This document shows positions 1 to 33,455 of a stretch of DNA of 33,455 nt, in pieces; positions within the stretch are counted from its first letter, which is position 1, and each line of letters starts with the position of its first letter. The DNA is from a virus: positions 1 through 33,455 of the IMG/VR virus record IMGVR_UViG_3300042924_001500; one strand, 5' to 3'. Below the pieces are notes generated by a model. That model was not told the DNA's origin, searched no databases, and worked only from the letters and a program-made list of their open reading frames with translations. Both the position numbers and the translations under genes were made by a program.

Positions 1-101
1 ACTTTTCTGAGATTATCCGCGTCAGCCCAGGCCAAAAGATCGCGGTTATTAAAGATGCTACGGTGGCTGCATCAACATTTTCTGTGACGGAGTTGGTATG
101 A
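1..101 (+). CDS. 3' end of an unidentified structural-region gene (partial)
   Basis: An open frame enters from the left edge (frame beginning at base 3) and stops at TGA 99-101, giving a 32-residue tail that ends ...STFSVTELV. The stop overlaps the next start in an ATGA arrangement, as at the following junctions, which supports a real gene end. The fragment is too short for assignment. It precedes small basic head-region genes and the head-tail adaptor, so it may belong to the capsid or head module, but that rests only on position. Confidence 0.6.
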   Translation, partial: FSEIIRVSPGQKIAVIKDATVAASTFSVTELV

Positions 102-250
102 AAACCAAAGCCGAAAAGAAGATCAGCAAGGTCATGCGCGAGTTCAAGGCTGGTGAGCTGAACTCCGGCAAGGGCGGCCCTATTGTCAAATCCAAGAAAC
201 AGGCAGTGGCCATCGCCCTGTCGCAAGCTGGAAAGGCGAAGAAAAAATGA
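98..250 (+). CDS. DUF6496-like small basic protein (50 aa)
   Basis: A 50-residue Lys-rich protein. It begins MKTKAEKKISKVMREFKAGE and continues with a Gly-Lys-Gly turn, a SKKQA stretch and an AIALSQAGKAKKK end. This order (VM-x-E-[FW]-K, then K-S-x-K-Q-A-x-A-I-A-L-S-x-A) matches my memory of the DUF6496 family, small proteins found in phages and bacteria with no established function. The charge suggests nucleic-acid binding, which is inference. Start and stop are both coupled to the neighbours by ATGA overlaps, and the gene is the first of three consecutive small basic proteins upstream of the head-tail adaptor. Confidence 0.75.
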   Translation: MKTKAEKKISKVMREFKAGELNSGKGGPIVKSKKQAVAIALSQAGKAKKK

Positions 251-399
251 AGCCCGGTCTCTACGCCAACATTAACGCCAAGCAAGCCCGCATCAAAGCG
301 GGTTCTGGCGAGAAGATGAACAAAGTCGGCTCCAAGGCTGCGCCTACCGCTGCCGACTTCAAGAAGGCGGCCAAGACAGCCAAGAAGCCCAAAAAATGA
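247..399 (+). CDS. Small basic phage protein of the 'KPGLYANINAK' type (50 aa)
   Basis: A 50-residue protein starting MKPGLYANINAKQARIKAGS, followed by an EKMNKVGSKAAPT segment and a Lys/Ala-rich tail ending KKPKK. I recall similar short proteins in marine and freshwater podophages next to capsid and adaptor genes, but know no function. Codons are clean and both ends are ATGA-coupled (start overlaps the stop at 248-250; stop overlaps the start at 396). The high Lys content and position suggest a virion-associated or DNA-binding peptide; this is inferred. Confidence 0.7.
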   Translation: MKPGLYANINAKQARIKAGSGEKMNKVGSKAAPTAADFKKAAKTAKKPKK

Positions 400-689
400 A
401 AACCCCAGCCTGGCAGCGCAAAGAAGGACAATCCAAGACCGGGGGCTTGAATGCCAAGGGTCGGGCGTCTTATAATGCGTCAACCGGAGGCGATCTCAAA
501 GCCCCCGTGAAGTCGGGCGACAACCCTAGACGGGCCTCCTTCTTAGCACGCATGGGCAATATGCCTGGGCCTGAGATGAAAGATGGTAAGCCCACCCGGC
601 TGCTCTTGTCTCTAAAGGCTTGGGGTGCATCATCCAAAGAGGACGCTAAAGCGAAAGCCAAGGCGATCTCAGCCAGGAACAAGAAATGA
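396..689 (+). CDS. DUF6321-like small basic protein (97 aa)
   Basis: A 97-residue basic protein starting MKTPAWQRKEGQSKTGGLNA. It contains the LNAKGRASYNA segment, a KSGDNPRRASFLARMG segment, PGPEMKDGKPTRL, and an Ala/Lys-rich end AKAKAISARNKK. The LNxKGRxS...RxxSFxxRM order resembles what I remember as DUF6321, a family common in phages and of unknown role. The start overlaps the previous stop (ATGA), and the end overlaps the adaptor start at 686 by 4 nt. It is the third small lysine/arginine-rich protein in a row, so the three probably act in the same structure or step. The family name is from memory. Confidence 0.7.
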   Translation: MKTPAWQRKEGQSKTGGLNAKGRASYNASTGGDLKAPVKSGDNPRRASFLARMGNMPGPEMKDGKPTRLLLSLKAWGASSKEDAKAKAKAISARNKK

Positions 690-1333
690 CCTATCTTCAA
701 CTCATCAATGATGTGCTGATCCGGCTGCGTGAAACGCAAGTCTCTACCAGCACGGAAACCACATACTCGACTTTGATTGGCAAGTTTGTCAACGACGCCA
801 AGCGCCAGATTGAAGACGCCTATGGCTGGAACGTGCTGGGCCAGACGGTCACCATCACCACGACGCCGGGCACCTACATCTATTCAATGACGGGTGCTGG
901 CCAGAAATTTCAAGTGATGGACGCGCTCAACACCACGGCAAACGTGGGCTTGCAAAACATCAGCTTTGTGCAGATGAACCGCTTCCAGAACTTGGTGCCC
1001 GCAATCAGCGGCATCCCCGAGTACTACAGCTTTGACGGCGTGGACGGCAATGGCGACACCAAGGTAGTGCTGTACGCACGCCCAGATAACGTCTACGTCC
1101 TCCCGTTTTCGTTGACCGTACCCCAAGCCACACTGTCTGCGGATAACACGTTGGTGATGGTGCCTGACGTGCTGGTTGTGCAAAGCGCCTACGCCCGTGC
1201 CTTAGTTGAGCGCGGCGAAGACGGTGGCCTAAACAGCTCCGAGGCGTACCAGCTTTACAAGGCAATGCTGGCCGATTACATTGCGCTGGAGAGCACCCGC
1301 TACCCAGAAAGCCAAGAGTTTGTCGCCATATGA
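686..1333 (+). CDS. Head-tail adaptor protein (SU10/P22 gp4-like)
   Basis: A 215-residue protein with the features of podophage head-tail adaptors. It has an N-terminal helix MTYLQLINDVLIRLRE, then a second helix carrying FVNDAKRQIEDAYGWNVL, a beta-rich middle, and a C-terminal helical region (QSAYARALVERGEDGG, then the YQLYKAMLADYIALE segment). Adaptors form the ring that joins the portal to the nozzle and closes the DNA channel. The next gene is the nozzle/hub candidate, which fits. The gene is coupled at both ends by 4-nt overlaps. P22 gp4 and the SU10 adaptor are the comparison families; the assignment rests on pattern and position. Confidence 0.75.
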   Translation: MTYLQLINDVLIRLRETQVSTSTETTYSTLIGKFVNDAKRQIEDAYGWNVLGQTVTITTTPGTYIYSMTGAGQKFQVMDALNTTANVGLQNISFVQMNRFQNLVPAISGIPEYYSFDGVDGNGDTKVVLYARPDNVYVLPFSLTVPQATLSADNTLVMVPDVLVVQSAYARALVERGEDGGLNSSEAYQLYKAMLADYIALESTRYPESQEFVAI

Positions 1334-2874
1334 GCCAAACCCTTCAGACCGCCAGCATCTCAGCGCCAGGCTTTTTTGGCCTGAACACGCAAGACTCTCC
1401 GCTAGATTTGGCGGCTGGCTTTGCTTTGGTTGCGACGAACTGCATCATCGACCAGTACGGACGCATTGGCGCTCGAAAAGGTTGGGCGCGGGTCAACTCT
1501 TCGTCTGGCGCTCTTGGGGCCAACAACGTGGGCGTCATTCACGAGCTGGTGCAATCTGACGGTACACTGACGGTCTTGTTTGCGGGCAACAACAAGCTGT
1601 TTAAATTAGACGGCTCCAACGCGGTGGTCGAGCTGACCTACGGGGGCGGGGGTACTGCGCCGACGATCACGGCCAGTAACTGGTCGGTGGCTTCGCTTAA
1701 CGGCATCACCTATTTCTTTCAGGTTGGCCACGATCCGCTAATTTTTGATCCTGCGGTCAGCACAACGACCTACCGCCGCGTCAGCGAGAAGACAGGCTAT
1801 GTCGGCACCGTGCCTGCGGGCAACATCGTGCTTTCGGCTTTTGGTCGGTTGTGGGTAGCAGACACCGCCACGGACAATGTAACAGTCTCGTTTTCTGACT
1901 TGTTGGTTGGTTACGTTTGGAGCACAGGCACATCCGGCACACTGAACATCAACCAAGTATGGCCAAACGGCGCAGACAACATCACTGGTTTGGCCGCGCA
2001 CAACAACTTTCTGATTATCTTTGGCCAGCGTCAGATTCTGGTTTATGCGGGCGCAACCACCCCGGCCACAATATCGCTGCAAGACACAGTGGGGGGCATT
2101 GGCTGCATTGCCCGTGACTCCATTCAAAGCACAGGCAAGGACGTTTTGTTTTTGTCCAACTCGGGCGTTCGGTCGTTCGCCCGCACGATCATTGAAAAGT
2201 CAGCGCCCCTGGGCGATCTGTCCAAGAACATCCGCAGCGACTTTATGGGTATCGTGGCTGGCGAGACGTTGGCCAACATCAAGACAGTCTATTCCGAGTC
2301 TGAGGCGTTCTACCTGTTGACGCTGCCTTCGGTCAAGGAAGTGTACTGTTTTGACACCCGCGTGCAGTTGCAAGATGGATCGTTTCGCGTCACTACCTGG
2401 AACTCAATTGAGCCAACAGCATTGCTGTCAAAACGCAACGGCGATCTGTTAATTGGCAAGAACGGCTACATTGGAAAGTACAGCACTTACCAAGACCACG
2501 CATCGGCCTACCGAATGCAGTACTTTACCAACCATGCTGATCTTGGCAACGCCAATGTCACGTCGCTGCTCAAACGATTGAAGGTGGTGGTGATCGGCGG
2601 CACAAATCAGTTTCTCACGCTCAAGTGGGGTTTTGACTTCAGCAGCAATTACCTGTCTGCCAACGCGCTGATTCCACTTCAAGGCGTCTCCGAATACAAC
2701 ATCGGCGAATATGGCGTTGCTCAGTATTCTGATGGCGTGGCCTTGCAAACTTTGTCTGTCAACGCAAGCGGCAGCGGTAAAATTGTGCAAACGGGCTACG
2801 AGTCCAACATCAGCGGCGCGCCGCTGTCGATTCAACGGATTGAAATTCAGTCCAAAGACGGGAAAATGTCATGA
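1330..2874 (+). CDS. Tail nozzle / hub protein (T7 gp12- or P22 gp10-like)
   Basis: A 514-residue beta-rich protein. The N-terminus (GFFGLNTQDSPLDLAAGFAL, then ATNCIIDQYGRIGARKGW) is the typical opening of short-tail nozzle and stabilisation proteins, in which a segment listing strain and orientation residues leads into a beta-propeller. Aromatic and Gly-rich strands recur over the whole length (for example ITYFFQVGHDPLIF and IIFGQRQILVYAG). In this family the protein forms the hexameric lower tail tube, or plug, below the adaptor. Its place directly after the adaptor and before the appendage/fibre genes supports that role. T7 gp12 and P22 gp10 cannot be told apart from this sequence alone. 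Confidence 0.7.
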   Translation: MSQTLQTASISAPGFFGLNTQDSPLDLAAGFALVATNCIIDQYGRIGARKGWARVNSSSGALGANNVGVIHELVQSDGTLTVLFAGNNKLFKLDGSNAVVELTYGGGGTAPTITASNWSVASLNGITYFFQVGHDPLIFDPAVSTTTYRRVSEKTGYVGTVPAGNIVLSAFGRLWVADTATDNVTVSFSDLLVGYVWSTGTSGTLNINQVWPNGADNITGLAAHNNFLIIFGQRQILVYAGATTPATISLQDTVGGIGCIARDSIQSTGKDVLFLSNSGVRSFARTIIEKSAPLGDLSKNIRSDFMGIVAGETLANIKTVYSESEAFYLLTLPSVKEVYCFDTRVQLQDGSFRVTTWNSIEPTALLSKRNGDLLIGKNGYIGKYSTYQDHASAYRMQYFTNHADLGNANVTSLLKRLKVVVIGGTNQFLTLKWGFDFSSNYLSANALIPLQGVSEYNIGEYGVAQYSDGVALQTLSVNASGSGKIVQTGYESNISGAPLSIQRIEIQSKDGKMS

Positions 2875-3485
2875 GTAATTACACGCCCAGCACAAACTTT
2901 GCCACCAAAGACGCGCTGCCGTCTGGCGATCCACTGAAGATTGTTAAAGGCACTGAAATCAACACGGAATTTGTTGACATTGCCACGGCTATCTCGACCA
3001 AGCAAGATTCAGATGCGGCGGTCAATCTTAGCGCCGCGCAGACCATCACAGGGACAAAGACCTTTAGCGGCTCATCTAGCACTCTGGCGTTGGTGCTCAA
3101 CGACGCAGCAGAAGTGGCTACGGTCTCGGCCACCGCAGCTACAGGCACGATCAACTACGACATCACTAGCCAGTCGGTGCTGTTCTACACTTCCAACGCA
3201 TCCGCAAACTGGACCGTGAACTTGCGCGCCTCTAGCGGTACAAGCCTCAACACAATCATGAGTGTGGGCCAATCCATGACCGTGGCTTTTCTTGTGACGC
3301 AAGGCACTACGGCGTACTACAACAGCGCCGTGCAGGTGGACGGCACCTCCGTGACCCCAAAATGGCAAGGCGGCTCGGCCCCTTCCTCTGGTAACGTGTC
3401 CAGCGTGGACGCGTACGCTTACACAATTATCAAGACTGCCTCGGCCACTTTCACGGTGCTGGCTTCTTTGACGCAGTTTAAGTAG
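2871..3485 (+). CDS. Tail appendage / fibre-adaptor protein
   Basis: A 204-residue protein with an N-terminal module NYTPSTNFATKDALPSGD, then LKIVKGTEINTEFVDIATA. I recognise this as a recurring opening of tail-appendage proteins in aquatic podophages. The rest is Ser/Thr/Ala-rich beta sequence (TITGTKTFSGSSSTLALVLN; NASANWTVNLRASSG). No catalytic motif is visible. The start is ATGA-coupled to the nozzle gene, and a glycine-rich adhesin follows 8 bp downstream. A role joining the adhesin to the tail, or as a short spike, is inferred from context. Confidence 0.6.
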   Translation: MSNYTPSTNFATKDALPSGDPLKIVKGTEINTEFVDIATAISTKQDSDAAVNLSAAQTITGTKTFSGSSSTLALVLNDAAEVATVSATAATGTINYDITSQSVLFYTSNASANWTVNLRASSGTSLNTIMSVGQSMTVAFLVTQGTTAYYNSAVQVDGTSVTPKWQGGSAPSSGNVSSVDAYAYTIIKTASATFTVLASLTQFK

Positions 3486-3493
3486 GAGTAAGA

Positions 3494-4360
3494 ATGCCTT
3501 TAGCTTCCACGTTCGGCGCTGCATCGGCTCGCGGCTTTGGCTTTTTGTCAGGCAGTCTCCTGCTGAATGTCGAGTACCTGCTTGTAGCTGGCGGGGCCGG
3601 GGGCAATCTTGTGTTCGGCGCTACGGCGGGCGGTGGTGGTGGTGGTGGCGCGGGCGGGTACAAATCGGCTACGGCTGCTCTAACGGGGGCCAACACAATC
3701 TCTATCGGCGCGGGCGGCGATTACAACTCCAATGGAAGCAACAGCTCCATATCAGGGGCAAATTTATCTAATTCGGTGCTTGGCGGGGCCAGTTCTGGGA
3801 CAGGCGGTTCTGGGGCTGGTGGCTCTTTTAGCAGTCCCACAGGCACATTGGGTACGGCGGGGCAGGGCAGCAACGGCGGTAATGCCTACACTGCTGGCGG
3901 CGCAGACCACAGTGGTGGCGGCGGTGGTGGCGGTAAGAATGCCGTAGGATCGGCGGGCAGTGCTGGAGGTTCCAGCGTCAACGGCGGCAACGGCGGTAAC
4001 GGTCTTGCTTGGCTTGACGGCGTCACATACGGCGGTGGTGGCGGTGGTGGCGCGAATGCAGCCTCTGGCAGTTCATTTACACCAACAATCAGCACTGGCG
4101 GCACAGGTGGCGGTGGTAACGGCGGCAGGTCCAAAGGGTCTGGTTTTGTTGATTTACAAACAAACGGAACGGCAAACAGAGGCGGTGGTGGTGGCGGTAA
4201 CTCTGAATTCTCAGGCAACGTCGCAGGTAGCGGTGGTTCTGGCATTGTGATTATTCGATACTTGAGCGGAGTGCAAAAAGCGTCAGGTGGCACCGTTACT
4301 ACGGCTGGCGGGTACTACTACCACACGTTCACTTCTTCAGGCACGTTCACTGTTTCTTGA
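3494..4360 (+). CDS. Glycine-rich tail adhesin
   Basis: A 288-residue protein in which roughly residues 30-260 are dominated by Gly runs, up to seven in a row, spaced by Ala, Ser and Asn. The N-terminus is MPLASTFGAASARGFGF and the C-terminus is a beta-rich segment ending YYYHTFTSSGTFTVS. Gly-rich receptor-binding tips built from packed polyglycine-II helices are known in the gp38 adhesins of T-even-like phages such as S16. The sequence resembles that architecture, but homology is not shown. A good RBS (GGAG, 6 nt before ATG) sets the start. The gene lies between the appendage protein and a fibre-associated protein, as expected for a host-range determinant. Confidence 0.65.
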   Translation: MPLASTFGAASARGFGFLSGSLLLNVEYLLVAGGAGGNLVFGATAGGGGGGGAGGYKSATAALTGANTISIGAGGDYNSNGSNSSISGANLSNSVLGGASSGTGGSGAGGSFSSPTGTLGTAGQGSNGGNAYTAGGADHSGGGGGGGKNAVGSAGSAGGSSVNGGNGGNGLAWLDGVTYGGGGGGGANAASGSSFTPTISTGGTGGGGNGGRSKGSGFVDLQTNGTANRGGGGGGNSEFSGNVAGSGGSGIVIIRYLSGVQKASGGTVTTAGGYYYHTFTSSGTFTVS

Positions 4361-4366
4361 GGCAAC

Positions 4367-4681
4367 ATGGCACACTTTGCACAAATCAACGAAGACGGGC
4401 TTGTCACGCAAGTGCTGGTGATTGACCAAGCGACTTTGGATACGGGGCTTTGGGGTTCTGTAGAGTCGTGGGTTCAGACCAGCTACAACACGCATGGCGG
4501 CGTCTACTACACCCCTAACACGGCTGTACCAGACGCAGATCAGACCAAAGCGTTGCGTAAGAATTTTGCCTCTGTCGGCTTCACATATGACGCCGACCGC
4601 GACGCGTTTATCCCGCCACAACCCGCAGGGGATGGATGGGTACTTGACGAGTTTTCATGTTCGTGGGTGCAATCCACATGA
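4367..4681 (+). CDS. Fibre-associated small protein (tail-fibre assembly-like)
   Basis: A 104-residue protein starting MAHFAQINEDGLVTQVLVID. It has a central VQTSYNTHGGVYY segment and a C-terminal FTYDADRDAFIPPQP, then WVLDEFSCSW. The order 'HFA...VLVID...QTSYN...R.N.A..G.TYD..RDAFI.P.P...W.LDE..C.W' is one I recall from many cyanophage and pelagiphage proteins encoded beside tail fibres. They are often annotated as fibre assembly or structural proteins, without firm function. The gene follows the Gly-rich adhesin by 6 bp with GAGG in the RBS position. Confidence 0.65.
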   Translation: MAHFAQINEDGLVTQVLVIDQATLDTGLWGSVESWVQTSYNTHGGVYYTPNTAVPDADQTKALRKNFASVGFTYDADRDAFIPPQPAGDGWVLDEFSCSWVQST

Positions 4682-4737
4682 GCAGGTTTTCCTTGGGACA
4701 CGCAGTGGCCTGACGCACCCTTTTAAGGAGAGAAATT

Positions 4738-4848
4738 ATGTGGGATTACGGTAAGTTTATTGAGGCTCTGAAGTCTGGCGACGCAAACTACGCAGCCGAG
4801 TTGGATGTAGTCGCCTATACATCCAACGCACTGAAAGTGAAGGTCTGA
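4738..4848 (+). CDS. 36-residue phage protein
   Basis: An ATG at 4738 is preceded by a near-perfect Shine-Dalgarno AAGGAG (4725-4730) with a 7-nt spacer, the strongest RBS in this part of the operon. The product is MWDYGKFIEALKSGDANYAA followed by 16 residues ending ALKVKV. The next gene starts 2 nt after the stop, so the gene fits the operon. Composition is normal and no membrane segment is visible. Function is unknown. Its place between the fibre genes and the ejection proteins suggests a structural or assembly role, but nothing in the sequence demonstrates it. Confidence 0.65.
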   Translation: MWDYGKFIEALKSGDANYAAELDVVAYTSNALKVKV

Positions 4849-4849
4849 T

Positions 4850-6862
4850 ATGGCATATTCATGGGATCAAGCCTACGGGGCATACGCCGATTCACTTAGG
4901 GCTGGCAATGTTACCAACGAAAGAATACAAGAGCTTTACGGGGATTTAAGCCCAACTTTTGCCGCGAACATTATCAAAATCAAATCTGATATTGACGGTC
5001 AAAAGAAGGCGGGTACGGCGGATTATTGGGGCGCGGGTAATCTTGCGTCGCCTGATTCGGCGGCTTGGGACGGCGCATTTCGGTTGGCCGAAAAAGGTGT
5101 TGGTTCGTTATACGACCTAAGGCAACAAGATGGTGTGACTGTCAACACTAAGACAGGAGAGCCATTGGTTGGTTTTGGTAATGCCTACAACCATGATCTT
5201 GACTTTAACCTAGCGTTCAACGAAGCTGGGGTACCCATCCTGACGGCGTCCAACCAATCTAGTGAATGGGTTTCCAAGTACCGCGCACCTTTAACAGCGG
5301 CAGCTTTGCTTGCCGCCGGAATCTATGGGCCTGAGTTGCTTGCGGGTGCAGGTGCTGCTGGCGGCGCTGGCGCGGGTGCTGCGGGTGCTGCTGAACTTGG
5401 TGCTGGCGGGCTGCTTAGCGGTGCAGGTACTGCGGGCGCAGGAACTGGCTTGGGTACTGGCATAACCGCAGGTGCAAGCGGACTTGGCATCAATGCGGCT
5501 GGCGCAAGCGGGCTTGGCATTAACGCAGGCGCAGGTCTGACAGGCACTGGTGTCTTGACTGGCTCTACGCTTGGCACAGGGTTGCTGGGTACAGGCGCTG
5601 CTGGCCTAGCTGGCTTAACAGGCACAGGCGTCTTAACTGGCTCGACGCTCGGCACAGGGCTGCTTGGCACAACAAGCACAGGCGCGCTGACTGGCACAGG
5701 CATTTTGACTGGCTCTGAGTTGGGCACAGCGTTGCTGGGCACTGGCCCCGGTACTGCGGCTACAGTTGGCGGCGTAGGCGGCACTTTGGGCGCGAACTTA
5801 GGCACGGGCGCGCTGAATACGGGCATAAGCACGGGCGCAGGCAGCGCGGTGTCAAGCGCGGTTAACGCGGCAGCAGGTGCTGGTGCTGGTGCAGGTGCTG
5901 GCACAAAAATACCCAGCTCCCTTCTCTCAGGTGGTTTGACTACCGCTGCGGGCTTGTTCCAGTCAGCCGAAGATCGTGCGGCAGCCGAGGCGGCTGCTGC
6001 CAGCATCAACGCTGCCACGAAGCAAGCAGTGCAGGGCGCGCAGTTCCGGCCTATCGGTACGACAACGCGCTTCGGCTCGTCGCAGTTTGGCTACGACCCT
6101 ACAACGGGTCAGATGACCAGCGCGGGCTACCAACTCAGCCCCGAGGCGCGAGCAGCGCAAGACCGTTTTGCGGCGCTGGCAAACGCGGGCATCACGCAAG
6201 TCGAAGGCGCGCAGGCGCAGTTCGCGCCTTTGCAAACTGGTGCGCAGAGTCTGTTCAACTTGGGTAACCAGTACCTTGCGCAGTCGCCGCAAGATGTAGC
6301 GCAGAACTACATCAACCAACAGATGGCGCTCTTGCAGCCTGGTCGTGAGCTTGAACTGGCCAACTTGCAAAACAGGTTGCAGCAGCAAGGCCGTGGCGGT
6401 CTGTCCGTGGCGCAAGGCGGCGCTTTTGGTGCAACGACACCTGAGTTGCAAGCGTTGTTCAACGCCCGCGCTCAACAAGAGGCGCTACTTGCGGCGAACG
6501 CCCAGCAAGCAGGCCAGCAAAACGTCGCGTTTGGCGCAGGTCTGCTCGGCACGGGCGCTCAGACTCTGGGCAATTACTATTCGGGCCAGCAAGCCGCGTA
6601 TGCGCCTTACACTAACGCAATGAGCCAGGTCACAGGCCTTGAGACCGCAGGTCAGCAACCGTTTGCGTTAAGCACTGGCTTGGCAAACCAAGTGTCTACC
6701 GCAGGCGCAAGGGCAGGTGAGCTCGGCTTGAGAGGCGCTGGCTCTGCCGCTAACATCACGACAGGCCGTGCGGCTACAACCGACCCGTTTGCTCAACTGC
6801 TGGCGGGGTTAGGTAGTAATTCTGGCGTTGCCACTGGCATCGCAAACCTCTTTGGGAGATAA
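4850..6862 (+). CDS. Large internal virion / ejection protein A (670 aa)
   Basis: A 670-residue protein in three parts. An acidic-aromatic N-terminal domain (1-145) carries WDQAYGAYADSLRAGN. A long Ala/Gly/Leu/Thr-rich low-complexity stretch (about 146-370) contains perfect and near-perfect tandem repeats. A Gln/Ala-rich helical C-terminal part (about 375-670) includes LQNRLQQQGRGG. Hydrophobic Gly/Ala-rich plus helical proteins downstream of the tail genes are typical of podophage ejection proteins (P22 gp7/gp16/gp20 or T7 gp14-16), which leave the capsid with the DNA and form a channel across the envelope. No enzymatic motif is visible. Two more large proteins of similar character follow. 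The class call is by composition and position, not homology. Confidence 0.6.
   Translation: MAYSWDQAYGAYADSLRAGNVTNERIQELYGDLSPTFAANIIKIKSDIDGQKKAGTADYWGAGNLASPDSAAWDGAFRLAEKGVGSLYDLRQQDGVTVNTKTGEPLVGFGNAYNHDLDFNLAFNEAGVPILTASNQSSEWVSKYRAPLTAAALLAAGIYGPELLAGAGAAGGAGAGAAGAAELGAGGLLSGAGTAGAGTGLGTGITAGASGLGINAAGASGLGINAGAGLTGTGVLTGSTLGTGLLGTGAAGLAGLTGTGVLTGSTLGTGLLGTTSTGALTGTGILTGSELGTALLGTGPGTAATVGGVGGTLGANLGTGALNTGISTGAGSAVSSAVNAAAGAGAGAGAGTKIPSSLLSGGLTTAAGLFQSAEDRAAAEAAAASINAATKQAVQGAQFRPIGTTTRFGSSQFGYDPTTGQMTSAGYQLSPEARAAQDRFAALANAGITQVEGAQAQFAPLQTGAQSLFNLGNQYLAQSPQDVAQNYINQQMALLQPGRELELANLQNRLQQQGRGGLSVAQGGAFGATTPELQALFNARAQQEALLAANAQQAGQQNVAFGAGLLGTGAQTLGNYYSGQQAAYAPYTNAMSQVTGLETAGQQPFALSTGLANQVSTAGARAGELGLRGAGSAANITTGRAATTDPFAQLLAGLGSNSGVATGIANLFGR
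5468..5743 (+). repeat. In-frame tandem repeats in ejection protein A
   Basis: Two repeat families lie head to tail. AGASGLGINA occurs twice in succession (residues 207-216 and 217-226, bases 5468-5527). A 19-residue unit LTGTGVLTGSTLGTGLLGT occurs at residues 230-248 and 256-274, and diverged (LTGTGILTGSELGTALLGT) at 280-298. These correspond to bases 5537-5593, 5615-5671 and 5687-5743. The first two copies of the 19-mer are identical in protein but differ at synonymous sites, which argues for selection on the protein rather than very recent duplication. Confidence 0.85.
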
Positions 6863-6863
6863 C

Positions 6864-8135
6864 ATGGCTGAAATCGTAGGGAGTTTGTTCGGCATCACGC
6901 CCGACTTGTACGAACGTCAACTGGCTGCGCAAGACCAAGCGCGGGCCATTCAGATGGCTGGTCTAGAGCCAGGCGTGCGCGGCGCGGCGATGATCCAATA
7001 CGGCGCATCTCAGCTTGGTCGCGGCATCGGTAGCCTGTTGGGTGGCCAAGACCCACAGTTGCAGCTCATCAGCGCCCGCAACCAAATCGCTCGTCAGATC
7101 GACCCAAGCAACCCAGAGTCGTTCATGAACGGCGCGCAGATGCTTGCGCAGATGGGCGACATGCAAGGCGCGAACGCTCTGGCCGACGCTGGCCGTAAGG
7201 CCCAGGCCGAGCTGGCCTTGGTTGGCCAGCGTAATGCAGCCGCGAAAGCGTCCATAGCTCAAGCAAACCGCGAGCGCGAGCCGCGCGCTGCGCCTACGAC
7301 CACTGAATTAACCAACGCGCGCGCTATTGCAGCTCTGGCCGGGCCTGAAGGCTCGCCAGAGTACATTACCGCGTTTAACAACGAGTACGGACGCTTGACC
7401 GCGCCCAAAGATGCCAAAGGCCCAGCGTTTGGCACCGACCGCGAGGCTGTCTCCGCAGAGGTCTACAACAAGTCGTTTGCGCAGCTCACACCTACTGAGC
7501 GTGCTGTGGTCAACAAGCGCGTCGAAGATGAACAAAACCGCAAGGCCAAAGCAGGTGCAACAACGCTTGCGCTGCCAGGCGAAAAAGCACTGGTGGACAT
7601 TCCTAAGTTCCGTAACGACGTTCAAAAAACCATTGAACCTCAGTCCAAGGCTGTGTTTGCCGCCGACAACGCCCTGACCAACATTCAAGACTCCATCGAC
7701 ACTGGCAACTTTGCGTCGTACCGCGCCGCGCAGGTGCAGTTCGCCAAGGCCATCGCTGGCGCTGGTGATTTGAGCCAGAAAGAGCTGAAGGCGGCCGGGG
7801 CTGACCCAGCCTTGCTGGGCGGCACGGCCGACTACATATCCACTTTGTTCTCGTCAACGCCTACGCTGGACACGCAGAACAAGATCAAACGTACCTTGCA
7901 AGCGATCAAGAAGGTGTCCACCGACAAGGCCAACGCCGAGATCGAGAGCCAGCGCAAGATCGCGCTGCGCAACAAAGGTTATGACCCTGCCGCTGTCAAT
8001 GAGGCGCTGAACTTCCCTGAGTTCTCTGCCGCGCCTGCGGCTGCGGCTGTTGCGCCTCAAACCGCTACTAACCCAAAGACCGGGCAGCGTATTATGTCTA
8101 CCGACGGCGGCAAAACATGGACCCCAGTGAGGTAA
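6864..8135 (+). CDS. Internal virion / ejection protein B (423 aa)
   Basis: The start is taken at ATG 6864 (MAEIVGSLFG), 1 nt after the preceding TAA, with GGGAGA upstream. An upstream in-frame ATG at 6828 lies inside the previous gene and has no RBS. The 423-residue product is strongly helical and rich in Ala, Gln and Arg (ERQLAAQDQARAIQMAG; MNGAQMLAQMGDMQGANALA). A long coiled region follows, and it ends in a short module KTGQRIMSTDGGKTWTPVR. It has no catalytic signature. Position between two other large Ala-rich proteins suggests a member of the ejection-protein set or an internal scaffold of the DNA-delivery channel. This is inferred from context. Confidence 0.6.
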   Translation: MAEIVGSLFGITPDLYERQLAAQDQARAIQMAGLEPGVRGAAMIQYGASQLGRGIGSLLGGQDPQLQLISARNQIARQIDPSNPESFMNGAQMLAQMGDMQGANALADAGRKAQAELALVGQRNAAAKASIAQANREREPRAAPTTTELTNARAIAALAGPEGSPEYITAFNNEYGRLTAPKDAKGPAFGTDREAVSAEVYNKSFAQLTPTERAVVNKRVEDEQNRKAKAGATTLALPGEKALVDIPKFRNDVQKTIEPQSKAVFAADNALTNIQDSIDTGNFASYRAAQVQFAKAIAGAGDLSQKELKAAGADPALLGGTADYISTLFSSTPTLDTQNKIKRTLQAIKKVSTDKANAEIESQRKIALRNKGYDPAAVNEALNFPEFSAAPAAAAVAPQTATNPKTGQRIMSTDGGKTWTPVR

Positions 8136-8139
8136 CAGC

Positions 8140-10776
8140 ATGGCACTACCAGCAGGATTTGTTTTAGACCCAGAATCCGCGCAGTCTTCAGGACTGCCTT
8201 CTGGCTTTGTTCTGGACCAAGAAGCGCCAACAGGCGACTACCGCGTTGAAGCCGCCCGTAAAGGTGTGGCGGGCAGCGCCGGGATGGTGTCGGGCGCAGC
8301 CAATGTCGTATTCGACACGTTGTCCAAGCTGGGCATCAACCCCTTGGAGATGGGTATGCGTGCGGCTGGTCAGCCAGCGCAAGCCCCCGCAGCAGGCGTC
8401 GCTGACGCTTACCGCACGGGCCGCGAGGCTGTACGCCAGCCGCTGATGCAAGCAATGGGCAGTACAGGCGCGGCGCCGCAGGGCGGCGGTCAGAAGATGA
8501 TCGCCGCTGGCATTGAAGCAGCAACGTCGCCAGAAAACTATTTGTTCCCCGCGCTGGCAGCAACTCGCCGCATGGGGATGCTTGGCCAAACCATCATGCG
8601 CCCCGCCGAGCAAGTCGTTGTGGGCGCTGGTGCTGAAGGCGGCGGTCAAGCTGGCGGCGCGATAGGCGGCAAACTTGGCGGTGAGACCGGCGCAGCAGTC
8701 GGTCAAATTACCGGCGGTCTGCTGGGCGGCGCTGGCTCGGCCTACGGCGCGGGCACAGCCTTGAAGGCCGCGCCTTTGGTTGGCAAAGGCTTTGATGTCG
8801 TCAAGGGCCAATGGGACAAGGTGCGCGGCACGGTCCCAGAGGATGAGCTGCTCAAGGATGTGGACAACCGCATCAGCAACATCTTCATCGCAGCAGGCGC
8901 TGCCGACCCCAACTTCATGAAGACGCTGACCGACGCTGCCAAAGCGCAGCAAGGCGTGTCCATCAAAGCGCCTGGCGGCGCTACCGTGCAGATGCCCGTG
9001 TCTGCCCTGCTGGCCGACAACCCGGTCATCAACAACTTCATCCAGAACCTGTCGTCGCGTGACCCTGTGTTCCGCGCTCAGTACGGCAACCAGTACGAAG
9101 CGGCCAAGTCTGCGCTGCTGCAAAACCAGATTCGCCTGTTTGGCGACCCAACCAAGGCTGTCGTCACGGCGACTGGCCCTGACTTGGCCAAGGCGCAGGC
9201 CCGCCGCGTTCGCTCGCTGGACGAACAGATCGCTGACGCCTACAAGAGCCAGTCGGTTGACCCCAACGTGTTTGGCCAGCGTGTGTCCAACCTGGTTGCG
9301 CAGAAAGAAAAAGCGGCCTACGCCGAGGTCAAGCCGCTGTACACCGAGGCGTTTGACATCGCCAAGGCCAAGAATGTGGAGCTGCCTGCCGGATCGGTGG
9401 ACGACATCTTCAACTTCGTGGCTGGCGAGCGTGCGTCTGACGTGTTCAAGACGTTCCCGTCCATTTACAGCCGGGTCCAGTCCCGGTTCAAGCCTACGGC
9501 CACCGAGCCAAGCGCGATCTTGACTGCCGAAGGCGTGCCAATGACGCCTGGCGGCCGAGAGTTCAGCGCAGCCACGATTGAGGACTTGGACTCGCTCAAG
9601 CGCGAGATCAACCGCCAGTTGAGCAAGACCGACGTGCCCACCGACATCCGACTGCTGACCGAGCTGAAGCAGCGCGTTGGCGGCCACATCGACAACCTTG
9701 ACCCCGATTTTGTCACCGCCTACCGCAACGCCGACAAAGCGTATCTGCAAAAGGTCGGCCTGCCGTTTGACACGGCCACGCTCGCGGCTGTGGACCGTAA
9801 GAAGTTCGTGGAGCAGATCGCGCCTGCCATCATCGGCAACAAGTCGAACGTGACTGAGTTCGTCAACGCCGTTGGCCCAGAGGGTACTCAACTGGTGCGC
9901 TCGGCCTTCTTGGACAGCTTCACCAACGCTGCGCTGAAGAACGATGTCTTGGACCCCAAGGCAGCGGCCAAGTGGCTCAAGAAGAACGAAGGTGGCGTGT
10001 CGATGGTGCCCGGCCTGCGCGAAGAGTTGCAAGGCGCAACGCAGGACGTACAGAAACTGTTGGCCGAACGGACCCGCCTGAACGCTGAGTTCCAGCGCGT
10101 GGCTGGCGACCAGATCATCAGCGCCCAGGGCGTGGGCAGCGCCCAAGACCTGGTGAACAAGATGTACGGCGACGTAAAGTTCACCAACAAGTTCATGCAG
10201 CAGTACGGCGCGAACAAGGATTCCGTCAACGCTGTGCGGGCATTTATGCTGGACGACTTGATCAAGTCCAAAGACCCTGTTGCCGCGCTGACCGATCGTA
10301 ACAACGCTGCGGTGTTCAACCGCGTGTTTGGCCCGACCTACGCCCAAAAGGTGCAGGACTTTGTAACCGTGTCAGAGCGTCTGAACAAGGACATCACCAA
10401 CGTGCCGTTCAGGGGTGAGACAGTGCCAAGGACGCCTATTGAGCAACTGACGGGCGTGCCGCCCGAGCAAATCCTTTCCCGCATCTACAACCCGGTGTCG
10501 GGCGCAACTTACGCCATCACTTCGCTGTTCAGCAAGTTCTGGGCTAAGAAGGCGTCTGAGGCCACCGAAGCGCGACTCAAAGATTTGCTGCTCAACCCAA
10601 GCGATGCCGTCAAGGTCTTCCAGGCTGTCCAACCCCGCGCCGCAGGGTTCGATCAGAAGAAGCTCCAAGACGCCATCGACATCGGGCGCAAGTACGGCAT
10701 CCAGTGGGTCGCAGACGCTGCGCAAGACGCAACAACAGGCGCTGCTCGCGGCGCTGTCCAAGAGCCGCAAGAATAA
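8140..10776 (+). CDS. Large internal virion / ejection protein C (878 aa)
   Basis: An 878-residue protein, the last of the structural operon. The N-terminus holds two copies of a short motif (LPAGFVLD at 3-10 and LPSGFVLD at 20-27). A Gly/Ala-rich segment at about residues 150-215 could be membrane-interacting (for example GGAIGGKLGGETGAAVGQIT). The remaining ~650 residues are long charged helices typical of ejection proteins. No lysozyme or protease motif was recognised. RBS GAGGT lies 6 nt before the ATG, inside the end of the preceding gene. The gene ends 3 bp from the convergent minus-strand operon. A role in DNA delivery is inferred from size, composition and position. Confidence 0.6.
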   Translation: MALPAGFVLDPESAQSSGLPSGFVLDQEAPTGDYRVEAARKGVAGSAGMVSGAANVVFDTLSKLGINPLEMGMRAAGQPAQAPAAGVADAYRTGREAVRQPLMQAMGSTGAAPQGGGQKMIAAGIEAATSPENYLFPALAATRRMGMLGQTIMRPAEQVVVGAGAEGGGQAGGAIGGKLGGETGAAVGQITGGLLGGAGSAYGAGTALKAAPLVGKGFDVVKGQWDKVRGTVPEDELLKDVDNRISNIFIAAGAADPNFMKTLTDAAKAQQGVSIKAPGGATVQMPVSALLADNPVINNFIQNLSSRDPVFRAQYGNQYEAAKSALLQNQIRLFGDPTKAVVTATGPDLAKAQARRVRSLDEQIADAYKSQSVDPNVFGQRVSNLVAQKEKAAYAEVKPLYTEAFDIAKAKNVELPAGSVDDIFNFVAGERASDVFKTFPSIYSRVQSRFKPTATEPSAILTAEGVPMTPGGREFSAATIEDLDSLKREINRQLSKTDVPTDIRLLTELKQRVGGHIDNLDPDFVTAYRNADKAYLQKVGLPFDTATLAAVDRKKFVEQIAPAIIGNKSNVTEFVNAVGPEGTQLVRSAFLDSFTNAALKNDVLDPKAAAKWLKKNEGGVSMVPGLREELQGATQDVQKLLAERTRLNAEFQRVAGDQIISAQGVGSAQDLVNKMYGDVKFTNKFMQQYGANKDSVNAVRAFMLDDLIKSKDPVAALTDRNNAAVFNRVFGPTYAQKVQDFVTVSERLNKDITNVPFRGETVPRTPIEQLTGVPPEQILSRIYNPVSGATYAITSLFSKFWAKKASEATEARLKDLLLNPSDAVKVFQAVQPRAAGFDQKKLQDAIDIGRKYGIQWVADAAQDATTGAARGAVQEPQE

Positions 10777-10813
10777 GCGTCAGAGCCGTCCCTTGGCCAG
10801 CTCATGCTTATTC
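10771..10813. repeat. 8-bp inverted repeat across convergent gene ends
   Basis: GAATAAGC (10771-10778) is repeated inverted as GCTTATTC (10806-10813) with 27 nt between. It spans both converging stop codons (TAA 10774-10776 and minus-strand TGA 10782-10780). The loop is long and no T-tract follows on either strand, so it is at best a weak or factor-dependent transcription boundary. It is listed because the two operons meet here with only 3 bp between them and no ordinary terminator. Confidence 0.35.
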
Positions 10814-10986
10814 AGCGTGGGCTTGACACTGGGATGCGCCCGGCTGTGGATGCTGAAGGCTTTGTAGGCCACCAAGTTTTCCGCTGGGGTTAGGTGCGCG
10901 TAGGTCTGCGCTGCTCTTGGCTTAAACGCAGCATCCTTCATAAAGATGCTTGGGCGCGTGTCTTTCTTCCATTCAAACGGGCTCAT
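10780..10986 (-). CDS. Small hypothetical protein, last gene of the minus operon (68 aa)
   Basis: A 68-residue basic protein starting MSPFEWKKDTRPSIFMKDAA and ending NKHELAKGRL. The start ATG (10986) overlaps the stop of the upstream gene in ATGA, the same coupling used along this operon, which is the main support that it is translated. I do not recognise the family. There is no membrane segment and no metal-binding cluster. It ends 3 bp from the convergent structural operon. Confidence 0.55.
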   Translation of the reverse strand: MSPFEWKKDTRPSIFMKDAAFKPRAAQTYAHLTPAENLVAYKAFSIHSRAHPSVKPTLNKHELAKGRL

Positions 10987-11189
10987 GCTTGCTTCTCCTT
11001 AAACCCGCGCCATTTTTTACCCTGCATTCCAGTTCGCTTGTTTGCCAACTCAGGCTTGTATGCCGTGTCGCACCACCACTTGCCGTTCCAGAAGCTGTAC
11101 CCAAGATAGCCAGCTAGGTCTGTCTCGTACACCCCGACATGTGTGGGTTTGGTTTTTGCGGGGAACCACGGTGTCATTTTCTTAGTCAT
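10983..11189 (-). CDS. Small Trp-rich phage protein (68 aa)
   Basis: The start at 11189 (MTKKMTPWFPAKTKPTHVGV) is chosen because GAGGA lies 5-6 nt upstream and the ATG overlaps the upstream stop as ATGA; the longer frame has no RBS. The 68-residue product has six Trp and Tyr-rich segments (YLGYSFWNGKWWCDTAYKPE) and a basic end KKWRGFKEKQA. The order 'WFPA..KP...GVYE......F..W.GK.W' is one I recall from small proteins of Burkholderiales phages. They look like compact single beta-sheet domains of unknown function. The neighbours are other small accessory proteins. Confidence 0.65.
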   Translation of the reverse strand: MTKKMTPWFPAKTKPTHVGVYETDLAGYLGYSFWNGKWWCDTAYKPELANKRTGMQGKKWRGFKEKQA

Positions 11190-11608
11190 GCTTTCCTCAT
11201 CTTTAAAGTTTCTGCGCGGCAATCGTTCCAGCCTTGGATGTATTGGGGATGCTCACCCTCTCGCGTTCCAAACGCATCGGGGACTGCTGGCTGTGCTGCG
11301 GGTGGGGTGGTGTAGAGGGGTTGTAATTGATCAAAATGTTTTTCTTCAAAAAATCCTATTTTGGAATCCCACCATCCAACAGGCTCATAGTCCAGCCCCA
11401 ACGCTCTGGCGTTCTCTGCCTTCTTGTCGAGGGCAAGGGCTTGCTTGATGGCGGCAAGTTCGTTATCTCTGTCTTTGCACCAAATAGGGTCATCTGTGCA
11501 GTTTTTGCCTTTATGCTCAAACGGATATTCACCGTTGTAGCCCTCACCGCTTGCACTAAATCCCGCAAGGTAGGCGGCTTCCAGCGCCAGCTTCAATGCT
11601 TCTTTCAT
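11186..11608 (-). CDS. Accessory phage protein with LYTTPPAA linker (140 aa)
   Basis: The start at 11608 (MKEALKLALEAAYLAGFSAS) follows AGGGGG and overlaps the upstream stop as ATGA. The 140-residue protein has an N-terminal helix, a Cys/Asp-rich segment around KNCTDDPIWCKDRD, and a second helix NELAAIKQALALDKKAENA. Next comes the linker PLYTTPPAAQPAVP and a C-terminal helix QYIQGWNDCRAETLKMRK. The 'LYTTPPAA' linker and 'GWNDCRAE' helix are familiar from accessory proteins of betaproteobacterial phages and prophages, where functions are unknown. This is one of the pointers to the host group. Confidence 0.65.
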   Translation of the reverse strand: MKEALKLALEAAYLAGFSASGEGYNGEYPFEHKGKNCTDDPIWCKDRDNELAAIKQALALDKKAENARALGLDYEPVGWWDSKIGFFEEKHFDQLQPLYTTPPAAQPAVPDAFGTREGEHPQYIQGWNDCRAETLKMRKA

Positions 11609-11829
11609 GTGTTCCCCCTTGCTCGGATTGCTTCGGCGCATCTCCTTGACTCCGTGTCTTCACGATTGTTGTCACCCATGTATCGGGCATCACATACCTT
11701 TGCACACGCCTCACGCTCATCAGCGATAGCGTCAGCACGGACAAGGGCTTCAAAGGCTTTAATGTCTTTCCATCGGATTACACCGCTAGGAAAGCCAGCC
11801 TCACGGGCCATGTCTATCGTGTCTCTCAT
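11605..11829 (-). CDS. Small phage protein 'RDTIDMAREAG' type (74 aa)
   Basis: The start at 11829 (MRDTIDMAREAGFPSGVIRW) has GGAGG four nucleotides upstream and overlaps the previous stop as ATGA. The product continues KAFEALVRADAIADEREACA, then KVCDARYM and a CAEAIRARGNT end. The arrangement (an amphipathic first helix, FxxLVRADEREACAKVC, then A[ED]AIRARG) is frequent in small proteins of Burkholderiales phages. Three cysteines are present, but there is no clear zinc pattern. Function is unknown. It sits within the ATGA-linked chain. Confidence 0.7.
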   Translation of the reverse strand: MRDTIDMAREAGFPSGVIRWKDIKAFEALVRADAIADEREACAKVCDARYMGDNNREDTESRRCAEAIRARGNT

Positions 11830-11936
11830 ACAGCCTCCATCAAATAAGCAATACCCGTCCACACACCCCACATCAGGGTGATGGACACCACGGCAGAGAC
11901 AATCACCCCGCCGATCAGAATTGTTTTTAGTTTCAT
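11826..11936 (-). CDS. 36-residue single-span membrane protein
   Basis: ATG at 11936 with AGGAGG upstream (8-9 nt spacer) opens a 36-residue product beginning MKLKTILIGGVIVSAVVSIT and ending GIAYLMEAV. Residues 5-32 form one hydrophobic span, long enough for the inner membrane, after a Lys-containing N-terminus. Both ends are ATGA overlaps with the neighbours. The strong RBS and double coupling make it a convincing gene despite its size. Function is unknown. Confidence 0.7.
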   Translation of the reverse strand: MKLKTILIGGVIVSAVVSITLMWGVWTGIAYLMEAV

Positions 11937-12025
11937 TTGATGATCCTCCTAAAAGCGCCGCACCGGGCGCACTTGTACATCCCCGGCCCAGTGACGGGTT
12001 CCCAACGGTGTTTGCAATCGTTCAT
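11933..12025 (-). CDS. 30-residue zinc-ribbon microprotein
   Basis: The product begins MNDCKHRWEPVTGPGMYKCA and ends RCGAFRRIIK. It carries Cys4 and His6 (C-x-H), then Cys19-x2-Cys22-Gly, a minimal zinc ribbon in the DCxHxW...YxCxxCG style common in tiny phage proteins. It is flanked by ATGA overlaps on both sides, and its stop overlaps the start of the membrane microprotein. It probably binds zinc and a partner protein or nucleic acid; the partner is unknown. Confidence 0.7.
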   Translation of the reverse strand: MNDCKHRWEPVTGPGMYKCARCGAFRRIIK

Positions 12026-12162
12026 TTCTTCTCCGGCAAGATCAGTTCAAGTGTTGTAAACCTGTGCATGTTGGCGCACAGGTAACGTCGGCGGCGGGTG
12101 CCATCAGAGCGCATACGGCTGTCGATGACCTCGGTATAAGTTCCGCACACGGGGCACTTCAT
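12022..12162 (-). CDS. NrdR-like zinc-ribbon protein (46 aa)
   Basis: The start at 12162 (MKCPVCGTYTEVIDSRMRSD) follows GGAGGT with a 6-nt spacer; the longer frame lacks an RBS. The first 32 residues show CPVCG, then V-I-D-S-R, then R-R-R-Y-L-C-A-N-x-H-R-F-T-T. This is the pattern of the zinc ribbon of NrdR, the ribonucleotide reductase repressor, here without the ATP-cone. The second zinc pair is Cys plus an Asn-x-His pattern rather than the usual C-x-x-C. Stand-alone copies are common in phages with unknown targets. It is ATGA-coupled at both ends. Confidence 0.75.
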   Translation of the reverse strand: MKCPVCGTYTEVIDSRMRSDGTRRRRYLCANMHRFTTLELILPEKK

Positions 12163-12317
12163 TTGTACCTCCGCAGCGGCTCGACCTTCTTCTCTGGTGG
12201 TGGCGGCAGCATCTTCTCGGACGGTGGGGTCCAGCCCCACTTGCGCCAGGTGGCCTGCACGTCAGCCCCGCTGCTCCACTTGAATTCTTTGTTCGGTACG
12301 GATGGATAGATCATCAT
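12159..12317 (-). CDS. Small Trp/Pro-rich phage protein (52 aa)
   Basis: The 52-residue product begins MMIYPSVPNKEFKWSSGADV and has a VQATWRKWGWTPPSE segment and a Pro-rich MLPPPPEKK stretch before a basic end. The 'F.W..G.DVQATWRK.GWTPPSE' pattern is one I recall from Burkholderiales phage proteins. The start lies 56 nt inside the end of the upstream gene, and no later ATG exists in frame. Its stop is an ATGA overlap with the NrdR-like gene. Upstream signals are weak, so translation may depend on coupling. Confidence 0.65.
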   Translation of the reverse strand: MMIYPSVPNKEFKWSSGADVQATWRKWGWTPPSEKMLPPPPEKKVEPLRRYK

Positions 12318-12474
12318 TTGCTCTTTCGATTACTAAGTGCCGATAGGCACGGATTGCTGTCTTCAAGTCCGCTTGCAGACTCTCGATCAGCTCTTCTTGC
12401 TCAGTCAGCCGCGTTGCGGCTTCTTGTGCAAACTTGGCCAGGTTGCGTGCTTCCCACGCCTCGAACCTGTTCAT
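12262..12474 (-). CDS. Small coiled-coil protein (70 aa)
   Basis: A 70-residue helical protein starting MNRFEAWEARNLAKFAQEAA, with heptad-like Leu/Ile spacing through LTEQEELIESLQADLKTAI and a charged C-terminus. The start overlaps the upstream stop as ATGA. The frame runs 56 nt over the following gene. I do not know a family. The length and coiled-coil character suggest an oligomerising partner protein; two further small helical proteins lie just upstream in the same operon. Confidence 0.6.
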   Translation of the reverse strand: MNRFEAWEARNLAKFAQEAATRLTEQEELIESLQADLKTAIRAYRHLVIERANDDLSIRTEQRIQVEQRG

Positions 12475-12662
12475 CGGGCAGTGGCCAGCGTCAGCAGCTC
12501 GGCTCTCTCTCTGGCCACACGCAGCGTGTTGTAGCGTTGGTGCAGGCGCTCGATAACCTTGACGCGGCGAGCGCCCTTCATCTCAGCGTCCAGCAGCGCC
12601 TGAACATCCACCTCTGGCAGCGAGGCCAGCACTTCGTTAAGTTTTCGCCAGGTGTAGCTCAA
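12471..12662 (-). CDS. Small helical protein with TTG start (63 aa)
   Basis: The start is placed at TTG 12662, read LSYTWRKLNEVL at its N-terminus, because GGAG lies 7 nt upstream. Another TTG at 12683 has no RBS, and no ATG is in frame before residue 30. The 63-residue product continues VLASLPEVDVQALLDAEMKG, then RRVKVIERLHQRYNTLRVAR and an ERAELLTLATAR end. The E[EV]xxLLxxE...RRVxxIERLHQRYxxLRxxRER pattern is shared by a small phage family that I recall without a function. It overlaps the upstream gene by 26 nt, and the stop is ATGA-coupled to the downstream gene. Confidence 0.6.
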   Translation of the reverse strand: MSYTWRKLNEVLASLPEVDVQALLDAEMKGARRVKVIERLHQRYNTLRVARERAELLTLATAR

Positions 12663-12798
12663 TTTTCTTCTCCAGTTGTTCAATCAGTTTGGTCGTGCGA
12701 TCGTGTGTGCGCTGCGCTGCGTTCAGTTGCCGGGTCTTGTGCCGTAGCTCAGACTTGGCGGCCCGCAGTTTGGCTTTCCATTGGTCGATTCGTTTCAT
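12637..12798 (-). CDS. Small coiled-coil protein (53 aa)
   Basis: The 53-residue product begins MKRIDQWKAKLRAAKSELRH and ends IEQLEKKIELHLAKT, entirely predicted as one charged helix with heptad spacing. The ATG at 12798 overlaps the helicase stop (ATGA), so translation is probably coupled to the helicase. The last 26 nt overlap the next gene and contain that gene's RBS. It could be a helicase accessory protein; this is suggested only by coupling. Confidence 0.6.
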   Translation of the reverse strand: MKRIDQWKAKLRAAKSELRHKTRQLNAAQRTHDRTTKLIEQLEKKIELHLAKT

Positions 12799-14087
12799 TT
12801 GAGTGCCTCCAAGGCGATTTGCGAAAGGGATAGCTTGTCGTGCAGCGCGCGCCAGATTTTATGATCGACAGTGCTGTCGGTCAGAAATACATAGCACCAC
12901 ACGTCATGCCGCTGGCCGCTACGATGCAAGCGCCCGATGGTCTGCTCGTACAGTTCGAGCGACCAGGGCAGGGACAGGAAGACGATATGGTGTCCTCCGT
13001 GCTGGAGGTTGAGGCCGTGGCCTGCTGACTTGGGGTGGACGGCAAGCAAGGCAACCTCGCCCCGGTTCCATCGCTCGATGGCGTCGTCATCGTCGAGCGT
13101 CGTGAGGTGCTTAAACCGTCGCTTGAGTTCGGCAAGTTCTTCTTGGTATTGGTAGACCAGGAGGGTATTCGCATGTTGGTTCTCATCAAGCAGTTCTTCA
13201 AGGCGATCAAACTTGTGGGACGACAGCCAGATCGGGCCGTTGTCGGAGTACAGGAATCCGGACGACATCTGCTGGAGCTTCTGCGTGACCACGGCAGCGT
13301 TGACCGCCACCACGTCGTCCAGCACAAAGTCCTTCTTCATCTTGTTGTAGCCCGTCATGTCCATCTTGCAGGCCACCTCAACCGTGCGCAGGGGCGGCAG
13401 CTTGTCCTTGTACTCGCCAGGCTCCAGCACGAACGTGGCGGGCTTGATGCGTTGCATGACCAGCTCCAGCGATCCTTTGCGCGGCTGCCAGTCGCCGAAG
13501 TCCTTGTTGACCAGCGTGAAGTACTGCTGCATAAACGCGCCCTTGGCGCGGCCCAGCAGCGTCTGGTCCACGATCTTGCACTGGCCGAACACGTCCTCAA
13601 GGCCGTTGCTGGTGAACGAGCCAGTCAAACCCCAACGGATACCGACATCACCAATGACTTTGTTCAGCGCCTTAAAGCGTGCGCCCGAGGGGTTCTTCAG
13701 CTTGGTCAGCTCATCGAACACGATGGCGTCAATGTGCGCCAGGTTCTGCTCGGCGAGCCACTGGATGTTGTCGTAGTTGCTGACGATGATCTGAGCGCCG
13801 CTGTAAAGTGCCGATAGGCGAGCCTGGGGTGTGCCCACGGCCACGGCCAAGGTGCAGCCGGGTGCCCACTTGGGCTGCTCGACTGGCCACACGTCGGTGC
13901 AGACGCGCTTGGGCGCGAGCACAAGAAAGCGGCCCACTACACCGTCGATCAACATATCTTGCATGGCCGTCAGCGTGATGGCTGTCTTGCCAGCACCGAC
14001 CGGGGCCAGGATCATGGCGCGGTCGTGCTCGAACAGGAAGTCAGCAGCGGTCTCTTGATAGTCACGCAGTTTCACGCAGCCACCCAT
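12795..14087 (-). CDS. SF2 / SNF2-type DNA helicase
   Basis: A 430-residue protein with the superfamily 2 motifs. It has a Q-like start LRDYQETAADFL, motif I GAGKT at 31-35, motif II DELT at 125-128 (in place of DEAH/DEXD), motif III GLTGS at 153-157, motif V SAGHGLNLQ, and motif VI QTIGRLHRSGQ at 382-392. The last matches Swi2/Snf2-family helicases. It is the length of compact phage SNF2-like helicases, which probably remodel or unwind DNA during replication or recombination. ATG 14087 and GTG 14075 are both possible starts. The start region overlaps the VRR-NUC gene, so nuclease and helicase are translated together, a pairing frequent in phages. Confidence 0.85.
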   Translation of the reverse strand: MGGCVKLRDYQETAADFLFEHDRAMILAPVGAGKTAITLTAMQDMLIDGVVGRFLVLAPKRVCTDVWPVEQPKWAPGCTLAVAVGTPQARLSALYSGAQIIVSNYDNIQWLAEQNLAHIDAIVFDELTKLKNPSGARFKALNKVIGDVGIRWGLTGSFTSNGLEDVFGQCKIVDQTLLGRAKGAFMQQYFTLVNKDFGDWQPRKGSLELVMQRIKPATFVLEPGEYKDKLPPLRTVEVACKMDMTGYNKMKKDFVLDDVVAVNAAVVTQKLQQMSSGFLYSDNGPIWLSSHKFDRLEELLDENQHANTLLVYQYQEELAELKRRFKHLTTLDDDDAIERWNRGEVALLAVHPKSAGHGLNLQHGGHHIVFLSLPWSLELYEQTIGRLHRSGQRHDVWCYVFLTDSTVDHKIWRALHDKLSLSQIALEALK

Positions 14088-14337
14088 CTATTTGTTCTTT
14101 GTTCCACAGACACACATACCTTTGGTTCATCAGCGCCATGTCGGCGGCAAAGACTTTCTGCAACTCCGACAGCCTGCCGCCCTCGGTCTTGACCTCAACA
14201 AACCATGTCTGGCCGTTGGGCAGGCACACGATCCGGTCGGCCACGCCGCGATGCGCAGGGCTGGTGAACTTGTACGCCCGCCCGCCGCGCTCTTTGACAC
14301 GCTTGACGAGGTAGGCTTCGACTTGTTTTTCTAACAT
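14062..14337 (-). CDS. VRR-NUC domain nuclease
   Basis: The start at 14337 gives a 91-residue protein (MLEKQVEAYLVKRVKERGGR). The VRR-NUC core is visible: an N-terminal helix, a GG-x-A-Y-K-F turn, the GVADRIV strand with the acidic residue, then TWFVEVKTEGGRLSELQ containing E-V-K, and a C-terminal helix. This PD-(D/E)XK-type fold is a structure-specific nuclease (Holliday-junction or flap resolving in related proteins) and in phages is often next to a helicase, as here. No Shine-Dalgarno precedes the ATG. A predicted -10 ends 8 bp upstream, which suggests a leaderless or almost leaderless message. Confidence 0.85.
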   Translation of the reverse strand: MLEKQVEAYLVKRVKERGGRAYKFTSPAHRGVADRIVCLPNGQTWFVEVKTEGGRLSELQKVFAADMALMNQRYVCLWNKEQIDGWLRETA

Positions 14338-14344
14338 GACACGA

Positions 14345-14372
14345 ATAATACACGAAAAAAAGTTTTGCACAA
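14345..14372 (-). promoter_or_regulatory. Predicted leftward promoter of the helicase/nuclease operon
   Basis: On the minus strand, TTGTGC (plus coordinates 14372-14367) and TATTAT (14350-14345) are separated by 16 nt. The -10 matches 5 of 6 consensus positions; the -35 matches only the first half. Transcription would begin near 14338, next to the ATG at 14337. It overlaps the rightward promoter, so the two would compete or be controlled together. Confidence 0.5.
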
Positions 14373-14393
14373 CTATTTTTTGTGTGGTAAGAT
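14365..14393 (+). promoter_or_regulatory. Predicted rightward promoter of the replication operon
   Basis: TTGCAC (14365-14370) and TAAGAT (14388-14393) are 17 nt apart, with TGG directly before the -10, giving an extended -10 (TGn). The first downstream gene starts at 14423 with AGGA upstream. The promoter would drive the small gene, DUF2800, the SSB-like protein, the polymerase and the primase-helicase. Confidence 0.6.
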
Positions 14394-14422
14394 CAAACCC
14401 TCATCAACTACAGGACAGTCAA

Positions 14423-14608
14423 ATGGAATATCACATCCCCGCTGCCGATTACAGCAGCATCAACGTCAGCGCCTACGAAAAGGGTATTTGGATCAGCGTC
14501 ATGCGTCACTGCGGCTACACATCCACACACCTGACACGCAAGCAGGCAGAAGAACTGCGTGACGCATTGATCGCTTTGACCACGGAGACAGAAGATGCAG
14601 CACAGTAA
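14423..14608 (+). CDS. Small hypothetical protein opening the replication operon (61 aa)
   Basis: The start at 14423 (MEYHIPAADYSSINVSAYEK) has AGGA upstream (8 nt spacer) and lies just downstream of the predicted promoter; the longer frame would begin inside that promoter. The 61-residue product continues with a short beta segment GIWISVMRHCGYTSTHLT and a helix RKQAEELRDALIALTTETED. Such small beta-then-helix proteins often precede replication genes in phages, but I know no function. The stop overlaps the DUF2800 start by 14 nt. Confidence 0.6.
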   Translation: MEYHIPAADYSSINVSAYEKGIWISVMRHCGYTSTHLTRKQAEELRDALIALTTETEDAAQ

Positions 14609-15704
14609 CATCGTCGGCGGCTCGACCGCTAAGCGCGTCATCAACTGCCCTGGCAGTGTGGCCTTGGTGCAGAAGATGCCCCCAAAGCCCAGCAGCGAGC
14701 ACGCTGACCGTGGCACCCTGCTGCACGACGCAATGGCTTTCATCTTGGAAGACCAAAGCGTAGACGTGATCGGGCGCACATACGAGGGTCAAGTTCTTAC
14801 ACAAGACCTCTACGACGAAAAGATCATGGTGGCGCTGGCGCTGCTGGACGAAGTAGACCCCGACAAGGAGATGCTGTATGAAGTTGAAACACGCGTGGGA
14901 TTTGGTGATCTCTTACCTAATGTATTCGGTAGCACGGATTTGGTTGGTCGTATTGGCAGCCGTGCTATTGTTTTGGACTGGAAGTTTGGGGACGGTGTGG
15001 TGGTTGATGCGGTAGAGAATCCGCAGCTCATGTTCTACGCCGCCGCCAGTATGCGAACCCCCGAGGCAGCATGGGCCTTCGAGGGCGCAACCGAGATCGA
15101 GTGCGTGATCGTGCAGCCGCCCATGATTCGTCGCTGGACGACAACGCCCGAGCGCATCGCAAAGTTCGAGCAAGAGCTGGTGCAGGCCGTCAAGGCCGCG
15201 CAGCAGCCTGATGCTGAACTCAAGGCAGGTGACCACTGCCGCTGGTGCGCAGCCAAGCCCGTGTGCCCGCTGATGACGGGCGCTGTAGACCGCGCGCTGC
15301 AAGTGCAGCTCAAAGAGATCGACGCTGCCATGCTGGGCCAGTATTTGGCCCAAGCTGATACGCTAGAGAGCTGGATCACCGACCTGCGGGCGCTGGCGTT
15401 CCAGTTGCTTGAAAAGAACATCCCCGTGCCTGGCTATAAGATTGTGCAGAAGCAAGCGCGGCGTCAGTGGGTTGACGAAGCCAAGGCAGCAGCGATGCTG
15501 ACCGACGCGGGTATCGACCCGATTAAAAAAGAGCTGATTTCTCCAGCAGTCGCTGAGAAGTTGCTCAAAAAGAGCAAGTTGGCGCTGCCTGACGAATTCG
15601 TCAAGTCGGTGTCATCAGGCACAACACTGGCAAGCGAGGATGACTCCCGCCCAGCAGTGTTGCAGTTGGGCAACCTTCGGGCTGCCCTTTCTAAACTCCA
15701 GTGA
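14595..15704 (+). CDS. DUF2800 family nuclease (Cas4/RecB-like, Fe-S type)
   Basis: A 369-residue protein of the DUF2800 family. The PD-(D/E)XK core reads HADRGTLLHDAM with His44, then STDLVG with Asp115, DWK with Asp128 and Lys130, and a Gln144-x-x-x-Tyr motif. Cys18, in NCPGS near the N-terminus, and three C-terminal cysteines (C215-x2-C218-x5-C224) match the iron-sulphur cluster layout of Cas4 and AddB nuclease domains. Such proteins probably process DNA ends in replication or recombination. The gene is followed by an SSB-like protein, family A polymerase and primase-helicase, the usual cluster for DUF2800. The catalytic role is inferred from motifs. Confidence 0.85.
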   Translation: MQHSNIVGGSTAKRVINCPGSVALVQKMPPKPSSEHADRGTLLHDAMAFILEDQSVDVIGRTYEGQVLTQDLYDEKIMVALALLDEVDPDKEMLYEVETRVGFGDLLPNVFGSTDLVGRIGSRAIVLDWKFGDGVVVDAVENPQLMFYAAASMRTPEAAWAFEGATEIECVIVQPPMIRRWTTTPERIAKFEQELVQAVKAAQQPDAELKAGDHCRWCAAKPVCPLMTGAVDRALQVQLKEIDAAMLGQYLAQADTLESWITDLRALAFQLLEKNIPVPGYKIVQKQARRQWVDEAKAAAMLTDAGIDPIKKELISPAVAEKLLKKSKLALPDEFVKSVSSGTTLASEDDSRPAVLQLGNLRAALSKLQ

Positions 15705-15713
15705 AAGTAAGAT

Positions 15714-16334
15714 ATGCAACTCGCAACATTCTCTAAAGCAAACCTGCCCGCCCTCACAAACGCCCTGCGTAACCTCCAGCCTGCTGGTGGCGACACTGGC
15801 GTGGCCATCATCAAGATGGACAAGGGCGGCCATTGGGTCTTCGGTGCAGAGCAGACCGAGATCGAAGAAGGCTCTACTTGGGCCGTCAATCCTTTGTCGT
15901 TCGTCCACGGCTTCATCGCTTGGGGCGACGGTGAGGTGCTCGGCGAAAAGATGGTCGGCATCGCCAACCCTTTGCCTGAACTTGACGAAGCGCCCCCGCT
16001 TGCCAAGAAGGGCTGGGAGAGCCAAGTCGGCATGTCGCTGAAATGCGTGTCCGGCGAAGACAAGGGTCTGGAAGCCCGCTACACCGTGACATCCGTCGGC
16101 GGTAAGCGCGCGGTGCAGACCTTGGCTGTGGCCTTGGCCGATCAGGTCGATAAAGACCAGACCAAACCAGTGGCCATCGTGCGTCTGAAGAAGGACCACT
16201 ACCAGCACAAGTCCTACGGCAAAATCTACACCCCGGTCTTTGAGATCGTCGAGTGGATGAGCATGGACGGCGAAGCGCCTGAGGCGCCTGCGGCCGAGCC
16301 AGAAGCACCAGCTCGCCGCCGCCGCGCAGCGTAA
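15714..16334 (+). CDS. Putative ssDNA-binding protein of the replication operon
   Basis: A 206-residue protein starting MQLATFSKANLPALTNALRN. It is beta-rich in the middle (GVAIIKMDKGGHWVFGAEQT; WAVNPLSFVHGFIAWGDGEV), followed by a segment with GWESQVGMSLKC and EARYTVTSVGGKR. The C-terminus has an acidic Pro/Ala linker and a short basic end RRRRAA. The place between DUF2800 and DNA polymerase A is normally taken by an ssDNA-binding protein (for example DUF2815). The size and OB-like strand pattern agree, but I see no decisive motif and a basic rather than acidic tip is unusual for an SSB. Function is therefore tentative. Confidence 0.5.
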   Translation: MQLATFSKANLPALTNALRNLQPAGGDTGVAIIKMDKGGHWVFGAEQTEIEEGSTWAVNPLSFVHGFIAWGDGEVLGEKMVGIANPLPELDEAPPLAKKGWESQVGMSLKCVSGEDKGLEARYTVTSVGGKRAVQTLAVALADQVDKDQTKPVAIVRLKKDHYQHKSYGKIYTPVFEIVEWMSMDGEAPEAPAAEPEAPARRRRAA

Positions 16335-16343
16335 CCTTTTCTG

Positions 16344-16364
16344 ATGCCCAGTGACAGTGGGCAT
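16344..16364 (+). other. Stem-loop ahead of the DNA polymerase gene
   Basis: ATGCCCA (16344-16350) pairs with TGGGCAT (16358-16364) around a 7-nt loop. No T-tract follows, so it is not a terminator. It ends just before the AAGGA of the polymerase RBS and could protect the transcript or tune polymerase translation. Confidence 0.45.
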
Positions 16365-16381
16365 TGGAAAAGGAACCCGAC

Positions 16382-18313
16382 ATGATTCTCTGGATTGATT
16401 TCGAGACGCGCAGCCGCTGTGACCTGAAGGCCAAGGGCGTCTACAACTACGCGCAAGACGCGAGCACCGACGTCCTGTGCATGTCCTACGCCTTCGACGA
16501 TGGTGAGGTCGTCACTTGGCTGCCGGGCGAGCCTTTCCCTCAAGAAGTCGCCAGTCATACCGGCCTGATCTACGCCCACAACGCCGCGTTTGAGCGCCTG
16601 ATCTTCTGGTATGTCCTCCAGATCGACTTCAAGCTGGAACAGTTCTACTGCACCGCAGCGCAGGCCCGTGCCAACTGCGCGCCTGGCAGCCTTGAGGACG
16701 TGGGGCGCTTTGCTGGCGCTGACATGCGCAAGGACCACCGGGGTAGCCAACTTATCCGGCTGCTGTCTGTGCCGCAGGCCAACGGCCAGTTCCGTGAGGA
16801 CGCCGCCCTGATGGATGAGATGGTCCGTTACTGCGAGCAAGACGTCCGTGTGATGCGTGTCGTCAGCAAGTCGCTGCGCCCGCTGTCGGACGACGAACTG
16901 CTGGACTACCACGTCAACGAGCAGATCAACGATCGTGGCGTTCTGGTAGACGTGCCGCTATGCCAAGCCGCGATCAAGTACGCCGCCGATGAGACCGTCG
17001 AGATTCAGCAGATCGTGTCCGAGGTGACCGAGGGCGTCATCACCAGCGTGCGCTCGCCCAAGATGCGCGAGTGGGTGCTGGAGCGCGTCGGGCCGGAGGC
17101 CAAGAAGCTGATGTGGACGGGCGAGAAATATTCGATTGACAAGACCGTGCGGGCCAACCTGCTCGCGATGGAGAACCCCGATGAGATTCCGGCCCATGTT
17201 GCAGACGTTATTCAATGCGCAGACGACCTCTGGGCGTCTTCGGTTGCGAAGTTCAACCGCCTCTCGAACCTCGCCGATGAGGAAGATCAGCGAGTCCGAG
17301 GCGCTTTCGTTTTTGCTGGAGGGGCTGCCACCGGACGAGCGTCGAGCTATGGCGCGCAGGTTCACAACTTTACCCGCAAGTGCGCCAAAGAGCCTGATGA
17401 AGTACGCCACGCTATGGTGCGTGGCCACGCAATCACACCAAGATTTGGTCGCCGCATTACAGATGTGCTCAAGGGGATGCTTCGCCCCGCGCTGATCGCC
17501 AAGCCCGGCCACGTCCTGATCGCCTACGACTGGTCGGCCATCGAGGGCCGTGTGCATCCGTGGCTGTCCAACTGCCCGGCAGGCGAGGCCAAGCTGGACG
17601 TGTTCCGATCGGGCATGGACCCGTACAAGGTCAACGCTGCCGCGACGTTCGGCGTGTCCTACGCCGATGTCACCTCGGACCAGCGCCAAGTGGGCAAGGT
17701 GCAGGAGCTGGCCCTTGGTTTCTTAGGCGGCGCGGGCGCGTTCGAGGTGTTTGGCCGCGCCTACGGCATTCGGCTGTCGGTGTCCGAGGTGAACAAGGCC
17801 GTGGAGGGCTGGCGCAGGGCAAACCCTTGGGCGCAGGCCCACGGCCAGCAGCTCGAAGCCGCCTACCTTCGGGCGATGCGAAACAAAGGTTTTGAATTCG
17901 CCGCAGGGCGCACTGTGTACTTGTTCGACGGGCAAACGCTCTGGTACAGTCTGCCTTCCGGTCGGGTGCTTTGTTACCCCAACGCCAAGTTTGACGCCGA
18001 GGGCAACGTGACATACACCAAAGCAGCATGGAAACCCGCCGCCGATGCCAAAGAGTGGCCCCGCGCCCGTTTGTGGCGCGGTCTGGCTTGCGAGAATGTC
18101 ACGCAGGCGACAGCCCACGACATCCTGCGCCACTCACTGCGCCAGCTCGATGGCGTCGTTTTGCACGTTCATGACGAGATCGTTGTCGAGTGCCCGGCCC
18201 ACGAAGCCGAGGCAGTCGCCGCCCACATGCACCAGATCATGTGCAGCCCGCCCGCTTGGGCCGAGGGCTTGCCCTTGGCCGCCGAGGGCGTCACCACCAC
18301 CCGCTATTCGTAA
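16382..18313 (+). CDS. Family A DNA polymerase with 3'-5' exonuclease
   Basis: The start at ATG 16382 (MILWIDFETRSRCDLKAKGV) has AGGA 7 nt upstream; an in-frame TTG at 16364 lies inside a stem-loop. The 643-residue protein has an N-terminal exonuclease: motif I D6-x-E8, motif II HNAAFER (Glu71 where Asp is classical, a form I recall for this phage family) and motif III Y150-x3-D154. The polymerase carries motif A AYDWSAIEGR (Asp383), motif B R435-x3-K439 with LGFLGG, and motif C HDE at 597-599. It is the replicative polymerase, encoded with its nuclease, SSB-like and primase-helicase partners. A 5'-nuclease domain is absent, as usual for phage enzymes of this type. Confidence 0.95.
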   Translation: MILWIDFETRSRCDLKAKGVYNYAQDASTDVLCMSYAFDDGEVVTWLPGEPFPQEVASHTGLIYAHNAAFERLIFWYVLQIDFKLEQFYCTAAQARANCAPGSLEDVGRFAGADMRKDHRGSQLIRLLSVPQANGQFREDAALMDEMVRYCEQDVRVMRVVSKSLRPLSDDELLDYHVNEQINDRGVLVDVPLCQAAIKYAADETVEIQQIVSEVTEGVITSVRSPKMREWVLERVGPEAKKLMWTGEKYSIDKTVRANLLAMENPDEIPAHVADVIQCADDLWASSVAKFNRLSNLADEEDQRVRGAFVFAGGAATGRASSYGAQVHNFTRKCAKEPDEVRHAMVRGHAITPRFGRRITDVLKGMLRPALIAKPGHVLIAYDWSAIEGRVHPWLSNCPAGEAKLDVFRSGMDPYKVNAAATFGVSYADVTSDQRQVGKVQELALGFLGGAGAFEVFGRAYGIRLSVSEVNKAVEGWRRANPWAQAHGQQLEAAYLRAMRNKGFEFAAGRTVYLFDGQTLWYSLPSGRVLCYPNAKFDAEGNVTYTKAAWKPAADAKEWPRARLWRGLACENVTQATAHDILRHSLRQLDGVVLHVHDEIVVECPAHEAEAVAAHMHQIMCSPPAWAEGLPLAAEGVTTTRYS

Positions 18314-18317
18314 AAAA

Positions 18318-18340
18318 GCCCCGGCGGGTTAGGCCGGGGC
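18318..18340 (-). terminator. GC-rich hairpin with T-tract on the minus strand
   Basis: GCCCCGGC (18318-18325) pairs with GCCGGGGC (18333-18340) around GGGTTAG. On the plus strand the hairpin is preceded by AAAAAA and not followed by T residues. Read on the minus strand it is followed by a T-run (complement of 18312-18317). It therefore looks like an intrinsic terminator for leftward transcription, although no minus-strand gene is seen nearby. For rightward mRNA it would act only as a structured spacer between polymerase and primase-helicase. Confidence 0.5.
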
Positions 18341-18368
18341 GAAGTTCCAACTTACAGGAGAAAACACG

Positions 18369-20621
18369 ATGGATTTTATCAGTTATATCTGCTCACTGCC
18401 AGCCGATGGTGAAACTGCCTTGATGGTGTTGCAAAAACCCGTCGGTCGTGAGATTCAATTGCACGCCGATGGCGCGATCAAGGCGACCTGGCCAGCGTTC
18501 CTGCCCGGCCACAAGATGAAACCCGGCGCTTGGTACGGCAACACGGCCAGCTTCATCGTCGACCGTTTCAAGGATGGCCACGTCAGCGCCTCCGCTGCCA
18601 ACTGCGAGTACGTCATTGTGATGGTGCTGGATGATGTGGGCACGGACAAGGTGCCCAACACCTGCCCGCTGCCCCCGACTTGGATCATGGAGACCTCGCC
18701 CGGCTCGTTTCAATGGGGCTACGCCTTCAGCGAGCAACCCCGCAAGGGCGACTTCGCTGCCGCGATCAAGGCGATTGCCGAGGCAGGCTACACCGACAAG
18801 GGCGCGATCAACGCCGTGCGCAACTTCCGTCTGCCCGGCTCGATCAACCTGAAACCCGGCCGCGACAACTTCACCGCTGCGCTGGTCGAGTTCAACCCCG
18901 AGCGCGAGTACAGCCTCGAAGAACTGTGCGCGGCCATGAAGGTCACGCCCGGCCCGGTCGAGTCGGTCTACGCTCCGGTCCGAGTCCAAGACGATGGTGG
19001 CGACGATGTGATGGCCTGGCTGTCGGATAACGGACTGGTGCTCTCTAACCCAAACCAAGAGGGCTGGGCTGGCGTGGTCTGCCCTAACGCTGCTGAGCAC
19101 ACAGACGGCAACCCCGAGGGCCGCTACATGCCCGCGAACCGTGCGTACTGCTGCCTGCACTCGCACTGCCTGGAGCTGGACTCTTCGACGTTCCTCAAGT
19201 GGGTGGCCGACAGTGGTGGCCCGGTCCACTCGCCCGGCCTGCGCGACGAGCTGCTGGTCAGCGCGATGGAGTCAGCACTCAGTAAGCTGCAACCGACTGC
19301 CGACTTCCCCAACGTGGCCGCTACAGTGGTGGCCGAAACTCAGCGCAAGGAAATGGCACGGGTCGAGAAGGCCGACTGGTGGGATCGCTTCGCCTACCTG
19401 CAAGACGATGACGCCTACTTTGACATGCAAGACCGCCGCGAGATCAGCCGCAGCACGTTTAACGCCATGTTCCGGCACATCGGCTGCAAGTCTATCCATA
19501 ACGGCCGCAAGGTCGAGGCGTCTTACTCGTTTGATGAGCAGCGCCAAGACAAGGGCGCGCAGTCGCTGGTCAGCGTGACCTACGCGGCAGGCGCCAGCAC
19601 CATCGTCAACCGTGACGGGCTAACCTACGGCAACCGCTGGGTTGACGCCAGACCAAAACCGATGCCCGGCGACGCTACCCCCTGGCTAACCCACGTCGAG
19701 CGCATGATCCCCGAGAAGTTCGAGCGTGAGCACCTCTTAAACGCGCTGGCGCACAAGGTGCAGTTCCCCACGCACAAGATCAACCACGCGATCCTAATGG
19801 GCGGCAACCACGGGTCGGGCAAAGACACGATGTTTGCGCCGTTCTTTTGGGCCATCGGTGGCGACGCCAAGCGTAATTGTTCGCTGGTCAAAAACGAAGA
19901 CCTGACGTCGCAATGGGGTTACGCCCTCGAGTGCGAAGTGATGGAAATCGCCGAACTGCGCCAAGCCGAAGCCAAGGACAGGCGCGCGCTTGAAAACACC
20001 CTCAAGCCCATCATTGCAGCGCCCCCTGAGTTACTGACGATCAACCGCAAGGGCTTGCACCCGTATTACGCTCTGAACCGGGTCTTCGTGGTGGCGTTCT
20101 CAAACGAGCGTGTCGCTATCAGCTTGCCCTCTGAGGATCGCCGCTGGTTTGTGCTCTGGTCTGAGGCGGCTAAGTTAACTGAGCGCGAGGCGCTGGCGCT
20201 GTGGAACTGGTACAAAAACCAAAACGGATACCAAGCAGTGGCCCATTACCTGCACACCCGTGACGTCTCGGCTTGGAACCCTACCGCGCCCCCTCCGCTA
20301 ACTGAGGCCAAGCAAATCATGGTCGAGCATGGCATGAGCACATCCGAAGCCTTTCTGGTTGACATGCTGCGCCGCCGCGCGGGTGAGTTCGCTCGTGGGG
20401 TGATCGGCTCGCCCTTCCATGCGCTGTGTGACCGTTTGCAGGGTATCGCACCCCAAGGGACTAAGATCGTTCAAGGCGCGCTGCTACACGCTATCAAGGA
20501 AGCCGGATGGATTGACTGCGGCCGCCTGGCCGCGCAGGGTTACCCCAGCAAAAAGCACATTTTCCGCGCGCCTGATGTTGACCTGAGCAAATCGGAGCTT
20601 AGGCGCGTGGTGGAGACATAA
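18369..20621 (+). CDS. Primase-helicase (RepB-like primase plus DUF5906/VirE-type helicase)
   Basis: A 750-residue two-part protein. The N-terminal ~200 residues hold VIVMVLDDVGTD and WIMETSPGSFQWGYAF, then RNFRLPGSINLK. This is the pattern of RepB-like archaeo-eukaryotic primases in phages (acidic pair, then R/H-rich strand). A Cys/His segment near 235-265 (CPNAAEH, then YCCLHSHC) may bind zinc. The C-terminal half is a superfamily 3-like helicase of the DUF5906/VirE type, with Walker A GGNHGSGKDT at about 478-487, VMEIAELRQ, and the AFSNERVAISLPSEDRRWF arginine-finger-like end. It would prime and unwind DNA for the family A polymerase just upstream. RBS AGGAG lies upstream of ATG. Confidence 0.85.
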   Translation: MDFISYICSLPADGETALMVLQKPVGREIQLHADGAIKATWPAFLPGHKMKPGAWYGNTASFIVDRFKDGHVSASAANCEYVIVMVLDDVGTDKVPNTCPLPPTWIMETSPGSFQWGYAFSEQPRKGDFAAAIKAIAEAGYTDKGAINAVRNFRLPGSINLKPGRDNFTAALVEFNPEREYSLEELCAAMKVTPGPVESVYAPVRVQDDGGDDVMAWLSDNGLVLSNPNQEGWAGVVCPNAAEHTDGNPEGRYMPANRAYCCLHSHCLELDSSTFLKWVADSGGPVHSPGLRDELLVSAMESALSKLQPTADFPNVAATVVAETQRKEMARVEKADWWDRFAYLQDDDAYFDMQDRREISRSTFNAMFRHIGCKSIHNGRKVEASYSFDEQRQDKGAQSLVSVTYAAGASTIVNRDGLTYGNRWVDARPKPMPGDATPWLTHVERMIPEKFEREHLLNALAHKVQFPTHKINHAILMGGNHGSGKDTMFAPFFWAIGGDAKRNCSLVKNEDLTSQWGYALECEVMEIAELRQAEAKDRRALENTLKPIIAAPPELLTINRKGLHPYYALNRVFVVAFSNERVAISLPSEDRRWFVLWSEAAKLTEREALALWNWYKNQNGYQAVAHYLHTRDVSAWNPTAPPPLTEAKQIMVEHGMSTSEAFLVDMLRRRAGEFARGVIGSPFHALCDRLQGIAPQGTKIVQGALLHAIKEAGWIDCGRLAAQGYPSKKHIFRAPDVDLSKSELRRVVET

Positions 20622-20652
20622 AAAAGGGGCCCTTAAAGGGCCCTCATTTTTT
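20622..20652. terminator. Bidirectional intrinsic terminator
   Basis: GGGCCC (20627-20632), loop TTAAA, GGGCCC (20638-20643), followed by TCATTTTTT on the plus strand and, on the minus strand, by a C then six T residues. It directly follows the primase-helicase TAA and faces the end of the minus-strand accessory block, so it can stop both convergent operons. Confidence 0.85.
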
Positions 20653-20697
20653 ATTGGTTAGTATGCGCAAAATCAGCGCCAGGCACGCGTAAATCAT
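20644..20697 (-). CDS. Possible 17-residue hydrophobic microprotein
   Basis: ATG at 20697 overlaps the stop of the upstream gene as ATGA, matching the coupling in this block. The frame is MIYACLALILRILTNKK and then TGA at 20646, inside the terminator hairpin region. Twelve of the first 14 residues are hydrophobic, which would form a short membrane-associated helix. There is no independent RBS, and a 17-codon frame can arise by chance, so this is a low-confidence gene supported mainly by the overlap. Confidence 0.3.
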   Translation of the reverse strand: MIYACLALILRILTNKK

Positions 20698-21029
20698 TCT
20701 AGGCTCTCTTCCACGCAAACCGGAAACTGAGGGTCATAACCATCAGGCGTGCGATTGGTGGCGGGCTCGAATGCGCAGGGTACCAGGTGCAAGCGCGCGC
20801 GGTTTAACGCGGTGTAGGCCGTGACATAGTCTGACGTGAGCATCACGCGCGGATTGAAAACCGGGTAATCGCGCTTCGCGCTGTTGTGCTTATCGATGCC
20901 CTTAGGCCGTTCGAGCTTGGCGCCGCGCTTGCCCTTCGATTTGTCGATTGTGGCCAGTAGATCATGGATCGCTGGCGCGTTTTCGGGTTTGACCGTGAAT
21001 GTCGCGCGGCCGTGGGTGATTGTGATCAT
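20694..21029 (-). CDS. Hypothetical protein of the accessory block (111 aa)
   Basis: A 111-residue basic protein starting MITITHGRATFTVKPENAPA. It has a beta-hairpin-like start, a basic linker KSKGKRGAKLERPKG, and a C-terminal half with YPVFNPRVMLTSDYVTAYTA that could bind another protein or nucleic acid. I do not recognise a family. The start is ATGA-coupled to the upstream gene. It lies in a block of small accessory genes separated from the replication operon by a bidirectional terminator, a typical place for host-takeover or anti-defence genes. That is context, not evidence of function. Confidence 0.55.
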   Translation of the reverse strand: MITITHGRATFTVKPENAPAIHDLLATIDKSKGKRGAKLERPKGIDKHNSAKRDYPVFNPRVMLTSDYVTAYTALNRARLHLVPCAFEPATNRTPDGYDPQFPVCVEESLE

Positions 21030-21232
21030 GATGTGAATTCCTGAAGATTGGCGCGCATAACCGAATAAGGTCCGGTTTTGAACAGCGCGTAATAGGCGAA
21101 GTAGATTTCCATTAGCTCCACGGGTTTACCCTTATAGGTGCCCTTAGTGCCAGGCTTTGGCCAGCTTTCCCGCGTCGGGTACCGGTCCGGCGCCGGATTG
21201 TGTTTGTAACCGGGAATTGGTGATTCGATCAT
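21026..21232 (-). CDS. Hypothetical protein of the accessory block (68 aa)
   Basis: The start is set at ATG 21232 (MIESPIPGYKHNPAPDRYPT), which overlaps the stop of the upstream gene as ATGA. The product continues with a Trp/Pro/Lys segment ESWPKPGTKGTYKGKPV and ends ELMEIYFAYYALFKTGPYSV plus 10 residues. It is rich in Tyr and Pro and has no membrane span. Family unknown. It is coupled at both ends and so very likely translated. Confidence 0.55.
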   Translation of the reverse strand: MIESPIPGYKHNPAPDRYPTRESWPKPGTKGTYKGKPVELMEIYFAYYALFKTGPYSVMRANLQEFTS

Positions 21233-21426
21233 TCTATAATCCAATATTCTACTTTTGTTGGTTTGCCATCGGTATAATAATTTTTCCAGCTAGGAACGGA
21301 AAGCCCGACAATTTGCCCGTTTCCGTATCTTGTTTTCCACTCTACAATTTCAGGTTTTTGGTGGCTTGGATTTACGTCCAATGGCCCGATAAATCGGAAA
21401 AATTCCTCTTTTGTGACTTGTTTCAT
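21229..21426 (-). CDS. Hypothetical protein of the accessory block (65 aa)
   Basis: The start at ATG 21426 (MKQVTKEEFFRFIGPLDVNP) overlaps the stop of the GP88-like gene as ATGA. The 65-residue product has one N-terminal helix with Phe residues and a beta-rich C-terminal half (EIVEWKTRYGNGQIVGLSVP, then YYTDGKPTKVEYWIIE). I do not recognise a family. The G-N-G-Q and S-V-P-S-W segments suggest a small beta domain. Confidence 0.55.
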   Translation of the reverse strand: MKQVTKEEFFRFIGPLDVNPSHQKPEIVEWKTRYGNGQIVGLSVPSWKNYYTDGKPTKVEYWIIE

Positions 21427-22100
21427 GCTGCTACCTTCATCATGATGACTTTGGCCATTTTGCGGCCGTGGGCAGGGTAGCAAATAAGATCGATTGACTT
21501 ATCCCAGCACGCGCGACAGCCGGAGCACTTGCCGTCGTGCTCATAAGCCCTGCAAAGTGACGCGCCTGGATGTTCTTGGAATGTTTCAGCGCTGGGTCCA
21601 ATCACTGAACCATGCAAGCCAGGGATATATTCGCCGTTGATTGAATCGGCCGAAAAGCGCACGCTGACATTGGCCAGCGCTTTCATTTGCTCGAGCACCT
21701 GGCGAAACTTGGGGAATTTATGCATGCGCGTGGGGAGCCAGTGCTTCACCCAGGGCGTACGCTGCATGACTTCGAGCACTTTTTCAGCCAGGGCCAGGCT
21801 GTAAAGATCTCCGCTGTCGAGCCAGCGGAAATAATCGTCGCGCTGTAACTCTTGCACCATGTTGTCGCACCAGTCCAGGCGGGTCCAATCGGTGCGATTA
21901 AATTCTCTAGGTGCTTTGACGTTGGCGAAAACGTAATTCCCCGTGGTGGCGTAACAGCCCTTGCAGGCGTCAACGAGCACGCCCGGTGACTCGAGCGAAC
22001 CAGGGCAGGTGTCTAGCGCTTGTAAGGACCATGAGCGGATCCCGTCCAGCTTGGATGTCACGCTGATGCGTGGCCAGGCTTGCAAAATGTAATTGTTCAT
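21423..22100 (-). CDS. GP88-like cysteine-rich protein
   Basis: A 225-residue protein with spaced cysteine clusters. These are DTCPGS then DACKGCYATTGNYVF at about 30-57, and near the C-terminus LCRAYEHDGKCSGCRACWDK. Between them lies the RWLDSGDLYSLALAEKVLEV segment, and then PWVKHWLPTRMHKF. The C-P-x...GCYA opening and 'R.L.SGDLYS...W.PTR' order resemble what I recall as the GP88 family first seen in mycobacteriophages. Its layout suggests a TIM-barrel-like or Fe-S-binding protein of unknown reaction. It is the largest gene of the accessory block. It has its own RBS AAGGA in a repeated junction cassette and couples to three downstream genes. Confidence 0.65.
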   Translation of the reverse strand: MNNYILQAWPRISVTSKLDGIRSWSLQALDTCPGSLESPGVLVDACKGCYATTGNYVFANVKAPREFNRTDWTRLDWCDNMVQELQRDDYFRWLDSGDLYSLALAEKVLEVMQRTPWVKHWLPTRMHKFPKFRQVLEQMKALANVSVRFSADSINGEYIPGLHGSVIGPSAETFQEHPGASLCRAYEHDGKCSGCRACWDKSIDLICYPAHGRKMAKVIMMKVAA

Positions 22101-22109
22101 GATGTTTGT

Positions 22110-22302
22110 CCTTATTTGGTTAAGTCAGCAAAAGCGATTCCCATGGGCGCGTCGTCTAGATCGACAATGCCGCGTTCGGTCCAGGCTTTGAATGCGTCTT
22201 CTTTTGTGCTGTACATCCAATGGCCATGCCAATTGAACCAATAATTAAAATTGTGAATCGCGCGTTCTGTTCGGCTCATGGTTTGCCCCTTATTTGGTTA
22301 AG
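22110..22302. repeat. 15-bp direct repeat at two gene junctions
   Basis: CCTTATTTGGTTAAG occurs identically at 22110-22124 and 22288-22302. On the minus strand it encodes the LTK-stop ends of two unrelated genes and supplies the AAGG of the next RBS. A degenerate form (TTATTGGTTAG) lies at 20651-20661 over the end of the 17-residue frame. Confidence 0.75.
22112..22279 (-). CDS. Small Trp/His-rich protein (55 aa)
   Basis: ATG at 22279 with AAGGGG 8 nt upstream opens a 55-residue product beginning MSRTERAIHNFNYWFNWHGH, then WMYSTKEDAFKAWTERGIVD and a LDDAPMGIAFADLTK end. The N-terminus is unusually rich in aromatic residues and His. No family is recognised. The gene's last codons (LTK and stop) and the RBS that follows for the GP88-like gene form a 15-bp repeat also found at the preceding junction. 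Confidence 0.6.
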   Translation of the reverse strand: MSRTERAIHNFNYWFNWHGHWMYSTKEDAFKAWTERGIVDLDDAPMGIAFADLTK

Positions 22303-22385
22303 ACGTCGAAGTAGGCCAGCGCGCCTACTAGCAGCGCGGCCGCAATGGCCAGCACGGTCAATATGTCTAAAATTTTGTCTCGCAT
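22290..22385 (-). CDS. 31-residue single-span membrane protein
   Basis: ATG at 22385 with AAGGA 8 nt upstream opens MRDKILDILTVLAIAAALLV and 11 more residues ending AYFDVLTK. Residues 5-26 form one continuous hydrophobic span after a short charged N-terminus, which suggests an inner-membrane microprotein. The gene lies 12 bp after the upstream stop and uses the same RBS cassette as its neighbours. Function unknown. Confidence 0.65.
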   Translation of the reverse strand: MRDKILDILTVLAIAAALLVGALAYFDVLTK

Positions 22386-22397
22386 GATATTGGTCCT

Positions 22398-22598
22398 TTA
22401 AAACGATTCGTAATATCCGCCAGATTCGCGGCGCGCTTCGGTGATGCGTAGATGCCAGGCCCACGCGGCCGCGGCTGTTTTGTGCTCCGCGATCAATTCC
22501 GCATAATCGGCCGCGTCGAAGGTCTCGAGCATTTCGCCCCCGTCGGTCTCATATTGTTCGTTGGCCAGGGTTTTCAGGTTGTCGATTTCGTTTTGCAT
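22398..22598 (-). CDS. Small acidic helical protein, first gene of the accessory block (66 aa)
   Basis: A 66-residue acidic protein starting MQNEIDNLKTLANEQYETDG, with a helix MLETFDAADYAELIAEHKTA and an aromatic/Ala stretch AAAAWAWHLRITEARR before a YYESF end. RBS AAGGA is 8 nt upstream. A predicted promoter lies about 50 bp upstream, so this would be the first translated gene of the block. Small acidic early phage proteins often target host proteins, but no family is recognised here. Confidence 0.6.
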   Translation of the reverse strand: MQNEIDNLKTLANEQYETDGGEMLETFDAADYAELIAEHKTAAAAWAWHLRITEARRESGGYYESF

Positions 22599-22651
22599 GG
22601 TTTGGTCCTTTTCGTTTGTTTACGGTTTGCCCTTCCCGTGAGGGAGACTCG

Positions 22652-22680
22652 AGTGTAAAGAATTTCTTTGCACTTGTAAA
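22652..22680 (-). promoter_or_regulatory. Predicted leftward promoter of the accessory block
   Basis: On the minus strand TTTACA (complement of 22675-22680; 5/6 to consensus) and TACACT (complement of 22652-22657; 4/6) are separated by 17 nt. Transcription would start near 22645, about 47 nt upstream of the first gene's ATG, which has a clear RBS. Confidence 0.65.
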
Positions 22681-22718
22681 GCGTTTTTGTCACGTTTGCG
22701 ACAGCCTGGGCCATGTTC

Positions 22719-22939
22719 TGGGTCGAATTGTCATGTTCTGGGTCATGTTGCGAGGGCAGTTTGACCCATAAGAAAGCTAGTATCCATGCGGGTTTGCGGC
22801 CGTTCTGGGTCAAATTGTCATTGTTTTTCTTTAGTCTAAGAAAATAAATATATATATATAGGCTGAGACGCTACCGCGTCGACAGCACGCCACAGAGCGC
22901 ACCTTCGGAAATTTCGTGACAATTTGACCCATAACGGCC
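22719..22939. repeat. Cluster of TGGGTCAAATTGTCA-type sites in both orientations
   Basis: Copies: plus strand 22719-22733 (one mismatch, G for A) and 22806-22820; a plus half-site at 22739-22745 followed by diverged bases; minus-strand copies at 22755-22768 (half) and 22917-22931. The copies at 22798-22820 and 22917-22939 extend to 23 bp and are inverted relative to one another with 22 of 23 positions identical. Between them are an imperfect palindrome (22826-22845) and an AT-only stretch (22841-22860). The interval contains no convincing gene. Sites like these bind a sequence-specific protein; origin or operator is inferred. Confidence 0.8.
22841..22860. other. AT-only tract, candidate DNA-unwinding element
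   Basis: Twenty consecutive A/T bases ending in a (TA)n run, lying inside the inverted repeat pair. The surrounding genome is GC-rich. Together with the flanking sites it has the general look of a replication origin core, but the sequence alone cannot prove this. Confidence 0.4.
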
Positions 22940-22998
22940 ATAAATCGATGTAAGTTGTTGATTCATAAGGCTTTTTTATTGTCATTTGTGGGCCAAAT

Positions 22999-23034
22999 GA
23001 TGACCTATAAGATGACCCATAAGATGACCTAGAA
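22999..23034 (+). repeat. Three tandem 12-bp repeats
   Basis: GATGACCTATAA, GATGACCCATAA and GATGACCTAGAA follow each other without gaps at 22999-23010, 23011-23022 and 23023-23034. The middle copy contains the TGACCCA core of the nearby inverted sites. They end 8 bp before the ATG of the small gene at 23043, so a protein bound here would sit on or next to that gene's transcription and translation start. Confidence 0.85.
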
Positions 23035-23042
23035 TCCTGGCC

Positions 23043-23255
23043 ATGCCTAGACATTGCAGCCCCGACACCAAATATTTTCAGCGCGTTTTATCGCCAGCGG
23101 ACCGCGCGGTTTTGCTGGCCGCTGGTGCGGGTGATCTGTCCAATGGTTTCAGAGAGATCCTCGCTGTTTATGTAACCCTGTGGAATGCCGGTTTGCGACC
23201 TGGCCAGATAGATGATTTTTTACAATCAGATATAACAATTCGGCATAACGATTAA
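23043..23255 (+). CDS. Small possible DNA-binding protein (70 aa)
   Basis: A 70-residue protein starting MPRHCSPDTKYFQRVLSPAD. The segment 28-40 (GAGDLSNGFREIL) resembles the 'GxGxLSxGIRxxI' turn and helix of small ribbon-helix-helix-like phage proteins. The remainder is a helix with Leu/Val and a C-terminal FLQSDITIRHND. No clear RBS precedes the ATG, which follows three tandem repeats by 8 bp. It is the only gene in the repeat-rich control region, so it is the natural candidate for the protein that binds the repeats. This is inference. The fold assignment is weak, and an unrelated small protein is possible. Confidence 0.45.
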   Translation: MPRHCSPDTKYFQRVLSPADRAVLLAAGAGDLSNGFREILAVYVTLWNAGLRPGQIDDFLQSDITIRHND

Positions 23256-23331
23256 TTGTTTTATGTGGCTACCAGGTATGGCCAAAAAGCACCCACGTGC
23301 TCTCACGCTATCGGCACGCCGCTTCGAGCCA

Positions 23332-23399
23332 CCAAGCCCCAAGCCCCAAGCCCCAAGCCGCTTGCAGTTTGCTTGAAGCCTGAATAGTTGAAGCCTGAA
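23332..23399. repeat. CCAAGCC x4 tandem repeat and TTGAAGCCTGAA direct pair upstream of terminase
   Basis: Four perfect contiguous copies of CCAAGCC occupy 23332-23359. Two perfect copies of TTGAAGCCTGAA follow at 23373-23384 and 23388-23399, 15 bp apart. A run of eight G lies at 23404-23411. No gene is supported from 23256 to 23525. Repeats next to the small terminase gene can form the packaging (pac or cos) recognition site; this is inferred from position only. Confidence 0.7.
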
Positions 23400-23470
23400 G
23401 CATGGGGGGGGAGGGGTCTGGCTGTTAGACAAAAAGTTACAGGTGCCCCCAACCCTCTGAAAAAGTGAAA

Positions 23471-23499
23471 TTAGAAAAAATGACAATTTGACCTACAAT
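23471..23499 (+). promoter_or_regulatory. Predicted terminase-operon promoter overlapped by a repeat site
   Basis: TACAAT (23494-23499) is a 5/6 match to a -10 box; a weak -35-like TTAGAA (23471-23476) lies 17 nt upstream. TGACAATTTGACCTA (23481-23495), a 14/15 match to the repeat cluster in inverted orientation, covers the spacer and the first base pairs of the -10. A protein binding this site would be expected to block or alter this promoter. The small terminase gene starts at 23526 with AAAGGG upstream. Confidence 0.5.
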
Positions 23500-23525
23500 C
23501 GCGCTAACTTCCGAAAGGGTAAAAG

Positions 23526-23906
23526 ATGGAATCTCATTCCGTAACAGCATCTGGAAAAAAACGCGGGCGACCGCTGAAGATGACGATCCAGAGGTACGCA
23601 GAGAACCCGCCTGCGATCCTGCCGAAGACGGATCACCAACGCATCAAAGAGCTGAAAGAGCTGATGATCCGGTCTGGCGGCAAGGATGTCGCCGAGAAGG
23701 TGATCCAGATTGCGCTCAATGATGAGCACCCTGGTCAGATGGCGGCGCTGAAGATGTGCATGGACAGGACGCTGCCAATCGGTATGTTCGAGAAGGACAA
23801 GAACCAGCGCAGCGCCATCACGATCAACATCACGGGTCTGGGCGAGGCGCCGACGATCATCGAAGCCGAGGACGGTTACAACGTCAAGGACGTTACAGAT
23901 GTCTGA
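23526..23906 (+). CDS. Terminase small subunit (putative)
   Basis: A 126-residue protein with a basic start MESHSVTASGKKRGRPLKMT. It has a central helical segment ENPPAILPKTDHQRIKELKE, then LMIRSGGKDVAEKVIQIAL, and a C-terminal NQRSAITINITGLG. The position immediately upstream of, and overlapping (8 nt) with, the large terminase makes it the likely small subunit, which recognises viral DNA at the packaging site. The 'KTDHQRIKELKxLMI..GG' order is familiar from genes at this place in aquatic podophages, but I cannot confirm the family. The repeat-rich region upstream would be its candidate binding site. Confidence 0.65.
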   Translation: MESHSVTASGKKRGRPLKMTIQRYAENPPAILPKTDHQRIKELKELMIRSGGKDVAEKVIQIALNDEHPGQMAALKMCMDRTLPIGMFEKDKNQRSAITINITGLGEAPTIIEAEDGYNVKDVTDV

Positions 23907-25158
23907 CCTCAATTTCTCACTGCTGCCTTGGCAGCAACAGGTCTACGCCGACCAGACCCGGTTCAAGGTGATTGCCGCCGGGCGGCGCTGTGGGAAGTCA
24001 AGACTGGCAGCCACCACTCTGATCATCGAGGCGCTCAAGTGCCCACCGGGTTCGGCTGTCTTGTACGTCTCGCCAACAATGGGGCAGTCGAGGCAGATCA
24101 TCTGGGACTTGCTGCTGGACCTGGGCCGCGAGGTGATCCAGTCGAGCCACGTCAACAACTTGGACATCACGATGGTGAACGGCGCGCGCATCTACGTCAG
24201 GGGCGCAGACCGACCCGACACGCTGCGAGGCGTCTCCCTAACTTACGCGGTGCTCGACGAGGTGGCCGACATCAAGCCCGAGGCGTGGGAGCAAGTCATT
24301 CGGGCGTCGCTGTCGGATAGGAAGGGCCGAGGGATGTTCATCGGCACGCCCAAGGGCCGGAACTGGTTTCACGACCTGTGGAAGCTGGGGCAGGATAACC
24401 AAGACAGCGACTGGAAGAGCTGGCACTTCACCACGCAGGACAACCCGCTGATCGACCCGACCGAGATCGAGTCGGCGAAGAAGACCCTATCTACCTTCGC
24501 GTTCAAGCAGGAATACCTGGCCAGCTTCTCGAATGCGGGCGCGGATGTGTTCAAAGAGGAATGGATCAAGTACGGCCAGGAGCCGGACTACGGCAGTTAC
24601 TTCGTGGCGGTGGACTTGGCCGGGTTTGAGGAAGTGGCCAAGCAGGCGGCTAATAGTAAGAAGCGGCTGGATGAGTCAGCGATTGCAGTCGTCAAGGTGA
24701 CGGACGACGGCAAGTGGTTTGTGAAAGAGATCGAGCACGGGCGCTGGGATATTCGCGAGACGGCGGCCAAGATACTGATAAAGATGCGGGATTACCGCCC
24801 GCTGTCCATCGGCATCGAGAGAGGCGCGCTGAAAAACGCGGTTCTGCCGTATTTGAGCGACCTGATGCGTAAAAATAACGTGTACAGCCATATCGTGGAT
24901 TTGACGCACGGCAACCGGAAAAAAACGGACCGGGTGATTTGGTCTTTGCAGGGGCGGTTTGAACACGGTAGAATCGTCCTGAACAGCGAAGAGGAATGGG
25001 GCACGTTCGTGGACCAGCTTTTGATGTTTCCGTCGCAGGGCGTTCACGACGACCTGCCGGATGCGCTGTCCTACATCGACCAGTTGGCCGTCACCAGCTA
25101 TTTTGAAGACGCTGACGACGAGGACTGGCAGCCGATGGATGTAATATCGGGGGTATAG
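23899..25158 (+). CDS. Terminase large subunit (ATPase and nuclease)
   Basis: A 419-residue protein with a Walker A-type GRRCGKS (28-34), a Walker B/DE box YAVLDE (116-121), and a coupling motif GTPKGR (149-154). The C-terminal RNase H-like nuclease has Asp239 in FVAVDLAG, Glu307 in SIGIERGAL and the pair Asp384-Asp385 in HDDLPDAL. These are the residues expected for metal-dependent cleavage of concatemeric DNA. It packages DNA through the portal encoded next. It is compact but normal for podophage terminases. Confidence 0.95.
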   Translation: MSDLNFSLLPWQQQVYADQTRFKVIAAGRRCGKSRLAATTLIIEALKCPPGSAVLYVSPTMGQSRQIIWDLLLDLGREVIQSSHVNNLDITMVNGARIYVRGADRPDTLRGVSLTYAVLDEVADIKPEAWEQVIRASLSDRKGRGMFIGTPKGRNWFHDLWKLGQDNQDSDWKSWHFTTQDNPLIDPTEIESAKKTLSTFAFKQEYLASFSNAGADVFKEEWIKYGQEPDYGSYFVAVDLAGFEEVAKQAANSKKRLDESAIAVVKVTDDGKWFVKEIEHGRWDIRETAAKILIKMRDYRPLSIGIERGALKNAVLPYLSDLMRKNNVYSHIVDLTHGNRKKTDRVIWSLQGRFEHGRIVLNSEEEWGTFVDQLLMFPSQGVHDDLPDALSYIDQLAVTSYFEDADDEDWQPMDVISGV

Positions 25159-25178
25159 CCACCGACATAGGGGTCAAA

Positions 25179-27209
25179 ATGGATCAAAATGAGTTCGACG
25201 AGCCGACAGAAAACGACAAAGAGCTGACGGCCTTTGTCGTTGACCATTGCGACCGCTGGCGCGACTACCGCAACACCAACTTTCTGGACGATTACCTCGA
25301 ATATGAGCGTATTTTCCGTGGCGAGTGGGCGGCAGAAGACAAAACGCGCGACTCTGAGCGATCAAGAATCGTGACGCCTGCCACCCAGCAGGCAGTCGAG
25401 ACCCGGCACGCGGAGATCATGGAAGCGATCTTCGGCCAGGGTGACTTTTTCGACATTGAAGACGACCTCAAAGACATCAACGGCAACCCGTTGGACGTGG
25501 AGATGCTCAAAGCGCAGCTCACAGAGGACTTCAAGCAGGACAAGATCAGAAAAGCGATTGATCAGATCGAGCTGATGGCCGAAATCTACGGCACTGGCAT
25601 CGGCGAGATCGTCGTGAAGACGGAAAAGGTGTTCGAGCCTTCAACGCAGCGGATTCCAGGGCAAACGAGCCAAGCGGCCATCGGCGTAGTGGAAAAAAGC
25701 CGGATTGCGGTCAAAATCATGCCCGTCAACCCCAAAAACTTCCTGTTTGACCCCAACGGGACAAGCATCGACGACTGCATGGGCGTGGCGATTGAGTCGT
25801 ATGTGGGCATCCACAAGATCGTTGAAGGCATCGAGAAGGGTATCTACCGCAAGGTGAACATCACCCCGACGTATGAGGACACCGATCTGGAGCCGACGCA
25901 GGAGATGAGCCAGTACCGCGACGAAAAAGTGCTGCTGTTGAAGTACTACGGCCTGGTGCCACGCGAATACCTGACCGACAAGGACGAGGAAGTTGCGGTT
26001 TTGTTCCCCGACGACTCGGCTGCCGAGGACTATTCGGACATGGTGGAGGCGATTGTCGTGATCGCCAACGGCGGCCTGCTGCTCAAAGCGGAAGAAAACC
26101 CGTACATGATGAAGGACCGTCCGGTCATCAGCTACCAAGACGACACGGTGCCCAACCGCCTGCTGGGCCGTGGCACGGTGGAGAAGTCCTACAACATGCA
26201 AAAGGCGATTGACGCTCAAGTCAGGTCGCACTTAGACAGTCTGGCGCTGACCACCAGCCCCATGATGGGCATGGACGCGACCCGGTTGCCACGCGGCGCT
26301 CGGTTCGAGGTCAAGCCAGGCAAGGCGTTCATGGTCAACGGCAACCCAGCCGAGATTCTGTACCCGTTCAAGTTCGGCGAGACGAGTCTGAACAACCTGA
26401 ACACGGCCAAAGAGTTCGAGCGTATGCTGCTGCAAGCCACTGGCACGCTGGACAGCCAAGGCATGGTGAGCCAAGGCAACCGAGACGGCGCGGGCATGAG
26501 TATGGCGGTTGCCACGATCATCAAGAAGTACAAGCGCACGCTGGTCAACTTCCAAGAAGACTTCCTGATCCCGTTCATCCAAAAGGCGGCGTTCAGGTAC
26601 ATGCAGTTCGACCCCGAGCGTTACCCAAGCGTTGACATGAAGTTCTTGCCAACGGCCACGCTGGGCATCATTGCCCGCGAGTACGAGCAGCAGCAATTCA
26701 TTGGTCTCTTGCAGACGCTGGGTCCAAACACCCCGGTGCTGCCGCTGATCTTGAAAGGCATCTTGAACAACTCCAGCCTGTCCAACCGCTACGAACTGAT
26801 GGGCGCACTGGACCAGATGAGCCAGCCAGACCCACAAGCGCAGCAGATGCAACAGGCCCAGCAGCAGTTGGCCATGCAAGCGGCGCAGGCTCAGATTGCG
26901 GTCAACACGACGCAAGCCGAGCAGAACCGGGCCGAGGCGACCAAGCTGATGACCGAGGTGCAACTGATGCCGCAAGAGGTGCAGGCCAAGGTGATTGCAT
27001 CGACCACCAAGAACCTGCCAGCGGGCAACGAGTCGGCAGAGTTTGACAAGCGCGTCAAGATTGCGGAATTGATGCTCAAGGAAGCGGACATGAAGAACAA
27101 GAGCAAGATTGTCGAACTTCAGATGGCCGAAAAGAAAAACAAAGTCGCCGGAATGGAAGAAGACTTCTTGGATCAACTGACACAGGAGCTGAACAATGGA
27201 CGCGGATAA
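25179..27209 (+). CDS. Portal protein
   Basis: A 676-residue protein with a long charged N-terminal part (WRDYRNTNFLDDYLEYERIF; RGEWAAEDKTRDSERSRIVT) and a core with ITPTYED, DDTVPNRLLGRGTVEKSYNM and MLLQATGTLDSQGMVS. A long Gln/Ala-rich helical crown follows (QAQQMQQAQQQLAMQAAQAQ) and an acidic end. Size, domain order and position after the terminase fit the portal of P22-like podophages, the dodecameric ring through which DNA enters and leaves the head. GGGG in the RBS position lies upstream. The end overlaps the fibre gene by 14 nt. Confidence 0.85.
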   Translation: MDQNEFDEPTENDKELTAFVVDHCDRWRDYRNTNFLDDYLEYERIFRGEWAAEDKTRDSERSRIVTPATQQAVETRHAEIMEAIFGQGDFFDIEDDLKDINGNPLDVEMLKAQLTEDFKQDKIRKAIDQIELMAEIYGTGIGEIVVKTEKVFEPSTQRIPGQTSQAAIGVVEKSRIAVKIMPVNPKNFLFDPNGTSIDDCMGVAIESYVGIHKIVEGIEKGIYRKVNITPTYEDTDLEPTQEMSQYRDEKVLLLKYYGLVPREYLTDKDEEVAVLFPDDSAAEDYSDMVEAIVVIANGGLLLKAEENPYMMKDRPVISYQDDTVPNRLLGRGTVEKSYNMQKAIDAQVRSHLDSLALTTSPMMGMDATRLPRGARFEVKPGKAFMVNGNPAEILYPFKFGETSLNNLNTAKEFERMLLQATGTLDSQGMVSQGNRDGAGMSMAVATIIKKYKRTLVNFQEDFLIPFIQKAAFRYMQFDPERYPSVDMKFLPTATLGIIAREYEQQQFIGLLQTLGPNTPVLPLILKGILNNSSLSNRYELMGALDQMSQPDPQAQQMQQAQQQLAMQAAQAQIAVNTTQAEQNRAEATKLMTEVQLMPQEVQAKVIASTTKNLPAGNESAEFDKRVKIAELMLKEADMKNKSKIVELQMAEKKNKVAGMEEDFLDQLTQELNNGRG

Positions 27210-29625
27210 ACTGGCTATAGATTTGCTCTTGAAGGGCATGACGCAGGACCAACAGACAGCGGCTCTGGAGTCCATCAAAGAGTCGGTAGCGCAGGCCAAG
27301 GCCATCCAAAAACAACGCATTGGCGAGAACGTCCAAGTCGTGGTTCAGGCTCTCAAGAAGTTGGAAGCGGACATCCGCGACCGCTACGATGAGGTGGGCA
27401 ACAAGATCGAAAAGCGTGTGGCCACCATCAAGGATGGCAAAGACGGCTCGAATGGCGTCAATGGCAAGGACGGCAAAGACGGTCGGCCAGGTCGTGACGG
27501 TGGTCAAGGCCCACGCGGCAATGATGGCTTAAACGGCAATGATGGCCGCGACGGCGAGGACGGCGTGTCGGTCACGGACGCGCACATCGACTTTGACGGC
27601 AGTCTGGTGATCAGTCTGTCGTCTGGCCGCACGATTAACGTGGGCGAGGTGGTGGCCCCCGACTTGGCCGAGAAGATCAAGGTGATCACGAACGGCGGCG
27701 GCACAAGCCAAGGCGTGCTGGATACGCTGGCCAGCTTGCAAACACAGATTGACAACATTCCAGGTGGTGGAGATGTAGTTGGCCCTGCTTCTGCGACTGA
27801 TAGCAGCTTGGTGGCTTTTAATGGCACAACGGGCAAGCTGATCAAGCAAGCTGCAACGGTGACCGTTGCCCAGGGCGGTACAGGCACGGCATCCCCCGCC
27901 TTGGTTGCGGGAACAAACGTCACGATCACAGGCGCATGGCCTAACCAAACGATCAACGCTTCTGGCGGTGGTACGGTGACATCTGTGGATGTGTCGGGCG
28001 GCACAACAGGCTTAACGACCTCCGGCGGCCCGGTTACTACATCAGGAACAATCACTCTTGCGGGTACTTTGGCAATTGCCAATGGCGGCACTGGCCAAAC
28101 GACTGCGGCTGCCGCAATTACTGCTTTGACAGGCACTCAAACCTCTGGGCAGTATTTACGCTCCAACGGCACCAATGCCGTGCTGGCGGCAATCCAAGCT
28201 GCGGATGTCCCTACGCTGAATCAAAATACCACAGGCACTGCCGCTAACGTCACAGGTACGGTTGCGGTTGCCAATGGTGGTACAGGTGTTACGACATCTA
28301 CAGGCACTGGCAACGTGGTTCTGTCTACCTCGCCAACACTAGTGACGCCTGCACTTGGCACACCATCATCGGGGGTGGTCACCAACCTTACTGGCACTGC
28401 TTCCATCAACATCAACGGCACTGTGGGCGCTACAACGGCCTCTACGGGTGCGTTCACATCGTTGTCGGCGACTGGTGTGACAACATTCTCCGCTGGCACT
28501 GTGAGCGCCCCCGCCATCACCACATCGGGCGACACCAACACAGGCATTTTCTTCCCTGCTGCTGACACCATTGCTTTTGCTGAAGGTGGTGTGGAGGCTA
28601 TGAGAATTGATAGCTCTGCAAACGTAGGTATTGGGACCAATTCGCCCACGGCAAAACTTGATGTTTTAACTAGCATTAATTTGTCTGGTCAAAATTACCT
28701 GAACGCAGCGTATGACATTGGCGGCGGTGTTGGCTGGGTTAGTGGCTACAACGTCACATATTCATCTTCTGATATCCGAAACGTAGTTACTGGTGCGTTA
28801 ACTGGCCTTGTCTATGGCAGTGCTGGCTTTCAGTTTTACACAAATGCAAGCGCAGCAGGTGGAACTGCGGCGTCTGAACGGATGCGTATCAACTCCTCCG
28901 GCAACGTGGGGATTGGGACGAGTTCGCCTCAAGCAAAACTGGCAGTTTCCAATGCTGGTGCGGCAGGTCTTGAGTTCTTCACAAACTACCCCGGTGGTGG
29001 TGTTGGCACTTATATTCAGAGCTTTAATAGAAGTGCTGTCGCGTACTCCAACACGGCATACGATGCAGCACAACACGCCTTCTTTACCTCTGGAACCGAA
29101 CGTATGCGCCTCGACTCCAGCGGTAACTTGCTGGTGGGGACTACGAGTAATGCAAATAACGCAAGGATTAATGTCCAAGGCGCTTCTGGGGCGCGCCCTA
29201 TGGATGCAAGAAGTCCAGCCACTACAGGCTCTAGCATTACTATGATTGCTTTTTATGATGGATCAAATGATTTCTGCGGTCAAATCACTATTGATGCAGG
29301 TGCAAACACAACGCAGTACAACACCTCATCCGACTACCGTTTGAAAAACACCATTGCGCCAATGACAGGTGCTTTGGAAAAGGTGGCTTTGCTCAAGCCC
29401 GTCACTTACAAGTGGAATTCAAATGGCTCAGATGGTCAGGGTTTTATTGCTCACGAGTTGGCTAAAGTCTGCCCTGATGCAGTAGTTGGCGCAAAAGACG
29501 CAATTGATGCTGATGGCAAGCCTGTCTACCAAGGCATTGACACATCATTTCTTGTGGCAACCCTTGCAGCAGCCATTCAAGAACTCAAAGCAGAGTTTGA
29601 CGCATACAAAGCAACCCACCCTTAA
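27196..29625 (+). CDS. Collagen-like tail fibre with S74 intramolecular chaperone
   Basis: An 809-residue fibre. Residues 1-80 form an alpha-helical base (QTAALESIKESVAQAKAIQK). Residues 81-123 contain 14 collagen-type Gly-x-y triplets. A long Thr/Ser/Gly-rich beta shaft follows, with recurring units of the type MRI[DN]SS-x-N-V-G-I-G-T at about 28.60, 28.88 and 29.10 kb. The C-terminal ~100 residues are a Peptidase_S74 chaperone with the autocleavage motif S712-D-Y-R-L-K and HELAKVCPD. The chaperone drives trimer folding and then cuts itself off before Ser712. The protein probably recognises the host. It is unusual here in lying between portal and lysis genes rather than with the other fibre genes. 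Confidence 0.85.
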   Translation: MDADKLAIDLLLKGMTQDQQTAALESIKESVAQAKAIQKQRIGENVQVVVQALKKLEADIRDRYDEVGNKIEKRVATIKDGKDGSNGVNGKDGKDGRPGRDGGQGPRGNDGLNGNDGRDGEDGVSVTDAHIDFDGSLVISLSSGRTINVGEVVAPDLAEKIKVITNGGGTSQGVLDTLASLQTQIDNIPGGGDVVGPASATDSSLVAFNGTTGKLIKQAATVTVAQGGTGTASPALVAGTNVTITGAWPNQTINASGGGTVTSVDVSGGTTGLTTSGGPVTTSGTITLAGTLAIANGGTGQTTAAAAITALTGTQTSGQYLRSNGTNAVLAAIQAADVPTLNQNTTGTAANVTGTVAVANGGTGVTTSTGTGNVVLSTSPTLVTPALGTPSSGVVTNLTGTASININGTVGATTASTGAFTSLSATGVTTFSAGTVSAPAITTSGDTNTGIFFPAADTIAFAEGGVEAMRIDSSANVGIGTNSPTAKLDVLTSINLSGQNYLNAAYDIGGGVGWVSGYNVTYSSSDIRNVVTGALTGLVYGSAGFQFYTNASAAGGTAASERMRINSSGNVGIGTSSPQAKLAVSNAGAAGLEFFTNYPGGGVGTYIQSFNRSAVAYSNTAYDAAQHAFFTSGTERMRLDSSGNLLVGTTSNANNARINVQGASGARPMDARSPATTGSSITMIAFYDGSNDFCGQITIDAGANTTQYNTSSDYRLKNTIAPMTGALEKVALLKPVTYKWNSNGSDGQGFIAHELAKVCPDAVVGAKDAIDADGKPVYQGIDTSFLVATLAAAIQELKAEFDAYKATHP

Positions 29626-29634
29626 GGAACCACT

Positions 29635-29934
29635 ATGACCACCACTTGGAAAATTACACAGACCGACTACCAAACTGCTGACGGTTTCATCACCACAGCC
29701 CACTGGACTGCTACAGCAGTGGATGGGAAATACACAGCCTCTATCTATTCCACTTGCAGCTTTGCCACTGCTACACCATCCATCCCTTACGCCAGCGTGA
29801 CTGAGCAAGAGGTGTTGGCTTGGTGCTGGAACAACGGCGTGGACAAAGACGCAACAGAGGCTTCTCTGGCTGCCCAAATTGCATTGCAACAAAATCCAGT
29901 GACATCCACTGGAACACCCTGGAGCGCAACATGA
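29635..29934 (+). CDS. DUF7936-like small phage protein (99 aa)
   Basis: A 99-residue protein starting MTTTWKITQTDYQTADGFIT, with AHWTATAVDGKYTASIYSTC in the middle and a C-terminal EQEVLAWCWNNGVDKDATEA, then NPVTSTGTPW. The order 'V..A.W..TA...G.YTAS......F......P..PYA..TE..V..W.W..GVDK.A.E..L.AQI...NPV...GTPW' is one I recall as DUF7936 from marine podophages, usually next to fibre genes. It may be a fibre accessory or chaperone-related protein. The name is from memory. Confidence 0.65.
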   Translation: MTTTWKITQTDYQTADGFITTAHWTATAVDGKYTASIYSTCSFATATPSIPYASVTEQEVLAWCWNNGVDKDATEASLAAQIALQQNPVTSTGTPWSAT

Positions 29935-30500
29935 AATTACTTGCCCTTGCAGTTTGTTCTGTGGCCCTGACAGGCTGCGCCACTGCCGAATATGCAGCGT
30001 ATGCTGACATCCACAAGGCCCAAGCAGCCTCTCAAACGGCCCGGTATCAGGCGCTGGCTGACATTGCCAAGCAAGGTGATACCGCCGCCAAAGTTGCTGC
30101 TGTAATGTCTTTGCAAATGGGTGGGCAACAGCAGCAAGCCAGCCCGATTGCTGCGCCCAAGTCTTTCGGCGATCACCTGCTTCAGTGGACTTCTGTGTTG
30201 CTGCCCACTGCTACCCAAATTTACAGCGTAGGCAAACAAGCCCAGGTTGGTATTGCACAAAGCAACAACGCAACAGCTTTGGGTGTCAGTACCAACGCAG
30301 CGTTTGTCGGCATTGCTGGCAAGATTCAAGCGCCAGCAGCCAACGTGACCACTACAAACACAACGACTACAACGACCAGCACAGATAGCACGCACGCTCC
30401 GACTGTTGTCACTCAGCCAGCACCGATCATTGTCACCCAGCCAGCGCCCGTGATTGTGCCAACCACAGTCAACAACATCACACCCGCAACAGTGCCATGA
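29931..30500 (+). CDS. Phage lipoprotein, candidate lysis or outer-membrane component (189 aa)
   Basis: The start is at ATG 29931, overlapping the previous stop. A 16-residue lipoprotein signal (MKLLALAVCSVALTGC) has the lipobox LTGC with Cys16 as the modified residue. The mature part is Ala/Gln-rich, then carries long Thr and Pro/Val segments (TNTTTTTTSTDSTHAPTVVT; QPAPIIVTQPAPVIVP). Lipoproteins beside phage holins can act as outer-membrane spanins or superinfection-exclusion factors. This one is longer than typical o-spanins, and no coiled-coil partner gene is obvious, so the role is uncertain. Six downstream genes encode membrane or lysis proteins. Confidence 0.65.
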   Translation: MKLLALAVCSVALTGCATAEYAAYADIHKAQAASQTARYQALADIAKQGDTAAKVAAVMSLQMGGQQQQASPIAAPKSFGDHLLQWTSVLLPTATQIYSVGKQAQVGIAQSNNATALGVSTNAAFVGIAGKIQAPAANVTTTNTTTTTTSTDSTHAPTVVTQPAPIIVTQPAPVIVPTTVNNITPATVP

Positions 30501-30676
30501 CCACTATTGACAAAACAGATGCGCGTCTATCGACGCATGAAGAAATCTGCGCCCTCCGCTATGAGCAGATCAATGCACGGCTAAAGCGGATTGAAACAAT
30601 CATGCTGCAAACTGCGGGTGTAATGATCCTGTCAATGGCTGGCACTATATTCAGTGCCATGTGGCTGCTCAAATGA
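30497..30676 (+). CDS. Small membrane protein with helical base (59 aa, XhlA-like)
   Basis: The 59-residue product begins MTTIDKTDARLSTHEEICAL, continues with a charged helix RYEQINARLKRIETI, and ends in a single hydrophobic span (GVMILSMAGTIFSAMWLLK). A coiled-coil head followed by one membrane helix is the layout of XhlA/hemolysin-type accessory proteins of phage lysis cassettes. Both ends are ATGA-coupled. Whether it helps the holin or acts independently is not visible. Confidence 0.65.
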   Translation: MTTIDKTDARLSTHEEICALRYEQINARLKRIETIMLQTAGVMILSMAGTIFSAMWLLK

Positions 30677-30771
30677 AAGATTGGGCCATTGCATTTATTG
30701 CAGCGGCCAGTCTTGTTGGGTTTGTTGTCTGGTCCACAAGCATAATCGTGCCATTCGTATGGAGTCTGTGA
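30673..30771 (+). CDS. 32-residue membrane microprotein
   Basis: ATG at 30673 overlaps the previous stop (ATGA). The product is MKDWAIAFIAAASLVGFVVW plus 12 residues ending PFVWSL. Residues 5-29 are hydrophobic with two aromatic ends, one transmembrane helix. The next gene starts 1 nt after the stop. It is typical of small holin-associated proteins. Function is unknown. Confidence 0.6.
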   Translation: MKDWAIAFIAAASLVGFVVWSTSIIVPFVWSL

Positions 30772-30772
30772 A

Positions 30773-31222
30773 ATGTTACTTGAGCTTGCGGCGGCAAACG
30801 CAGCCTTTAACGTCATTAAGCAGGCTCTCGCCAACGGCAAAGATTTGTCTGATATGGGGTCAAAGGTCTTTGACTACTTTGACAACAAAGCCGCAATTCA
30901 GCAGAAGGTCAACGAAAAAGGCAATAGGTCAGACATTGAGGAATTCTTTGCTTTGGAGAAACTCAACGCCCAAGAGGTTGAGTTGCGTGAACGGATGGTC
31001 TACGCTGGCAGGCCAGGTATGTGGCAAGACTGGCAGAAGTTCCAAGCTGCTGCGGCCCGCAGGCGCAGGGAATACAAAGAGGCTGAAATCAAGGCCATCA
31101 GGCTGCGCAAAAACAAGATGGACCGCTTGATTGAGTATTTTGCGATTGGCATTTCCACAGTCATTCTTGCTGCACTCTTAATCTACGGCATCGTCATTTA
31201 CATGATGTACATCCGAAAATGA
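30773..31222 (+). CDS. Phage membrane-anchored protein of the lysis region (149 aa)
   Basis: The 149-residue product begins MLLELAAANAAFNVIKQALA, has a central charged part with EEFFALEKLNAQEVELRERM and the RPGMWQDWQKFQ segment, and ends with a single membrane helix (IGISTVILAALLIYGIVIYM). This layout, including the 'GRPGMW.DWQKFQ' motif, recurs in lysis-region proteins of cyanophages and pelagiphages, as I recall. It could be an i-spanin or a holin regulator, but the sequence does not decide. The stop overlaps the next start (ATGA). Confidence 0.65.
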   Translation: MLLELAAANAAFNVIKQALANGKDLSDMGSKVFDYFDNKAAIQQKVNEKGNRSDIEEFFALEKLNAQEVELRERMVYAGRPGMWQDWQKFQAAAARRRREYKEAEIKAIRLRKNKMDRLIEYFAIGISTVILAALLIYGIVIYMMYIRK

Positions 31223-31827
31223 GCGACAAGACAGAATCCATCATTGACAAGGTGCTGGCCTATGTGGACAGCCCCTTCAAGCTGTTTGCAGCCATCCTGA
31301 TGGGTGTCATTGCCTTTTCTGGTTACTTCCTTTGGCAGAACCAAGAGTTTATGAGGGACGCTTACAAAGAGTCCAAGAAGCTGCCTGAGATCAACACATC
31401 CCGCGCTGATGACGCCAGTTCGATGTTGCTCAAGAAGACGGGGGCTACGGTGGTGGCGGTGTTCAAGGTCAACCCCCTGTTCAACAGCCGGGTGCTGTAC
31501 CGGGCTTACACCAAGGACGGGCGCGACAAGACGATTGAGGACATTGATGTGGGGCTGTTCAGCCAAAATACGTCCAACAACTCGGACGTTGTGAAGCTGA
31601 TGACCAACGAAATCCCTTGTGGTGAATACCGCTACGCTCAGTCTGAGGTTGGGCTTTGGTATCTGGAAAAGGGCGTGGCGTACACCTGCCGGGTCAGCGT
31701 GCCGCCAGACAGCCACCGTTTTGTGGGCCAAATCACAGTGGGATGGGCGCAGCAGCCGGAAAACCTTGACCAAGTTCGTTTCATGCTGGAGATCGCCAGC
31801 GCTATGCTAACCAAAAGGGGTAATTGA
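31219..31827 (+). CDS. Phage protein with N-terminal membrane anchor (202 aa)
   Basis: A 202-residue protein with a membrane helix at about 20-42 (LFAAILMGVIAFSGYFLW). It is followed by a ~155-residue domain that would lie in the periplasm. The domain starts with a charged linker, then beta segments (TGATVVAVFKVNPLFNSRVL; EVGLWYLEKGVAYTCRVSVP) with two cysteines, IPCGEYR and YTCRV, that could form a disulphide. Proteins of this type recur in the lysis regions of aquatic phages; function is unknown. It is coupled to the previous gene by ATGA and followed by the holin 1 nt after its stop. Confidence 0.6.
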   Translation: MSDKTESIIDKVLAYVDSPFKLFAAILMGVIAFSGYFLWQNQEFMRDAYKESKKLPEINTSRADDASSMLLKKTGATVVAVFKVNPLFNSRVLYRAYTKDGRDKTIEDIDVGLFSQNTSNNSDVVKLMTNEIPCGEYRYAQSEVGLWYLEKGVAYTCRVSVPPDSHRFVGQITVGWAQQPENLDQVRFMLEIASAMLTKRGN

Positions 31828-31828
31828 T

Positions 31829-32320
31829 ATGGATTGGCTTAAACAAATCGCACCCACCATTGCCACGGCAATGGGTGGCCCACTGGCGGGAATGGCTGTG
31901 TCGGCCATCTCAAAAGCCATTGGTGTTGACCCTGACAAAGTTGGTGACATGATCTCCAACAACAAGCTGTCGGCAGAGCAGATCGCCCAGGTCAAGATCG
32001 CCGAGATTGAGCTTCAGAAGCAAGCGCAAGAGCTGGGCCTGAACTTTGAGAAGCTGGAAGTTGAGGACCGAAAGTCAGCGCGGGAGATGCAGGCCACCAC
32101 CCGCAGCCTGATGCCGCCCTTGCTTGCTGGCGCGGTGACCATTGGGTTCTTCGGCATCATGGTGATGATGTTTTTCAATCAAATCGACAGCGGCAACCCC
32201 GCTATCTTGATGATGCTGGGCAGTTTGGGTACGGCGTGGACGGGCATCATCGCGTATTATTTCGGCTCATCTGCCGGGTCGCAGGCCAAGACCGACATTC
32301 TTTCTAGGACAGCAAAATGA
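31829..32320 (+). CDS. Holin (3-TM, GTA-holin-like)
   Basis: A 163-residue protein with an N-terminal hydrophobic amphipathic helix (IATAMGGPLAGMAVSAISKA), a charged coiled segment with LSAEQIAQVKIAEIELQKQA, and two hydrophobic spans near 97-116 and 124-146. This matches the 3-TM holin family also found in gene transfer agents. It would permeabilise the inner membrane to release the endolysin encoded next. RBS AGGGG is about 9 nt upstream. The stop overlaps the endolysin ATG. Confidence 0.8.
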   Translation: MDWLKQIAPTIATAMGGPLAGMAVSAISKAIGVDPDKVGDMISNNKLSAEQIAQVKIAEIELQKQAQELGLNFEKLEVEDRKSAREMQATTRSLMPPLLAGAVTIGFFGIMVMMFFNQIDSGNPAILMMLGSLGTAWTGIIAYYFGSSAGSQAKTDILSRTAK

Positions 32321-32907
32321 CCGAAGACCAACTCAAGGAAATGCACATCGACCCGTCTTGGCTGGAGCCTTTGACCGCTGCGTTTCAGCGTTTTGACATC
32401 AGCACCCCCGAGCGCCAGGCTGCGTTCATTGGTCAGTGCGCCCATGAGTCAGGCGGGTTCAAGACCCTGCAAGAAAACCTGAATTACAGCGCCAAAGGGT
32501 TGCACGCCACTTGGCCAAGCCGCTTCGCGTCTGAAGCGGACGCACAACCTTTCCACCGCAACCCCGAGAAGATCGCCAACAAGGTCTATTCTGGCCGGAT
32601 GGGCAACACTGAGATGGGCGATGGCTGGAAGTATCGTGGCCGGGGGCTGATCCAGTTGACAGGCAAGGACAACTACCGCCTTGCCTCTGACGCCTTGGGC
32701 GTGGACTTTGTGGCCAATCCTGACTTGGTGCTGACCAAGGAAAATGCTGCCCTGACGGCAGCCTGGTACTGGAACAAGCGCGGCCTGAACAAAGAGGCCG
32801 ATGCCAAGGACTTCACCGGGATGACGAAGAAGATTAACGGCGGCGTTATCGGCTTGGAAGATCGCATCGCGCACATCAACACAGCCCTTAACGTCTTGAC
32901 GGCATAA
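32317..32907 (+). CDS. Endolysin, glycoside hydrolase family 19
   Basis: A 196-residue protein of the chitinase-like GH19 lysozyme type. It has the conserved start region PERQAAFIGQCAHESGGF with catalytic Glu44, then ENLNYSAKGL with Glu53, a GNTEMGDGWKYRGRG segment and LIQLTGKDNY. These are characteristic of phage GH19 endolysins that cut peptidoglycan glycan strands. No signal sequence is present, so export depends on the holin encoded just upstream (ATGA overlap). The closing helix is ENAALTAAWYWNKRGL and GVIGLEDR. Confidence 0.95.
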   Translation: MTEDQLKEMHIDPSWLEPLTAAFQRFDISTPERQAAFIGQCAHESGGFKTLQENLNYSAKGLHATWPSRFASEADAQPFHRNPEKIANKVYSGRMGNTEMGDGWKYRGRGLIQLTGKDNYRLASDALGVDFVANPDLVLTKENAALTAAWYWNKRGLNKEADAKDFTGMTKKINGGVIGLEDRIAHINTALNVLTA

Positions 32908-32912
32908 AACAC

Positions 32913-33152
32913 ATGACACCAGAACTGCAAAAGTACTATGAAGCCAGGTTTGACCTGTTTTCCCAAGAGGGTTGGCTTGACTTGATGGAAGACGTAGACG
33001 TAATGTTGGAGGCGATGAATAATGTCTCTACCATTGCGGATGAAAAAAGTCTACAATTTCGCAAAGGCGAGATTTCCATCCTGACTTGGCTGAAAACCCT
33101 GAAAGGGGTCAGCGAACGAGCATATGAGGATTTGAATGAGAAGAATGTTTGA
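32913..33152 (+). CDS. Small phage protein of aquatic-podophage type (79 aa)
   Basis: The 79-residue acidic product begins MTPELQKYYEARFDLFSQEG and continues WLDLMEDVDVMLEAMNNVST with a C-terminal RKGEISILTWLKTLKGVSER. This order (MTPELxxYYxxRFxxxSxxGWxDLxxxV...RKGxxxIxxWLxxL) is familiar from proteins encoded just before an FmdB-like protein in marine and freshwater phages. Function unknown. It ends inside the next gene's start region (17-nt overlap). Confidence 0.65.
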   Translation: MTPELQKYYEARFDLFSQEGWLDLMEDVDVMLEAMNNVSTIADEKSLQFRKGEISILTWLKTLKGVSERAYEDLNEKNV

Positions 33153-33363
33153 ATTTGCCTGCGATTGCGGGCAGCGCACTGAGGCACTGGTTGATTATGA
33201 GACAGCCAGCGTGCAGTGTGGGTGCGGGGGGCTTGCCCACCGCATCATAAGCGCACCGAAGTTCAACCTTGAAGGTTGGTCTGGGCACTTCCCATCCGCT
33301 TACGGACGGTTTGAGCACAGGCACACTGAAAAGTTGAGCGCCGAGCGCAAAGCCAACTCATAA
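33136..33363 (+). CDS. FmdB-like zinc-ribbon protein
   Basis: A 75-residue protein with an N-terminal zinc ribbon MRRMFEFACDCG and VQCGCGG (two C-x-C-G pairs), then an HRIISAPKF strand and a Gly/Trp segment. FmdB-type zinc ribbons of phages typically show 'Y/F-E-F-x-C-x-C-G...C-x-C-G', as here. ATG 33136 has GAGG 6 nt upstream; ATG 33145 is the alternative start and leaves the zinc ribbon intact. The role in phage is unknown; position suggests a link to head genes downstream. Confidence 0.75.
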   Translation: MRRMFEFACDCGQRTEALVDYETASVQCGCGGLAHRIISAPKFNLEGWSGHFPSAYGRFEHRHTEKLSAERKANS

Positions 33364-33415
33364 GCGCCCAGCGCCGAGTTGATTATCCTACAACCATTTT
33401 GGCAGGAACATAAAT

Positions 33416-33455
33416 ATGTTGATTGACAATGAATCTGAGCCGCTAGGCGAACTCG
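33416..33455 (+). CDS. 5' end of a gene cut by the window edge (partial)
   Basis: ATG 33416, with AGGA upstream, begins the frame MLIDNESEPLGEL and runs off the window. The fragment is too short for assignment. In podophages of this layout a scaffold or capsid gene commonly follows the FmdB-like gene, and the head genes are missing from the window, so it may be such a gene. That is inference only. Confidence 0.45.
   Translation, partial: MLIDNESEPLGEL

Follow-up and report, generated by a model that had tools for sequence, protein, structure and literature searches.

What is the function of the repeat cluster that lies around an AT-only tract between divergent genes of this phage, and which phage protein reads it? 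The window, i.e., the whole 33,455-bp virus record analysed here, belongs to a podovirus-like phage. It encodes a family A DNA polymerase (16364–18313), a primase/D5-type helicase on the plus strand (18369–20621) as the putative initiator, gp88 among the minus-strand genes (21423–22100), a small ribbon-helix-helix (RHH)-like gene on the plus strand (23043–23255), a small gene at the terS position (23526–23906), TerL (23899–25158) and a portal protein. Since no family matched the 23526–23906 protein, it is called TerS-like by position only. The sequence of the 23043–23255 product suggests an RHH regulator, with no family match and a structure model too weak to confirm it; members of this small protein family (MxRPCKxDTVxFxRxL...) adjoin the array in nearly all relatives that share the layout. 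The array follows the primase gene at a distance of about 2 kb, separated from it by other genes, and precedes TerL by about 1 kb. As initially annotated, it lies between divergent genes, with minus-strand genes extending to 22598 and a plus-strand gene starting at 23043, and the interval holds no supported gene. Further downstream, the window encodes a tail fibre (27196–29625) that has collagen-like repeats and ends in an S74 chaperone, and it carries a GH19 chitinase-like gene, probably a lysin (32317–32907). A short tandem repeat of CAAGCCC units is found at 23334–23360, between the RHH-like and TerS-like genes.

The core of the array is an inverted pair of 23-bp arms, the left one at 22798–22820 on the plus strand (GGCCGTTCTGGGTCAAATTGTCA) and the right one at 22917–22939 on the minus strand (TGACAATTTGACCCATAACGGCC). 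The reported inverted identity of 22 out of 23 positions was confirmed, and the pair reaches 28 nt at 89%. The left arm is composed of two head-to-tail iterons (GGGTCAAA and TTGTCAT), and its place and orientation are the same in relatives. The AT-only tract between the arms, a putative DNA unwinding element, is exact at 22841–22860, and positions 22801–22860 are the highest-AT 60-bp stretch in the whole window. In addition, an accessory full-length arm-like site with one mismatch is present at 22716–22733 on the plus strand, and a half-site motif scan located TTCTGGGTCA at 22736–22745 (plus strand) and TTATGGGTCA at 22762–22771 (minus strand). Three more half-sites, overlooked in the initial annotation, lie on the minus strand at 23001–23034 with 12-bp spacing, just 5' of the 23043 gene (TTATAGGTCA, TTATGGGTCA and TTCTAGGTCA). 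The extra TGGGTCA/TGACCCA sites described before are present, with two corrections: the site at 22719 reads TGGGTCG, with one mismatch, and the one placed at 22755 is TGACCCA at 22762–22768.

Allowing up to three mismatches, the 18-mer TTCTGGGTCAAATTGTCA has four sites in the window against 0.03 expected (0/100 shuffles), and this array is the sole place where they cluster. With up to one mismatch, TTMTGGGTCA matches at 11 positions (2.9 expected), of which 8 fall in a 320-bp span at the array. Since the bare 7-mer TGGGTCA is not over-represented across the whole window (6 vs. 3.9 expected), the signal resides in the clustering and the long core. GC skew, computed as a check, showed no turn at the array.

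Relatives were collected via TerL, the RHH-like protein or the primase, and they bore out the expectation that the core would recur at the same syntenic place: dozens of uncultured podoviruses related to this phage have the array between their primase and terminase genes. The exact 15-mer was found in at least 119 stretches of viral contigs; since many of the single matches are probably due to chance, conclusions were limited to syntenic or paired sites. Among isolated phages, the array gave chance-level matches only, TerL was less than 60% identical to all of them and the RHH-like protein had no match. By primase, MW202483.1 comes closest among the named relatives (49.5%), and the arm finder detected no pair in it. 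Seven contigs assigned to bacterial genomes (metagenome-assembled or uncultured; labelled Rhodoferax in two cases) also encode primase relatives, and they may be phage contigs binned with a host.

Within the syntenic group, the layout is kept and the arm letters change as one set between genomes: TGGGTCAAATTGTCA, TTAGTCATGTAGTCA (type B), GGGTCATTTGGGTCA (type J) and TGTGGACAATGTGGA (type K), plus the rarer TGGGTCATGTTG (type C), TTAGTCAAATAGTCA (type D), GGCCATATATGCCATATAT and TGAGGGCAATGAGGGCAAT. Arms are head-to-tail iteron pairs with a period of 8 in types A to D and 9 in J and K, and their start-to-start distance is 88–128 bp in the 32 distinct genomes of types A and B. The AT core is similar between these two types, and the change of arms is accompanied by a complete exchange of the accessory half-sites: type A genomes have on average 3.5 copies of TGGGTCA and none of GTAGTCA, and type B genomes have none of TGGGTCA and on average 3.7 of GTAGTCA. 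A search with the type B arm pattern, in which the allowed gap was too narrow, returned one contig. A block directly left of the left arm (CCATGCGGGTTTGCGG, 22785–22799) is kept in both arm types, with a further copy on the right-hand side of the array in some type B relatives. Four more distant phages (L153, L174, L212 and L217; TerL about 25% identical) have several type A-like sites too, arranged in other ways, together with another inverted repeat with TAATAGCTA units downstream of the primase.

The sequence of the protein that reads the arms should change along with them, and this premise was applied to the primase with five neighbouring proteins as controls; the polymerase, with a single type B row, had too few for this comparison. 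For types A and B, guessing the arm class from the nearest neighbour was right in 13 of 27 cases for the RHH-like protein, 14/26 for the TerS-like protein, 13/24 for TerL, 5/10 for gp88 and 13/17 for the portal, and none of these proteins had a separating column. For the primase, 19 of 20 guesses were right, and five of 763 columns separated both types, all near the C-terminus. When 86 primases with six arm types were scanned (arm classes GGGTCATT vs. GGGTCATG as reassigned, with one K-type protein still mislabelled), the top four of 766 columns corresponded to window residues 726, 721, 723 and 720, scoring from 0.65 to 0.40, while the maximum over 200 label shuffles was 0.15. Since label shuffles take no account of relatedness, the real control comes from the neighbouring genes and from a tree. 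This tree, built from the helicase domain of the primase-helicase itself, shows arm type no less scattered than chance would have it (7 changes against a shuffled mean of 6.2). Supported branches force at least three switches, each accompanied by matching changes in the wing residues. As a sign test on three supported pairs is too small to become significant, the weight is placed on the column scan and the neighbour controls.

These results bear on the earlier proposal of an origin or a master switch. The locus could be an operator, with the repeats binding a phage repressor, e.g., the adjacent RHH-like protein, to control two divergent operons. The divergent flanking genes, the sites in both orientations and the 12-bp-spaced half-sites just upstream of the RHH-like gene would fit an operator. 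However, the RHH-like protein does not track arm type, and genomes with different arms encode versions of it that are about 95% identical, so the switch read by this protein is contradicted and the covariation rules it out as the arm reader. In addition, an operator needs neither an AT core nor facing arms, and the arm letters track the replicative primase-helicase instead, which makes an operator improbable. The origin half of the proposal is strongly supported by the synteny, the similar AT core and arm letters that covary with the wing of the primase-helicase but with no protein among the five neighbours compared.

A DUF5906 match corresponds to the D5-type helicase core of the primase-helicase. 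No Toprim-type primase domain was found in this protein; the N-terminal part matches RepB_primase instead, with an E value of 0.00025, just under the curated cut-off. Residues 421–750 were modelled with AlphaFold2 using 35 sequences, giving a mean pLDDT of 87.5, with the C-terminal part mostly above 88. The C-terminal helix-helix-hairpin is predicted to be a winged helix with residues 720–726 at the tip of the hairpin, encoded at 20526–20546 on the plus strand, where A721, Q723 and P726 are the arm-associated residues. With the whole fragment as the query, the nearest solved folds were the NrS-1 helicase region, SaPI5 PriRep1 on dsDNA, and pox or ASFV D5-type helicases.

The wing tip residues follow the arm letters in two parts. 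At positions 721 and 726, A with P or Q goes with GGGTCA, M with T goes with TAGTCA, and K with D goes with GTGGACA. At position 723, R goes with a following ATG, and Q or H with AAA. G or S at this position occurs with ATT in a V-A-S context and with AAA in two L-A-S proteins (L130 and L335); it thus pairs with two arm types depending on context, which counts against the proposed recognition by the wing. Types C (A..R..P, GGGTCATG, L097) and D (M..H..T, TAGTCAAA, L100) fit the two-part code with one primase each. The residue rule agreed with the best-matching downstream motif in 112 of 119 proteins, and in 30 of 36 where no such arm pair had been detected, as a consistency check and not a blind test, since the rule was written after most of the data had been seen. 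The sequences point, with reasonable though incomplete confidence, to a podovirus group with interchangeable origin specificities, in which a short residue-to-base code lies at the wing tip of one initiator domain and switching has been repeated and independent of the rest of the protein. If true, otherwise near-identical phages would fall into different replication-specificity groups.

What is looked for in an iteron origin is found at this locus: a cluster of short repeated sites by an AT-rich tract, an encoded initiator with a D5-type helicase core, a C-terminal winged-helix domain in the initiator as a prediction, and an initiator specificity that matches the iterons by covariation at 721, 723 and 726. 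Considering the sequence comparison, the structure model and the analogy with known systems, the array is very probably the replication origin of the phage, with paired iterons and an AT-only tract, read by the primase-helicase via the wing tip of its C-terminal winged helix. The lack of a GC-skew turn at the array and the distance of the array from the primase gene count against this reading. In the proposed mechanism, each arm would act as a head-to-tail pair of short iterons, both arms facing across the unwinding tract. The primase-helicase would dock on the arms by its winged helix, with wing tip residues 720–726 reading the iteron letters. Two oppositely oriented assemblies would then load, one on each side of the AT tract, melt it, and subsequently prime and unwind in both directions; this opening by two assemblies is proposed by analogy. 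The flanking half-sites would probably raise the local concentration of the initiator and may let it control the divergent promoters. As both flanking promoter regions are dense with half-sites, the initiator may also have a secondary, regulatory role at the array.

Such regulation could instead be the main function, with the initiator binding here mainly to control the surroundings or the copy number and the true origin being elsewhere in the genome. P4 has a second required region besides ori, which is a precedent, and the accessory sites spread over both promoter regions would agree with it. However, the 18-mer cluster occurs nowhere else in the window and the array holds its most AT-rich 60 bp, so a separate origin is considered very unlikely.

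A conserved block at 23481–23498 (reverse complement of TGAC[AT]ATTTGACCTACAAT) is shared by many relatives, in which it lies about 30–45 bp 5' of the TerS-like gene. Although iteron-like in appearance, it does not follow arm type and was not counted as part of the array; it has two forms, whose distribution matches the relatedness of TerS-like and TerL in 28 of 30 cases, and it is possibly a late promoter or a packaging site. A packaging site (pac or cos) read by the terminase at the array itself is hardly credible: packaging sites are often near terS and the array is close upstream of TerL, but TerS-like and TerL do not track arm type, which leaves either protein unsupported as the reader, and the block directly 5' of the TerS-like gene is the better packaging or promoter candidate.

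As an origin read by its primase-helicase, the locus resembles several known systems. In SaPI Rep and SCCmec Cch2, C-terminal domains recognise iteron origins, and two hexamers have been proposed (PMC7581432). The phage initiator shares with SaPI Rep/PriRep1 and Cch2 a primase-D5-type helicase that would read an iteron origin via its C-terminal domain, and SaPI5 PriRep1 is among its nearest solved folds. In contrast to these elements, the origin is about 2 kb from the helicase gene and not directly downstream of it, the arms face across a short AT tract, specificity is associated with a few wing residues, and the element is a podovirus. P4 alpha is a single protein with a Toprim-type primase and a helicase, and it binds the origin repeats through a C-terminal winged helix (PMC4234260). 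The same three parts would be joined in the phage initiator, with the winged helix as predicted here, whereas its N-terminal part is RepB-type-like, and the P4 domain gave no direct match among the 50 best folds listed for the fragment. In PLE RepA of Vibrio cholerae satellites, the DNA-binding domain of the initiator and the origin iterons covary and have been swapped between elements, and the PLE ori is attacked by an origin-directed nuclease (PMC8263062). This covariation is shared, but the RepA_N domain changes as a block between two groups, while in the phages the differences lie inside a single domain, where a few wing residues follow four or more iteron types. The NrS-1 primase-polymerase/helicase is the best fold match and the only sequence match in solved structures, with about 17% sequence identity in the fold match; this likeness concerns the protein only.

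Iteron/AT-rich origins with a primase-D5-helicase initiator are already known from P4 alpha and SaPI Rep, and the new part, in our best reading, is that origin specificity switches in nature by residue-level changes in the wing. A narrow, open-access literature search found no paper on such an origin in freshwater phages or on wing-iteron covariation, which is weak evidence of novelty. The locus gives a well-supported candidate origin and initiator for a phage group almost without isolates. It also represents a natural experiment in DNA recognition, in which near-identical proteins with few wing differences sit beside origins that differ at the matching bases, and therefore a wing-based recognition code for D5-type initiators is directly testable. 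The question raised is why such similar phages keep changing their origin specificity, with satellite parasites, origin-directed nucleases as in ICP1/PLE (PMC8263062) and competition during coinfection as candidates; by analogy and as a speculation, a pressure like that of the PLE origin-directed nuclease could drive the switching here.
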